From Conoideocrella luteorostrata (taxonomy: Eukaryota; Ascomycota; Sordariomycetes; Hypocreales; Clavicipitaceae): a stretch of DNA of 64,000 bases. Positions 1 through 64,000 of this stretch are shown here, piece after piece (positions within the stretch are counted from its first letter, which is position 1; every line of letters starts with the position of its first letter). The DNA lies in contig JASWJB010000075.1 in NCBI GenBank assembly GCA_032433595.1, positions 86,960 through 150,959 on the forward strand. Direction: 5' to 3'. A model generated the notes under the pieces. That model was not told where the DNA came from. It saw nothing but the letters and a program-made list of their open reading frames with translations, and searched no databases. The position numbers were made by a program, and so were the translations under genes.

Positions 1-1287
1 GTATAAATATCGTGGCTTGAAGGTGACCACGTGACGGTCCCAACAGCTTCCTATTGTGCTTGGCGGCGTTCCAACACATCCTTGATTGTCAAAACTGTCA
101 CAGGTATGAGGTCTAATTCCTCGTCAATTAGATAGAATTCAAGGACAATTCCACTGCATTCTAACATCCATAGCTGCTCACTTGTGACATCGATCAATGT
201 ATTTATAGTTAAAATAGCTCGCCTCTGAGATAAAACAGAGAATGTGTTACGTTGTGGATAGTTATAGTTGAAGAAATCACTCACGTAACGGATTCAACAA
301 ATAAAAGGTAGAATCTAACACTTCCATAAAAAAAATCAACAAGAACCTTAATATATTATCTGATCAGTATTTCATAAAGTGTTGCTATATGTCGACTCGA
401 AACGCACACCTAAAACTCACGTATGCTGAGTCTGACACACAACCAGCAACGTTCCGTACACTTCATGGCAGGCTCCCGCAAAGACTTCCGTGATTCGTAG
501 AGACCTTTCTCTAGCCGAGATCAAATGGTCTAACAGCTCGCTCGTTAGTTATTGAGCTGCAGTAAAATTCTGTTGAACATAATAAGCAGAGATATAAAGG
601 CACAAAACACATTTGATAAAACTTCGGGGGAAAACTTCGTAAATTCTTGACTGCCTATGTGCCTGTGTGTTTTTTCTGTGAAGGGCATAATCCCACTACT
701 TATAGCTACATCGTTCGTTCTGACCAAATCGGTCAAGTCCACAACTCACGTGAATTCAATCCCGTCGCCCTACAGGATCCATTCCCGCCACACAACATAA
801 ATCTAGGCTAGATTTATCCTTAGCTATTATGTTACAAGTAAGCAGCTATGGATGTCTGATGAGTGGAATTTTCCTTGTCTTCTTCTTACTCTGAACGAGG
901 AAACTAATCCTCTTTATAGTTAAATTTCAACTAGTCTGACTCATAAGAAAATTAATAATAGCGGAACTTATGATATTCTGTGACCTATTATATATTGAAG
1001 ACTCCTATTCAGACTTATACTATATTACTCAAAGTAAAATCTTATACTATTAATATAGCTCCTAAAACTAAGCATTTAATAACCTGTAAGGGAAAGGAGA
1101 AGAATATTTAAGACCCTATAATAGTAAACTGTTGGAATCCCTCGCTATGCGTACGAGCGATTGCGGACAAGGTCACGTGGCCACCCTAGCGCGCCTCTTT
1201 TATACGGTGCGCTCGGAGGCATTTTCTCTTCCTCTTCTTTCTTAGATAACAGAGACCAGATGAATTGAATTGTTTTGCACATTGTTT
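1..1287. other. AT-rich leader region without a recognisable gene
   Basis: Only short open frames occur here and none resembles a family I know. Bases 1-33 recur with three mismatches at 34565-34597, so the window opens inside a dispersed repeat. Bases 830-852 recur at 33419-33441 as the possible 5' end of an LTR. The stretch from about 950 to 1130 is AT-rich. Confidence 0.5.
830..852 (+). repeat. LTR-like 5' end shared with 33419
   Basis: About 20 bp around the word ACAAGTAAGCAGCTATGG match 33422-33439 almost exactly. In both copies it follows TGT(T/C), as expected of an LTR start. I could not define the 3' end of this copy. Confidence 0.35.
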
Positions 1288-1577
1288 TGTTGAGACGAGA
1301 ATAGCTCCTGTCAGGAAGATGAGTGTGTTGGATAATAGGGATGCCGGAGATACTGCAGATAAGGGAGATAATAGAGACTAGGGAGTTAACAGAGATGTAG
1401 AAGGAAGAATGATGCTATAAGTAGGGGGACTTAAGGGCATTTGAGGAAGGTCAGAATTATTAATTAATTCAATCATCTCAAGCTATCACCAATCTATTCA
1501 TTTGAATCCATCTATTTCTACCGATTTCCACTGTTGCAAATTGCTCTTACATGCCCATGAAGGCACATAACGCCACA
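1288..1577 (+). mobile_element. Solo LTR, 290 bp, with TSD TGTTT
   Basis: The element begins TGTTGAGACG and ends ACGCCACA. It is flanked on both sides by the 5-bp direct repeat TGTTT (1283-1287 and 1578-1582). Its last 90 bp or so are clearly related to the LTRs at 3694 and 52514, which share words such as CACATAACGC, while its first 30 bp match 26425. TG...CA ends with a 5-bp target duplication and no internal region indicate a solo LTR left by recombination. Copia-type is inferred from the TGTTG/CAACA termini. Confidence 0.85.
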
Positions 1578-1786
1578 TGTTTTGCTTCACCTTTCGGTAT
1601 CAATACCCTTGTCGCCCGAAGCCCCTGTGCTTCCTACACCCTAACTCTTACCTGAGAATAATAGGTCGGCGCTAAACATTGGAGCGTTTAGGCCGCGATT
1701 AAACTCGTAAAAACAATGAAACGACTGGGTTTGAAACTGAGAATGATAGAATCAAGCCAAAACCAACAGTCTCATGATTGGCAGAC
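1578..1786. other. Spacer between the solo LTR and the pogo-type element
   Basis: This is a short spacer without a gene. It contains a sequence around 1692 (CCGCGATTAAA) whose inverse appears inside the neighbouring element near 3340, so it may be a trace of an older related insertion. Confidence 0.3.
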
Positions 1787-1788
1787 TA

Positions 1789-3621
1789 ACGTCGCCCACC
1801 CCACCACCGACCACACCTCTCAACCGACCACCTTTTGCGCGGAATAGCTGCATTAGATATTGTCAAATTAGTCGGCACAACGCGTTCAAAATGGTAATAT
1901 TTAGTGTTTTCTAGCTAGGAAGCTGCCACTCGTGACAGAGGTCTTTAAAAGGAATATTAGCAATTACGGTTGCTGCTGCAATCTGCGCTGGAAGGCGCTA
2001 ACGAGCCTTTTCAACATCTTCAATATTCGCGAATTTTTTATTAGGGTTATGCTTAACCTTTTACTTCTTCCTTAGTTTATAAGCATTAACTTAATGCCTA
2101 AGATCACAAATTTCCTGCTTTATATGTATTAACTAAATATTTTTATTATTAATTCCCTTTTAGATTTTCTAAAATAATTAATAAGCTATTAGGTTTATTT
2201 AACTAAAAGGAATAACTTAGTTAATTAGTTACTAAATATAACTATTATACTAAGGGGTTTTAAAAAGGTTTTTTTACTATTTTTTAGGAATTTAAGGTAT
2301 TTCTTAAGGTAATTATTAAAGAAGTTTATTAATAAATTTTAATAATTTTAATAAAAAAGGTTTTATTATATTAATTAACTAAAGTTTTATAGCTTTTTAC
2401 CTAAATAAAATATTTTTTTTATAATTTTAGTTAACTAAGCTTTATAATAATATTTAAGGAAAAGGATTTTATTTATATATATTAAATTATATAATAATTA
2501 AAGGTTTATAATTAAAATATAATAATTAGTTTTAATTAAACTAAATACCTTAATATTAAGTAGCTATAATATATATAATAAATATTTTAATAAAAAAAAT
2601 ATATTATTTTTAAAGTATTTTAACATAAAGTTATTAATTATATAATTATTATAATTATTTAGAATTAATAGCTATAACTTTAATTACTTAGTTAGCTTAG
2701 TCTTTAAAATAAAGACTTTTTATAATTAAGCTAAGTTAATTTTATTAAATAATTAGCTATTTAATAATACTATAAAGTATTACTTATAATATTAGTTTAT
2801 ATTATTAAGAAATTATTATTATTATATACTTTCTTTCTTAAAAATAATTAATAAGCTAAAAACCTTATTATTTATATTAATATACTTAATAATTATAGTT
2901 TAAAATTACTCTTTAAAGTATTTCTTAATAATAATTTATATTTATAAGTACTTAAAAACTAAGTTATTATTACCTTAGCTTTTTTAAATACTTACTTTAT
3001 TTATATTATATTAATTTTATAGTAAAATTAGCTTTAAAGCTTTTACCTTAAAAAGTATAAAAAAAGTCTTTATTATATTAATAAATATATTATTAATATA
3101 ATAAGAATTTATTTACTTACTTTTTTTTATTAATATTTTTAAGTAATACCTTAAAAAGCTTATAACTTAATTTTTTTTAATAAGTTTAAGGTCTTTTCCC
3201 TTAACTAAAATATATAAAATAAAGCTATAAAGCTATTAATATATAATAAATATATTTAATAATACCTAGGATTAAATCTATTTAATAAGGCTTTCTTTAT
3301 TCTTTTATGAGAGACACTGCTAGCATTTATACGCATTTAATCGCGGTTACGCGCCGTGTATCCTATTATAAATAGTTATCCTTGGTATTCCATAGTGTTT
3401 CGAGGCTTTCCGGATGGATTGCCTACCTGTAACCATAGATATAGCATTTTGAAGGTCGCTTTCCGTGTAATCAGGCATTGCGAATCTAATGATATAATTA
3501 TTATATTAATAGCAATATAATTGCACGAGAAATCGCGGTTGGAATGTGGGCTATTTCGCGTTGAAATGACTAGAAAAGGTGGTCGGTTGAGAGGTGTGGT
3601 CGGTGGTGGGGTGGGCGACGT
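1789..3621 (-). mobile_element. RIP-degraded pogo/Fot1-type Tc1-mariner transposon
   Basis: The 48-bp terminal inverted repeats at 1789-1836 and 3574-3621 are perfect and are bordered by TA on both sides (1787-1788 and 3622-3623). The length of 1,833 bp fits Tc1-mariner elements. On the minus strand an ATG at 3478 opens about 43 codons that read like the N-terminal helix-turn-helix of pogo/Fot1 transposases: it begins MPDYTESDLQNA and continues with a S-I-R-K-A-S-K-H-Y-G segment. The frame then meets TAA near 3340. The interior from about 2020 to 3300 is almost pure A/T with no open frame, as RIP would leave it. The inverted repeats and the transposase start are not degraded. Confidence 0.85.
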
Positions 3622-3693
3622 TATGCTTCAACTGCTGGGGATAGGACTTCTAGCAGGTTCGTCAAGACATAAAGAGATGGGCGGAGTACACTG

Positions 3694-4013
3694 TGTTGAG
3701 ATTAGAGTGGCACCTTCGGAAATCACCGATGCTTCGTATTAGCTATAATTCTACGATAGTGGAAGAAGGTGGCACGATGCAGCGGAACAGGGCCCGGAGG
3801 CCATTAAAACACGAGTCAATGTTCCGGCTGCTGAAGGACTATATAGAAGGGTTGTAGTGCTCTTCAGAGGAGATCATCATATTCATTCATCATGATCATC
3901 ATTGTCAGAGTTCATCACTTTTCAGTCTCTTCATCAAATTCGTCTATTCCTGCCGATTTCCACTGTAAATTGCTCCTCTACCTTATATCTATGTAAAGGC
4001 ACATAACGCAATA
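3694..4013 (+). mobile_element. Solo LTR, 320 bp, with TSD CACTG
   Basis: The element starts TGTTGAGATT, ends GCAATA and is flanked by CACTG at 3689-3693 and 4014-4018. A second copy lies at 52514-52816, where the end reads GCAACA, so the present end shows a C-to-T change. A TATATA-containing promoter-like stretch near 3840 is shared by both copies. Confidence 0.85.
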
Positions 4014-4785
4014 CACTGATGATTTGAGGGAATGTGGGGCTTGAGGTGGTGTGCCACAGAGTGTAACTGCCAGCGAGTGCATTGATAACTAGCTAGGCGA
4101 TTCCAACGAATATCACCAGCTGAACAAGACATGGAAATAGAACAAGGAAAGGAGAGCTCGACAAATTTATCTCGCTTGTTGATTGGTCCCCGTCCGACCG
4201 GCAGGAACATAAGGCGAGAGCGCATGCCGAAGTATCCTCGGGCTCAGCCCGTTTCAGCCCCTATGCCTGCGGTAGTTTCAACTCCTATGAGTCATGCCTA
4301 ATCTGGAGGCAATTAATGACTTATGTACATCTCGTCTTCGTATTAATGAAACTTTTTAAAATTATGCAGTGAGGATTAATTATAACATAGAGCACATGTT
4401 ATAGGCTACTTTAAAAAATTGGGAACAACAATATTCCCCAGTTGGAGCAACTAGGAAAATATCATCTCATGATAATAAGAGTTAAGACTCAACTGCACAG
4501 CGAGGGATCTCCATAATTTATGCGCTCTGATCTCTCCACTTATTTAAAGTTCAAAAAGGCAAAAATACCCGGTCACTAGCTGCTGTCTGACTCGTAGGAT
4601 TCATCCTGTTATATACATATGCCAAAATATAGTTAGAATATGAAAGAGCAGACAATGTTAAGTTGAAATATTTTTCTTATAGTGTGTTCTTGCTATTCTA
4701 TTGCTGAAGTCTACACACTTTCAGCAACTCTTTCCTATCGGTTACATTTGTTTTATTTATCTAGCCCTCCAAATACTCGACAATT
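4014..4785. other. Upstream region of the enterotoxin-like gene
   Basis: No gene is recognised. The last 200 bp are AT-rich and presumably hold the promoter and 5' leader of the gene starting at 4786. Confidence 0.4.
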
Positions 4786-7472
4786 ATGAGGACTTGCAAT
4801 ATTCTGGCTCTATCCACAGTATCTGTTTTGGCAGCTTTTCAGGATATTGCACAAACTAAGCATCAACATAGCAGCTTGAATAGAACTGAGGCTGCCAACA
4901 TTACCCCTTCGGCTTTTGGGAAGGCTAAAATAGGAGTTACACGCAGTACATCTATACTGGCGCGCCAACTTTCTAGAGATGTAAAAGACTGCGTTGCCAT
5001 CTCGGCTGAAGAGGCCTCTCAGAAAAAGGTATCTGGAGGTGGTAGCACTGGCATCTTTTACCGTGGCGATTCCAGGCACCCTACTGATGTGTTTGAAAAC
5101 GGATTTAAGCCACAGGGAGACGATACAAACTTGCAGCATCATCTTAGCTTTTGCGGAAATTCTGGACTAGTATCACTGTCTCGATCTAAAAATGCCGCTT
5201 TATGTTATGCTATGGGCAGGTCGTCTAATAGTAACCAGATTGGATATGTTTATGTGGTTGGATCAGAGGGAGTGCCCAGTGGTTACTGGGTTCCTGGCAT
5301 TTATGATTCTAATAAAGACCAGGCTGTTGCTTGTAACATGGAATTCGCCGTTATTGGAACAATTCCGGGTTCCAGTATTTCATATGCACATGAAGTTACT
5401 CAAGACAAGAGTTCAGGCAAGAAGAAGGTCTCGAAAAAGAAGATTAAAAATCCAAACTACATCCGGAGGTCTTCCCCTGCATGCTCAATCTCGAAGAAAC
5501 GAGAGATTTGTGATCCAACAAACTGGGCCAAGGATGAAGATGATGCCACTTCGTCGTCACCGCCGAGATTTACTCTATCTATGAATGCCCACGAGCTTGT
5601 CTATTTAGTTTCTGGTCATTATATGGACACACCAGCAAGTATTCGGCGCGAAGGCGGAATTGCCGAGTCTCAGGATGCTAATCCTTCACTTGATGAAGCA
5701 TGGAGTTACAATTCTGCCGCAGATAAGAGTGGATTTACATTCGTAACTCGCAATATTAATGAAGCAAGAGACAACTATTTCCAAAGTTTTCAAAAGGGGT
5801 GGGTCTACAGAATCGCCGCTTCGCCAAATATGGTCCCCACGGTGAGTTCTAAAGGCTATACTCACGCGGCCCTAGGAGGAGTGCTGTGGTCGCAAGTTCA
5901 GGCATATACTCCTATTGACAGTACGTGGAGGAATGCTACGGATTTCCACTGGCAGGATAATCTAGATTATGATCCGAGATGGGAGAACTACGGCGCTAGC
6001 CAGTCGCAGCCACTTTTGTCCGGTGAGGGACGACCGGAGGGCGTTTCTTCGCGCGATCTTGCCAGGCAGTATATGAACGAGCTAACAGGTGCAACAAACC
6101 GACTTTTAAATGCAAAGCAACGCGATAATTTACGCGAATTGCTGGACTGGAACACCGACCACGAGCCAGAACGCGACTTTCCACTACTCCGTCATAAACA
6201 ACGTAAGCATTCACTCTATAGGCCGCGCAAAGGATATTCTCTCTAAAACTTATGGTTACAGCTCTATCTTTGACCAGTGTAGTGCTGGGGCAGTTCGACT
6301 GGTCCATTGTGGATATACCGGACCATCTGCGAATGGTGATGAAGGACGGCATTCCAACCTCAGCAGATTGCGCACAAATAATTCAGAAAGTCATTCGCAC
6401 ACAGTCTCAGAACACATCAAAACCACATAGAAGAAACAGTGACCCTAACCCCAAGACAAAACAGGACAATGACTGCGAAAAATTAGCCTCTGCGATCAAG
6501 GAACAAGACAAACAGGCTAATCACGCACCAACCTACAATACTACTCACTATACCCCTGACGCTGTTAGGATTGTGTATCACGGGGACTATCTATGGCCGG
6601 ATGAGGCAAAAAAACAAGGTGGATTCCTTCCCGCCTCAAGGCCACCTGGTCCAAAATATAGTGTTGAGGGGATGAATCCTGATCCAAATGTCAAGATTGA
6701 CTTTGCAAATTTCCTCATACCAACTTATCTGAATTTTGGTGCGGCGGCAGAACAAGCAGCACGAATTGCTTCAAATAAAACTAAGGGACACGCAGGGGTA
6801 GTTTACGTTGTCCACGCCACGCCAAATGTAATTAGTTCCGGGAATCGCTCGACCGTCGTGGGGGGAATTCTATGGTCGCAGGTCATGGGCTGGATGCAGG
6901 TGCCTCAAAAATACTCTCCTCCAGAGTACAATGCTACAATTAAAAGAGTTAAAAGACAGTATTTCGAAAAGGCATTTAAAGAGACTAAGGACTTATTTCA
7001 ACGAAACGAAGACTACGACCGAAAAAAATATATCGGCTATAAAACTACAACAAGTATACAGCAAAGCTTAAGCACTCAAGACGACTTAGTGCCGTTTATG
7101 GAGCAGCACGGTCAGGCTGTTGGCTGGCAAGGCACTTTCCCCTTATTTCGGGCTTCTCATGCCACACAGAGCGATGAATCCACAAAGGCCAAGGCTAAGA
7201 ACGCCATCCCGGCTCCTCATGAACCAAGTGCATGGAAGAAAATAGAGAACTACGTCAAGTCTCATGCTGTAGCCATCGCCCTACTTCCTGCCGCAATTGC
7301 TTTTAATTTAATCCCCGGCCTAGGTGAAGTTGCTGACTCTGCGGAGCTCGCAGCGTTATGCACAGAATCCGTTGAGAGCGTCGAGATGGCTGAGATTAAA
7401 AGTTCCCTGACGGAGGTAAGCTCCGCACTGGCCCATGTGCTTCGAGAAGCAGCTAAGCTCAAGTTTGGGTAA
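4786..7472 (+). CDS. Secreted heat-labile-enterotoxin-A-like protein with three modules
   Basis: Two open frames join through an intron at 6203-6261 (GTAAGC donor, CTCTAAAAC branch, TTACAG acceptor), keeping phase and giving 875 residues. An N-terminal hydrophobic signal suggests secretion. Three enterotoxin-A-like ADP-ribosyltransferase modules follow. Module 1, about residues 85-220, has the Y-R-G-D start (Arg 93) and a V-S-L-S strand. Modules 2 and 3 carry the typical A-L-G-G-V-L-W-S-Q and V-G-G-I-L-W-S-Q segments, but Ser-Gly-His and Tyr-His replace the catalytic Arg region and I see no E-x-E pair. The C-terminus has a hydrophobic helix. An alternative last intron (7469-7535) would keep frame and extend the protein to 7740 (942 residues). 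Such genes are common in insect-associated fungi; an enzymatic role is inference. Confidence 0.75.
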
Positions 7473-7835
7473 GGAATACATCGCGTTGAGCGGAAAAAGA
7501 AGGACAGTCGGCCAGAGACAGGAATAGATAGATAGATATATATATTTATTATATGGAATCCAACTTGGAATTAATGCCATCCGCAAAAGAAGAGCCACTG
7601 AGGATAAAAAGGAGGGTCTCACCACGACCGATCCTGATGAAAGACTATGGTACTCGACTCCAGCTGTCGCGGACCTGACGCAGATGCAAGTCACCTCCTA
7701 CGTGCACTACACTGTCGAACGTTCTGCCCTTCGAACGTGATCCCTCCAGCAACCCGACTTAGAGTTGACTCCTGGTTGCTAGAACCCAGTAACTATCGCC
7801 GCGACTAGCCAAAGTAGTCTAAGATTTGAGTGGGA

Positions 7836-8918
7836 ATGTCGACAAAGGCATATGACTCCAAGCGGACCAAAGTAGTCATCCTCGACAATGGCATTCTGTG
7901 CGTTTACCACGTGTTGCAAGCTTCTCAGCCTCTACCTAGTGGGATAGGGGCCGGTCTCAACGAGAACAAAACGACTTTTGAAACGGCCGAAGTTGTACAA
8001 AGTCCATAGCCAGCAAGCAAGGCGCCATTATCGAGCAATATAAAGCAAAAGACCAGTGCAGACAAGCACGGCCTGTGGTCTCGCATTAGGGGTGGAAAGT
8101 CTTTTGTGGAGAGCAGCTCACGGTTCAATCCCTGGCAGTTCCCATTGGATGCGCACGGGACGCAAATGGCAAATCTCATCTGCGCGCTGGATCCCTATTG
8201 TGATCTATATGTGGCTAGGTCGCGGAGACGACAGTTAGCATCGACGCCGCGAGCGTCGCAAAGATGTGATATTTTGCCCATGTCCGACTCATATGCCATC
8301 GAACCGGCTTTGGTGTAGAACCAATGCCTTCTTTACCACCTTGCGGCTCTCTGCTGACATTGCATCTTTGCTAGGCAATTGACTGGGCAGTTGACGACCA
8401 AAGGGTCGACGTCATCGCCACGAGCTATGTAGTGGACAGCGATCCAGATCAAAAACTACAGAAGGCTATCAAAAAGGCCATTGACAATAAAGCTGTTACC
8501 TTATGCAGCACCGCCTGACGAGGGATGTGACACTTAATGCTAGCTCGACCAAAGCATCTCTGGAAGCTCGGTTGCAGTAGCGCTCGCTGCACGGATTGCC
8601 TCAGTTTCAATCACCGGCGATGGCCTGCCGAATCCCGGCAGGAAATACTGCGCCACAAGCTCTGAGGCAGAACCCAGCGGGCAGATGCGTAGCCTTTCCA
8701 ATTTAACGGCTTTGCCATCGCGCTTCGGTATCGTAAAGCATCCGGATGCAATGATTGCCGAAGGGTCGGACAAGCATGCCCCGTTGGAGAAGATTTGCAA
8801 AGCGGGCAACACCGGTGCCGGTAAAGGGTCGCTTTATAACGATCCGTATATGCCCAATGTGGAAGAGTTTCTGGACGATTTCTGCCCTGAGGGTGAGAAG
8901 AAGTACAAGAAGTGGTAG
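7836..8918 (+). pseudogene. Decayed subtilisin-like (S8) protease gene
   Basis: Pieces of a peptidase S8 lie in the right order but in different frames. An Asp segment V-V-I-L-D-N-G-I is encoded near 7880. The His segment D-A-H-G-T-Q-M-A-N is near 8148, followed by I-D-A-A-S-V-A and A-I-D-W-A-V-D-D. The Ser segment S-I-S-G-S-S-V-A-V-A-L-A-A lies at 8553-8592. A C-terminal tail ends at 8918. Stops and shifts separate them, for example at the TGA after C-S-T-A near 8516. All three catalytic regions are recognisable, so this was once a full protease, but no single model restores a continuous frame. Confidence 0.65.
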
Positions 8919-9272
8919 TTCCGAATGCGCGACATGAACTTCACGTAAACAGGATGTTTTTAGGGCGATGACATGTAATAGCGAGATCCTTCTGCAAGAC
9001 TTATAGCGCCACAATGCTTTTATGAGGCTGTTCTCATTAACAAAGTCTTGTTTCCAATCACATTGCGCTTTACTGGCTACTTTGTCATTCACGTTCCTCA
9101 TGTTGGTGATCTAGATCTGAGCCAGCGAGATAATCGTACCTCATGGCCACCTGATTGAGATGATAGCGGTCATAAGATGGTGATTTTCCTGCCAAAGTCT
9201 CTCTAGTGAGTTTAATCGAGGTACAGCGCAAAGAATGCGCCCCTTGGAGAGCGATCCAGGCCCTCGCCATGG
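8919..9272. other. No gene seen
   Basis: I see no coding or repeat signal in this stretch. Confidence 0.4.
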
Positions 9273-9849
9273 TCAAACTGGCAGTTCATATCCCTTGAGC
9301 AATACCCTTTCTATCATAACCTCGACTCCGCCCTTCCGCCTCCCGCAGTTGCGACCCCCTCGCATTGACGTTGGCGGCGGTAATGGCGGCAGCGGTGCCA
9401 TGGCTCGCATCTGCAACATGACTTCCATCAGATTGTTTGGATCAAAGGCCGGCATAGGCGGGTGAATTCCCATGTTTGACGAGAATCCGCTCTGTGCTCC
9501 GCAGCTACCTGCTGGGGGGGTGGGGGCGGGGGCGTCGGTTTGCTGTGGTCGGACGGCTGGGAGGTACGACTTGTGGGCGATCGCTGCGAAAACGTCGTCG
9601 AGAAAAACTGTAGGGCCTGTGAATAGAGTCAGCGCCATTCCTTTTGGTAATCAAGTTCGGCTTGCCTTCCATCAAGACGTCTGGAATCTCATGCTCGCAG
9701 AGCTCGCGCACGGACTTCAGGTCGCCATTATGTCTGAGGAGGGCGATAACATGGTCCGCAGGCACGTCGGCGTTGGCGTTAGATCTGCAAGACGACGTGG
9801 GGGGGGGGGAACATGCCGAACAAGGCTGCGATGCTGCAGCTGAATGCAT
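9273..9849 (-). pseudogene. Truncated RBM26/27-like CCCH/RRM RNA-binding protein (PWI-like part only)
   Basis: The minus strand encodes the PWI-like N-terminal domain of fungal CCCH/RRM proteins of the RBM26/27 type. Key words are A-D-H-V-I-A-L-L-R-H, C-E-H-E-I-P-D-V-L and D-V-F-A-A-I-A-H-K-S-Y-L-P. The two frames join cleanly if a GC-AG intron at 9617-9665 is removed (GCAAGC donor, GCTGAC branch, CACAG acceptor). A Pro-rich linker with F-D-P-N-N-L-M follows. Where the CCCH finger should start, the frame shifts: R-G-Y-D-R-K-G is readable in another frame and stops at once. TTGCAG before S-N-A-N suggests a lost upstream exon. This looks like a fragment duplicate of a housekeeping gene. Confidence 0.6.
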
Positions 9850-10443
9850 TTGTTGGATGATGGTAGGACTGGCAGACCTAGCACACCGTACTATTGAAGC
9901 TTGCTTAACCTACAGGATTCACGAGAGGTGTGGCACAAATATAGCGTCGCTGGCACGGATTAAGGTCTAGCGCAAGACGAATATTGTATTTCTGCTAATC
10001 TAATTGCCAATCCAACCTGTCATCAATCACTCGTTGCGTATAGGCACTTTGATAAGCGATGACCAATAGCCAAGGCGATTTGAAGTTTTGTCCCTCATCA
10101 GGAGGGAGCTGCTGTGTCCAGCCAAACTCAAAGAGCTTACCGCAGCCTGCGCCTAGCAATGTAGGAAGCGCAGGGCTTCGGGTGACGAGGGTATTGATAC
10201 CGGAAGGCGAAGCAAAACAATGTGCAAAACAATTCAATTCATTCGTGAATAATTAAGAAAGAAGAAGAAGAAGAAGAAGAAGAAGAAAAAGAGTGTCCCC
10301 GCGACCTCATCCGCAATTGCTTGCGTGCTTGACGAGGGATTCCAACAAGCAATGCAACCAGGAGCTCAGATGCCGAGCCGACCTCAGTAGAGTACGAATG
10401 TACCACCCACGGGTCGAATGATATGGGACGTCACTTTGGAACT
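9850..10443. other. Intergenic, with a GAA microsatellite
   Basis: No gene is seen. A (GAA)n run lies at about 10258-10290. The region precedes, on the opposite strand, the 3' end of the C2H2 gene. Confidence 0.45.
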
Positions 10444-11328
10444 CTAGAAGCCGTTGTTCGTAAAGCCATTGAAGACGCCGGTGTCGACGAAGCCGCCGTC
10501 CCCGGAGCCATTATAGAGGCTGGGGTCAACGAAGCCGCCGTTCACAGAGCCGTTAAAGAGGCTGTTGTCAACAAAGCCGCCGTTCGCAGAGCCATCGCAG
10601 AGGCTGGTGTCGACGAAGCCGCCGTCCACAGAGCCATTAAAGAGGCCGGTGTCAACAAAGCCGGTGTCGGCAGAGCCATTAAAGAGGCTGGTGTCAACGA
10701 AGCTACCGTTCGCGGAGCCATCAAGGAAGTCGTTGCTCAAAGAGACGTCCCTGGCGTTAAAACCGTTCATAAAGTTAGTGCCAATGAGGCGACTGTTGAC
10801 TAGACTGTAGTCAAGGCTAGTATCAATGGCGCCATGTAGAGGGTTGTTAGCGAAGTCATTGCAACTGAAGCCGACGTTCATTTGGTTAATGTTGGCAATC
10901 TCAGCGTTAACAAAGCCATTATTACCGATTCCGGCGCTAGTAGAATCGACAATAAAGCCCGTGTCAACAGGGCCGCTAATAACGTTGATTTGAACAGAGT
11001 CGTGAACGAAGCCTGTCACCTGGGGGGTGATGTCACTCGCATTGGAAGAGTTGACACTAGGGCTAATACCCTTATGTAGCCGTTCGACATGAGATTTGAG
11101 GTTATCCTTTCTAAAAAATGGTTCTTTCCTGCCGTCATAGCTTTCGCTACGTCTACAGCCAGGTTCTGTGCACCAGAATTGTTTCCCTTCACGCTGAGTA
11201 GAGTGCAGCGCAGAATTGTAGTGGCGCTCCCGATCAGCGTTTCTTGAGAAGGCCTTGGGACACCCTAGCTCACATGGAAACCTCCTGTGCGGCATTAATA
11301 CAACATTTGTGGGGGCCTGGCGTAACAA
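10444..11328 (-). CDS. C2H2 zinc-finger protein with a repetitive Gly/Phe/Asp-rich tail
   Basis: The 294-residue frame has two C2H2 fingers near the N-terminus: C-x4-C with H-x5-H (residues 19-42) and a longer C-x4-C finger ending H-V-E-R-L-H. The C-terminal half is low-complexity, rich in N, G, F, D and V, and ends in at least six units of 14 residues of the form G-S-x-x-x-G-F-V-D-x-x-L-F-N. The fingers suggest DNA binding in the nucleus. The start is uncertain: Met at 11295 directly precedes the first finger, and CACAG there could be a splice acceptor from an upstream exon. The protein was not recognised as a named regulator. Confidence 0.6.
   Translation of the reverse strand: MLRQAPTNVVLMPHRRFPCELGCPKAFSRNADRERHYNSALHSTQREGKQFWCTEPGCRRSESYDGRKEPFFRKDNLKSHVERLHKGISPSVNSSNASDITPQVTGFVHDSVQINVISGPVDTGFIVDSTSAGIGNNGFVNAEIANINQMNVGFSCNDFANNPLHGAIDTSLDYSLVNSRLIGTNFMNGFNARDVSLSNDFLDGSANGSFVDTSLFNGSADTGFVDTGLFNGSVDGGFVDTSLCDGSANGGFVDNSLFNGSVNGGFVDPSLYNGSGDGGFVDTGVFNGFTNNGF
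10447..10725. repeat. Coding minisatellite, 42-bp unit, about 6.5 copies
   Basis: Units resembling AGAGCCATTAAAGAGGC follow each other every 42 bp and encode the 14-residue repeats at the C-terminus of the zinc-finger protein. Because the unit is a multiple of three, both strands stay open, which creates a 126-codon frame on the plus strand that I do not consider a gene. Confidence 0.85.
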
Positions 11329-12004
11329 GGCGCAAGGCGTTAGGCGTTGGGCGTTGGGCGGCTTACCTGCTTGACCAATCCCGAGTAACCCTAAGCCTAA
11401 GAAGGAGGAAGGCCTGCGTTAGCGAAAAAAAAAAACCGGGTCTCACTTGGAGGTCGCGCTGGTGAGCATCAGAGTACGACGCTCTGGCTGACTCAAGTCG
11501 TAGGTACTAGCCTTTGCGGCCATGTGTGCAAGTGGGGCCGTAAGTCGCAGGAGTGACTGTGAATAAGTACAACAGTCGGTGGTGATTGAGGTGGAAGCAG
11601 AGAAGCAAAACAGCCACTGGTATGATAGCCCGAGAGGAAGAAAACAAATTCAGGAGAATGAGTTCGATGACTTTTCTAGTCGAACGTGGGTGAGCAAGGT
11701 AATTGAGTGTCTGGTGAGGGGCACGTAGCCACGCATGCATGCGCCTTGGCCAGTCAGCGCGGTAAGACGGCAAATCATCGCGGTGCGGCCACGTCATATG
11801 CTCACCGCTATGAAAACGCACGTTTTAAATTTTCCCACGGCGCAACGCATTTAATATCATACTTGCGATGTGTTACTCTAGCTAATTTGGAAGCACTTTA
11901 TATTAGTAAATGGCTTCCCACCTATTTCTCCCAACACTTTTTTGAAACCACTGTAGCTGGTGGACCAACGTCGTCATTAGCGGCTACCCGTCCTCATTCA
12001 AAAG
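11329..12004. other. No gene seen
   Basis: This is a short intergenic region between the divergent C2H2 and C2H2-ankyrin genes. It contains a short CGTTAGGCGTTGGGCG-type direct repeat near 11336 and an A9 run near 11425. It presumably holds both promoters. Confidence 0.4.
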
Positions 12005-14395
12005 ATGGGCTACTATAAATGCAGTGATTGTCCACAATTTTTTGAACGGAAGCGTGAGCTTAGGTACGAACACTATATTAGCCTTAGAACCAACATTGGT
12101 GCTAACATTTTAACTATACAAAGCCGTCATCATAAAACACACTTACTTCCATACCCCTGCGAGGTTTGTGGAAAGCGATTCGCGCAGAAGGCCAATCTTG
12201 ATCGCCACAAGACAGTGCACATGATTGTCAAGCCATTGTTCTACTGCACCTTTCCCTCTTGTGATTTTAAGGGCACCGTTCGGAGAGACAACCTTCAGAG
12301 GCATGTTAAAAACAATCATGGCCCTAGAAGGCGCCAAGGAAGTTTAGAGAAAGCCAAAGTTGATGGTCTTATCAACGCTTCGGCATTAAAGCGGACTCAA
12401 CTTATTGAAGGCCTCACTTTGCTTACAGCTACACAGAGCAGTGAGGTTGAGATCTTGCAGCGATTAATTGGTCACGGTGCTGAAGTGGCAGTAAATTCAT
12501 GCGATGGGAAGACTGCTCTTCATATTGCGGCTATACAGGGGAGTGTGCGATGTCTTGAGGTACTGCTCAACGCAGGAGCCGATATTGAAGCTGCGGACAA
12601 TCAAGGGAACTCACCGCTCCACGAAGCCGCCTCCTGCGGACACTCGCCAGTTATTAAACTCCTTTTAGAGAGGGGTTGCTCACTTGAGTGTAAAAACAAC
12701 GAACAATATACACCGCTACATATCGCAGTGCGACAAGGTAGCTACACAGCAACTCAGCTTCTACTACAGAACGGCTCGGATCGCAACGCAAGATGCAAGT
12801 CAGGGAGGACTCCGCTGCATCTTGCAGCACTCACAGGACGCGAAGAAGTGGTGCGAGCACTGGTCGACAGCGGAGCCGATATTTTTGCGAAGACCTATAG
12901 TGGGCGTACGGTGCTATATTACGGAGCTAAGGGCCATAATAAAGCAACAATGCAACTGTTAATGGATAAAGCAAAGGCACCGTTAAATCGATGTAATATC
13001 CGACATATGCTTTATGGTGCGGCATCCAGTGGCAACGCGGATATTGTCGAGTGGCTGGTGGAGAGCGGAGCAGAGATCGATTATTGGTGTAAGTGTTCTG
13101 CGCTTCAAATAGCGGCACAAAGTGGACACTTAGTAGTGGTAAAACAACTCCTAAGAAAGAGGGTGAAGCCCAACGACTCGTCTGACTACGGTGCATGCGC
13201 TCTTGTGAAGGCGGCATGCAGTGGCCACGGGTCTATTGTGAAGCTGTTGCTAGACCATGGAGCGAACGTCGAGGCACGGGTTAGAGAGGAGGCTGGTGCT
13301 CTGCAGCAAGCGGCGAGGAATGGTAATGACGTTGCGGTGAAGCTGCTGCTGGATTATGGTGCAGATATTAATGCTAGAGGAGGCTACGGACTTTGGGGAG
13401 ATGCACTCGAGGAAGCGGCATCTCGAGGTCATGAGGCAGTGGTGAACCTACTGCTAGAATACGGAGCAGATGTCAATGGAAGGAAAGACAAGGGTTGGCG
13501 GAGGAACGCCCTCCAAGGAGCAGCTTCCAATGGCCAAGAGGCGACGGTGAGGCTCTTGCTGAACAAGGGAGCGTACATTGACCGTCTTGCGCTTTATGAG
13601 TCGGCGCAAAACGGCCACGCTCGCGTGGTCAGGTTACTGCTGGAGAACGGCAAGGCGTCTGATACTGAAGACTGCGAGATTGCACTCCTTGAAGCTAAGG
13701 CACAAGATCATGGGCTTGTAGTGCAAGCTCTAGAAGAAAAGGGGGTGGAAGTCAACTTCCGTCACTCATCCGCCGTGAATGACGCGCTAGTAAGGGCAGC
13801 GGGAAACAACCTCCTGACAACGGTCAAACTGCTTTTAGAGAACGGAGCAGACATCAATTTTTGTACCCAGCATAGCGGAACAGCGCTGTACATAGCAGCG
13901 AAAAACGGCAACGAGGCGATAGTTGACGTACTCCTTCAATATCAGGCAAGCGTTAATACGAAGATCACCGACTATAGAAATATCGTCAAGGGAGCGGCAC
14001 GGAACGGCTACGAGGGTATAGTGAAAATGCTACTAGACCAGAGATGGGACGAAATTGCTCAAGACAAGCTCTATAATGATGCTCTCTTTTTAGCAGCACA
14101 AGAGGGCCACGAGGCTGTCGTGAAGCTATTACTGGCATATGGGGCTGACCCTAACTCAACGAATTGGTATAGGACCTCCCTCTATGCAGCGACAGAGAAT
14201 GATCATAAGGTAGTGGTCAAGCTATTATTAGAGAAAGGAGCAGATATTGACGCAGAGACCATATGGGGAAATGGAACTGCCCTTAACATAGCGGGGTTAA
14301 AGAGTAACGAGAGCATGGTAAAGCTGCTGATAGCGAGCGGTGCTGATAAAAGCTTAGTAAAGGGACGGGCAAGGAATTTTATAGCATCTTTATAG
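12005..14395 (+). CDS. C2H2 zinc-finger and ankyrin-repeat protein
   Basis: Three C2H2 fingers open the protein, followed by about 19 ankyrin repeats from residue 130 to the end (words such as G-x-T-A-L-H-I-A-A and V-V-K-L-L-L-x-x-G-A-D). The unspliced frame is open for 796 codons, but finger 1 is then interrupted between its Cys and His pairs. Removing 12064-12123 (GTACGA donor, GCTAAC branch, AAAG acceptor; exactly 60 bp without a stop) restores C-x2-C-x12-H-x3-H and gives 776 residues. C2H2-ankyrin fusions are frequent in fungal accessory genomes; a DNA-binding or recognition role is inference. Confidence 0.85.
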   Translation: MGYYKCSDCPQFFERKRELRYEHYISLRTNIGANILTIQSRHHKTHLLPYPCEVCGKRFAQKANLDRHKTVHMIVKPLFYCTFPSCDFKGTVRRDNLQRHVKNNHGPRRRQGSLEKAKVDGLINASALKRTQLIEGLTLLTATQSSEVEILQRLIGHGAEVAVNSCDGKTALHIAAIQGSVRCLEVLLNAGADIEAADNQGNSPLHEAASCGHSPVIKLLLERGCSLECKNNEQYTPLHIAVRQGSYTATQLLLQNGSDRNARCKSGRTPLHLAALTGREEVVRALVDSGADIFAKTYSGRTVLYYGAKGHNKATMQLLMDKAKAPLNRCNIRHMLYGAASSGNADIVEWLVESGAEIDYWCKCSALQIAAQSGHLVVVKQLLRKRVKPNDSSDYGACALVKAACSGHGSIVKLLLDHGANVEARVREEAGALQQAARNGNDVAVKLLLDYGADINARGGYGLWGDALEEAASRGHEAVVNLLLEYGADVNGRKDKGWRRNALQGAASNGQEATVRLLLNKGAYIDRLALYESAQNGHARVVRLLLENGKASDTEDCEIALLEAKAQDHGLVVQALEEKGVEVNFRHSSAVNDALVRAAGNNLLTTVKLLLENGADINFCTQHSGTALYIAAKNGNEAIVDVLLQYQASVNTKITDYRNIVKGAARNGYEGIVKMLLDQRWDEIAQDKLYNDALFLAAQEGHEAVVKLLLAYGADPNSTNWYRTSLYAATENDHKVVVKLLLEKGADIDAETIWGNGTALNIAGLKSNESMVKLLIASGADKSLVKGRARNFIASL

Positions 14396-15738
14396 AGGGA
14401 TATAAACTAGGATGCAAGTTAGAGATGTTGAATCAATAGGAAGGGGTTCAGATTGATCTGCGTTGATGGAAAGAGCTGTGTTACAGTGATGACTGGGCGA
14501 GAATTCCTCGTCTAACGGCCTTGTCCAAATCCCTCCTATAAATACCCCTACAATCTGAGACACGCCTGTCTCTGATTCCTGCCTTAGGCCCAGAAGCTAC
14601 GTATCCTTTCTCTCACTGCCCGTGTATCCACGCATCCACTTACACACACGTGTCATCCAGCACAGGGAAATAGACCATACACAGACGGGGATGGGAGCTT
14701 GTGCACTATACCAAGCTTACTCCTCCAAAGTTGTTTAAAGATACCTGTGTGTACGTGTACTGCATCTCGCTGGAACGATACAATATGGCTCTGAATTGAC
14801 ATGATGTGGCCCACGCATTCATCCATTATCTAATTACCGACCGACACTTAGTAATGGCTTAAACCGAAATGGCATAACACTTGAGATAAGCTTTTTACTG
14901 AACTTACGACTACCGCTTGAATTTTTGTCTAGTATATCGCGCTACGCGTGGAAATTATCCCCTAGCGATCGCAGTTAGCCATAGAAAAGAATCCATCTCG
15001 CGGTGTCTAGAGCCATTGTGGAGGACACACGTGCCTCTGCAGAAAACCCTGATGCCTATAGACCGGAAAGGCCAATAAATTCTTGGCCTCGGCGTATTGC
15101 TTCATTTGTGCACGCGTGTGGATGGTACTTAAAGTGCTAGGTGCATTTTTTAGGCGACCCAAGTCCCCTTGTTAAACATAGCCAGGCAGCTCTCAACAAA
15201 ATGTGATTTATTATCTCTTGTTTCAATTCAACCACCACCTTAATTACAACTTCAAGTCTATTGTAAGTCGCGACACCACCCAATACTCAGACTACACCCT
15301 AACGCCTCTGCTAGCATAAACCCCGAACGTAGGTTTGTACATTGAAAAGCAACCAAAGCCGTAACAACGCTGGATGCTTCGAAGCGACATTAATTTATCG
15401 GGATTACCTAGAATATTGTGCGGACTTGTTTGATCATTAGCCCGTTATATTTGCCTGCAAATTAATAACCACTGCCGAACTTGGGCCCCTGGAGGAAAAA
15501 ATACCATGGGTGTAACGCTGCCTCAACCAGGTCGTAACGCAGATTGATGTGGAGGCACTGAAAGCTGACGTGCGTGGCTCAAGTCTCAGTCTTACCCACT
15601 TGCAAGACCTTGACATGGTGCCAACCTGAACCTGTCTGCAACTGTGGTGATCGAGTAGAGATTTGGTTGCTAGCATAGCTATTTATACATTTAGTAGCCA
15701 GAAACGGGCCCCCGTTGCTGCAGACACTAATTGACCAG
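14396..15738. other. Intergenic region without a recognised gene
   Basis: Between two gene ends, 1.3 kb show no coding pattern I recognise on either strand and no clear repeat. Confidence 0.4.
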
Positions 15739-17694
15739 CTACGGCCTTACTGCATGCAGCACTTGCGGCCAAGGAAATACCACCTCGGAGCGCGGACATT
15801 CGTCGAAGAAGCAAATACCAAGCAGCCAACGGCGTACATGGAGCTGCGGCAAACCACTGCGTCCCGGACGTCCATTGAAATCAACTTGCAACGAGACGTG
15901 GCGGTCAATGTCATTAGCATCATGCCCATACGAACCCGGATCACCTTGTCGCGCGGCTGTAAAGACATAATCCTCTGGTGCCTGGTCCGTCGTCTCGGCA
16001 CCAGCACCTGTCCAGATGAAGATGGCACGGTATGGCGACTGTTGCCTCTCGTTCCAAATACAACCCAGCCTCAGGTTCTGTCCCGCTCGGATTGTGGCTG
16101 CTATCCCAACGGCCATACGGTTGAGATACATTTCGGTAAAGGACGTGAACTCTCCCCCGGCTTTGGCATCGTAATCTAGATAATCATGAAGCCTCTCTGC
16201 AAGCGGGCGGTAGCCCCGGTCAGATAGATAAGAAACGAGCTTTAGTAGGGTCTTCCGTTCCTCTAGCGTTAGGTGGCCGCGCGGATCATCAATCCAAGGT
16301 AGTTTCGGCGAAAAGGTCGACGTTTTGATAACATGGCCCAATTTCCACAGGTGGCCCTTGGTTACTAGGCCGCAAGGTGTCAACATTACATCAGTTAACC
16401 GACAACCCTTATTAAACGTTAGCGGCCTGTTATCGTCTCCGGGGGCTGTGAAACCTCGAAACAGTAGTTTTTTCAAGAGTTCCGATGCCGTCAGCCCAGC
16501 TACTGAAGTCGTGTCATCGTTACTATTGTCTAGGATCTCGCCATTGATCAGACACATTGCCAAGGCCGATAGACTGAGACTTTGACCCAGCCGGCAGAGC
16601 GCTTCAGTGTCCAGCCGTACTGGGTACTGACAGCAGTTGGCGATAAGAGCGAGCCGGTCCCATGGTTTCAATAATCCCCGCATCTCGATATCCGCGATCA
16701 CCGTCGGTGTCATACAGCTTGACTTCGGCAGCATGGATGCATATCTTCCAGCCGCCCGGAGCACGGTATCAATCCGCTGCTGGTCGTCTGAACGCAAACA
16801 TCCTGCTGCAGCACGGATCGCAAGACACAGCTGAGTCGCTTGTGCGGAGAACTTGACGGACGGTATGCAAAGCTCGCCTGGTATTTCGCCAAATATCTGG
16901 TATTGCAGCTTCAGTAGCTCCAGTGAACGATTGTGGGTAATCAGCAGCCTCATCCGCGACCCGCCCCGGTAGTTCTCCTGGAATGTCCATGCACGCTCCC
17001 ACCACTTGTCGTGTGTGATATCCCCAAGCAGCCAGAGTGCCTTCTTCGCTTCGTGCATGCTAGTTGCTTCTGAAAGGCGAAATTCTCCGTCGCTTATTTT
17101 GCGAACGAGGTGGCCCGAGAGGATCTGCGCAAGGACGTGCAATTCAGATTCCACCGTCAGCTGCCAGCCCAGTAGTGCCACGGGGTGCTCACTGAGCTGG
17201 TACACAAGGTCCATTGCTTGCAAGGCATCGTATTTCTCGGCGCAATGGGGATGGCGACTGCAACTTTCGACCCCGCATGTATCTTGACGGATGCTATGAG
17301 CATCAATCCAAAGCATACGTATATTGACGCAGTCCATGTAATGACGTATGCGATCAAGGACACAATTCCGAACCGGTGACGGCTGGAAACGATTGTCATC
17401 CCAATTTTGCACGGAATACAACCCAGGTAGTGGGTCTTCATACTTGGAGGGCTCCCAGGTGTAGGAGAGCGCGACGTACTGTCGTTCGTAGAAGGCATTG
17501 ATTGACTTACGATATAATTCAACGCCACTCGGCCTCTTCGGCCTCAGACAATGCAGCTTTGTGATAAAATAGCGAAATTTGGCGTGCTCCCTCTGGTTCG
17601 ACTCGCTGCCTATGCTAACGAGCTGCGAGATAATGGAGGCGCGATGGCGCAGCCTGAGCTGGAGAAGTGACTGATCCCTGTCATCGGTATCCAT
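15739..17694 (-). CDS. HET-domain heterokaryon incompatibility protein 1
   Basis: This is a single-exon protein of about 651 residues with a HET domain near the N-terminus. Visible HET words are Y-V-A-L-S-Y-T-W-E, L-W-I-D-A-H-S-I-R-Q-D and W-W-E-R-A-W-T-F-Q-E. The C-terminus ends with H-D-A-N-D-I-D-R-H-V-S-L and V-V-F-P-W-P. The frame is open up to 17751, but I place the start at Met 17694. There the protein aligns from its first residues (M-D-T-D-D-R-D) with the paralogue at 50484 (M-D-N-N-S-N-D). HET proteins trigger cell death when incompatible strains fuse; the specific partner here is unknown. It lies 33 kb from its paralogue on the opposite strand. Confidence 0.88.
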   Translation of the reverse strand: MDTDDRDQSLLQLRLRHRASIISQLVSIGSESNQREHAKFRYFITKLHCLRPKRPSGVELYRKSINAFYERQYVALSYTWEPSKYEDPLPGLYSVQNWDDNRFQPSPVRNCVLDRIRHYMDCVNIRMLWIDAHSIRQDTCGVESCSRHPHCAEKYDALQAMDLVYQLSEHPVALLGWQLTVESELHVLAQILSGHLVRKISDGEFRLSEATSMHEAKKALWLLGDITHDKWWERAWTFQENYRGGSRMRLLITHNRSLELLKLQYQIFGEIPGELCIPSVKFSAQATQLCLAIRAAAGCLRSDDQQRIDTVLRAAGRYASMLPKSSCMTPTVIADIEMRGLLKPWDRLALIANCCQYPVRLDTEALCRLGQSLSLSALAMCLINGEILDNSNDDTTSVAGLTASELLKKLLFRGFTAPGDDNRPLTFNKGCRLTDVMLTPCGLVTKGHLWKLGHVIKTSTFSPKLPWIDDPRGHLTLEERKTLLKLVSYLSDRGYRPLAERLHDYLDYDAKAGGEFTSFTEMYLNRMAVGIAATIRAGQNLRLGCIWNERQQSPYRAIFIWTGAGAETTDQAPEDYVFTAARQGDPGSYGHDANDIDRHVSLQVDFNGRPGRSGLPQLHVRRWLLGICFFDECPRSEVVFPWPQVLHAVRP

Positions 17695-17751
17695 CACTGC
17701 AGTACATTCCGTATGGCGATGGCTTGGCTTTGACACCCAGGCTGTACTCAT

Positions 17752-20331
17752 GATAAGTCCGGCTGACTAGAAGCGGCTAAACAGTTTTCAGCATTCAATT
17801 ACAGTCGCTCAGACATGAGACAAGGTCGTAGTATCCACGATCGGCTTTGAGGCTTTTCGTGGTGCTGAACTAGAAAGCTAATCTCGACGCTTGGACAATT
17901 GCGGGGTGAGAAAGGAACAGGCCAGTCCTCTTGCAGCCCGCCAGCTAGGGTCGTAACACGCGGACTCGGGGAATTAATCACACAAGAAACTACTCCGTAT
18001 AGCACAATAGGAAGAAAGCAACCCAGAGCTAGAAATAGAGAACATTAACGTAAGGGCCATTATGAGGCATAGACACAACTAGCGCTTCGTATGTAACATA
18101 AGTAGATAGTTGCCCTATTAGAGGGATCTCCACCGGGCGTAATAAATTGCGTGTGTGTATTGGTTTGTGAGGTTTACATAGCTAGATACACAACCCAAGC
18201 TCGACTTCTAGCACCTCTCCGATATTGTGCATACCAGAACAGGATTGACGTCGATACCCTAGCGTCTTGATATCGGTCCAGCATACGGAGTATTTCGCCG
18301 GCTTTATGTGACAATGCATGGGACTAAAATGCAAGCATGACGTGGTGTGTCGTATTCCGTCCTTTGCTTTATCAGCGTTGCTGCAGGCAACCGTAGCCAC
18401 CGCAGTCGGTTTGTCCCACCCTAACTTGTCCACCCTACTACTATGTACCAGCTCCAATCCTGGCGATCCCTAGCCCGTGAGCGCCTGGGAGGTGTCTGCT
18501 CCGCTGATTGGGGTCGGAGGACCATTGAGGGGGCAAGAGCCGGGTGGCGTGGTAAATCGTCGCGCTGCACTCAAGCACTGGAAACTCGACATTTAGCTGG
18601 GCTGGGCGGGTCAGAAGAGGGATGTTCGATTAATTGACTAGGTAAAGAGCCCACCCGTCTTGCCCAGCCTGGAGAATAAAAGGCTCCAAAGACTGTCTTT
18701 ACTGGCCAAATTCGACGATAGAATCGCCCTTGGGCGCTCTGGCTGATAGGATTTGTGTAACAACTACCACAGCAGTGGCGATAAGGATGGGGAATTTAAT
18801 GCAAAGGGACGCATCGCACTTCTTAATTGCCTGGCCTGAAGTGGTGGTAGATTATCTCCTAGATTCCGGTAAGGCACACCTCATGTATCTGTGGGGCCAG
18901 TTGACCAATAAGATCTAGTTAATGAAAGACACTTAATCTACCGCCTATTTTCTACGGAGTACAATTCCCATATTTACATAGAGCTACATCGTACTTCCTA
19001 GACTTTGGCAGGTTACGCGGGTCACTAGAAGTCCCCAGGAAAAAAATGGGGAAGTGGGTCTCTAGATACGTGAAGTGTGCCTTATCGAAATCTACGAGAT
19101 ACCAACCATGCAGACTGAAATCCAGGTGTTCAAGAAATAGAGAATAAGCTAGAATTGAAGTAGCTTTTACTGTTATTAGTAGCCTAGTGCCAGTTTTGCC
19201 TTCCAAACGACTGACAGTGACTGGAGCACTAAAGTTGCTGAGATGTGAAGTCGGCTACTCCACCGGACTAGGCCCATGTTTTACTCTTTGCTGCGGAATT
19301 GTAGGGCGTCTTTGAGCTGCAGGTTCGCAGTGAGTAAACTGATTGCCCGTCTTGGCACCAACGTCACCACCTTTCAAACACCAATTAGATGATAGTACCC
19401 AATCTACATTTCGTATTTCTTGATTTTACTTAACTATAAGTTTACATTTCTCCGTAGTTATGTGTATTCCCTTTTGTGTAAGAGCGTCCGATCTTAAGAT
19501 TGTGAATTACGTGGTGCACTGCGCGTAGATCGCGACCGAAATCAAACCACACAGCTCCCACAAGAGCTTCCATAGTCGATGCACCGGTCGTACGGGGAAC
19601 GTTACTATTTTTCTTGCATGGAGTTTTAATAAATGTTGCTAGTTTCCACTCTTGCTGGAGCCTTTGTAGATTTTTACTGGAAGCTTCAGCTGAGACTGTA
19701 TGCAGCGGATGTTCTTCATGGTTTCCGTTGTCCCAGACGTCCTAAGTGAGGCTGACGCGGACGGCTCCCATTAGTAGCGGATAAAGCTGAAGCCCCCGCG
19801 CTGAGAAGTGAAGTAGTTATGTACAGTGGATAACTAGTTAGTACAGTTCCCCCCAGGGGTGTCCACGCCGTCCGTAGGAAGTCCCACAGCGCTTCCAGTT
19901 GCAGCTGATTTTGGTCAACGATCGCATAACAGGAAAGCAGTCTCCCACATATGCAACAGACCACGAAGACAACGCCGACTAACCAAAGTCCGCCCAACAC
20001 CACTGAGAGTAACAAAAATACGTTGTACTCCGCATGTAGTGATCTAAAGGCAATTAGCTGAGTGCCAAAATTTCTCCGTCGTAAGCGTAGACTTAGTCGT
20101 GCGCCACTTTTCTTTGGGAGGGGTGGCAGGGGTGGTTGGGTGCCGACCCTGGTGGGGTTGGGTCCAGCCACAGCATTTCCGCCCAAGCAGCCTTTCGCTC
20201 CCTCCAAAACCATCTCATTGTCCGCCTAATCTCTTTTTCATTTGGGTCCAGTCTGGATCTAGCTCTCTAGTATACTTTAAGTGCACTTTTTTTACGGAGT
20301 AGTCGAAACCATATTTATTAGTCGTTTCAGA
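17752..20331. other. Gene-poor region with relic sequence
   Basis: Scattered open frames occur but none is convincing. The region contains the inverted duplication described at 18750-19210. The minus strand just above 19206 encodes N-F-S-A-P-V-T-V, which resembles N-F-N-A-P-V-T-V in the decayed gene at 53.9-55.7 kb, so part may be a relic of a related gene. The last 100 bp are the presumed promoter of the JmjC gene. Confidence 0.4.
18750..19210. repeat. Imperfect inverted duplication
   Basis: The sequence at about 18750-18905 and the reverse complement of about 19055-19210 are alike, best around GTGTGCCTTA. Both arms translate to similar peptides (D-S-G-K-A-H-L-M-Y-L against D-F-D-K-A-H-F-T-Y-L) in opposite directions. 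They look like two diverged copies of one gene fragment arranged tail to tail. Confidence 0.5.
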
Positions 20332-22449
20332 ATGTCTCTTATTGAGTCAGCGATGCGTGAGATCGAGGCCATTATGGTCAAGCTTCAGCAGGAAATTGCG
20401 ACTGCAACAGATCGTCAGTCAAGCTTGAGGAAAAAACGAAAGACAGGTGTTGCATCATTGAAACCTTCGGACCTTGAGACTGCTATTGAACGAATAGAGC
20501 GGATACGTAGTGGCTTGAAAAGCATTCAAACGTTAATAGAAGCTGAAACGTCACCAGCACGGGCCCACTCACAACCATCTGGAGCTTGCACACAGCAGCA
20601 ACCGCTCGCAGCTCGCGTCTCGCGACTCCGGCCAAGAATGTCAGTCCCTCGACCCGCAATGGCACACCCAGGGGACGATTCACGATCAAAAACTCTAAAT
20701 TCCTCAACTAATTGGTCGGATTCACTGGTCCCAGCTATTGGTGATTCACGCCGCGCTTCTTGTGAGGACCCAATCGCGTCACCGTCACACACCCGTTGTG
20801 CTCCACATGACGAGACTACTCAAACACTTCGAATTGATCAAATGGGCCCGGGACTTGTCGATAACCTGAGAGGTCTTATTGACTCTGACTCGTTTTCGGG
20901 AAAGATTACAATAGAGGATTTATATGACATTGACTGGGCGACTGTCAGATTTGACAAGCCAAAGAGATCTGAGCAGTGTGCTGTGGAATACAAGTCTACG
21001 TCCATTGCGCCTGGATGCGTTCGCTTAGACAATTCGCCAGAGGGAAGCTTCAGGCTGCTGGATTTCTCGAAACCAACAGAGTACCTATCAAGCGAGGAGG
21101 CGTGGAAATTCCTAGACCAAATAGTGCAAGCCCCGCCGGAAGGCCCGCTTTCATACTACACCGGGCCACAACTCCTATCAACCTTTGGCGAGTTGCTTCA
21201 TCCAGGATCAGCCCTGGCAGAGGTTGGTCAAATAGAGGGTATTAACTCGGTATTTGATCATATCGGAGAGAAGGGATCAGGCACCGCAATCCATCACGAA
21301 GACGCACTTCTACTGTCTTGTAATATCACGATCCGCGGAAGAAAAGGGTGGTTGATAATTCGGAAGTACCACACCAAAAAATTCGAGGATTACATCCGTA
21401 CATTCATCAAGGACAAGGATAATTGCGACCAATTTGTCCGACATCAAGGTCTGCTGATTTCTCCATCTGAACTGCATAACCAAAACATCGACTTCGATAT
21501 ACATTGTACTATGCCCGGTGATTTGATCGTCACAAAACCAAGACAGTACCACCTTGTATGGAATATCACAGATTGCTACGCAAAGTCAATGAACTTCCTC
21601 TATCCTGGCGAGGAACCCTTTCCTAATCAGCTGTCAGTTTGTGAAGAATGCGGGCTCTACGACCTTTACCATCACGGCAAGTTGAAATTTGCGAATAAAC
21701 GCTCCGAAATACGAAAATACGCAGCCCAAATACTAGAGCAGGAGCCTTTTTGCGTGCTACCTAAATTCGATTTCCGCAGACCACCAAATCCAAAAGTTTT
21801 TAAGCTAGCAGCGTTACTCCATACTAAAGCGGTAATTTTCCAATTCATAAAGCTTGTCACTGCCAGCCGTCAGAATGGTAATTGCAGAGTTATTGCGAAT
21901 TCTGATGACCCAGAAGAACGCTTGTGGCAACATATTTCCAATCTGAAGAAATCTGAGGCTCAATCAGACTTACGTGCAGTCCTTCGTCGATATGATCAGC
22001 TACTCCTCTTTGTTGATTACGAAAAGGCTCTAAAGGGACAACAGAGAGCTAGCCCAGAATATGTTAACAATATATGCCAAAAATCCAGGTGGACCACTAA
22101 CCAGTTTGCTTACAATCGAAGATATGGTCAAGCCTGGAAGTACCTCACGGAGTGTTTTAACGGTATAGTCTGCTTTATTCCTACAAGTCGAACTTTTACT
22201 GGTATTCAGGTTTCAAAGACGGATTACGCTACAATAGCGCACCACAAAGATGATTTAGAAGACTTCAAGCAGTTACTCAGCAATGATCATATACTAAAAC
22301 TATGCGCTGCTGGACAAGCTTTCCAGGAAAGCCACATGGGGTCAGAGCTTCATGAATTCAGGTGGGAGACAGAGAACATTGAGGATCTAACGTCTATGTC
22401 AATGGAAGAGATTCTGCCTTATATAAGCACGGTGCGAGATACTCGCTGA
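20332..22449 (+). CDS. JmjC-domain protein (putative 2-oxoglutarate oxygenase)
   Basis: The 705-residue protein has an N-terminal coiled-coil-like helix (residues 1-75), a disordered Ser/Pro-rich stretch and a central JmjC domain. The iron-binding triad is visible: His 321 and Glu 323 in I-H-H-E-D and His 407 in Q-Y-H-L-V-W-N. The segment between (G-R-K-G-W, P-G-D-L-I-V-T-K-P) follows the KDM4/JARID-type pattern. A Cys-x2-Cys (C-E-E-C-G) lies after the domain. The frame is open 17 codons further upstream, but CAG|A at 20331 and the better context favour Met 20332. A histone-demethylase role is suggested by the fold only; PHD, Tudor and C5HC2 partners are not visible. Confidence 0.78.
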   Translation: MSLIESAMREIEAIMVKLQQEIATATDRQSSLRKKRKTGVASLKPSDLETAIERIERIRSGLKSIQTLIEAETSPARAHSQPSGACTQQQPLAARVSRLRPRMSVPRPAMAHPGDDSRSKTLNSSTNWSDSLVPAIGDSRRASCEDPIASPSHTRCAPHDETTQTLRIDQMGPGLVDNLRGLIDSDSFSGKITIEDLYDIDWATVRFDKPKRSEQCAVEYKSTSIAPGCVRLDNSPEGSFRLLDFSKPTEYLSSEEAWKFLDQIVQAPPEGPLSYYTGPQLLSTFGELLHPGSALAEVGQIEGINSVFDHIGEKGSGTAIHHEDALLLSCNITIRGRKGWLIIRKYHTKKFEDYIRTFIKDKDNCDQFVRHQGLLISPSELHNQNIDFDIHCTMPGDLIVTKPRQYHLVWNITDCYAKSMNFLYPGEEPFPNQLSVCEECGLYDLYHHGKLKFANKRSEIRKYAAQILEQEPFCVLPKFDFRRPPNPKVFKLAALLHTKAVIFQFIKLVTASRQNGNCRVIANSDDPEERLWQHISNLKKSEAQSDLRAVLRRYDQLLLFVDYEKALKGQQRASPEYVNNICQKSRWTTNQFAYNRRYGQAWKYLTECFNGIVCFIPTSRTFTGIQVSKTDYATIAHHKDDLEDFKQLLSNDHILKLCAAGQAFQESHMGSELHEFRWETENIEDLTSMSMEEILPYISTVRDTR

Positions 22450-22788
22450 TGTTGGCAAACTATGTTGCCTCACTGGGTGGCAGTGTTTGTATGTATGTTT
22501 CACATAAAGAGATGGTGGCATGGGAGAGCGACATGCAGCACAGTCGAAAGTATTGTATATCCATGTGGCGAAACATCAGGTAATGGACTCGTTGAAGTTG
22601 AGTAAATTGACATTAAAGGGAGCGGCTTAAGATCCTGCAAAGGAATTGCATCTAAGGGGTCTGGGTGGATAATACAGGTCGGCATACGAAGTAGATAGAT
22701 TCAATTGATGGTTCTATTGAGGGAGCACTCCCTGCATTATAGGCGCGCGCTCAACCGGAGATGTGCGCTGATTACTTAATAATGCGGC

Positions 22789-25764
22789 GGCTTCGCATAG
22801 GTTCGCGGGTACCCGCGAATATAACGAGTCGCGGGTACCCGTGAAATTACCCAAACGGGGTTAGCTACCTCCGCTGTCGGACCCTCTACGCGTCGGCGGG
22901 ATAATATCCCAAGAGTACGCGATTTTATGCTATGCTATTATATATCTAGTAACTTTTCCCTAATGTTTAACCGCAAATAAAATAAAGTTATCTTTAAATA
23001 ATTTCTTAGTTAATTATTTTTTACCTAAAGGTAATTATAACTCTTATAATATATTATTTAAGGCTATTAATATATAAGCTATACTAAGAGAATATACCTT
23101 TATAACTAGGAAGTTAATTATAAAGAAAATTAATAAGAAAATAGTAATATTCTCTTATAATTATAGTTACTACCCTTTAAATGCCTTAAAAGTATATTAA
23201 TATAAAATAATAACACATAATATAAGCTATTTATTCTTAGTTTTAATAAAAGAGTCTTTAAATAACACTATATAATCCCTTTAGTATTATTTTAATAAAT
23301 ATTTTATAGTATATAATTATAAACTAAGCTAATATCCCTTTATATATTTAAGATACTATATAATATTTAAAAGTAATATAATATATTTATAAAATCTATT
23401 AAGTATAAGAATTAATTTAAAAAATATTAAAACTTATATTTATTAAAATATATTATTTATTGCTACTTAATAAGATATTTATAATTATATTATAAGCACT
23501 AAATAAGATATTTATAAAGGGTAAAGTATTATTAATACTTTAGTAAATTAGCTAAATTAAGAAGGCTTTTAGAACTAAATATAGCTTAATGCTAATAATT
23601 AAGTAATAATAGTTTTTTTTATTTATTTAGAGTTATTAGTATATTTATATATATATTTAAATATTTTAATTTTAAACTATATATATAAAACTAATAAATA
23701 TAAAATATTACTTCTTAATATAATTAGGGTTAATACTTATTAAAGATTATTTTATATTATATTTATATTTCTTAGTAATAAAACTAAGCTAGATTATTTA
23801 TAAGCTTTAGATTACCTAAAGTTAATATATAAAGTCTACAAAGTATAGCTACTATTTATTATTTTAATAAATTAGTGTATTACTTATATAAATACTATTA
23901 ATACCTATTTCCCTTTTGCTATATTATTACTATGCCTTTAGTATATAAATAAAGTAATCCTTTATTATTATTTACTATCTTTTACCTAAGACTAATAATA
24001 GCAAAAGTAATATAAAGTATAAGGGAAAGGAATAAATACTTAAAATAAGTTTTATAGTTATTAGTATATAATTATAAGTTTACTAAATAAAGGAATTTTT
24101 AAGAATTAAGTGTTAAAGTTTAAATAAAAATATATATTAACTTATATTAAAAAAATTAAATATATTAAGATTAATTAGCTTAACTTATATAAAGAAAAAA
24201 TTATTAAAGCTTAAGTTAATTAATATTTATACTTTAATAATATTATTATTTTTAAAGTAAAAGGTATTTATATATTATTAAAAAGCTACTTAAAATAATT
24301 TATACTTAATTTATTTAAGGCATAAAGGGCTATTAAATAAGCATTACTTAATTAACTCTTTAAACTATAGTTTAACTAAGCTAAGTAGTAAATTTAAATA
24401 CTTATTAAGCTATTTAAATAATTATATAATATAGTATATAGCTAAGTATCTTATAAGGCTTTATAAAAAGTAAAGAAGTAATAAAAGCTTTTACTAGAGG
24501 TAAACTTAACTTATTTACTATATTATATAGGCTTTTTTTTTAGATTATAAGGATTATTATATATATATAAACTTAAAGAACTTTTATCTTAAGACTAAGC
24601 TCTTTAACTTAATAACTTTTATTTATATTAATATTTTAAATAAAGTAGTATACTTAAGCTATTATTAAAACCTTCTTAATAAGTTAAATTAAATATTATT
24701 ATAATATTATTACCTTAGTTAAGTATTTACTAAAAGCTAAGTAATTTTAAAGTAATTAAAAGAATAATATTACTTAAAATATTATTAATATATAGTAAGT
24801 ATTATACTATAGAATATATAAGAATATTTAAGTTATATTTATTAAGGTATACTAAGCTTAAATAATAACTATTAAATAATATATACTAACTTATATTATA
24901 AAATCCTACTACTCTTAGCTTAAACTAAGAGTTAATAGCTATAGTATTAAAGTATTAGTTTAAAGATATAGTAATTATTAATAAAGAACTTAATATTATA
25001 AATAAAACATAAGAATAATTTAAAGTAAATTAAGAAAATCCTATAAAGCTATTAAGTAAAACCCTAAAGTATAATATAGCTTACTTACTTATATTACTAA
25101 TTTAAAGCCCTTTACCTTTAGCTTTAGTTATAGTTATATTAATGTAAAGCTAGCCTATATCCCTATTATTAATATACTATAATCCTAGGGTTATTTTTTA
25201 ATAATATATAAAGAAAAGGTAAGCTTAGTATAAAGCTTAAATTCTTAAAACTTATATAAATAACTAAATATACTAAAAAGCTAAAGGTCTCCTGCTAAGG
25301 TTTAAGAAAGTAAGCTATAACTAGTGTCTTAATTATAAGTAAATAAGAAAATAATATATTACTTCTAAAGGTACTAAGGAATAAATAAAAAAGGAAATAA
25401 TAATATACTTAAACTAAAATAAGGTAAAAAATAACTAAATTAATACATAAGTAGTAATAAAGCTAAAAAATAGCTAGTTTAGCGTAAGGCTTAAATAGAT
25501 TTAAAGGAAAGTAAAATAAGACTTTAAGGAATAGCAAGCTTTACATAGAGAGGCAGGGATAAGTAAATTTCAAGATAAGCTAGAAGTAGTAGCGGGCTCT
25601 AAAGAAGATTACATCTATGTTATTAATTAGACTAGAAATAAAGCACTAAGTGTCTTCCGACGCGTAGAGGGTCCAATAGCGGAGGTAGCTAACCCCGTTT
25701 GGGTAATTTCACGGGTACCCGCGACTCGTTATATTCGCGGGTACCCGCGAACCTATGCGAAGCC
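22789..25764. mobile_element. Mutator-like element with 108-bp TIRs, RIP-degraded
   Basis: The terminal inverted repeats at 22789-22896 and 25657-25764 match at 106 of 108 positions, and both differences are C:G-to-T:A transitions. The flanks carry the 9-bp direct repeat TAATGCGGC (22780-22788 and 25765-25773). Long TIRs with a 9-bp target duplication are the hallmark of Mutator-like elements (MULEs). Each TIR holds two copies of the palindrome GCGGGTACCCG(C/T). The 2.7-kb interior is almost entirely A/T and has no open frame, so no transposase can be read. The TIR boundary is sharp. The uninterrupted target survives near 33846 in copy B of the host element. Confidence 0.88.
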
Positions 25765-25782
25765 TAATGCGGCACGTTGCGC

Positions 25783-25823
25783 GCACGGGCCACAACGTGG
25801 AAAATTCACGTTGTGGCCCGTGC
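25783..25823. repeat. Perfect 17-bp hairpin in copy A
   Basis: The arm GCACGGGCCACAACGTG and its exact inverse are separated by the 7-base loop GAAAATT. The same hairpin is at 33864-33904. Confidence 0.9.
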
Positions 25824-26316
25824 ACTCCCACGGCTCGTTAGGCAGGCAGGCGGGGAACAAATTACATGACCCTTTGCGGCGTGGTTTGGTTAGTCTTTAA
25901 GGGTTATGTAATTTGTCCCCTGCCTGGCAGGCTATCGTCTCCTGCTGCGACTACCCTGCACTAACACTTGACTCCGTGAATGACTACGACTTAGAGGGAC
26001 GACTAAGACCTTATCTATGTACTAGCTTGTTTATAGAATCTATAGCATAGTAGATCTTACCAGAGAGAAAGGTTTTCTTATTCCCTTTGTTATGCTGTCT
26101 TTCTTATAGTTTAAAATAAGTAGTATATTATAATTTAGTGTAAATTTCGAATTTATAGCTAATATATTTAGAAGTTTTCTATATAAAGCACTTATCTTGC
26201 AAAATATATTATTAACTAAGAACGTCTGCTATTTAGCAGAATAAATTAGTCCTGTAGCTTATAATACAATAATCCTTGTCTTTATTACAGTTATAATTAG
26301 CGCAAAGGTGTTGAGC

Positions 26317-27535
26317 GGTGTGCGCTGACTACTCAATCCGAGCATACTAGCTACTCTACGCGTGCGTGCCGTGCAACAGTACCCTTTATTTTCAGGTGGG
26401 GACCGAATGGGGGGTTGGCCTCCTTGTTGAGACGAGAATAGCCCTTGTCAGGATGATTAGTGCCGTAAATAGCTAGCTGGGTCCGATAGTGAGGCTTGAT
26501 AGTGAGCAGCGACCCGAAAAGTGAGGCGATGCCTCGGATAACGAGGCAGTGCAAAGAAGGCCGTAGATATCGATGGAAGGAAGAAAGGTGCTGTTCTTGT
26601 TGTGTTCGCTGTGTCACTGATAGAGCGGGCTCCCAAAGCACCGAGAAATCCCAGTAGGGAAGGGTCGCTGGCTAATATTATTGAATAACTAAAAAATGCC
26701 GTGAAAAACCAGGACTAACTTGTTGAATCCCGCTCCCCGCCGCCATCCACGGCTCCTACTTCTTTTTTGCACTTTCCAAGAATAGACGAGCTGCGCTTCC
26801 GTGATTGCAGATATATAGTTCGCGATGGGCGATCGATCAGGGCTCATTGTTAGAAGATGCATAATTGGCAGAACAATACGAGCACGAATACATGATTCAT
26901 TCTGGATACCCTTGATTTTTGGGTGGATGGTTGGGGCATATAGGAACATGGGTTTCTCATAATGAATACTTCGGATTGATTTTTGGGGCAGGAGCTTCAA
27001 GCCAACAAGCCAAAATAATGTAGCATGTTCTTAAGGACGGCAAAGACTGCTTGGATTGATAGGCCTCCAATGAGCAACACGGCGGAGAGACACATTGCAT
27101 CCCTAGATTACGAGGGAATTTTTTAATTGGAACACGTCTCACGAAGGTGACAAAGTGAGGCTTCGTGCATAGTGATGATAAGCCCTCTCCACGACTGTAA
27201 TTGGCTGCTTTGTTATGCGAGCCGGACCTCATTATCGTAGAGGCAGCCAAGCTTGCAGGGGGCTTAGATGGAGGGTGTCCAAGCCTCATAGATGTCGCCA
27301 TTACGGAGTAGTTACCAGTCAATTGCCCAGGTGAGCGTAATATCACTTCGTCTCCTCATATTATTCCTTGAAACCCGAGTGGCAGAAGAACATATACTCG
27401 CTAAACCTTCAACAGCTACAGCAAGCTTCCGAGTGCATCGATGTTGAATAGCCTGGCTATGTTAGACCCTGCACACCAAACTATTAAATAGATTCGCTCG
27501 CTCGAATTAGGGTATTCTGCCTCACGGAACACTTT
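26317..27535. other. Gene-free stretch with an LTR-like fragment at 26425
   Basis: At 26425 the sequence TGTTGAGACGAGAATAGC is identical to the first bases of the solo LTR at 1288, and the following bases are also similar. No matching 3' end is seen. I recognise nothing coding. Confidence 0.45.
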
Positions 27536-27740
27536 CCACCATGAGCATCAAGGCCCGGTGGGGATCAATCGGAGCGACGACAATCATTACTGTCTGGGCA
27601 GAATTGACGAGCACATGGTCATAATAGCAAATAAAACCGTGCAGAGGAAGTGACAAGCCAATTCGTCAGGCAATAATCAGGGTGGCTGGGTGGCGGCTGC
27701 AATGACAAGGTCAGGATAGCCCATGCAGACCCCTTAGTCG
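27536..27740 (+). pseudogene. Remnant of a nucleoside phosphorylase-like domain
   Basis: The plus strand reads E-H-Q-G-P, then D-N-H-Y-C-L-G-R-I, then E-H-M-V-I-I-A. This is the order seen in the NP domains of fungal NLR-like proteins and resembles the domains at 28258 and 49076. Stops and shifts follow within 30 codons. It lies 500 bp upstream of the full NP-NACHT gene and may be a partial duplicate. Confidence 0.5.
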
Positions 27741-28257
27741 CTGGGTTGGTTGAGGCCCAACATTTGGCACGGGTCCCAAGAGAGAACAAGGACCCTCCCT
27801 CCAAGACTCGACAAGCACACACCTTCACTCTCACACGCACTGTCACGAAGTGAGCAGCTATGGCAGCTCTGAGAGTGGATTGAAGTCCTTGATTTCCATC
27901 TAGTTTGAAGAGGAGTTTGACAACTATTTTTACTTAAATTCCGTCTCTAGCTTCGGCCAATCTAGGATTTCCAAGCCTTGGCAGAATTACATAATTCTAT
28001 CAAATCCACTGAACTCCTCCGAAGTGTGTAATTCCAGGATATATTATCGAATGACTCTTTACACACACTTGGTGACTACCATCGGTGAGATTCGGTTTTG
28101 CCTGCCTCTGCTCTGCTCCGTCATCCGCCCTCTATCACCTTCTTTATTATCACTATCTATCTTCTCCTTCTTCTTTTCTTTCCTGCATCAAATTACTGGA
28201 TACTCTGTTATGTTCTATGCTAACAACTTGGCCTAGGCTTGAAAGGACAAGTTCAAA

Positions 28258-31200
28258 ATGTTGAGGAAACTAAGCCATGAAGACTACACTGTTGGCTGGA
28301 TTTGCCCACTAGAAGTTGAGCAGATTGCCGCCTTGCAGATGTTGGACGAACATCATGAGCGATTGCCTCAGCCCTCAGTCGATCATAATATATATAATCT
28401 TGGTAGCATTGATGGCCACAACGTGGTGATTGCAGGTTTACATCGAACCGGAAACAATCCTGCCGCTGTCGTTGCTACCCAGATGAGAAATACATTTCGC
28501 AGCCTGCGGTTTGGTTTGCTTGTTGGCATCGGTGGTGGTGTCCCAGTCAAAACGGACAACGGAATGATACGGCTAGGCCATGTTGTCGTTAGCAAGCCTA
28601 CGGGTGTACATTCTGGCGTCGTGCAATATGACCATGGAAAAGCCAAATCCGGTATCTTTGAGCGCACTGGGGCTCTTCAGCCACCGCCGGTAGTCTTGCT
28701 CAATGCTGCCCAGGACCTAGCCGCTAAATGAGCTGGATTACGCTAGGACCCCATTAGAGAGGCCATCAAAAGGATCAACACCGACATCCCTGGGCTCCGA
28801 AAATTCAAGCATCCCGGTGTGGGAAAAGACAAGCTCTACCATGCGAATTATGAACATATAGAACCAGGTGTGCTCTGCGACGAATGTCAATGTAACCCTA
28901 TGTGGATAGTGTCGCAACCTATCGATGACGGCGAAGAGCCATATATCATTGTTCACAGAGGAACAATTGCATCTGGGCAGTTGGTAATGAAAAGTCCTTC
29001 CATGAGGGATATGTATGCAACGGAGAATGATCTTTTGTGCTTTGAGACGGAAGCAGCAGGAGCTTTGGATGACTTTCCTTGTCTGGTAATTCGTGGAATT
29101 GCAGACTACTGCGACACACACAAGAATGATCAATGGCATGGGCATGCAGCTGCGGCTGCAGCAGCTTATGCTCGGCAGTTGTTTTTCCACATGCCAGTGA
29201 ATGAAGTGAAGAGGTATGCTCTAGCAACAAATATCTAAATATTTATTTGTTTATTTAACAATTATATAGATGTGCCCCGACTCAAAATAACTTGACACTG
29301 CACAATGTGACAGCGATGGGCCAGTTTCAAGTACATAACGGCGACGTCAACAACAACATCACTTTTAAACTGCAGCATCAGGCCGAATCTATTGGAATCA
29401 AGAACAAAGAAAAGGCATTACTATGGCTGTCTCCGTTGGAATTCGAAAATATCCACAATCAAATCCGCGACGATGCTGGCTTAGAAGATCGTGGAAACCA
29501 TGAGTCCGACGATAGCGATTATACTGGCAAATGGCTTTGGGATTCAACTCTCTTTATACAATGGCTGAACCAGGAGACTCGGGAACTATGGTATATCGGA
29601 ATGCGTAAGTCCAACAAAGCTTGTTCAAGAGTTCTATCTTCTGAGAATATAGCAGCCGGTGCCGGTAAAAGCACACTCGCGTGAGTTTATTGCTTGAAGC
29701 TTATATTTTCTACGATGAAGCTAATTTTAATATTTCAAAGATCGATTATTGTTGAACGAATGATGGAATTACGAACAAGGTTCAACCCAAGTGGACGACC
29801 CGGAAAAATTGCCTATGTCTATTTAAGACACGACAAGAACTACCTTGTCGATCAAATTCTCGGCAGCATTATAAAACAAGTAGTCAAGAGTGATAAGATT
29901 CTACCCAGATCTGTTACAGACCTATATACCGAATTTAATGGAATAGAGGCATCAAGGAAAAAAACTCGAAGGTTTGCAAGTATAATACACGAGATCTCAA
30001 TGGACGAAGCAATTTATATTGTCATTGACGCAGTTGATGAGGTCGAACGGGAACTAGCGAACGACTTAATAAATCTGCTTCGCCCGAAAGGGAAAGATTC
30101 AAGCTATATTTCCCTTTTAGTTACGTCCCGAATCTGGAGTGAATTCGAACATCTCTCGGAAGGATTCTCCTGCGCACTAATCAAAGCAAACAACAGAGAT
30201 CTAGATCTGTTTATTAACTACAAGTTCAGAAGTCACTCTAATTTACAGAGGCTTGAGGGAAACCACTCTATGATTAGGGACGAGGTGAAAAAGTTGATTG
30301 GATGGAAATGCCAGGAAATGTAGGCTGGAAATCACAATTCTTTTATTTAGGCATATTCATTTGGGTTGCTAACATTGCTTAGTTTCTTACTTGCAAAGCT
30401 GCAGGTGCAATCGCTCAAGCTCACGGATTCATCAAGATCTTTAAGCTATATCGATCTACAGAACAAACTCAACGAGTTGCTTCCAGCTGGTGTTGGTCTT
30501 GATCAGATGTACTCCAAAGTTTCGAACAGAATGATGGAGATAAAGGACAAGGACACAGATACACAGCGCGCGTATCAAATTTTGGCTTGGGTGGTATTAA
30601 GCCCACGGCAGCTATGCGTGGCCGAGCTACGCGAGTTTATGTCTTTTGATCCTATCATGAAAGAGTTCGGGGACCCCGCACACCAGAGCACCCAAGATGC
30701 GATAAGAGATATCTGTGACGGCCTCATCACATTCCACAACGGCAAAATATTCCTGGTGCACTACACGACTACGGTCTATTTCAGCCAGAACGCCGATAGG
30801 TTGTTTGGAAACTTCCACTCTCAGATTGCACTATCATGTGCTACTTACCTCCTTGCACAGGATATTGAACATACTGTGAATAACAACCTGGAACGTATTG
30901 ACGCTAGGCTACGACGCTTTCCATTGCTCATGTATGCTCTGGAGTACCTTGGGTATCACCTGCGCAAGCAAGTTGAAGGTTCAGTAACTGAAACTCAACA
31001 GAGGGTCATCTTACTCCTGGAAACAAACTCAAAAAGGGAATCCTTGTATCAGTATATTCGGGCTTTGGGCTTGTATCACCCCTCGAATCAGCTCAGAACC
31101 CCTTTCTTCTACCATGACGTAACCCATCGCTGGGATATGGATGACCATCGCTCTGGGAACTCTAGTCTGTCTGGTGAAAGCGGAGATGGTGAGGATTTCC

Positions 31201-33093
31201 CCACCACCGAGTACATTGACGAGTTTTTGGGCAATCTTATGGAGCATCTAAACCTTGATTCACAATGCCTCCAGGATGAAGAAGATGGTGCCGCAGTTTC
31301 AAATGGCAACGGGATGCATTCTAGTGATAGGGAAGCGGGAGATGAAGTTTACACTTCAACATCATCCGTGGAAGGACTTCAAACCACCATTGCAACAGTC
31401 CAGGATGTCATATCACCCCCCGCCGAAGCAAACCCTGAGCTCCCGTCCGAGCCCTCAAACATACAACTGCTAGCTCAGCTCGGCCGCCAGACAACCCCAA
31501 CTCATCTCGCGGCGTGGTACGGCTGCATCCCAATCCTAGAACATTTTCTTAAGAATAACAAGGATGTAAATACTACTGATGAATTCAATCAGCGGCCCAT
31601 AGAGGTTGCTTTGCAGCAAGGACATATCGATGCCGTGCGAGTTTGCGTTGACTATGGAGCACAAATCGACCTTACCTCTTCCGGTGGTCAACAGATTATG
31701 TTGTATATTTCGAGAAGGAAAGACGCAAAGAAGAGTCTCGTCCGTTCAATTATCCAGCAAAATCACGATCGTCTTGATTTCCTCCAACAAAGTGACTCGC
31801 ATATTGTGGATTATGCTCTTAAGCTTCCGATGTTTGTTGCGTGTATTGCACTTGTATGCGCTATGCATCTCAATACACCCCTGAACAGAATATGTCGCTA
31901 TATGCAGCATGGGGACAGGATAATGAGCCTCTATCGGCGATTTAACTCGGACAATATTCTTGCTGCGGTCGCGCGTGGAGATGCGTCGACCATCGCTCGC
32001 AAGATCACACAAGGCAAATGGAATGTTAAAGACAAGAGTTCTAGGCTTGGAATGATGTCAATCTTTGTTGCTGTGGAGTTTGGCGGCATAGATACCGTTA
32101 ATGCTTTAATCAATGGCGGTGTTGATGTTAACATCCAGGACTTTGACGGAAATACGCCTCTAATCAGAGCCTCATCGCGGGGCAATAAAGATATGGTTGA
32201 GGCACTTCTCAATAGGAATGCCGACGTTACATTGCGGAATAATAGTGGTCGCACAGCCTGGACAGTTAACCTAGAACCGGAAAATGAGAAAGGTACGTCT
32301 GTTCTTAATTCACATAAATATAGAATACCCCAATTAATTGAATGTAGTTTTAGATATTCTAGAAAACCACGGCGGCTCTAATCCGGATGCTTATAACAAA
32401 GGCGACCCTGTGCTCTACTGTCACGCTGCTGGTGGCAATCTTCCTTTGGTTCAATGGCTGCTTAACAAAGGGGTAAATCCGTCAAATCGTACTATTTATG
32501 GCTGGGCACCCCTTCATTGGGCTGCCTCCAATGGTCATATCGAATGCGTACAAGCGCTCTTGAGAAAAGGGGCCGAGCATTCGCCACTCTCTGATACTTC
32601 TTTAACGCCACTGGATCTAGCTATGCGCCAAGAGCGAACAGACATCATTCAGGTTCTACAAGAAGCAGGCGCAACAAGAGGCAAGGACTATTACGATGAC
32701 ATCTTCGACATCTTCACGCCAGTGGGGGCCTACTATGAGTGTTTCGATTCATTTTCGTATTTTTCAACCGAGGAAGAGGAAAGTTCTGGATCGGAGTTAT
32801 CTCAGATACTGAACGCAAATCTTGATGACGAAGATGTTATGTATGCTCAAGATGGGTTCGTTGCGGTGCTACTTAGACTTGAACAAAAAGTTTCCGTGCC
32901 AGCCGATTATAAGAAGAAGGTTATGGAATTCTTCTTTCGGGACATAGCTCAAGTTCTTCGCGACCTTGAATATTCTAGCAACGAACCGAATGAATTAATT
33001 GTTTCCAAGTCTGTATCGCAAAGATGGGATGCTATTGTGCAAGATTTAAAGCAGAAGAAGACTATATCGGACATTTTATATATAACTAATTAG
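28258..33093 (+). pseudogene. NP-NACHT-ankyrin (NLR-like) gene with two in-frame stops
   Basis: Six exons can be joined in phase: 28258-29213, 29270-29604, 29653-29680, 29741-30319, 30383-32292 and 32348-33093, 1,517 codons in all. Domains are a purine/uridine phosphorylase-like NP domain (words Y-T-V-G-W-I-C-P-L and G-L-L-V-G-I-G-G-G), a NACHT domain with P-loop G-A-G-K-S-T-L (split by introns around the tiny third exon) and Walker B-like Y-I-V-I-D-A-V-D-E, then ankyrin repeats. TGA at 28729-28731 and TAG at 28744-28746 interrupt the NP domain in an otherwise colinear frame. Both fit C-to-T changes (CGA, CAG). All splice sites remain intact, so inactivation is recent, or these are assembly errors. 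NLR-like proteins of this type act in fungal allorecognition. Confidence 0.8.
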
Positions 33094-33814
33094 TATCTAA
33101 AATATATTAAGACTTTGAATAAATTACCTTGTATGTTACGATAAGAATCGTCGGATTAGTGGGTGGCTTAGTCACGCTGCAAGTGGGACCCACAGGACCC
33201 CCTTTCTGTACGGAATAGCTAGACCAGAGACCTACATCTATGATCATCATCAATTATAACAATACCTTCACTTTGCTTGCAATTCCAGCACGTAGCACGC
33301 TTGCTAAGGGTTAAAGCGAGATAAGTTAAGCATAAAGAACTACTTACTAACCTGCCTCCTCAATATCCCGCTTTATCACATGAAAGAGATTTGCGGACTG
33401 TTTGTTAGACAAATAATGTGTCACAAGTAAGCAGCTATGGAAGTTAGTCTCTAAGGCAGGGGAGGGAAAAATATCCTTTATTTCTATCTAATTAACGGGA
33501 ATTCGACTACTATTTTATCTCGGCGATATTCCTTCTTTTGTGCATTTATTCTATTTTATTAATTCTAACGATATTATAGGTTTCTAGCGATATCGTTGGT
33601 TTCCGGTAATGTTGAATTCCTCGTGCGGGGCGCATTCCTCGGCATTGTTTAATTCCGATGATATTGAATGCTTCCGGTCGTACGAATCTGTTGAATTTAA
33701 ATGCTTCCCGTAATGTTGAATGATCCCGGTCGCATCGTGCGTTTTCGGTGATATTGAGTGCATTGTTGAGGAATGTTTCCTGTGACAACTCCACCCCCTC
33801 TATTATAGATGCGC
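33094..33814. other. Repeat-rich spacer with LTR-like ends
   Basis: TGTCACAAG at 33419 and CTGTGACA ending at 33787 are inverse to one another and may bound an LTR of about 370 bp, although no target duplication is visible. Inside, from about 33570 to 33780, degenerate copies of a unit near TTCCGGTAATGTTGAAT recur about every 25-50 bp. No gene is seen. Confidence 0.45.
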
Positions 33815-34399
33815 GCTTAACCAGAGATGTGCGCTGATTACTTAATAATGCGACACGTTGCGCGCACGGGCCACAACGTGGAAAATTCACGTTGTGGCCC
33901 GTGCACTCCCACGGCTCGTTAGGCAGGGAGGCGGGGAACAAATTACATAACACTTTGCGGCGTGGTTTGGTTAGCCTTTAGGGGTCACGTAATTTATCCC
34001 CCGCCTAGCAGGCTATCGTCTCTTACTACGACTACCCTACACTAACACTTAACTGGCCGTGAATGACTATGACTTGAAGGGACAACTAAGATCTTATCTA
34101 TATACTAGCTTGTTTATAGAATCTATAGAATAGTAAATCTTACTAGAGAGAAAAGTTTTCTTATTCTCTTTATTATACTATCTTTCTTATAGTTTAAAAT
34201 AGGCAATATATTATAATTTAGCGTAAATTTCGAAATTATAGCTAATATATCTAGAAGTCTTCTACGTAAAGCACTTATCTTGTAAAATATATCTTTAACT
34301 AAGAACGTCCGCTATTTAGCAGGATAAATTAGGCCTGCAGCTTACAATGCGATAATCCCTGTCTTTATTACAGTTATAATAAGCGCAAAGGTGTTAAGC
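33815..34399. mobile_element. Hairpin-bearing DNA element, copy B (intact, empty site)
   Basis: This copy is 585 bp and closely matches copy A along its whole length. Ends are GCTTAACC and the inverse GCTTAACACC. It holds the same 17-bp hairpin at 33864-33904. At 33846 it reads TAATGCGACACG without an insert, so it shows the target as it was before the Mutator-like element entered copy A. Many differences from copy A are C-to-T or G-to-A. Confidence 0.75.
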
Positions 34400-34748
34400 A
34401 ATGCCCAGTAGGTACTTCTATAGCAAGAGTTAATCTCTAGGTTGCACAGCGGGTTGTGCAGCGTTACCGATACCGATTGCTTCAAATGCAAATACAATTT
34501 ATTCAATAATCCCTGATGGTCTTTGGAAGAAGGAGCAAAGTAGGAGGAAAGCCTCGATACCGTCGTATAAATATCGTGGCTAAAGGGTGACCACGTGCCT
34601 TCCATATTAAGCCATTTTGCTAATGAATCTATCTTTTCTAGAACCTTCTACAAACTCCGCGCGGTCGTGATGCACAATTCACTAATTGAAGGTGTATTTA
34701 CAACTCGTTATACTATCGCACTAGTGCTGGGTACCAGGTGGATGAAAC
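34400..34748. other. Short intergenic region with a dispersed repeat
   Basis: Bases 34565-34597 repeat the first 33 bases of the window with three mismatches. Nothing else is recognised. Confidence 0.45.
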
Positions 34749-35645
34749 CTACGTCCATTGTCTGGGGTCATCATGGCGACTCGTCTCCTCCCAGTACCGG
34801 TCGTCATTTTCTTCCTCAATAGACACCAACAGCTCAGAGAGATACGTAGTAGCCTCGTCTCTTCGGAAATCATGCGGCCAGCCATAATCGCGATACACCT
34901 GCCTAACATATTGGACGTCAAGCTCGGTCGGCCAGTCTTCCGTCTGCTCTCGGAACTGATCCTCGGTAATACGGCCATCTCTCTCTTCCCGCTCAAGCAC
35001 GTCTCTGCAGTCCAAAGTCACACGACCAGGACACGGAATCAGGTGAAGACGGCTATAGGCGTCCTGCATTTCGTCTATCCACGTCTTCAGTGGCATCGGC
35101 CCCGGTGTGCTTGACGAGAGAATTATCTCATTGACTTCACCATCCACGACATTAAGGAAGAACTTGCTCCCGCCATTGCCGCATGCCGCTGCCAAAGGCA
35201 CCATCCAACTGGTAGGGACTCTGCTCTCCGTGGACCACCACTCCTCCTGGTCCTTGTCCTGGTGCCTGGAGCTAAAGTGCCTGTACTCAAATATTGTGTA
35301 GTCAAGTAGCTTGCATTTGTATTGGAAGCTTGCGCTACTGTTAAGATACGGTAGATGGCGCAGGACTTGGATGGCATAGTTGCCTCTAAAGTGCGCACAG
35401 GCCTCCGGCGTGAAGCCTGGCCAGCCCTCAGGAGGAGGCACTTTAAGGTCCGCTACATTGTAGTGCAGTGTGGTGAGGAATCTGTAGAAGCTGAGGAGCA
35501 TGGCTCCCATCTCTTGAGGGGTGTAGACGGGCTGTCTCTCTTCCATGGGGTGGGAAGTGGCGTCGGACTCTGATTCGGATGCTGCATCAGAGCCCGAGTC
35601 TCGCGTACACAGGTCGGAAGGCGGATGTCCGTTTGTGGCACACAT
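34749..35645 (-). CDS. Conserved fungal hypothetical protein
   Basis: This is a 298-residue acidic protein without a signal peptide or membrane segment. The segment Y-T-P-Q-E-M-G-A-M-L-L-S-F-Y-R-F-L-T (about residues 40-57) and H-L-P-Y-L-N (about 95-100) resemble fungal proteins of unknown function that I have seen as single-exon genes. The first 40 residues are Ser/Asp-rich. Composition is more G+C-rich than the flanking transposon relics, and the frame is intact, so I regard it as a real gene. It is transcribed in the same direction as the chitinase gene upstream of it. No function is proposed. Confidence 0.7.
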   Translation of the reverse strand: MCATNGHPPSDLCTRDSGSDAASESESDATSHPMEERQPVYTPQEMGAMLLSFYRFLTTLHYNVADLKVPPPEGWPGFTPEACAHFRGNYAIQVLRHLPYLNSSASFQYKCKLLDYTIFEYRHFSSRHQDKDQEEWWSTESRVPTSWMVPLAAACGNGGSKFFLNVVDGEVNEIILSSSTPGPMPLKTWIDEMQDAYSRLHLIPCPGRVTLDCRDVLEREERDGRITEDQFREQTEDWPTELDVQYVRQVYRDYGWPHDFRRDEATTYLSELLVSIEEENDDRYWEETSRHDDPRQWT

Positions 35646-36284
35646 AACTTTTTCTTGCTGACTGGGGTCAAGTCTGTCGCTTTTTTTTTTTGGTGGCTGA
35701 TGACCGCTCCCAATTGAGGTTGTTTTCTTTTTTTTTTTTTTTTTCCCAGAGGTGATTTTCTTTTGGGGTTACGTGTGGGGACAAGATTCAGGTAATGCCT
35801 CAGGCAGGGAACGTCCTGGTGCTCAAAATACCGGCAAGAAACGACCGCTAGCCTCCACAGACACAGGTGGTATTTGCCACGGGATAGAGGGGTTAATAAA
35901 TTGCTCCGCAATTAGAGTTACTCTTTTTGTATGACAGCATTACATATGAACGCGCCGAACGAATTTCCGGCGGACATCTACAGCCAGATCGAGCAATACA
36001 GACGGGCAAAAGAGCAAGCCTCACGCCTATGAAAGTATTTAAAATTCTCACGATTATATTTTATGAAACGGCACCGCGTGCTCTGCTTTAAGTTATAGCG
36101 CAGAAGGAAGAAAAAAAATCCGATTAGGGCCTGTCCTCTACGTCCTAGTTCAATGTACACGTCAGCTGTCTTATCACAGGGAATATTCACCATCTATTCC
36201 ACGTTTGTCATGATCTGTCCGCCCTTTGTATTAAATCTACTCGGCTTTACCTCTAGCAAGCCCAAAATATCAGAAGAGGCCCTT
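35646..36284. other. Intergenic, T-rich tracts
   Basis: T10 and T18 runs occur at about 35682 and 35727. No gene is seen. The region holds the 5' side of the hypothetical gene and the 3' side of the chitinase gene. Confidence 0.45.
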
Positions 36285-39200
36285 TCAGTCACCGTTTGTA
36301 CCCTTCACATAGGGCGCCTTGTAATTCCACCGCGGTCCGGTTTTGCCGCCTTTGGGATTCGTACTATACCACTCATCGAGGATCAAAAGTGCAAAACCTG
36401 GATCTCCCACAGCTAACTGACTTGGCCAGCAGATATTATCAAACAGCCCGTCGTCGGCGGGCGGATTAGCAGAGTGTCCCCAAGACAGGGAGAATTCGGG
36501 GCGATGATTAATGTCGATCCCGACGTGGAGCTCCTCGTGCTTGACTTTCTGCGAGGCCGGGGTGCTGCGCTTCGCCTTCTTGACTTTCTGTTCCAGCTCC
36601 GAATTGGTCAATTTCTCCAACGCCTCCTTCATGCACACGCCTCGCCAGAGCTGCCCGGCCCCTTGGTTGTCCTCCATGGGCAGATAGCGTACACGCTGGC
36701 CCCTTGGGTCCTTGCCGCCAAGCTTCATTTCGTCGTCATTCTTTCGCAAAAAGTATGCTGGCGGCCATTCGTCAATCTGGCATACCTGGTTGGGATTCTG
36801 GAGATGCTTCGGGTCTTTCCAGTCATCTCCGTGGTCTCTCGACCACTTGCCCACCGCCCGACTCCTTTCGCGATGCGACGTCGTTGCTGCCTCTTGAGGA
36901 CACGTCAGCCTCCCCCATCGAGGGCTGTGCCGGTTTGCAGAGCTGTAATGGAAGCATGCTTGAGACAAGCCCTTGTTGCACTCCTTTGTTATGGGAACGG
37001 CGGTGGCCTGAGCCTCATAGGTCATCGACGTCACAACAAAGTCAGTTGTATGCGTTTGGTGTTGCTTGTCGCAACTTCTCACTCGAAGGGTGTTCTTGGC
37101 ACCACCTAGTCGCTCCAGCTGCTCACTCCCTGGGTTGCACTGTTTTTTCTTGTTTCCATTTTGCTTGGGCGGGGGATTACTTGGCTTCCTGGTGCCACCG
37201 GTGCCGGGATTGGATTTGTCACCCTTTTTGCCGCTGCCCTTTTTGAGCTTCTTGGGTATCTTGAGGCTCCCCATATCCGTCACCTGCCCGATGATGTCGA
37301 AAGCAGTCTTCAGGTCGTCTGGGACGAGGTCGGTTCCACCACAAGGGCTGAGCCACCACTGCCAGGCTCCCTCGGGATCCTCACCATTATCGTATACGTG
37401 GTTGATGAGTTTTACGGCGTTGGTGACGGCGTCTACCGTCCATGTTAGCGAAAAGGTCCCTGAAGCAGCAAGCATAGAGTGTGCGAGACAAGAGAGCAAG
37501 ATTAAGAAGGAGGAAGGGGGGGGGGGGGGGGGAGAACACAATCAAAACTAAGAGAATGGCAAATGGGGCGAGTTCGATTAATGACGCAAAACAAAGGATT
37601 TTGCTTTGACCCGGAGGTTCTTACCTAAACCAGCGCTGAGGACACGCCCAGCTGGGAAAAGCTCCAATCCAATGTCAAGAATGCTTTTGAGAGTAGACAT
37701 GATGATGAAGCAGCCAATCTAATTTCAAGTCAGTTAGTTAGTCGACAGACTCGCAGTTACTGCCTGGCGTTTGGAGTGTTTCTAGGGTGGGACAGGCATA
37801 CCTGAGCAATGGCCGCCATGCCTTCGATGAATGTCTCAAAGAAAAAGTTCACAAGCGGATTGTTGCAGCTGCAAGTGCCGTCGGCGCTCAAGGGGCTTCC
37901 TGATCCCAGGGCTCTCGTCCAGGGGATAGGTTTGTCAAGCGGGAAGAAGCCCACGCAGCCGTAATTGGCTGTCTCACCTGCTTCCTTGGCCTCCTGAATC
38001 TGGAGGTAGCAGGCGTTATAGCACTGGTCTAACGAGTTCTGGAAATACTTGGGGTCTTTGTAGATGTAGCATTTGTTTGCATACTGTTTCCTCACACTAT
38101 CCTTGTAGTCAAAGACCTCGGTTGGCTCGCTGGGGTCGACGCTCGTCTTGTCGCTGTTGGAGTCTTCTGGCGGCATCTTGTTACACACATCATCTGGGCA
38201 GACCCCGTACTTGCAAGAAAAGTTGCAGAGACGGTTCAGGTCAACGTCGAATTCATCAACAGCTCTGGCGTTGATGGAGTCATCAGACTTGGGAAGGTCC
38301 CTGAGCTTTCCCTCGTGCGTGCAGATACACAGCGTCTCCGGGCAGAAGCCCAACCCACACGTGAACTGGCACAGGGAGCCCGAGTTGATGGTCAAGTCGT
38401 CGCCTGCGATGCAACCTTGGCCACTCTTTGGCCGGTCGGGGAGATTTTCGAAGTCGTCAGACGTGAAGGACTGGAGGTCAACCGCCCAGTCGATGCTGCC
38501 GGCAAAGTTTAAACCCTTCCAGTCTTCTCTTCTGGTGTCCTTGGTGGTGGGGGTCATGTAGCTGATGTAGTCACCTGCCGCCATGTACGGATTAGAGCAT
38601 GAAATGATGGCCGTATGGCTGTAGAAAAAAGCAGCCATATTGGTGCGGCAAGGTGAGATGGAGTCAAGTGGAACAAACCCTGGTTGAGCATTATGTCCGA
38701 GTTGGACTCGCCGTCGTGGAAGACACGGACCTCTGAGCCGCCGCGCTTGATGATTTCGTTGATCTCGGCGTAGGAAATGTAGCCACCCGTCTTAGTGCAC
38801 CTGCCCGGCTTCGCGTCGGACGACGTTCTGGAGCCGGTAAAATCGCACAAGGGGCCCCAGCAGCCATCTTGAGCCATGTGGAAAGATCTTCCGTAGCTGG
38901 CCTCGCCGACGAAGATCTTGTTGTTGGGGACACCGGCCTTTGTGATCATGGCTAGCGAATTGGACGTCTCCGTCAAGTTGACTAACACGCACTGCGGCTC
39001 AGCAAATTGAATCTTGAAAGAGCAATAATGGTAGGATCATCTTACCGTGACTTCTGATACACTTGCCCGAGCCGCACATATCGTACGCGTTGGGGTTACC
39101 ATAATCCCATTGTCCATGAAGGTCATAGGTCATGTAGACAATGTAGTCGATTACTTTGGCGATGCGATCAATAGGGAACGCTTGCAGATACCAATACGAG

Positions 39201-41483
39201 GCAGGTGCCGCAATGGAAACTGACTTGTCGCCAAGCTTGTTCTTGAGAACCGTCAAGAACTTGAGATAACCCACGCCATCGCCCTTTTGCCCAATAGGTT
39301 TGCCATCGACAAGAATATCGGGAGCCTGTCCGTGAAAAAGTAATGAACAGTGTGTTAATGGTTGACTTAAACAAGACTAGGATTAATAGGGGGGAGCTTA
39401 CACCAGGGTACTCCCAGTCGATATCGATGCCATCAAGGCCCTCGTCATTCGCAAACTTGGCAAGATTTTCCGCGAACGTATCGCGGTTCTTAAGGATGGC
39501 CTGTCGAATAACGTCAAATGTAGAAGGCTCAGTCGAAAAGGCCCAACCACCAAAGGATACAATACGCTTCACGCCCTTAAGTTCCTTAAAGTCTTTCCAC
39601 TGATCCTTCTTATCTTCAATAACAGGCTTCCACGTTTGAGGATCAATCGACGCAAAAGCCCAGTGAATATGGGTATAGGAGCCGTCCGTGTTAGCATGCT
39701 TAGCCTTAAGCGTGAGGCACTCTCGCTCCATACCGAATGCTTCATAGTAACCAACACGCTGAAATGTTGCGGGGGGTCCCGAATTTTTCTTAATCTCATT
39801 TCCACAGTTAGAGACGCAAGTATTCTGATAGCCCTTCATCTTAGAGCCAGGACCACCACCCTCTGGGGCGTGGATGGCGCAATGGGCTGGGAAGACACCA
39901 CAGAATCCCCAATTAGAGCAGCAGGCCTTTAACGGGCAAGGGTTAAGGTCAGCCAGAGATGTATCCTTATTGGATGGCTTCTTCGTTCCCGGGACCAAAG
40001 GGCCACACTGGGTGCCTTCCTGGGGCGGCGGCATAGGGGCAGTGCCCTCGCTGAGGCACATGTTATAGCCTTGCAACATATCTTTACATTCGGTCCAGGC
40101 CCATGTTTTACCCTTGTTCCACTTCTCAATCTCGTCGACGGTGATGCCATTTTCCTGAGCCAGCTTACCGCACGAGTCGCCGTTGCTGATTAGATGTGTT
40201 TTACACGTACCGTCCGCCTCTGGCTGAGGTTTTGGTGGCTTATACGGATCTCCAGAGGAGCAGCAGGCGTAACCTCCGGGCTGGAGAGTCGCGCAAAAGT
40301 CTTTATCAGGGTTATACTTTGTAAAGTCCGCGGGCGAGATGTGACATCGTTCCGCGATGGCACCACAACCATCACCCTCCAGGACGCGCTCGTAGCGACA
40401 CACAGCCTTTTTTTGCAGCACACCTCGAACATATTTGGCCACGCGAGACCCCATACGAGAAGATGAGGCCGTCCCGTTGGCGTTAGTGCCGGTAATGTTG
40501 TTGGCATGGAGAGTGAGATTCGCGCCAGCAATATCATAGACTTTGGCGCCAACCAGGCTTCCAGATTCTGAATGTTGGCCAATGCCACTGCACTTGCCGT
40601 TGCTCCAATCTAGACCCATTCTTTGGACCGCGGCAAGGTCGCCAGAGGCGTCGATGGAGACTCCGACAATGCGCTCTGGTTGTCTGGTGCTGTCGCACAG
40701 CTGCGCGACAACGCTTCGGCCGGAGAATTTGCCGGCATCAGAGAGTGAAGTTTTCAAGGCTTTGAGTATTGTCTTCATCGTAGGCTTACCCAGCCCGGCG
40801 CCAATGTAAGCTCCCACGGCAGTCTGACGGTGATAACCAAAGACGAACTTTTCATCGCAGTTGTCATCGTTGTTGAAGAACTTATACATGCCTTCCAGCA
40901 GAGCGACCGCAGCAGCTGCAGTGTTGTTGTCACTTCCGAGGCTCTTCGTTTTCCCCCCAAAAGAGTGTAGAGTCACCTTGTCGGACACCTCAGTTCCGTT
41001 GACGGCACAAGCTGGTGCTGTGACTTGAGTGGAGCCTTGGGCGAGAGCGTGAGACTTTTTGGGGTTTTCTACTTGAGTCGTCCCGGCTGCAGTAGCCATG
41101 CGGGCTCCCGCTGCTGGCTCATGGTTCAGCGAGCAACTGCGAATGAGGATGGATGATTCGGGATCATCCAGGGGCTGCGTGACAGAGAATTGCAGTAACA
41201 TAGGCTCCTGGCAGCGGTTGAGGCGGTCAACAGAGAAGTAGGGAACCCAGCTGTGCATGTTGCCATTGTCGACACACGGAAGTGGACAGTCATGTTGGTC
41301 AGGGTAATAGGTGTTGATGTCTCCAAGGGGCGAAGGGTCATCGCCTGCCAAGGGCTCGGCAACTTGCTTGCCGTCCAGGCCAATGGCCGCCTCAACGAGA
41401 CTGCCTCTGAGGATGGCAGAGGCAACTGCGAGCCTTACAAACTTGACCATAAGGTGTGAAGAGGGCCAACAAGCAAACGCCAT
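36285..41483 (-). CDS. Killer-toxin-like chitinase: LysM-LysM-CBM18-GH18 with NucA/NucB-like C-terminus
   Basis: Six exons join in phase on the minus strand: 41483-39402, 39325-39046, 38981-38679, 38574-37802, 37718-37625 and 37459-36285, giving 1,568 residues. In order: a signal peptide (Met 41450 is an equally good start), an N-terminal domain, LysM at about 362-407 and 426-477, a chitin-binding type 1 module at 492-540 (C-C-S-N-W-G-F-C-G), and GH18 from about 575 with S-F-G-G and D-G-I-D-I-D-W-E (catalytic Glu 691). A Cys-rich region follows. Near the end, D-E-W-P-P-A at 1407 and R-V-R-Y-L-P-x-x-D-N-x-G-A-G at 1433 resemble NucA/NucB secreted nucleases. Subgroup C chitinases are thought to open the walls of competing fungi or hosts; a delivered nuclease is inference. 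Confidence 0.85.
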
Positions 41484-42565
41484 AGTGTGGTGAAGCCAGA
41501 CAACGAAGAAGAAACGAGGAGGACGAACGCAGAAAGAATCGCCAGCAGGGAAACAAACGTTGTTCCGCCACAGCCTTTATTCATCTACAAAGCCATTGAG
41601 CTCCATACAAACTTTTATATACGAGGATGCTACTTCCAAAGATGTACACACTTGTGCTCACCGAGTTGAACGGAGCTTTTCCTTAGTACTCGGCAGTGGG
41701 CACCATCATGTCCGGTTTTGCTCCCAGGATGCTGCATGCCAAGCCCTCGGGTCTTTATTAGATGGGCCGATTCTGTTCTCATGACTAAAATTTTGATTTC
41801 GTTATTATTACTGTTATTATACAACTATGAGTTTCCAAGAAGGGGTACCAAGAAACCGGTATAGAGGTCAGCGTGATTGGATTGAAGTGCGGTTTATGAC
41901 TTGAAAAAGATGCGGATATAAGAGGCTCCACTGCTGTGGAACCTCCGGCTCTCCCCATTTTGGAAACAGATTGACCTCAAACCCTGGCTCATCATTCTCG
42001 GCCAAGGCTACCTAATTAGTTTTAAGTTGGGACGGAGGATACAAAAATATTGGACCCATGCCCCAAGGGCCACAAGTTATCGTCCGCGAAGGAGTAATGA
42101 GCCTCGGTATTTCCATTAGCTAGGCGTGCCTGGCGTTCTCGCTATACAGCGTCATATCCAGACCGGCAGCTTGGAGGCAGGTATTACTAGTACGTCTAGT
42201 ACAGGCCGAGCCGCGAGCCGCAAGACCCCTTAGCAAGGTTGTTGTGAGTTTGTTAGCGGAATCCAACCGAGCTAGTCCCCCCACCTTTCACCTCATAAGA
42301 AAACCCGTTATGCTTGATTAAACCGTTATTTACCGCTAACGTACATCCTTGGATGCTCAGCCAACCGGCCTGGAAGGAAATTTTTTTTTTTGTGGGTTAA
42401 TGTTCTTGCTCTTCTTATTGTCTCTCTACGGTGATTCCGTCTATGCGTTGTTCATGACCCTTTCTTTCAAATAAGTCATCGTGTCTCCGAGACCCAAACG
42501 CATCCTGCGGCTTACGTCCTGACTGCCCATCACCACATTATCACCTAGCATCACCGTCCTCCATC
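41484..42565. other. Divergent promoter region between chitinase and GPI-type gene
   Basis: No gene is recognised in about 1.1 kb. Both flanking genes are transcribed away from it, so it should hold two promoters. A T11 run lies at about 42380. Confidence 0.5.
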
Positions 42566-43249
42566 ATGAAGACCGCATCCGCGATCCTCGTCTTGCAGCC
42601 ACTGGCTGTGGCCGCCGTCATCTTCGACACCATCCTGCCCACCACGAGGCCCACTCAGACGACAGATCCCTGGATGTGCTCAACCAAGGTGCTTGAGTCC
42701 TTCTTCGACGTACCCAAGCCCACTGGGAAGCTCCTTGATGCCCTTTTATCGTACGGCGATGACCTCCAAAAGGACTGCAAGCCTACTCTAACCAACCACG
42801 TGGGAATGTCGGCCTGCGCTTTCCCTCCCCAATCCAAGTGGTGCGCCTTCAGCACTTCGGCGCCGTCAACGCTACTCTCAGACTACTCATCCTATGCCAG
42901 TTCGGCGTCGTCTTGGTGGAGCGGCCATAGCTCAGCGGCCGTGGACGAGGCTGTTCTCTGCCCTAATAGCTGGTTCAAGGCTATGATGTGGTTTGCTGAT
43001 GGCCCGGCTTGGCTCAACGACACCATCGCCTTTGCCGGGTGCTATGCGGCCGCGCAAGCAACAGATGCATCAGGTTTCAGCAGGATCCCCTCAGCCACCA
43101 CCGGAGCCGTCGTCACCACGTCTGCGCCCAAGTCGACGGAAATGCCGCCGAGTAAGTCCAATGCAGCTCCTGCAGTCGCCCATGCTAAGTCTTGGCTTGT
43201 CCTTGTAGGTGCCGGAGTGACAGCCACGGCAGCCAACGCCATGTTCTAG
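42566..43249 (+). CDS. Small secreted, probably GPI-anchored cysteine-containing protein
   Basis: This is a single-exon protein of 227 residues. It has an N-terminal signal peptide of about 17-20 residues, a central region with about seven cysteines (C-S-T-K-V-L at 38, K-D-C-K-P, M-S-A-C-A-F, K-W-C-A-F, V-L-C-P-N-S-W, A-G-C-Y-A), a Ser/Thr-rich stretch and a C-terminal hydrophobic tail. This is the plan of a GPI-anchored wall or membrane protein. I know no function for the family. It sits between the chitinase and LysM genes and may belong to the same wall-directed cluster. Confidence 0.75.
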   Translation: MKTASAILVLQPLAVAAVIFDTILPTTRPTQTTDPWMCSTKVLESFFDVPKPTGKLLDALLSYGDDLQKDCKPTLTNHVGMSACAFPPQSKWCAFSTSAPSTLLSDYSSYASSASSWWSGHSSAAVDEAVLCPNSWFKAMMWFADGPAWLNDTIAFAGCYAAAQATDASGFSRIPSATTGAVVTTSAPKSTEMPPSKSNAAPAVAHAKSWLVLVGAGVTATAANAMF

Positions 43250-44883
43250 GAGAGCCGGCCTCGCTGTCCTTGTGTCTTTTATCCGTCATTGACGTTTGCG
43301 CTGGTGCGAGTTTTGTCTCGGGGAAGGACCATAGGTTGTTACCGTTATACACACGGATTACAGAGATTATAATAAACAAGGCAACACGCCATCAATGAAT
43401 GAAACTCTTGACACTTGCATGGGAGCACCACACGGGGCCCAACTCAAACCGTAATGTGGCTACGTAGACTTGGTTTCCGCTCTGGGCTTGGCGGTCTGCT
43501 GCTCTTGTTTCGACCCTGCCAGCCAGGCTGGACATAAGACATGTCAGTGTATCCCATACATAAACCAAGGCAAGTTTGCCCAAGACCATCGGCGTGCTCA
43601 ACAGCCGCCCAAGGGAATTAACCCTCAACTCACAGTTCGCTTGGCGACGTCGATTTCATCAAGCCTGCTGGCACTGTGCGACCCACGTTGCATTTTGCGG
43701 TCCGCGCTGGAGTCCCACCTGGCCCTGGCAGCATGAAAAGAGCTACCCATGTCCAACCCGCTTCGGCGGGGCAAGGCACGACGGGGCAAATGCACAAGAG
43801 CAAATTGCTCAAATCGACTGGGGTTGGAGACGAATATGTGCCCGTCCCCGTCAAGTGCTGACTCTCGTAATCCCCGCCGGGTTTGATCGCGTGCTTGCCA
43901 AGACTTAAACGATTAAACGACAGGGCCAGGGCCGGAACAAGGTGAGGGGCGTGGTGGGGCGTGGAGGGTCGTGGAGGGTGAGAGCTCGCAGCTGGCTTAT
44001 GATAGCGGAGTACCCACGACCAAAAGGGTGCGCCAAGACTGCCAGCTGCGCTGTGGCCTAGCCGTTGTGGGCTTTAGGCTCTGCGCCGGAGATTTCTACC
44101 ACCGCTTCGAAAGCTGTCATAACCATGCATGTACTTGCGGGACCTCCTCCAGTAACATCAGTTCGCCAAGGCATTGAATACTTTCAGCCCTGCCTACTTT
44201 ATCAACTTCAAGTGCTATCAACTCAAAAGGCCTTGGCTACGTTGCATTTGGGCGAGTTTTGCGGGCGCCAGGGCCACAAGGTTACCGGCTGAAGATTGGA
44301 AAATTCGGTGCACCCCGCGATACAATACATGACTGGAGCCGCATATCAAGCTGGGCCACCTGGTGGAGTCGAGGGTCATCCTCCACTCTTCGGCTTCCTG
44401 CCGAGCATCACAAACAGTCAAACGAGTTTCGACGCACACAATAGTGGCCTAGATATTTTTGCGCTCACAGTACACCAATTCTCGAATTTAGTTGCCTTAT
44501 TATTGGGCCTCTATTCCTAGATATCATGCCACCTGCTTCCACTAGCACGCAACCCTTGCCGTTTACGGGCTTGGGAATTTCCCAAAGAGCCACTCTAGTC
44601 TCAACAAGTGAGTGTCACGCTTGCCATGATCGCGGTGAGCAGAGGCACAACAGGGGTCGGGCATTCCCACCAGACCAGGCAGGGGTAGGCAAGACATCGT
44701 GGTAAAAACTTCTCTCAGCACCAAGATAATTACCACAAGACTATCATACAGCCGTGCAGTGGCAGAGCGGAGCACCTCGAGACATAAAACTAGGCATGGC
44801 CATGGCCACCATCACGGACGTTCGGCTAGGCTCAGTTCCTGAAAGCGAAGGCGTGGTTATTTCATCATCTAGAATCTCCAAGC
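43250..44883. other. Intergenic region, no convincing gene
   Basis: Several open frames on both strands overlap one another and none shows a family resemblance. It includes the 5' leader of the LysM gene. Confidence 0.4.
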
Positions 44884-46585
44884 ATGAGGGTCTCGAGGCT
44901 AGTCATCGGCCTGTTCTCGGCTAGCGAGATAGCTGCCGCCGCCGCCGCCGCCGCCGTTGGGGAAACCCATCGCAAACACGTCCGTGACGGTCCAAAGTTT
45001 CCATACGATCCATCCACAACCAAGTACTGCACCTTCTGGTACGACAATGAAGATGGCAGCACCAGTTGTGAAGACATGCCGGAGTCTTGGGCCATAACCC
45101 GTGAGGAATGGAAACGATGGGTAAGTTCTTCCACTATGTCATAGGGCTCGCGCACAACATGTCTCATGCTATTCGTCACAGAACCCGGCTGTTGCCGAAT
45201 CATGCGACAACTTTGTCGTTGGCAAGTCATATTGTATCGAGGCAGACGATGAGCCAGCAGTGCCCACATCATCTTCTACTACAAGCACCAAGACAACCTC
45301 AACTACGACTCGCTCGTCTACTACTACGACCACCACCACCACCACTACTACTACTACTACTAAGCCCAACAAGTGAGTTTTGTGCTCCCAAATCCCACCA
45401 TCATCATGTACTCTTTGCTCACTGTGAACCTACTTTTTTCTTGCAGTGGAATTGCTACACCGACGCCTATCCAGCCAGGCATGGTCGACAGCTGCGACAA
45501 GTTCTACAAGGTTCAAAGCGGAGACACGTGCGACAAGATTGTCATCCAGAACGGTATATCCCTAACAGATTTCACTAAATGGAATGCAGCTGTTGGTGGT
45601 AAAGACTGCACCGGGCTTTGGCTCGATACATTCGTCTGCGTCTCTGTGATTGGCCATGAGGCTAAGCCCACCAACACCAAGCCAGACAACGGTATTGCTA
45701 CTCCAACCCCATACCAGGCCGGAATGGTTGACAACTGCAACAAGTTCTACAAAGTCGCCAGGGGAGACAACTGCGCCGCTATTGCAAGCAAGAATGGAAT
45801 ACTCACCAAGGAGTTCGCCACATGGAACCCTAAAATTGGTGGCGAGTCTTGTTCCGGCCTGTGGTTGGATACTTATGTCTGTGTTTCTGTTGTTGGTTAT
45901 AAGCCCAGTCCTCTAACTCAGCCTGGCATTGTCAACTCTTGCAACAGACTATACCAGGCCGTATCTGGGGATACGTGCCAAAAGATTGTCGACAAGCACG
46001 GCGGCCTCACTCTAGCCGACTTGTGAGTTTTTCTTCCTTGCTAACCTTTATTGCACGCCTGTATCGCTAAGCTTTGCAATAGTTATCAGTGGAATCCTGC
46101 TGTGGGAAAAGGTGGGCAAAACTTAACCCGTATTAAATGGGAAGGCCCTTGACTAACATTTTTAACGAATAGATTGTACTAAACTGTTGGCCGGTTATAA
46201 CTATTGCGTCAGCATCTCGTCGTCGTTTTCTGTCAAGGCCATGTACCACGCCGATTGCACCGGAAAGCTGCACAGGCAAACCACACTGGCCAGTGGTAGT
46301 GGCGGAATGTGTCTCGATACAGACTGCCAGGTGGCGTCATTGGACATTGCTGCCGCGGGCGATTGTCCCGGAGGCCAGGTGCAGATAAGTTACTGGGAGC
46401 AGCCTGGCTGCCAAGGCAAGTGGTTTGGCTATGGCTACGCAAGCAGAGGTCAGTGCCGGAGCCTATGGACAGAGGGCTGGAAGTTCAAAGCAGTGCATCT
46501 AAGGTGTGCTAGTGAAGCGAGCGATTGTGTCAGCCAGAAGACGTGCAATTATGACCCAGAGCCAGCCCGTGGAATTTGCATGTAG
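44884..46585 (+). CDS. Secreted four-LysM protein with poly-Thr linker and Cys-rich tail
   Basis: Five exons join in phase: 44884-45120, 45182-45372, 45447-46022, 46083-46111 and 46173-46585, giving 481 residues. A signal peptide with an alanine run is followed by a diverged LysM (Y-C-T-F-W-Y ... S-Y-C-I-E) and a threonine-rich linker encoded by ACC/ACT triplets. Three better LysM domains follow: F-Y-K-V-Q-S-G-D-T-C, F-Y-K-V-A-R-G-D-N-C and L-Y-Q-A-V-S-G-D-T-C, the last split by two introns. The tail of about 110 residues is cysteine-rich. LysM proteins bind chitin and can hide it from host receptors. In related fungi such genes neighbour subgroup C chitinases, as here. Confidence 0.88.
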
Positions 46586-47251
46586 TAGATGTGGCACTAT
46601 GTACAAACTAGAGCATCCCCTCGGACCCTTCAAGGTGTCTATAACATAATTCTAAACTGCTCTCCTATTAGCTAGGAGTAGAAGCCGGCTAGATTACCCC
46701 CAGTTTGATATAGCCTAGCTTAATAAAGATAAATAAAAAGAACCTGTTTTGTCAGGAAGAAAAGAACACACCAAACGCCCGGAAGACCTTATGATCCTGT
46801 TCGGTATCAATTGATCAAATGGTTCGTGCGCTTGGGTTGTCAATATCGTGGGATATAAATCGCTGGTATCGAGCGTGGCGTAATTCGGTCATAGCGAACA
46901 AGGTCAGATCCGTAAGGTGTTGAGTTAATTCCCAATTGAACTTTTGGAATCACTCAAAAGCGTATGATCAAATGGTTCAGGTGTTCAGGTAGTCAGTATC
47001 AAATAATAACAGGCAATAAGAGTCAAATCACACAGTGTCAATTCGTGTCACGAAGAAGGCATGGTTCGTTCTTTTCTCTGAGGGGAGCTATGTCAACTAC
47101 AAATACAGTGAATAAGTCTGACTAATATCATCCTTGTTAAGCAAATCCTCGATCCGCGCAGCTACCCTAGGGATTGCTCAAATCTCCACACAAATTGTAT
47201 AGGTTCTAGCATTTTGTGTTTGTATTGATAATATATGTGCTGGTTGGCTTA
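46586..47251. other. No gene seen
   Basis: This is the 3' region of the LysM gene and the truncated end of the minus-strand NP-NACHT relic. The missing NACHT C-terminus and any repeat domain are not found here. Confidence 0.45.
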
Positions 47252-49076
47252 TTAATTACTGGTCTCATGGCGGGCGACGACCTTCTGGTTGTCACGCAAT
47301 GACCGCGGCCCTAATACAGAGCGGGTATGTTTCCGCAAACTCGTGGTTCGCATGTAGTTGCCTAGGGGACCAAAACAGCCGTTCCCGGAAACGGCTTTGA
47401 AGGAACATTGATGGTAGACTACGAAGGCAGGTACTTTGAAATCCACCCTAGTATCGTGGCATTCGTCGAGGGCATCCAGAACGATCCAGACGGCTTCCAT
47501 CTGCTCTATCATACGTAAGAGAGTTTCGCAAAGCGATTCGCAGGATGGTTGTCGATATCCATTTTCGCAAGACAAGTGCAGAGAATCCAATTCTTTCGAC
47601 GAATCTCCACTTTTAGAGCAAAGCTGACCCAGCAGAGACCGCAGCATGCTGTCAAGGGTTTGCTTGTCTGTATGATTGAAGTCGAAGTAAAAATAGAGAA
47701 GTTGTTGATTAGGCGGCAATACTGTTGCGATATGCTCAATAATAATGGAGCTTAGAATCGTTTTCCCACAGCCAGGAATTCCGTTAAGCCACAAAAAGGA
47801 ATTCTGTCTTTCCTTCCACTTGGCAAAGGCATCAATGTTCAGGAACCAAAGGCCCGAGCCTTCCTGGCGTTGCTTCAGGGCGTTGTTGTAATTCGTTGAC
47901 GGATCCGGCGGTGACAACCAACGTTCTATCTTCCCGCCCCTCTGCTCCAGTCCGATGACCTCGATATCAGCCCGTGTCTGTTGAAGATTATCGCGAATTT
48001 CGTTCACTTAAACGAGTAAGTACTTAATAACAAGCTTCACGAGTCGCTGGACTAACCTGCGGAAAGGACTTCTTTTATCTTATTTTCGGCTTCCACCTGG
48101 TTTGGGATGATTCGACAAAGATGCTCTTTGGCATACACTGCAGCCGCCACAGCTGCGTAGGCCTGCCACTCTTTATTCTTGTGGGAGTCTGAGTAATCGC
48201 ATATTCCGCGAACAACGAGACAAGGAAAATGGTTCATTAGCCCTGCCGCCTCCATTTCAAAACATAACACGTTCTGCTGTTCTGCGAGCTTATCGCGAAC
48301 CGAGGCGTCCTTCATGAGCTGATTCCCTGACGCAATCAGACCATAGTGAACCGTAGGACTTTGGGGTCTTCATCGCTCGGGTCGAAGCAGCAAGTTCGAT
48401 GAGTCGACGCCATAGACCTCAACGCAACCGCTTTTTGTATCTGGAGGATGGACAAAGTCGCTGCGATACAGTCTATCGCTGCTCACGCGTGGCCGGCTCA
48501 GTTCCTCCCGCAGATCATCGTTCTGTTTATCAAGGATGCCTTTAATAGCTTTCTCAAGCTGTTGTTGATTCCTCTTGTACTGGGTCTTCAGGCCGTTCAC
48601 CGCCGTCAGTAGGACTGTCGGCGGCCGGTTCAGAAAGGCAGTCTCTCGAAATGCCTGGTCCTGGATCGTTTTGCCGAAATCGTACTGCCACACCCCACCC
48701 TTGCCATCGCGAGGAGTGCTAACCACAATGTCGCCTAAACGGACGTCATTACCGCGAGACGGCGCCCCGCCGCCAATGCCGACCATCAGGCCGATTCTGA
48801 CATTCGGGAAGCTCTGCAGCATATCTCTTGCGACGGTTGCCGTAGACGATGTGCCGTATTCGCCATTGGGCAAAATGGCGATAACGACGTAATGCTTTTT
48901 CGACCCAAGGTGTAATCGTTATTGTCATGTTTGGCTATATATTCTGGTCGGTCGTGTTCTTCGTCAAGACAGAGCTGCGCGGCCAGGTACTCGGTGCTTA
49001 AGGCGCAGATCCATCCTACGGTGTACTGGGCATTTGAGACGGAGTCGGTCGGCGGCTCGGATAGGTCAGATGCCAT
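47252..49076 (-). pseudogene. Truncated NP-NACHT (NLR-like) gene
   Basis: The N-terminus encodes an NP domain (Y-T-V-G-W-I-C-A-L, then G-L-M-V-G-I-G-G-G). It is broken by a one-base loss near 48905 after Y-T-L-G and by a TGA at 48370-48372 in a frame that continues in phase to 48052. An intron with GTTAGT donor and TTTAAG acceptor (about 48008-48053) joins to the NACHT part: G-I-P-G-C-G-K-T P-loop and V-W-I-V-L-D-A-L-D-E-C. Shortly after the Walker B motif the similarity ends, so the rest of NACHT and any ankyrin or WD repeats are gone. It differs from the gene at 28258 in its NACHT type. It is probably a dead relative. Confidence 0.75.
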
Positions 49077-49860
49077 CTTTGGCTACGAGATCAGTTGTCG
49101 CTTTCAATTTAGCTTAATGGAGGCGTATACCTTTGACCCGATCCACGGTTGTTTAATAATGTTGAAAGTCTTTATTTGCGTCAAGTTCACGGCGTATCGG
49201 GGGCTTTTCTTTCCAAGTTGACATTGGGTATCAAGAGGACCCTGTGAGGCTTGGCCGCAAGCGAGAAAAAAGTCAGGGCTGGCGACCGCACACAGCATTG
49301 GCGGGCGTAGTCTTGCGGCTCGTCATCTTGTAGGAGACAGCCATCGATTCCTCTGGGCTAACTAAGAGCCGGATTGTGCTCTCAGCCGGAACCGGGAAAC
49401 GAGGCTGCAATGTGAATGCCACTTAAGTTGGCCTGTTATGCTCACAGCGAGCGCTTGATCTGCGGAGACCGGCCCGCTCCGTGTTCAACGGCGGCACGAT
49501 ACTAGGCCGACTGGTGGAAAAAGTCTGAGCTCCCCTTAGGACTGCTACCACAAGTACGGTGACTCCTACTAGTTCTCTGTATTACATAGCAAATGGCGAA
49601 AGAGAGGAGGCCAGCGTAAACCAATCATTATCGGCGATGGAGCATGAGGTAGTTGACCGCACACCAGCTTCGATGTGAACCAGCGATTTATTGTAGGGAT
49701 TTACGTCCCAGCGCTACATTGCTGTCACACCATATTAATTGATAGCCTTGTTGGTAAAGTAGCTGATTTATTCTAGTTTAGATATCTGCATTGGTTGATC
49801 TTGTACAGAAAGTTTAGATAGCTCTTTATATAATAGATTCAGGTGTACGGTCGCAGAAGA
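49077..49860. other. No gene seen
   Basis: This region lies upstream of the NP-NACHT relic. I see no recognisable coding or repeat sequence. Confidence 0.4.
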
Positions 49861-50040
49861 CTATGTGATGCCCCATTGTGTAAGCTGGCGTTGCAAGGTA
49901 CGAAGACTTACAGGCTGCTTTCCTTGCACAGAAAGACTACCATTTATATCGCTCAAGATATCCTGATGGTTATTTCCATTATTTAATAGAGATTCAATTC
50001 TACTTTGTGCACCCTGGAGGTCTTTTCGCGGTCGCGGCAT
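49861..50040 (-). CDS. Small helix-turn-helix-like protein, possible transposase N-terminal remnant
   Basis: The 59 codons begin M-P-R-P-R-K-D-L and end R-T-L-Q-R-Q-L-T-Q-W-G-I-T. The pattern of a basic start, H-Q-D-I-L and a final R-T-L-x-R-x-L-x-x-W-G-I resembles the N-terminal helix-turn-helix found in fungal transposase- or integrase-like and Clr5-like proteins. Nothing downstream continues the protein. The frame is open further upstream but the M-P-R-P start is typical. It could be a relic rather than a functional gene. Confidence 0.4.
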   Translation of the reverse strand: MPRPRKDLQGAQSRIESLLNNGNNHQDILSDINGSLSVQGKQPVSLRTLQRQLTQWGIT

Positions 50041-50483
50041 TGTAAGCTTGTCAAATTCGGTCAATTCGTTGAATTTGGGTTCTGGCGGTTTTGCGGACCT
50101 TGGCCAATAGCTACTTCGCCTTGCACCTTGGGCAATTGGCGCAAAGACGGCAAAACCGTCCCCTATAGCAGACAGGCTGTGGAGCCATGCAGTTGGTGCT
50201 AAATGCCCTGGGCACATCTAAGAGTGCGACGCCTTCATGCCTGAGTCGGGCACACATGCATATGCGAGAGGTTGGGAACAGAGATATATAAACTGTTTTA
50301 TGGCAGTTTTTTTTTCTTTTTTTCTTTTTTTCTTGTTTGAGATACCTGCTCTGAACTGTGTCCTACGACAACCGTCCCCACCTAGAAAGCTCAGGCTGTC
50401 AACGTCTGACTGAGGCAAGCGACAGAGCAACAAAAAATACGAGCTCCAGTCGTGTATTTACCGCCGTTGCGTCATTTTACAGA

Positions 50484-52484
50484 ATGGACAACAACTCCAA
50501 CGACTCCACGAAACCTCTCCACCAAATCGCTCTAGATCACGGCAAATCAATCATTTCCCTTCTACTCGACATCCAGAGCAGCAAACTCCAGCACCAAAAG
50601 CTCCTCAGTTTTGTGAAGAATCTTGAATGTCTGCGCCTAGGCAGCGATCGACAGTATATGTCACGTCAGTCGATCAATGCTTTCGACAATCATGACTTCG
50701 TTGCTCTTTCATACACTTGGGAAGGGTCTAAGTATGAAGACCCGAGTACAGGCTGGTATCGAATCCAGACCCGAGACCGAGCTCGTTATCATCCGTCAAC
50801 AGTGAGAAATTGTATTCTCAACCGCGTCCGTAGATACATGAACAACGTTCGGATCGACCTATTGTGGATAGATAAGCATTGCATCCCACAACGAAGCTGT
50901 CGGATTATATGCGACCACCGAAGTTGTATCCGGAAGCAACACGGCTTACAGACTATGGACCTTGTCTACTCTCTAAGCAAGCACTCGGTCGCGCTACTCG
51001 CGAAGCCCATCAAAACTTCGGATGAGCTAGCACTCCTGGCAAAGGTTCTTAATGGCGAGTTCATCTCCCACAGAAAATGGGATCATGGCTTCTCCTTTGC
51101 CAAAGAGACTGACCGATCCGAAGTGGGGATGGCCGTTCTATTGCTCGGGGAAATAACCAGCGACCTATGGTGGAGACGAGGGTGGATTTTTCAGGAGAGT
51201 TACCGCGCAGGAAGAGCCTTGACCCTCCTTATCCCTCACTACGCCGCCCTAGAAGGGCAGAAGAGATCTTATGGCGTCGACGTTTTCGGCACAGTGAACA
51301 GAGAATTGTGTATCAATGCGGTTGAGTTTTCGTACGAAGCAACTCGTATTTGCATGGCTTTTAAGACTGCCAAGGACGTGACACAAGAAGAAAGTGACGC
51401 GATCGACCAGGTTCTTATGACATCTGGCAGGTATAGTGTCCTTTTGGGAAAGCACGAATCTATGACTCCAATTATTGTGTCGGACATTGAGAAAAGGGAT
51501 ATCGAGTCTTACTGGGATCGACTCGCTATAGTGGCTAACTGCTGTCAGTACTCTGTGCGACTCGATATTCCGAGGTTAGTTCAAGAAGAACAGAGCGCAA
51601 GCCTCTCGATGTTAACCATGTGTCTTCTGAATGGGGAGATCCTCCGTAATGATGATGGTTGCCGTGGCTCGTTGCTACAGATGACGGTATCTGATCTTCT
51701 CCAGGCACAATCTTTCCGGGGATTTTATGCTCCAGCCGGCTCACGCAGCCTGTCATTCAACAAAAGATGCCGGTTTATTAACACCAGACTTACGCCTAAT
51801 GGCATATTTACGGTTGGCCACATCTGGAAACTCGATAAGACGATTCGTTCATGTGAATTACAAGGAGAATCATCATGGGTGGAGGAGCCCAATGGCAAGT
51901 TGAGCTTGCATGAGCGAAAGCGGTTAACACAACTGGCAAACAAATTCAGATCGCTCGAATATTCGCTTCTTGAGTACCAGTTAAGAGACTATTTAGAGCG
52001 AGACTCATGGATTTGTTCGGAGGATGCATCGGATCTAGAGACCTTCGTTGAAGTTTATATGCGCAGCATGGCTACAGAGCTCGTCAATGCGATTGATTGC
52101 GGAAGAGATATCAGGCTAGGCTTCCTTCCAGATCCATCTGGGAAACGATCTCCGTACAGAGCCATGTTTATATGGGATAATGAAATTGGTCGGAAGAAGG
52201 AAGGATACAAACGGAGGCGATTGCAGTCTCGGTCCAATGAGTCTTGCTTTGTTTTTACGTCTTCCCGTCCGGAAAGCCAACCCTCCGACAGGCACGATGC
52301 CAACGATCTGGACAGACATGTGTCATTAGTCGTGAGGCGTGAGGGTTCTGTGAGAGAAAAGGGGAGCGACGTGCCACGACTATACATAGATCGCTGGATT
52401 CTGGGGTTGTCTTTTTTCGAGGGGTGCGCAAGAATACCGGTCGTTTTTCCATGGCCACCGGGTCTGGTTGAGCACGATTCTTGA
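50484..52484 (+). CDS. HET-domain heterokaryon incompatibility protein 2
   Basis: This single-exon protein of 666 residues is clearly paralogous to HET protein 1 along its entire length. Shared words include V-A-L-S-Y-T-W-E, L-L-W-I-D-K-H-C-I, D-L-W-W-R-R-G-W-I-F-Q-E, A-N-C-C-Q-Y, H-D-A-N-D-L-D-R-H-V-S-L and V-V-F-P-W-P. The frame is open to 50358, but alignment with the paralogue begins at Met 50484, so I use that start. The gene is intact, without RIP-type stops, unlike the NLR genes nearby. A cell-death role in allorecognition is inferred from the family. Confidence 0.88.
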   Translation: MDNNSNDSTKPLHQIALDHGKSIISLLLDIQSSKLQHQKLLSFVKNLECLRLGSDRQYMSRQSINAFDNHDFVALSYTWEGSKYEDPSTGWYRIQTRDRARYHPSTVRNCILNRVRRYMNNVRIDLLWIDKHCIPQRSCRIICDHRSCIRKQHGLQTMDLVYSLSKHSVALLAKPIKTSDELALLAKVLNGEFISHRKWDHGFSFAKETDRSEVGMAVLLLGEITSDLWWRRGWIFQESYRAGRALTLLIPHYAALEGQKRSYGVDVFGTVNRELCINAVEFSYEATRICMAFKTAKDVTQEESDAIDQVLMTSGRYSVLLGKHESMTPIIVSDIEKRDIESYWDRLAIVANCCQYSVRLDIPRLVQEEQSASLSMLTMCLLNGEILRNDDGCRGSLLQMTVSDLLQAQSFRGFYAPAGSRSLSFNKRCRFINTRLTPNGIFTVGHIWKLDKTIRSCELQGESSWVEEPNGKLSLHERKRLTQLANKFRSLEYSLLEYQLRDYLERDSWICSEDASDLETFVEVYMRSMATELVNAIDCGRDIRLGFLPDPSGKRSPYRAMFIWDNEIGRKKEGYKRRRLQSRSNESCFVFTSSRPESQPSDRHDANDLDRHVSLVVRREGSVREKGSDVPRLYIDRWILGLSFFEGCARIPVVFPWPPGLVEHDS

Positions 52485-52513
52485 AGCTTCTGTTATTATA
52501 CAGCACTTACTAA

Positions 52514-52816
52514 TGCTGAGATTAGAGTGGCCCCTTCGGAAATGACCGAGGCCTCGTATCAGCTAGATTCGTTCGATAGTGGAAGCAAGTGTGCCAAAGA
52601 ATTTCGGCCCAAGGCCACTAAATTCAAGGGAATGTTCCGGCTGCTGAAGGCCTATATAGGAGGATCGTAGTGCTCTTCAGAAGAGGTATCATCATCGTTA
52701 TCAGAATTCATCACTTTTCAGTCCCTTCATCAAATCCATTGAATCCCACTATTCCTGCCGATTGCCACTGTTGCAAATTGCTTCCTTTCACCTATGTAAA
52801 GGCACATAACGCAACA
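52514..52816 (+). mobile_element. Solo LTR, second copy of the 3694 family
   Basis: This 303-bp sequence matches 3694-4013 along its length. It starts TGCTGAGATTAGAGTGG and ends ACGCAACA. No 5-bp target duplication is visible, so it may have arisen by recombination or the flanks have diverged. It begins 30 bp after the stop of HET protein 2 and may supply its 3' end. Confidence 0.75.
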
Positions 52817-53938
52817 CTTTTGCTTTTATGCCGATTATGGCACATTCCCAAGATCTGCGCGGGCCTCCAATTTCACCGGGACGGAGTTCGGCATCAAAAG
52901 CTTGCCAGCAGCACCGTGATGCCTTGGACGGAAACGAGAGCGGCTACGCAATAGATCCGATTAGGGCAGTATCACAGATTCCCATTGCAAAACACGCCCG
53001 TATGAGAAAGCACTCTCTGACTCAAGAGAGAGATAAATATGGTGGTTCGCGTGCGTGAATGACTACATGCATAGTGAAGCCATTCCTTGCCAACAAGTCG
53101 TGTGGCTGCGCACATCGAACGTAGGATTTGCTGCCGGTGGTGATGTCCCATGTGGCGGTTCCCTACTAGATAAAACTAGAGCTGAAGACCCAGAGAGCAT
53201 GCCCATAGCAATAGGCGCGAAGCTGCGCCCGAGGAGGCATGTAATTGGCTGTGCATTTACGGAGCAGGGTGGTCGCGTTGCATGCAGTAACCCTGGATCA
53301 GGCATCCAGAAGGCTTCGACTGGTTCGCCCTGGGCTATCATGAATGCTCAGCCTCAAAACCTACGAAATTACCATGTGCTAGCCTCGATTTATTCTCTTT
53401 GAACCGAGGTGAATGGAGCGTCAAGCCATCCAATATCGCTGCATGACATTGGAAGCCCCGGTGACCTGCTTACATGGAAGTTTGGAGCGGACAACCTCAG
53501 ATACGACCCTGGATAGGCCACTCTGGATAGCAAGCCGTCATGTGGCCCGGCTGTATGAGCCATACTGTTCTGCCGTGTTCGTACTGAACAACACCAAAGT
53601 GATTACCACCTGACTCTTCTGGTGGAATATCGCGACTTTATGCATATTAAGGGGTCGCTACGATTAGCATATTCACTTTTCTAGAATGGAAGCTGGCTAG
53701 CAATGCCGTAATATGTATCGTTGCTGACTGTCTAACTTGGGGGCTTGGGATTCGTCTGACTGGGCTATACTGCCGATGAAACCGAAAAAATTTTGTGCAA
53801 TGGGTTCATTAAACTTGCAGCCGTACGGGCAATTGTCAATGGAAACAGTCCCGCTCACAGGTTCGAAGAACACGTCTTGTGTTGGCTCTGCAAAAGATAC
53901 AGTTACTTCATTTGCTTCTTGGACAAGGTTTTGTGGAC
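52817..53938. other. No gene seen
   Basis: Short overlapping frames occur on both strands without a family resemblance. Confidence 0.4.
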
Positions 53939-55696
53939 TTAGATCAGTCTTCTGTGCTTCAGTCCTGGGAGCCAGAGTAACATGCGATCGTGAGATTTAG
54001 CCAGGTGATCTTCCATCCTGTATTGGTGACCCTTTGGACCAAATCTCTGAACTGCAATGTCCAATGCGCACAGCGGACGCTCTGCCACATCCACAGCTGA
54101 TTGTAGCTCCTTTGCATAGTCATCTTCACCATCCTTGACAGTGACTGGTGCATTAAAATTGTTTCCTACTTGGTGGCAATAGCGCCATCACCAGATGCCT
54201 CATCTCCCAAATGACACGTCAATCCACCTGCTGTGAGCGATGTGAGCCGCCCTTCTGCTGCCATTTCGTCTGCTCGCCGTATGAGTACATCTCTTTGTTG
54301 TTTCGCCCATTCTCGAGCGTTGCGAAATGCAGCAGCGCCTTGCCGGAATGTATCCGTATCGCCTGTGAGCCCCAAGTTTTGATCTGTGTTGTTACAAAAT
54401 CGGGCCGTCCTCCTGGTGCGCGTGGCGGTATTGGATGGCTGGTGTACATCTTGAGGGTTCCTCCGTGATACATTGATGAAATCGTATATGCATTGTTATC
54501 ATATTCCGGTTCCGGCTGACCATACGACTGCAGACTGTGCATATATCTTGCTCCTAAAGCGCCATTATAACACAACTGTCGGGACGCAACAGTTAAAGTT
54601 CCATCTGGGCTATTGGCCTTGAAGAAAAATATTTGCCAGGATTGGATGGTCGCTCTGAGATGAGGAGTTGATCTTATGGGCCTTGCTCTCGACAAACATT
54701 GATATTGAGCTGTTCGGGTCGCGCACCGTAATACAGATCGGGTTTGCCTGCGACGATGATGCCATCGGCTATGTCGTCTAGGTGTGTGAATGGGATGTCC
54801 CCGGCGACACACTTGCTATCCGGAACCGTTCCTTCGATAAACGGTATCATGTTTGTTGTAACGTCGTGTTCATTAAAAGCACGGGCGTCCGCTCTTTTAA
54901 ACCTTCTGAAATCATCATTGGAAAATCGGGACGGCGATAACGACGGTCTAGGCTGAGCCCTGGCCTGCAGTATGTCGCCCATGCTCCCAAGTTCTGGCGG
55001 CAATGCGCCATCGGGGAATTCATAATCGGCCGAAAATATATTGTGATCAGTGAGATTTTGCTCAAATGCGCGATCGTATGGGCCAGTGCTCCTCGTGCTC
55101 GTGGTATTTGGGGTTGCATTGCTCTTGGAGGGAGGCTGACTTGCCCTCGTTACCGATGATTGGAACCTCTCTTTTGGCGGCTGAGGCTCGACTGGCTAGA
55201 GCTTATGCTGTTGCACATCCATGTCGGAATTTGGCACTAGGGACATTGTTAGCATGAGCTGGTGTCCATCACGAAGTCGTACATACGCTTCTTGTACCGG
55301 AAAATTCTGGCCCGCCTTGCCTCGCAAAACGCTCTAAGGTTGGTGCCTGACGAAACGTGGCGCGTGTTTGTACGCGACGTGGAGACGAATCGCGACGTAT
55401 GGTCGCGATTCTGCTTCTTCGGTTCTGTTCTTTCGTAGGAAGAGAAAGAGACGCGACGTTTCTGCCCTTTTGGAGTATTCTCTCGGCGTTGCTGGCTTCG
55501 TAGAGTTGGCATCGTTGAACGCTTGCCGCGTGCCCCGCTGAACCAAACCCTTTTGTCCGCCGAGGATGGATGCTCATCTGGGTTCGGAACTTGTTCATTG
55601 TCGCTGGATGGGAAGAGGACTCGCGAATTGACGCTGCGATGCGTTTGGCCCTCGAGTAATTTCGGCGCGTGCTGCTTGGCCACCAGTGACAGCCAT
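53939..55696 (-). pseudogene. Decayed fungal hypothetical gene (PD-(D/E)XK-like core suspected)
   Basis: Segments in several frames line up with a fungal hypothetical family: a basic, disordered N-terminus (from ATG 55696), then F-T-H-L-D-D-I-A-D-G, D-L-Y-Y-G-A-R-P-E-Q-L, G-A-L-G-A-R-Y-M-H-S-L-Q-S-Y-G, Y-D-N-N-A-Y-T-I-S-S, and a C-terminal N-F-N-A-P-V-T-V stretch. At least three frame changes separate them. The segment I-F-F-F-K-A-N-S-P-D-G sits where I recall E-x-K in intact relatives (DUF7924-like, PD-(D/E)XK fold); this recollection is tentative. Confidence 0.5.
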
Positions 55697-55795
55697 TGTT
55701 GTAGCAGGTGACCTAGTAGCCGGTAGGACCCTCTAGGCTGCTACTCCGCCTAACGGTAACTGATCCGAATTCGGAATAGCCATGCAAAACTGGTA

Positions 55796-56298
55796 CGGTG
55801 GCACATTAGCTCGCGTCCGCAAAAAACCGCCAAACGCATTTTTCCTTTTTCTCCGTTGACCATTCCACACACTGCAAATATGCATGCGCACATCACGCAT
55901 TACTAAATCAATCTATAGATATATAGAGAATGTTTCTATTATTAAAAATTAATATATTATTATTAGCTATATATATAAATTATAATTATAAGCTATAGTC
56001 ACAAGCCACAGTTATAAGTTACAGGCCACGGTCGCAAGTCACAGGCTATTGTCGCAAGCAAGCAAAGTAAGAAACATTTCACATTTTATTCATTTTAAGC
56101 AAAACAGCACTATAATCTATTTCTTCTAGATTTTAATTAATCTAGTTTAATAGTAATAATAGTTTTAAACTACTCTGTAATTAACCTTGACTTATGGTGG
56201 TGACCCTGTATCTACGCAAAATCGAAAATCAGAAAAACGGAAAAAAACGGAAAAACGCGTTTGGCGGTTTTATGCGGATGCGAGCTAATGTGCGACCG
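55796..56298. mobile_element. MITE, 503 bp, TA target site, TIRs of about 50 bp
   Basis: The ends are CGGTGGCACATTAGCTCGC at 55796 and the inverse of CGGTCGCACATTAGCTCGC at 56298. Similarity continues for about 50 bp, and TA stands on both sides (55794-55795 and 56299-56300). There is no coding capacity. The centre holds AT-rich sequence and degenerate repeats of a CACAGGCTATNGTCGCAAG-like unit at about 55990-56060. The TA duplication suggests mobilisation by a Tc1-mariner transposase, but the TIRs differ from those of the element at 1789. Confidence 0.8.
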
Positions 56299-56300
56299 TA

Positions 56301-56879
56301 AACCTGGGCCCACCGCTCGCTTAGAATGATGAAGAAGATGCACTGGCTGCGTTGCTGGAAGTACCAGCAAGAAACGACGGGTGGAATGGAATGAGTTTGC
56401 ACTATCTAGACTCTGGGGTGCCATGGAACTTTGTAGACTGCTGATTGATTCTCAGATTGGCCGTCGTCATTTACGTCACGAGACTCGTGCGTATGCGGGC
56501 AAGTCACGCGTCAACGGCTGATGAGAACGAATCTGACTATGGAAATGGCGAAATTGCCCATTAGGAGCCGATTGAGGCGCAATTTACCCGTTTCGTGGGT
56601 TCTGGCGGCCTGGTGAGAGTGTTTGGCTTAGGCGATCTTGCACCTGTTCACATAATGCAAAGTGCTCATGCTACATTTCCCCGCATTCCTGGATAAAATC
56701 CTTGGTTTTCAGTTCTACACTTTAATGTTTCTGCGACAAAATGTATCTCCGACCAACCTGCACATTTCAACCAGCGTGCGAATCATGAGAGGACATACAT
56801 GTTATGATGCAGCCCTGACTCTGCCTGTTCAGGTTAAGCTGAAGTGGCATTGATCCAATAACTGAACCAGCCAACTTGG
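56301..56879. other. No gene seen
   Basis: This is a short region between the MITE and the end of the SesB-like gene. Confidence 0.4.
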
Positions 56880-58383
56880 TCAACGCTTCTCCGGCGGCGG
56901 TTGAGGTCCTCCATAATTCTGTGAGTAGGTTGTCAGCACAATTGTTTGTTCCTCTCACATAGGCCAACTTTTTCAGTACGCAGTACAAATCTTGTCGTTA
57001 CTAGCAGACATAAGAGGACTGGACGTACCACGGTCCCGACGCTCCCGCCAATGATACGGTTGGCGTCCTTAGTAGTGCCGACAACATTTCCCACCTGGAC
57101 ACCAAAATTTGGAGAGTTGTCGTACTTGGTCTCGCCCTGAGTTATGGTAATAGACTGTCACCACATGTTGATTGTCAGCGAAGTTCGAACAGAACGCGGA
57201 GCCAATGATTGCTACTCGGGAGTCAGGACTACAGACCTGTGCGTTTAACCCCCCCACTCCTCCTCCTCCTCCTTTGTTCTTCTCGATATCATTAACCCAC
57301 TCCTTCAGCTTCCCGACCACCATCTTGTAGTCGGACCCATGGTTGTCTTCAAACTTGGCCATCTTGACGTGGTTTGCCGGAATTGACAGCGCGTCCACGC
57401 CGAGCCACGTCGCAGACTCCCTGGGCACGACAAAGCCCGTCCGCTTGCTCATCGGGCGCTCCTCAAAAAAGCAGGCCACCTCCAAATGAGGCTGGTCCCG
57501 CGAGCGGTCCCTTGCCTTGAGAAACTTGGCAAATGTCTCACAGATCTCTGTTAGCTTTTTGGAGCGGACCTCGAGATCCTTGACGTTGAGGCGCTGTGTC
57601 GGAATGATGTAGTCCAGGATGGCCGTGGCGATTACAGCATACTTTGCCTTGGACGACCCTAGAAACGGCGTTCCGAGGAAGAGGGTGCCGATGGTGTGGT
57701 CGGCAATGGTTTTTTTCTGATCCCGACAGAGCGCGTTGGCGACCACGAGGCCTCCCATGCTGTGAGCTACAAAGATAATGGGCCGGTTCTGTTAAGACCC
57801 GTTGTCAACGACTCAATGCAAGTTCGGGTGATTGGGCTGCGACTGACCAAATCCTCGTCACCGCGCAGCTGCCTGAGCGACTCAAGGAGCGCTGTTGAGT
57901 AATCATCGATGGTCAACGTCGGCGAAATCGTTTTGGAGCTCTCTGGGTAGAATTTGGCAATGTCAGCGTTATAGCCGAATGATAGAATCCGTGCTGTAGG
58001 GCAATCTGTAGGGAGAAGCTCTCGGTCTCCCGGCCAGAATGTCGTATCATCCAAGTCCTTGTCTCTCCAGGTCCCTGCGTTTGCAGTTTCTTGTCAGATC
58101 ACCGTCTGCTAACAACGGCACTATTGTGGAGAAGCAGATATATAAACCAGAAAGACCTAGGACTTACAGGTATCAATTCTATCGCCCCCGAGGCCATGAA
58201 CAAAGACAATGCTGTAGGAGTCCAATCATTAGTGAACAGAACAGGGTACGTTGCTGCCGTTCGCAGAAGGAAAAGTCCGTCATGTGCATACTCGACTTCG
58301 GTTTTCCCACCCTCGGGTTGATAGAGAGGATCCCCAAGCCCTGTCTTATCGGGCTTCTTGCCGGATTCACTTTTACCAGGCAT
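56880..58383 (-). CDS. SesB-like lipase/hydrolase with C-terminal amyloid-like motif
   Basis: Six exons join in phase: 58383-58292, 58211-58168, 58074-57848, 57788-57237, 57154-57029 and 56918-56880, giving 359 residues. The alpha/beta-hydrolase core shows I-V-F-V-H-G-L-G-G (33-40), nucleophile Ser 131 in A-H-S-M-G-G, and a candidate catalytic His 261 in P-A-N-H-V. After a glycine-rich linker, exon 5 (42 codons on its own) encodes Q-G at 311, Y 316, N 321, G-V-Q at 323-325, G-N at 327 and I-I-G at 339. Intron skipping would replace the motif with an unrelated tail. SesB proteins are fungal cell-death effectors activated through such motifs by a neighbouring receptor. The matching motif is in the divergent gene at 59209. 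Confidence 0.82.
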
Positions 58384-59208
58384 AATAGCTGCTTTCATCC
58401 AAGTATCGTTGCTATAATATTGAGGAAGAAAGTTGTTGAACCGTAGCCGATGTTTGCTTGCATTTACAAGCTTGCTCTCTGATAGGGATAAGTAGAAGCC
58501 TAGAATCAAGTTCACGTATCTGAAGCAGTGAGAGGGGCTTGCGTTCACTTCAGTTCTCATTTGAGCTGACAATAAGGGCCCAAGAGCCGCATTTTCCGCT
58601 GCGTAAGCGGACCATGCCAGGCATATTCCTCGGAAATCTGTCAGCAGTGGTCATGGCACCTTTAATCCCTCACGCACGCTCTCCGGGATTGAAAGAGGGG
58701 AGTATTGGGACTTACAACGGTAGTGTGGCATCCCAGAAACTGCTATTCGCTGACAACTTGCGCAGTACTTTTCAGCTCACCATATCCCGTCATAACTCAC
58801 CTAATATGCCCCCAAGATAAGCCGCCAAATGCAACCTTGATGCATCTGTGGCGCTCAGCTGGCTCTTCTATTGGTTGAGACTCGCAGCGGCAATTTTTTC
58901 AACGGAACGACGAAGTGATGCACACTGCATGTGCTACCATGCCTGCCTGGCTTATCCTGGTCGTTTCAACGATGAGGCTGCGAACGCTTGCCAATGCTGC
59001 AGTTTAGCTGAAATACCGTGCTACCGCACTTTATTTATTGATTCCGCCTATCTTGAAGGAATGAAGCTGTTCCGGGTCTGAAGATACTGTGATTACTGGT
59101 TGAACCAGGTTGAAATAATCGGCTTTTGAACAATGAATCAGACCAACGCAAAAAACACTATGAAAGAACCCTAGGACTTTACATAATGCTCTTAAATACA
59201 ATGTCAAA
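58384..59208. promoter_or_regulatory. Bidirectional promoter region of the SesB-like gene and its partner
   Basis: These 825 bp separate two divergent start codons. I see no gene in them. A shared promoter would fit genes whose products work together, but I recognise no specific element. Confidence 0.45.
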
Positions 59209-62200
59209 ATGCAACCAGCAGGAGATCCACGCACTACTCCTCCGCAAACTCCGGATCCTGACAATGGCAAAAGCTGGCAAGGCGATGGAGGACCATCTGT
59301 TGCACAGGGAGACGTAAATTACAAGGATGCTACGAACCACGGCGTGCAAACCGGGAACATATTTGGCTACAATCTCATCATTGGTAGGTGCATGTGTCGT
59401 GAAAAAAAAAAAGCCAGAGACCTACAGTCGCTGCGGCTTCGCGTTGTTTAGACCCGATCTAATCTCATCGTAAACTGTTAGGGAAAATCAATGTCGCACT
59501 GGCTTCAGCAAATGATCTGACGCATAAAATCCAAGACTTCGCGTCCAGCGTCGAGAAGGTCAGTCTGAGGCTCAGATCGGTGGGGGAGAAGGTCGGCGCA
59601 ACCGCGAACGTGATGAACACCATCAACGATTTAGTGGTGAAGCAAGCCAGAAGGGAAAATATTGGGGAGAAGGAAGTAACAAAAGAAGCAAAACTAGCCG
59701 AGGTGAGAAACCGAGATTGGGGCCAAGGAAAGGGAAAAGAGCCCGAGTCGGAAGTATTGAACAGGAGATGCTTCAAGAACCTGATGGAGGCCATTAAAGG
59801 CGCGAACCGCCTCTTTAGCGACATCTTCAAGAAGATTGAGGACGCTAGCGACACGCTCATCCGTCCCCAGGTGTTGGATCGAGGAGGCCCCCAGCCGGGC
59901 CCGGAGATTACAGGGGAGCAAGACGAAAAAGTAACACTAGACGAAGCCGACAAGGAGCGTATCCTCCTGACGGAGAGAGACATTGGATACATGGAGACGG
60001 ATATCGAGAGCCGCAAGACGGAATTAAACATGATGTTTTTTGTCTTTGAGTTCGTCGTGTGAGTAATATTCTCACACCCCATCCCCCTGCTACTTTGAAC
60101 CTTGTGCCATTTACTTGAGTTTGATATATTACCGATATTAATACGATGTCTTTGCTGTCCAGAAATGATGGACTGAACGAGAAGGCGGACGAGAGACGAA
60201 GGATTGTGGAGCGAAATGTGGCGGACTGCTGGAGACTCTTGAAAGAACTGGCAAATCGTCTCCTGTACGGAGGTGGCGGCGGCCTTCAACCTAGACCCGA
60301 CCATGTCGATCCGGCACATCGCCCACGCAGGCCCGGGCCGCTGCCGGATATTCGGCCGTTACAATTTCCCGATCTCTCTCGCCTCACATCTCTCTACATG
60401 GGCTGGGTTATCCGTAAAGGCCCGGTGCCAGACAACCCTGCTGTCGGACTTGAACGCTCACAACAAAATTCCTGGGCGAGTGCCGTAATCATCAGGCTGG
60501 CCTTGTCAACCGAAGAGCTATTTCTCAAAGTTTTGGCCCAAATCACGCAAAGAGCCAGGCTCGGACGGACACTACAGGATGACTGCGCAGCGATACTGAA
60601 AACAACCAGCCAGAAGCTAGTTGTTGATCGGCTGCTAAGAGATCAAAATCAAAATTTGCAGCAGTTCCATTCGCAGTTAGAGTGGACTTTGGGAGGCCTA
60701 GAGCTCCAGCCGAGCCATCTGACGACTGGGTCCAGATCGAAGAGCAGGGGGAGGAAGGAGAGGGGAAAGAAAAAGGAAAAGAAAAAGAAAAAGCGAGGTG
60801 CTCCAGAAGACGGGAACAGAGAGATGACTTCGATAGAGATTATATTGAAGTCTCAACAAAGAGCTCCCTGGTTATCGTCATCATCGCTACCTTTTCCCCA
60901 TGGTCCAGGAGGCATCTATGGTCCGGGAGCTATCAACGGCCTAGCGGGCATGAACGGCCTAGGAGGTATCAATGTCCCAGGAGGTATCGGTCATCCAGGA
61001 GGTATTGGTGGCCCAGGCGGTGTCAATGGCCCAGGAGGCATCAACGTCCCAGGAGATATCAACGGACCCGGAGGCATCAACGGACCAGGACCACGGGCTA
61101 AAACCCGCAATGAAGGAACACCACGACAGAGACAGAATTCTGAACAGGAGTTCGCACGTTCATCACCCAACACCTCTGACCGTTCTCTTTCTCGCCCACA
61201 ACTGAAACCTAGACTAAAACAACACAGGTCGATCCTCGTTACACGCGAACCCCAGTTCGTTTTTGTAAAGGAAGGAGGCAAAAAGAAGGGCGAAAAAGCT
61301 GATAAAACCAAGTCTCGAAAGAAGTACCGAGAACAAGTTTACATAGAGCTTCGTCGCCCCGGGCGCTACCGACGAAGGAGTTCGAGCCCTGATAATGTTT
61401 CTCCCGATCCATTGGCGTCATTCATTCCAGATGTCCTTTACCCCCCTCCACGCCATCCTCCGCCGCCGCCGCCAGTTTCACAATCACAACCGCTACCACA
61501 AATGCCACCGCCATCAGCATCATTTGTTCCGGGCGCCCCGTACCCCCCTCCACGTCCTCCTCCACCGCCGCCGGCGGTTTCACAATCACAACCGCTACCG
61601 CAAATGCCACCGCCACCGGGATATCGGCCGCGGGTCCATATCCATGTTGGCACGCTGCAGAAAGAACGCGAACGTCAACGAGAGGAGAAGCAGGTCATAG
61701 AGGAGCTGTTTGACGATTTCGAAGAGCTTTATGGCAGGATAGGCAAGAGGAAGAGCGCAAGACTAAGTAGAATGTCCGAGCTGAACGAGTCCCGCAGCCA
61801 GAAGCCACATAGTCGGACGGCCGCCGGCCCCAGTTCCGCAGCAAAGTTCAGCTCGGATTCAGACTTGTATCCGGACACTGCGACCAGTAGGAAGCTTATG
61901 AGACAAGTGGAGAAGACAAGCCAGATCAAAATGAGCCAGGAGCAGAAATACATGGAGAAGACGAAGGAAGATATCATGATGGCGCGATCGGCTTCTCATC
62001 TACGCCCCCCTTCTCCCATCCCCCCGTTATGGATGCAGACTAAAAGTCGTGCAAGCGAGCCGTACGTAACCATAAGCCACCCAGACGAACGATACAGAAG
62101 TACCACACGCCATCCAAGCGAGCCAGATAGAAGCGCCATACGTCATACGAGTGAACGATACGTAAACATGGCTCATCCAAGAGACCTAAATATAAACATA

Positions 62201-62368
62201 ACACCAATCCCTCGCGCGCGCGAGCAACGCTTTGAGAGACCATCGTCATCGTATGTAGCTAGTCGAGACCGACGAAGGGAAGAAGCAGGGGATTACCGCA
62301 GCCGCCAAGCCCGGGTGGAAGACCTGTCGGAATATGACGATGATAGCGGAGGGGAAGACTGGGAATAG
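59209..62368 (+). CDS. Large helical, Pro-rich protein with N-terminal amyloid-like motif
   Basis: Exons 59209-59383, 59482-60058 and 60163-62368 join in phase to 985 residues. Residues 33-59 read Q-G-D-V-N-Y, then N-H-G-V-Q-T-G-N, then N-L-I-I-G, matching the C-terminal motif of the divergent SesB-like lipase. Residues 60-330 are predominantly helical and charged, similar in plan to the fungal STAND N-terminal domain. A Lys-rich block, a collagen-like G-P-G-G-I-N repeat (60900-61095), two Pro-rich repeats (around 61440-61620) and an acidic C-terminus (S-E-Y-D-D-D-S-G-G-E-D) follow. There is no NACHT, NB-ARC or repeat sensor. It may be an adaptor, scaffold or receptor for the lipase. Confidence 0.75.
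60900..61095. repeat. Collagen-like coding repeats
   Basis: Units of 15-18 bp such as GGCCCAGGAGGTATC repeat about twelve times and encode G-P-G-G-I/V-N/G. Unit sizes are multiples of three, so other frames also stay open. Confidence 0.8.
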
Positions 62369-62859
62369 ACGCAGTACTCTTCGTTCCTCGGGTAGGCTAG
62401 TCCTTCTTATCAACGGCCACTGAGGAGCCAACAGTGACGATTTTTCCAGCGGATATAGAGACACGGTCGAAAACAAATTTAGAATCCGGTGATATCAGAC
62501 CTGATTTAGCGATAGTGTAGCTTACTTCTCTTGATCCTAACTTTGTCATCGTTGGTATTTCCATAGGCATATTGCTTGTAAATTTTTGGGGGTTTAATTA
62601 CTTACATTGTATCACATTCTTTTACACCAAATAATAATGTGACAGTAGTTTTAATACTAAAAAGCATTAAATATCTACCAGTATCAAACTTTCTAACTGT
62701 AAGGTGGAGCGGGGGTGACATATCAATGGACAGAGTCCTGTAACAGTTACTCTAGCACATTTTGGGCTGGTGACCATAGCAATGTGCGAATAACTGGGTT
62801 AAGACTTTTGTATGTATCATGAATGAGTTTAGGCAGCTCTCGTCTTCTTCTTTGGGACC
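62369..62859. other. No gene seen
   Basis: This is an AT-rich 3' region without recognisable coding sequence. Confidence 0.4.
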
Positions 62860-63600
62860 GATGGAGGACTTATACCAACAGCTTCCTGCAGAAGCACAAC
62901 CGATCCTGGGAATCGGGAGGACGTTGTTCGAGCACTGACAAGAGTCGGTGAATTGATCATGATTGGGTTATGGGTGATCGGAGAGCATGCTTTGCTGCAG
63001 GCACGACAGGATCGAGGGTGTTACTGTTGAATAGGGTCGGGAAAGACAGAGGTTTGTCGAATCCAGTGACCGGACCTGTATATTAGGGTCAGATTAATTG
63101 TCAAGGGAAGACCGCTTCGTATTTGAAACGAAATCTTGTCGAAACAGCCATGGACAAGGATATGCTAGCTTGAATCATCAAGCTGTCAGGCAGTTGTGGC
63201 CGAAGCGATCTGCATAGAATTGTCTTTGCTCAGAGGGGAAAATGTCGCCAATGTACTTGCTACTGGAAACGTTGTCGTCAATGTAGTCTTTCCAGTCGTC
63301 AATCATGGTAAGCTTGTTGCCTCGGTACGAACCCGCGCACCGAATGATGACGCCTCCGTCGTTGGAGTCGAGTTACAACTTCTCCGACATTCCCACGAGA
63401 GCAGATGCATTACCCCTGTCCAACTGTGCAAACACGTCGGCCATGATAGGGAAGTAAATCAGCGGCTCGTAGATGCCGTATACAATGAACGACTTGACGT
63501 CGGAGTACGTGACCAGTCCCGGCAGAGTCTGGCCTGTGATTCCACTACCACAAAGCGCTGCCTAATGCTGCAAGCCCCACTGCAATTACACCCCACGATC
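62860..63600 (-). pseudogene. Decayed TAP-like alpha/beta-hydrolase gene (C-terminal part)
   Basis: The minus strand reads Y-S-D-V-K-S-F-I-V-Y-G, then C-A-G-S-Y-R-G-N-K-L-T, then D-Y-I-D-D-N-V-S-S-S-K-Y-I-G-D. After a probable intron come L-F-N-S-N-T-L-D-P-V-V-P-A and S-V-V-L-L-Q-E-A-V-G. These are the landmarks of the C-terminal half of TAP-like (tripeptidyl-aminopeptidase-like) hydrolases of fungi. A TAA at about 63373-63375 interrupts the frame and fits CAA-to-TAA. The nucleophile-containing N-terminal half is not recognisable in the bases up to 64000. Confidence 0.6.
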
Positions 63601-64000
63601 CTCGCCCACGACTGGCGGCTCCATGCAAATCATGCTTTCTTGCGTCATACCCGGCCTCCGACAGAACTTTACATGGTAAATTCACATGATCGTAAATCGT
63701 CGTTCCAACAGATGCCCCCGGATCCCGACAGATTCTGCAAGTGCCTCTGCAGCGGGAAGCTAACATTTGGGGTAGACGCGCAGCCTGATGATGGAACGCC
63801 AAATGGGCCAGCTAAAAATCTCGCATCCTTCAATTTCTTCCTGGCACTCAACTTTCACTCCATCAAGTGTCTCCCCCTCTCACCTTCAACATTGTTTTCT
63901 TGCCAATTTTAAATAGCGGGATACCTCTCATTCAAACCCAACACTCGACCTGCGCAATTCTTAGCCATCCTTTGCAGGGCTTTGACTGAGATTCTTCCCG
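63601..64000. other. Window end, no intact gene
   Basis: Only shadow frames are visible. Part may be the unreadable upstream half of the TAP-like relic. Confidence 0.35.

Follow-up and report, generated by a model that had tools for sequence, protein, structure and literature searches.

Two divergent neighbouring genes of Conoideocrella luteorostrata, a scale-insect pathogen of the Clavicipitaceae, encode a SesB-like lipase and a non-NLR protein, and the two proteins share a short glycine/asparagine-rich motif, located C-terminally in the lipase and N-terminally in its neighbour (hereafter the partner). We lean towards the view that the two genes act together as a single functional module in the manner of fungal amyloid signalling, in which the motif is new and its N-terminal bearer is not an NLR, and the recurrence of both motif and pairing in other fungi suggests a new variant of this type of signalling. 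In the described fungal amyloid-signalling systems the N-terminal motif is carried by an NLR (PMC3321046; PMC5485727; here and below, published systems are described from the available portions of the cited papers), and lipases of the SesB type that bear a C-terminal motif are known to belong to such systems (PMC5485727).

The window, i.e. the whole stretch of 64,000 nucleotides that was analysed, corresponds to C75:86960-150959 in a genome of 46.4 Mb and 620 contigs and reaches the contig end, which lies 1.6 kb beyond the partner gene at window position 64000. The lipase gene is located on the minus strand and its model comprises six exons encoding 359 amino acids. Exon 1 (58292..58383, start codon at 58383), exon 2 (58168..58211) and exon 3 (57848..58074) are followed by exon 4 (57237..57788), which encodes the HSMGG serine-hydrolase elbow (S131) and the invariant H261 and ends in a Gly-rich linker. 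The shared motif (57044..57139, QGETKY to RIIGG, with the 21-residue core at 57077-57139) is carried by exon 5 (57029..57154), which has 42 codons or 126 nt and is symmetrical (phase 0/0), and exon 6 with the stop codon spans 56880..56918. Between the start codons lies a divergent region of 825 bp (58384..59208) that might serve as a shared promoter. The partner model, on the plus strand, has three exons encoding 985 amino acids. Exon 1 (59209..59383) contains TPPQTP and the shared motif, the 21-residue core of which (59305..59367) extends from QGDVNY to GNIFG and is followed by NLIIG; exon 2 (59482..60058) encodes long helices, predicted in a low-confidence model, with no known family; and exon 3 (60163..62368) encodes a conserved region at about residues 308-430, followed by a tail rich in Pro, Gly and Arg, which is probably disordered but contains conserved islands. 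All seven introns of the two models are of the GT-AG type, and both translations are 100% identical over their full length to C. luteorostrata records, the lipase to QQS21_004899 (P0001) and the partner to QQS21_004900. The splicing of both genes is that predicted by gene models. The QQS21_ records probably derive from the draft genome of strain ARSEF 14590 (864 scaffolds), for which the available part of the genome paper names funannotate and protein evidence as the basis of the annotation and leaves RNA-seq unmentioned.

The motif pair stands out in a comparison of the two proteins. Among 327,135 ungapped pairs of lipase and partner 21-mers a single one, the motif pair, reaches ten identities, which is exactly the count given in the initial annotation, and the four pairs with nine identities correspond to the register of the motif pair in shifted form. 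When the lipase tail was shuffled, one in 20,000 sequences scored as well as the real tail. A motif profile was built from 33 lipase tails, the lipases of the window, of Metarhizium and of the two Xylariaceae with a same-contig partner being removed after joint alignment. This profile recognised lipase exon 5 with 41.0 bits and partner exon 1 with 32.0 bits (E 4.9e-8), the best of 10,000 shuffles reaching 16.7 bits, and its best 14 hits against 809 window ORFs included no ORF other than those of the two motif exons. On whole partner proteins it yielded 29.9 bits for P0125, 27.6 for P0121, 22.4 for P0122 and 13.1 for P0123, the last of which fails the shuffle test as it scores below the best shuffle. 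Comparison of 11 lipase with 4 partner motif pieces by hhalign, all pieces being hand-picked and hand-trimmed, resulted in a probability of 96.8 and an E-value of 2.3e-10 over 25 columns. As the stretch is short and biased in composition, an artefact, namely chance similarity of glycine/asparagine-rich tails, has to be considered; it is countered by the profile, shuffle and profile-profile tests and by the presence of the motif in both members of 3/3 readable pairs (see below), and we find it hardly credible.

The initial annotation had made its reading depend on conservation of the motif in homologues and on co-occurrence of the pair outside this locus, and both were found. Five of the nine partner records lack the N-terminal part; in all four that include it, from the window, Ilyonectria robusta and two Xylariaceae, the motif is N-terminal and follows TPPxTP. 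For the lipase, 37 sequences were picked by eye among 120 matches listed of 406, mostly for complete-looking tails, and in this selection motif columns -15, -2, +2 and +16 are G in 37, 32, 35 and 33 sequences, respectively, and column +7 is T in 27. In the 83 held-out lipases the motif was detected at 10 bits or more in 20 cases, compared with 0/83 for reversed sequences; among the 63 that fell below this value, many records are short or belong to more distant proteins. Going by organism names, the motif-bearing lipases presumably span several fungal orders.

Lipase and partner appear to be co-located on one contig in three further cases, as judged from the equal size of the contigs that carry them: Xylariaceae sp. 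FL1651 (1,991,425 bases), Xylariaceae sp. AK1471 (2,006,468 bases) and a contig of 41,429 bases. Both members carry the motif in all three pairs that are readable at both ends, the window's included; the pair on the 41,429-base contig misses both motif-bearing ends. Counting the window, linked pairs make up 4/120 of the lipases listed and 4/9 of the partner matches, of which there are at least nine (7991 candidates sharing most words were scored). Neither the Ilyonectria partner nor the Metarhizium lipase (90% identical) had a mate on its own contig among the matches listed.

The motifs of lipase and partner agree by lineage and not strictly by locus. The body of the window lipase is identical to that of the FL1651 lipase at 216/295 positions and to that of the AK1471 lipase at 214/295 (73%). 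Its tail scored 23 and 25 against the tails of these two lipases, with 371 and 247 of 3000 shuffles being as good (shuffle mean ~18), and 63 against its own partner and 74 against the Ilyonectria partner, with 0/3000 shuffles in each case. Using a softer gap penalty, the scores of the Xylariaceae orthologue tails rose to 34 and 33 (105 and 154 of 3000 shuffles). The FL1651 and AK1471 tails matched their own partners with scores of 50 and 71 (0/3000 each), the FL1651 tail scored higher, at 67, with the AK1471 partner, and the tail of a Penicillium brasilianum lipase reached 78 and 91 with the two Xylariaceae partners, above the values of those partners' own lipases (50 to 71). Similarly, the motif of the window partner is as near to that of the AK1471 partner (65) as to that of its own lipase (63). 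These cross-fits speak against strict locus specificity. At sigma loci the motifs of one cluster resemble each other more than those of orthologues do, and this has been argued to reflect co-evolution (PMC3321046).

At the DNA level the two motif exons are no more alike than codon shuffles (2161/5000 as good), and three of the ten identical motif residues share their codon between lipase and partner. The similarity being at codon-shuffle level, recent copying is unlikely, and recent gene conversion between the motif exons finds no support in these two results. The symmetrical 126-nt lipase exon could be shuffled, as would suit a motif of exon size that was copied once between the neighbours and merely persists by descent, having no function today. 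We nevertheless deem this reading very improbable, as the protein pattern has been kept while the DNA similarity has gone, the motif variants of lipase and partner agree by lineage, and lipases of what we take to be several fungal orders retain the motif.

QQS21_004899 is a SesB-like lipase, an alpha/beta hydrolase with a serine elbow. It matched the Pfam families Abhydrolase_6 (E 1.6e-7) and DUF676 (E 7.5e-6), both over cut-off, and contains HSMGG; G133, G134 and H261 are invariant in 37/37 selected lipases. The top match in Foldseek was a monoacylglycerol lipase with an E-value of 4.7e-8, but with a TM of only 0.40 and an rmsd of 9.7.

The partner gave no Pfam match in any of six records at E<=10 (the HMMER filters lose most matches above ~0.1), the P-loop pattern was absent from 9/9 records, four of which include the N-terminal part, and none of the NACHT/NB-ARC matches in the genome is located at the partner gene. 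This is in agreement with the earlier statement that the neighbour is not an NLR. The accompanying idea of a receptor that lost its NACHT found no support, since besides the lack of Pfam and P-loop matches the Ilyonectria and the two Xylariaceae partners show the same layout as the window partner. The neighbour had also been described as having a STAND-N-terminal-like helical domain; helices were indeed predicted by AlphaFold from six sequences, in a model that is unusable at a pLDDT of 33.6, whereas the likeness to a STAND N-terminus found no counterpart in any family match. The HeLo-like/PigL_N profile (PF17111), which hits 10 genome places at E<=0.01, none on C75, did not match the partner and gave the helical region no identity. 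PDB sequence searches with the partner and the motif returned nothing better than E 0.32. The TPPxTP near the partner N-terminus (59236-59253, plus strand), kept in 4/4 records that have this part, is possibly a phosphorylation site. Gly/Pro/Ile/Asn repeats in exon 3 (~60900-61092, plus strand) are unaligned in most of the other five partner records and probably represent a lineage-specific expansion.

We also compared the motif with established families. NACHT_sigma (PF17106) matched 12 places in the genome at E<=10, seven of them over cut-off, and Ses_B (PF17046) matched seven, one over cut-off; none of these places is on C75. Conversely, the new motif profile matched none of the seven NACHT_sigma loci and not the Ses_B locus, and Ses_B was without a match in the 37 lipases among the matches listed (25 of 30 families). 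As the profiles match elsewhere in the genome and not here, membership of the motif in sigma or Ses_B was rejected, which upholds the initial annotation in regarding the motif as not obviously identical to either. At E<=1, neither the two proteins nor their motif pieces matched a Pfam family for HET-s/HRAM. At two other places, C119:61781-62346 and C2:266109-273154, several NACHT_sigma matches lie close together, with two on opposite strands on C119, and these groups are candidates for ordinary sigma clusters.

NACHT and NB-ARC domains are frequent in this genome (82 and 51 matches, respectively, at E<=0.01, partly overlapping), the described SesB-type systems have an NLR (PMC3321046; PMC5485727), and the contig ends shortly after the partner gene. 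All this would suit a canonical three-gene cluster, in which both lipase and partner act downstream of a motif-bearing NLR encoded past the contig end or at another place in the genome, as in HELLP/SBP/PNT1 and SesA/SesB/HET-eN. However, the motif profile found nothing above 10.2 bits outside the window locus in 71 loci, including 36 of 116 NACHT/NB-ARC regions, and effectors in such clusters bear the motif at the C-terminus whereas that of the window partner is N-terminal. We therefore regard a three-gene cluster as unlikely, though by no means negligible. Single-sequence searches of the genome for the motif retrieved the lipase exon only, or nothing, and since they missed the partner exon as well they constitute a weak negative for an NLR bearer. 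The same applies to a chimeric query for N-terminal bearers, which retrieved only P0122 among 145 candidates and missed the window's own partner. In the window, the nearest NACHT piece (47252-48007, minus strand) is without the motif among the window ORFs.

Elsewhere in the window, two ORFs encode HET (heterokaryon incompatibility) domains (15742-17766, minus strand, E 7.2e-12; 50355-52481, plus strand, E 1.7e-12), and a NACHT/NPHP3_N piece (47252-49082, minus strand, E 5.8e-38) has no visible downstream repeat domain and is possibly truncated; together with the two HET-domain ORFs it gives the window the appearance of being rich in genes for incompatibility/immunity. By eye, the exons preceding the NACHT piece resemble a nucleoside-phosphorylase domain, and the single exon tested gave no such Pfam match. 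An ankyrin-repeat ORF (30351-32378, plus strand; Ank_5, E 1.2e-21, and a weak winged-helix match, E 0.08) may be the C-terminal portion of an NLR.

Fungal amyloid-signalling pairs are characterised by homologous motifs at the C-terminus of an effector and the N-terminus of its neighbour, and the window pair has exactly these, bearing out the layout of known effector-receptor pairs that was proposed for it at the outset. In the module that we favour, the N-terminal motif of the partner would sit ahead of a helical region with a possible role in oligomerisation. Activation or concentration of the partner by some cue might cause the motifs to assemble as a beta-arch amyloid seed, which would template the SesB-like lipase through its matching tail, so that the lipase is clustered or relocated. 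Clustering or relocation might switch the enzyme on, and membrane lipid would be attacked in a cell-death or incompatibility response. The amyloid fold, the templating, the direction of the signal, the activation of the lipase and the outcome are what we infer. We put at slightly less than an even chance that the pair represents an amyloid-type family with a motif of its own, in which the receptor-side N-terminal seed resides on a conserved P-loop-free scaffold of ~840-985 amino acids and the lipase is templated without a STAND ATPase. If true, this would add a motif family and show that proteins besides STAND ATPases can carry the seed. The potential of such a locus is illustrated by Nectria, where SesA/SesB govern a bistable state that has an infectious cytoplasmic determinant (PMC516043).

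The conservation data would also suit a non-amyloid docking element (folded beta-clip or short linear motif) joining partner scaffold and lipase by homotypic or heterotypic contacts, and the long Pro/Arg-rich tail of the partner with its conserved islands does resemble a scaffold. Yet a G/N-rich composition, a C-/N-terminal layout, a glycine linker and a lipase of the SesB type are all in keeping with the established design of amyloid signalling (PMC3321046, PMC5485727), and we consider plain docking quite unlikely.

One paper counts four fungal amyloid motif families (PMC12261475). In the literature searched, outside of which lay preprints, most subscription papers and supplements, neither the motif nor a lipase-paired non-NLR N-terminal bearer is described in the portions available. 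Compared with known systems, the window pair shares with PUASM and its PNP_UDP effectors that a newer fungal motif family was found by the same C-/N-terminal logic, but the published PUASM pattern, FxGxGxQxxGxGxF, differs from the window motif, and so does the effector (PMC9815663). HET-s/NWD2 (HRAM) likewise consists of adjacent genes, one with an N-terminal motif and the effector with a C-terminal one; the window pair, in contrast, has no Pfam HET-s family, a lipase in place of HeLo and no NACHT/WD receptor. With the PP system (PNT1 NLR, HELLP, SBP lipase) and mammalian RHIM it has in common the C-terminal motif on a lipase and the core GVQVG of the window lipase, which conforms to the PP core G-phi-Q-phi-G (PMC7885112), the partner's GVQTG doing so nearly. 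A conserved Q forms the centre of PP (PMC5485727; PMC7885112), whereas the central Q of the window motif family is kept in 5/37 lipases and 2/4 partners, and the resemblance to PP/RHIM rests on it; moreover, the conserved stretch is longer than ~20 residues, and no NLR or HeLo-like match was found for the window pair. The sigma system of Nectria haematococca (SesA/SesB/HET-eN) differs in that its profiles, Ses_B and NACHT_sigma, do not match the window pair and in that the N-terminal bearer in the window is not an NLR. In both, a SesB-type lipase carries a C-terminal G/N-rich motif that matches an N-terminal motif of its neighbour, and the motifs are more alike within the cluster than between orthologues, in the window pair by lineage.
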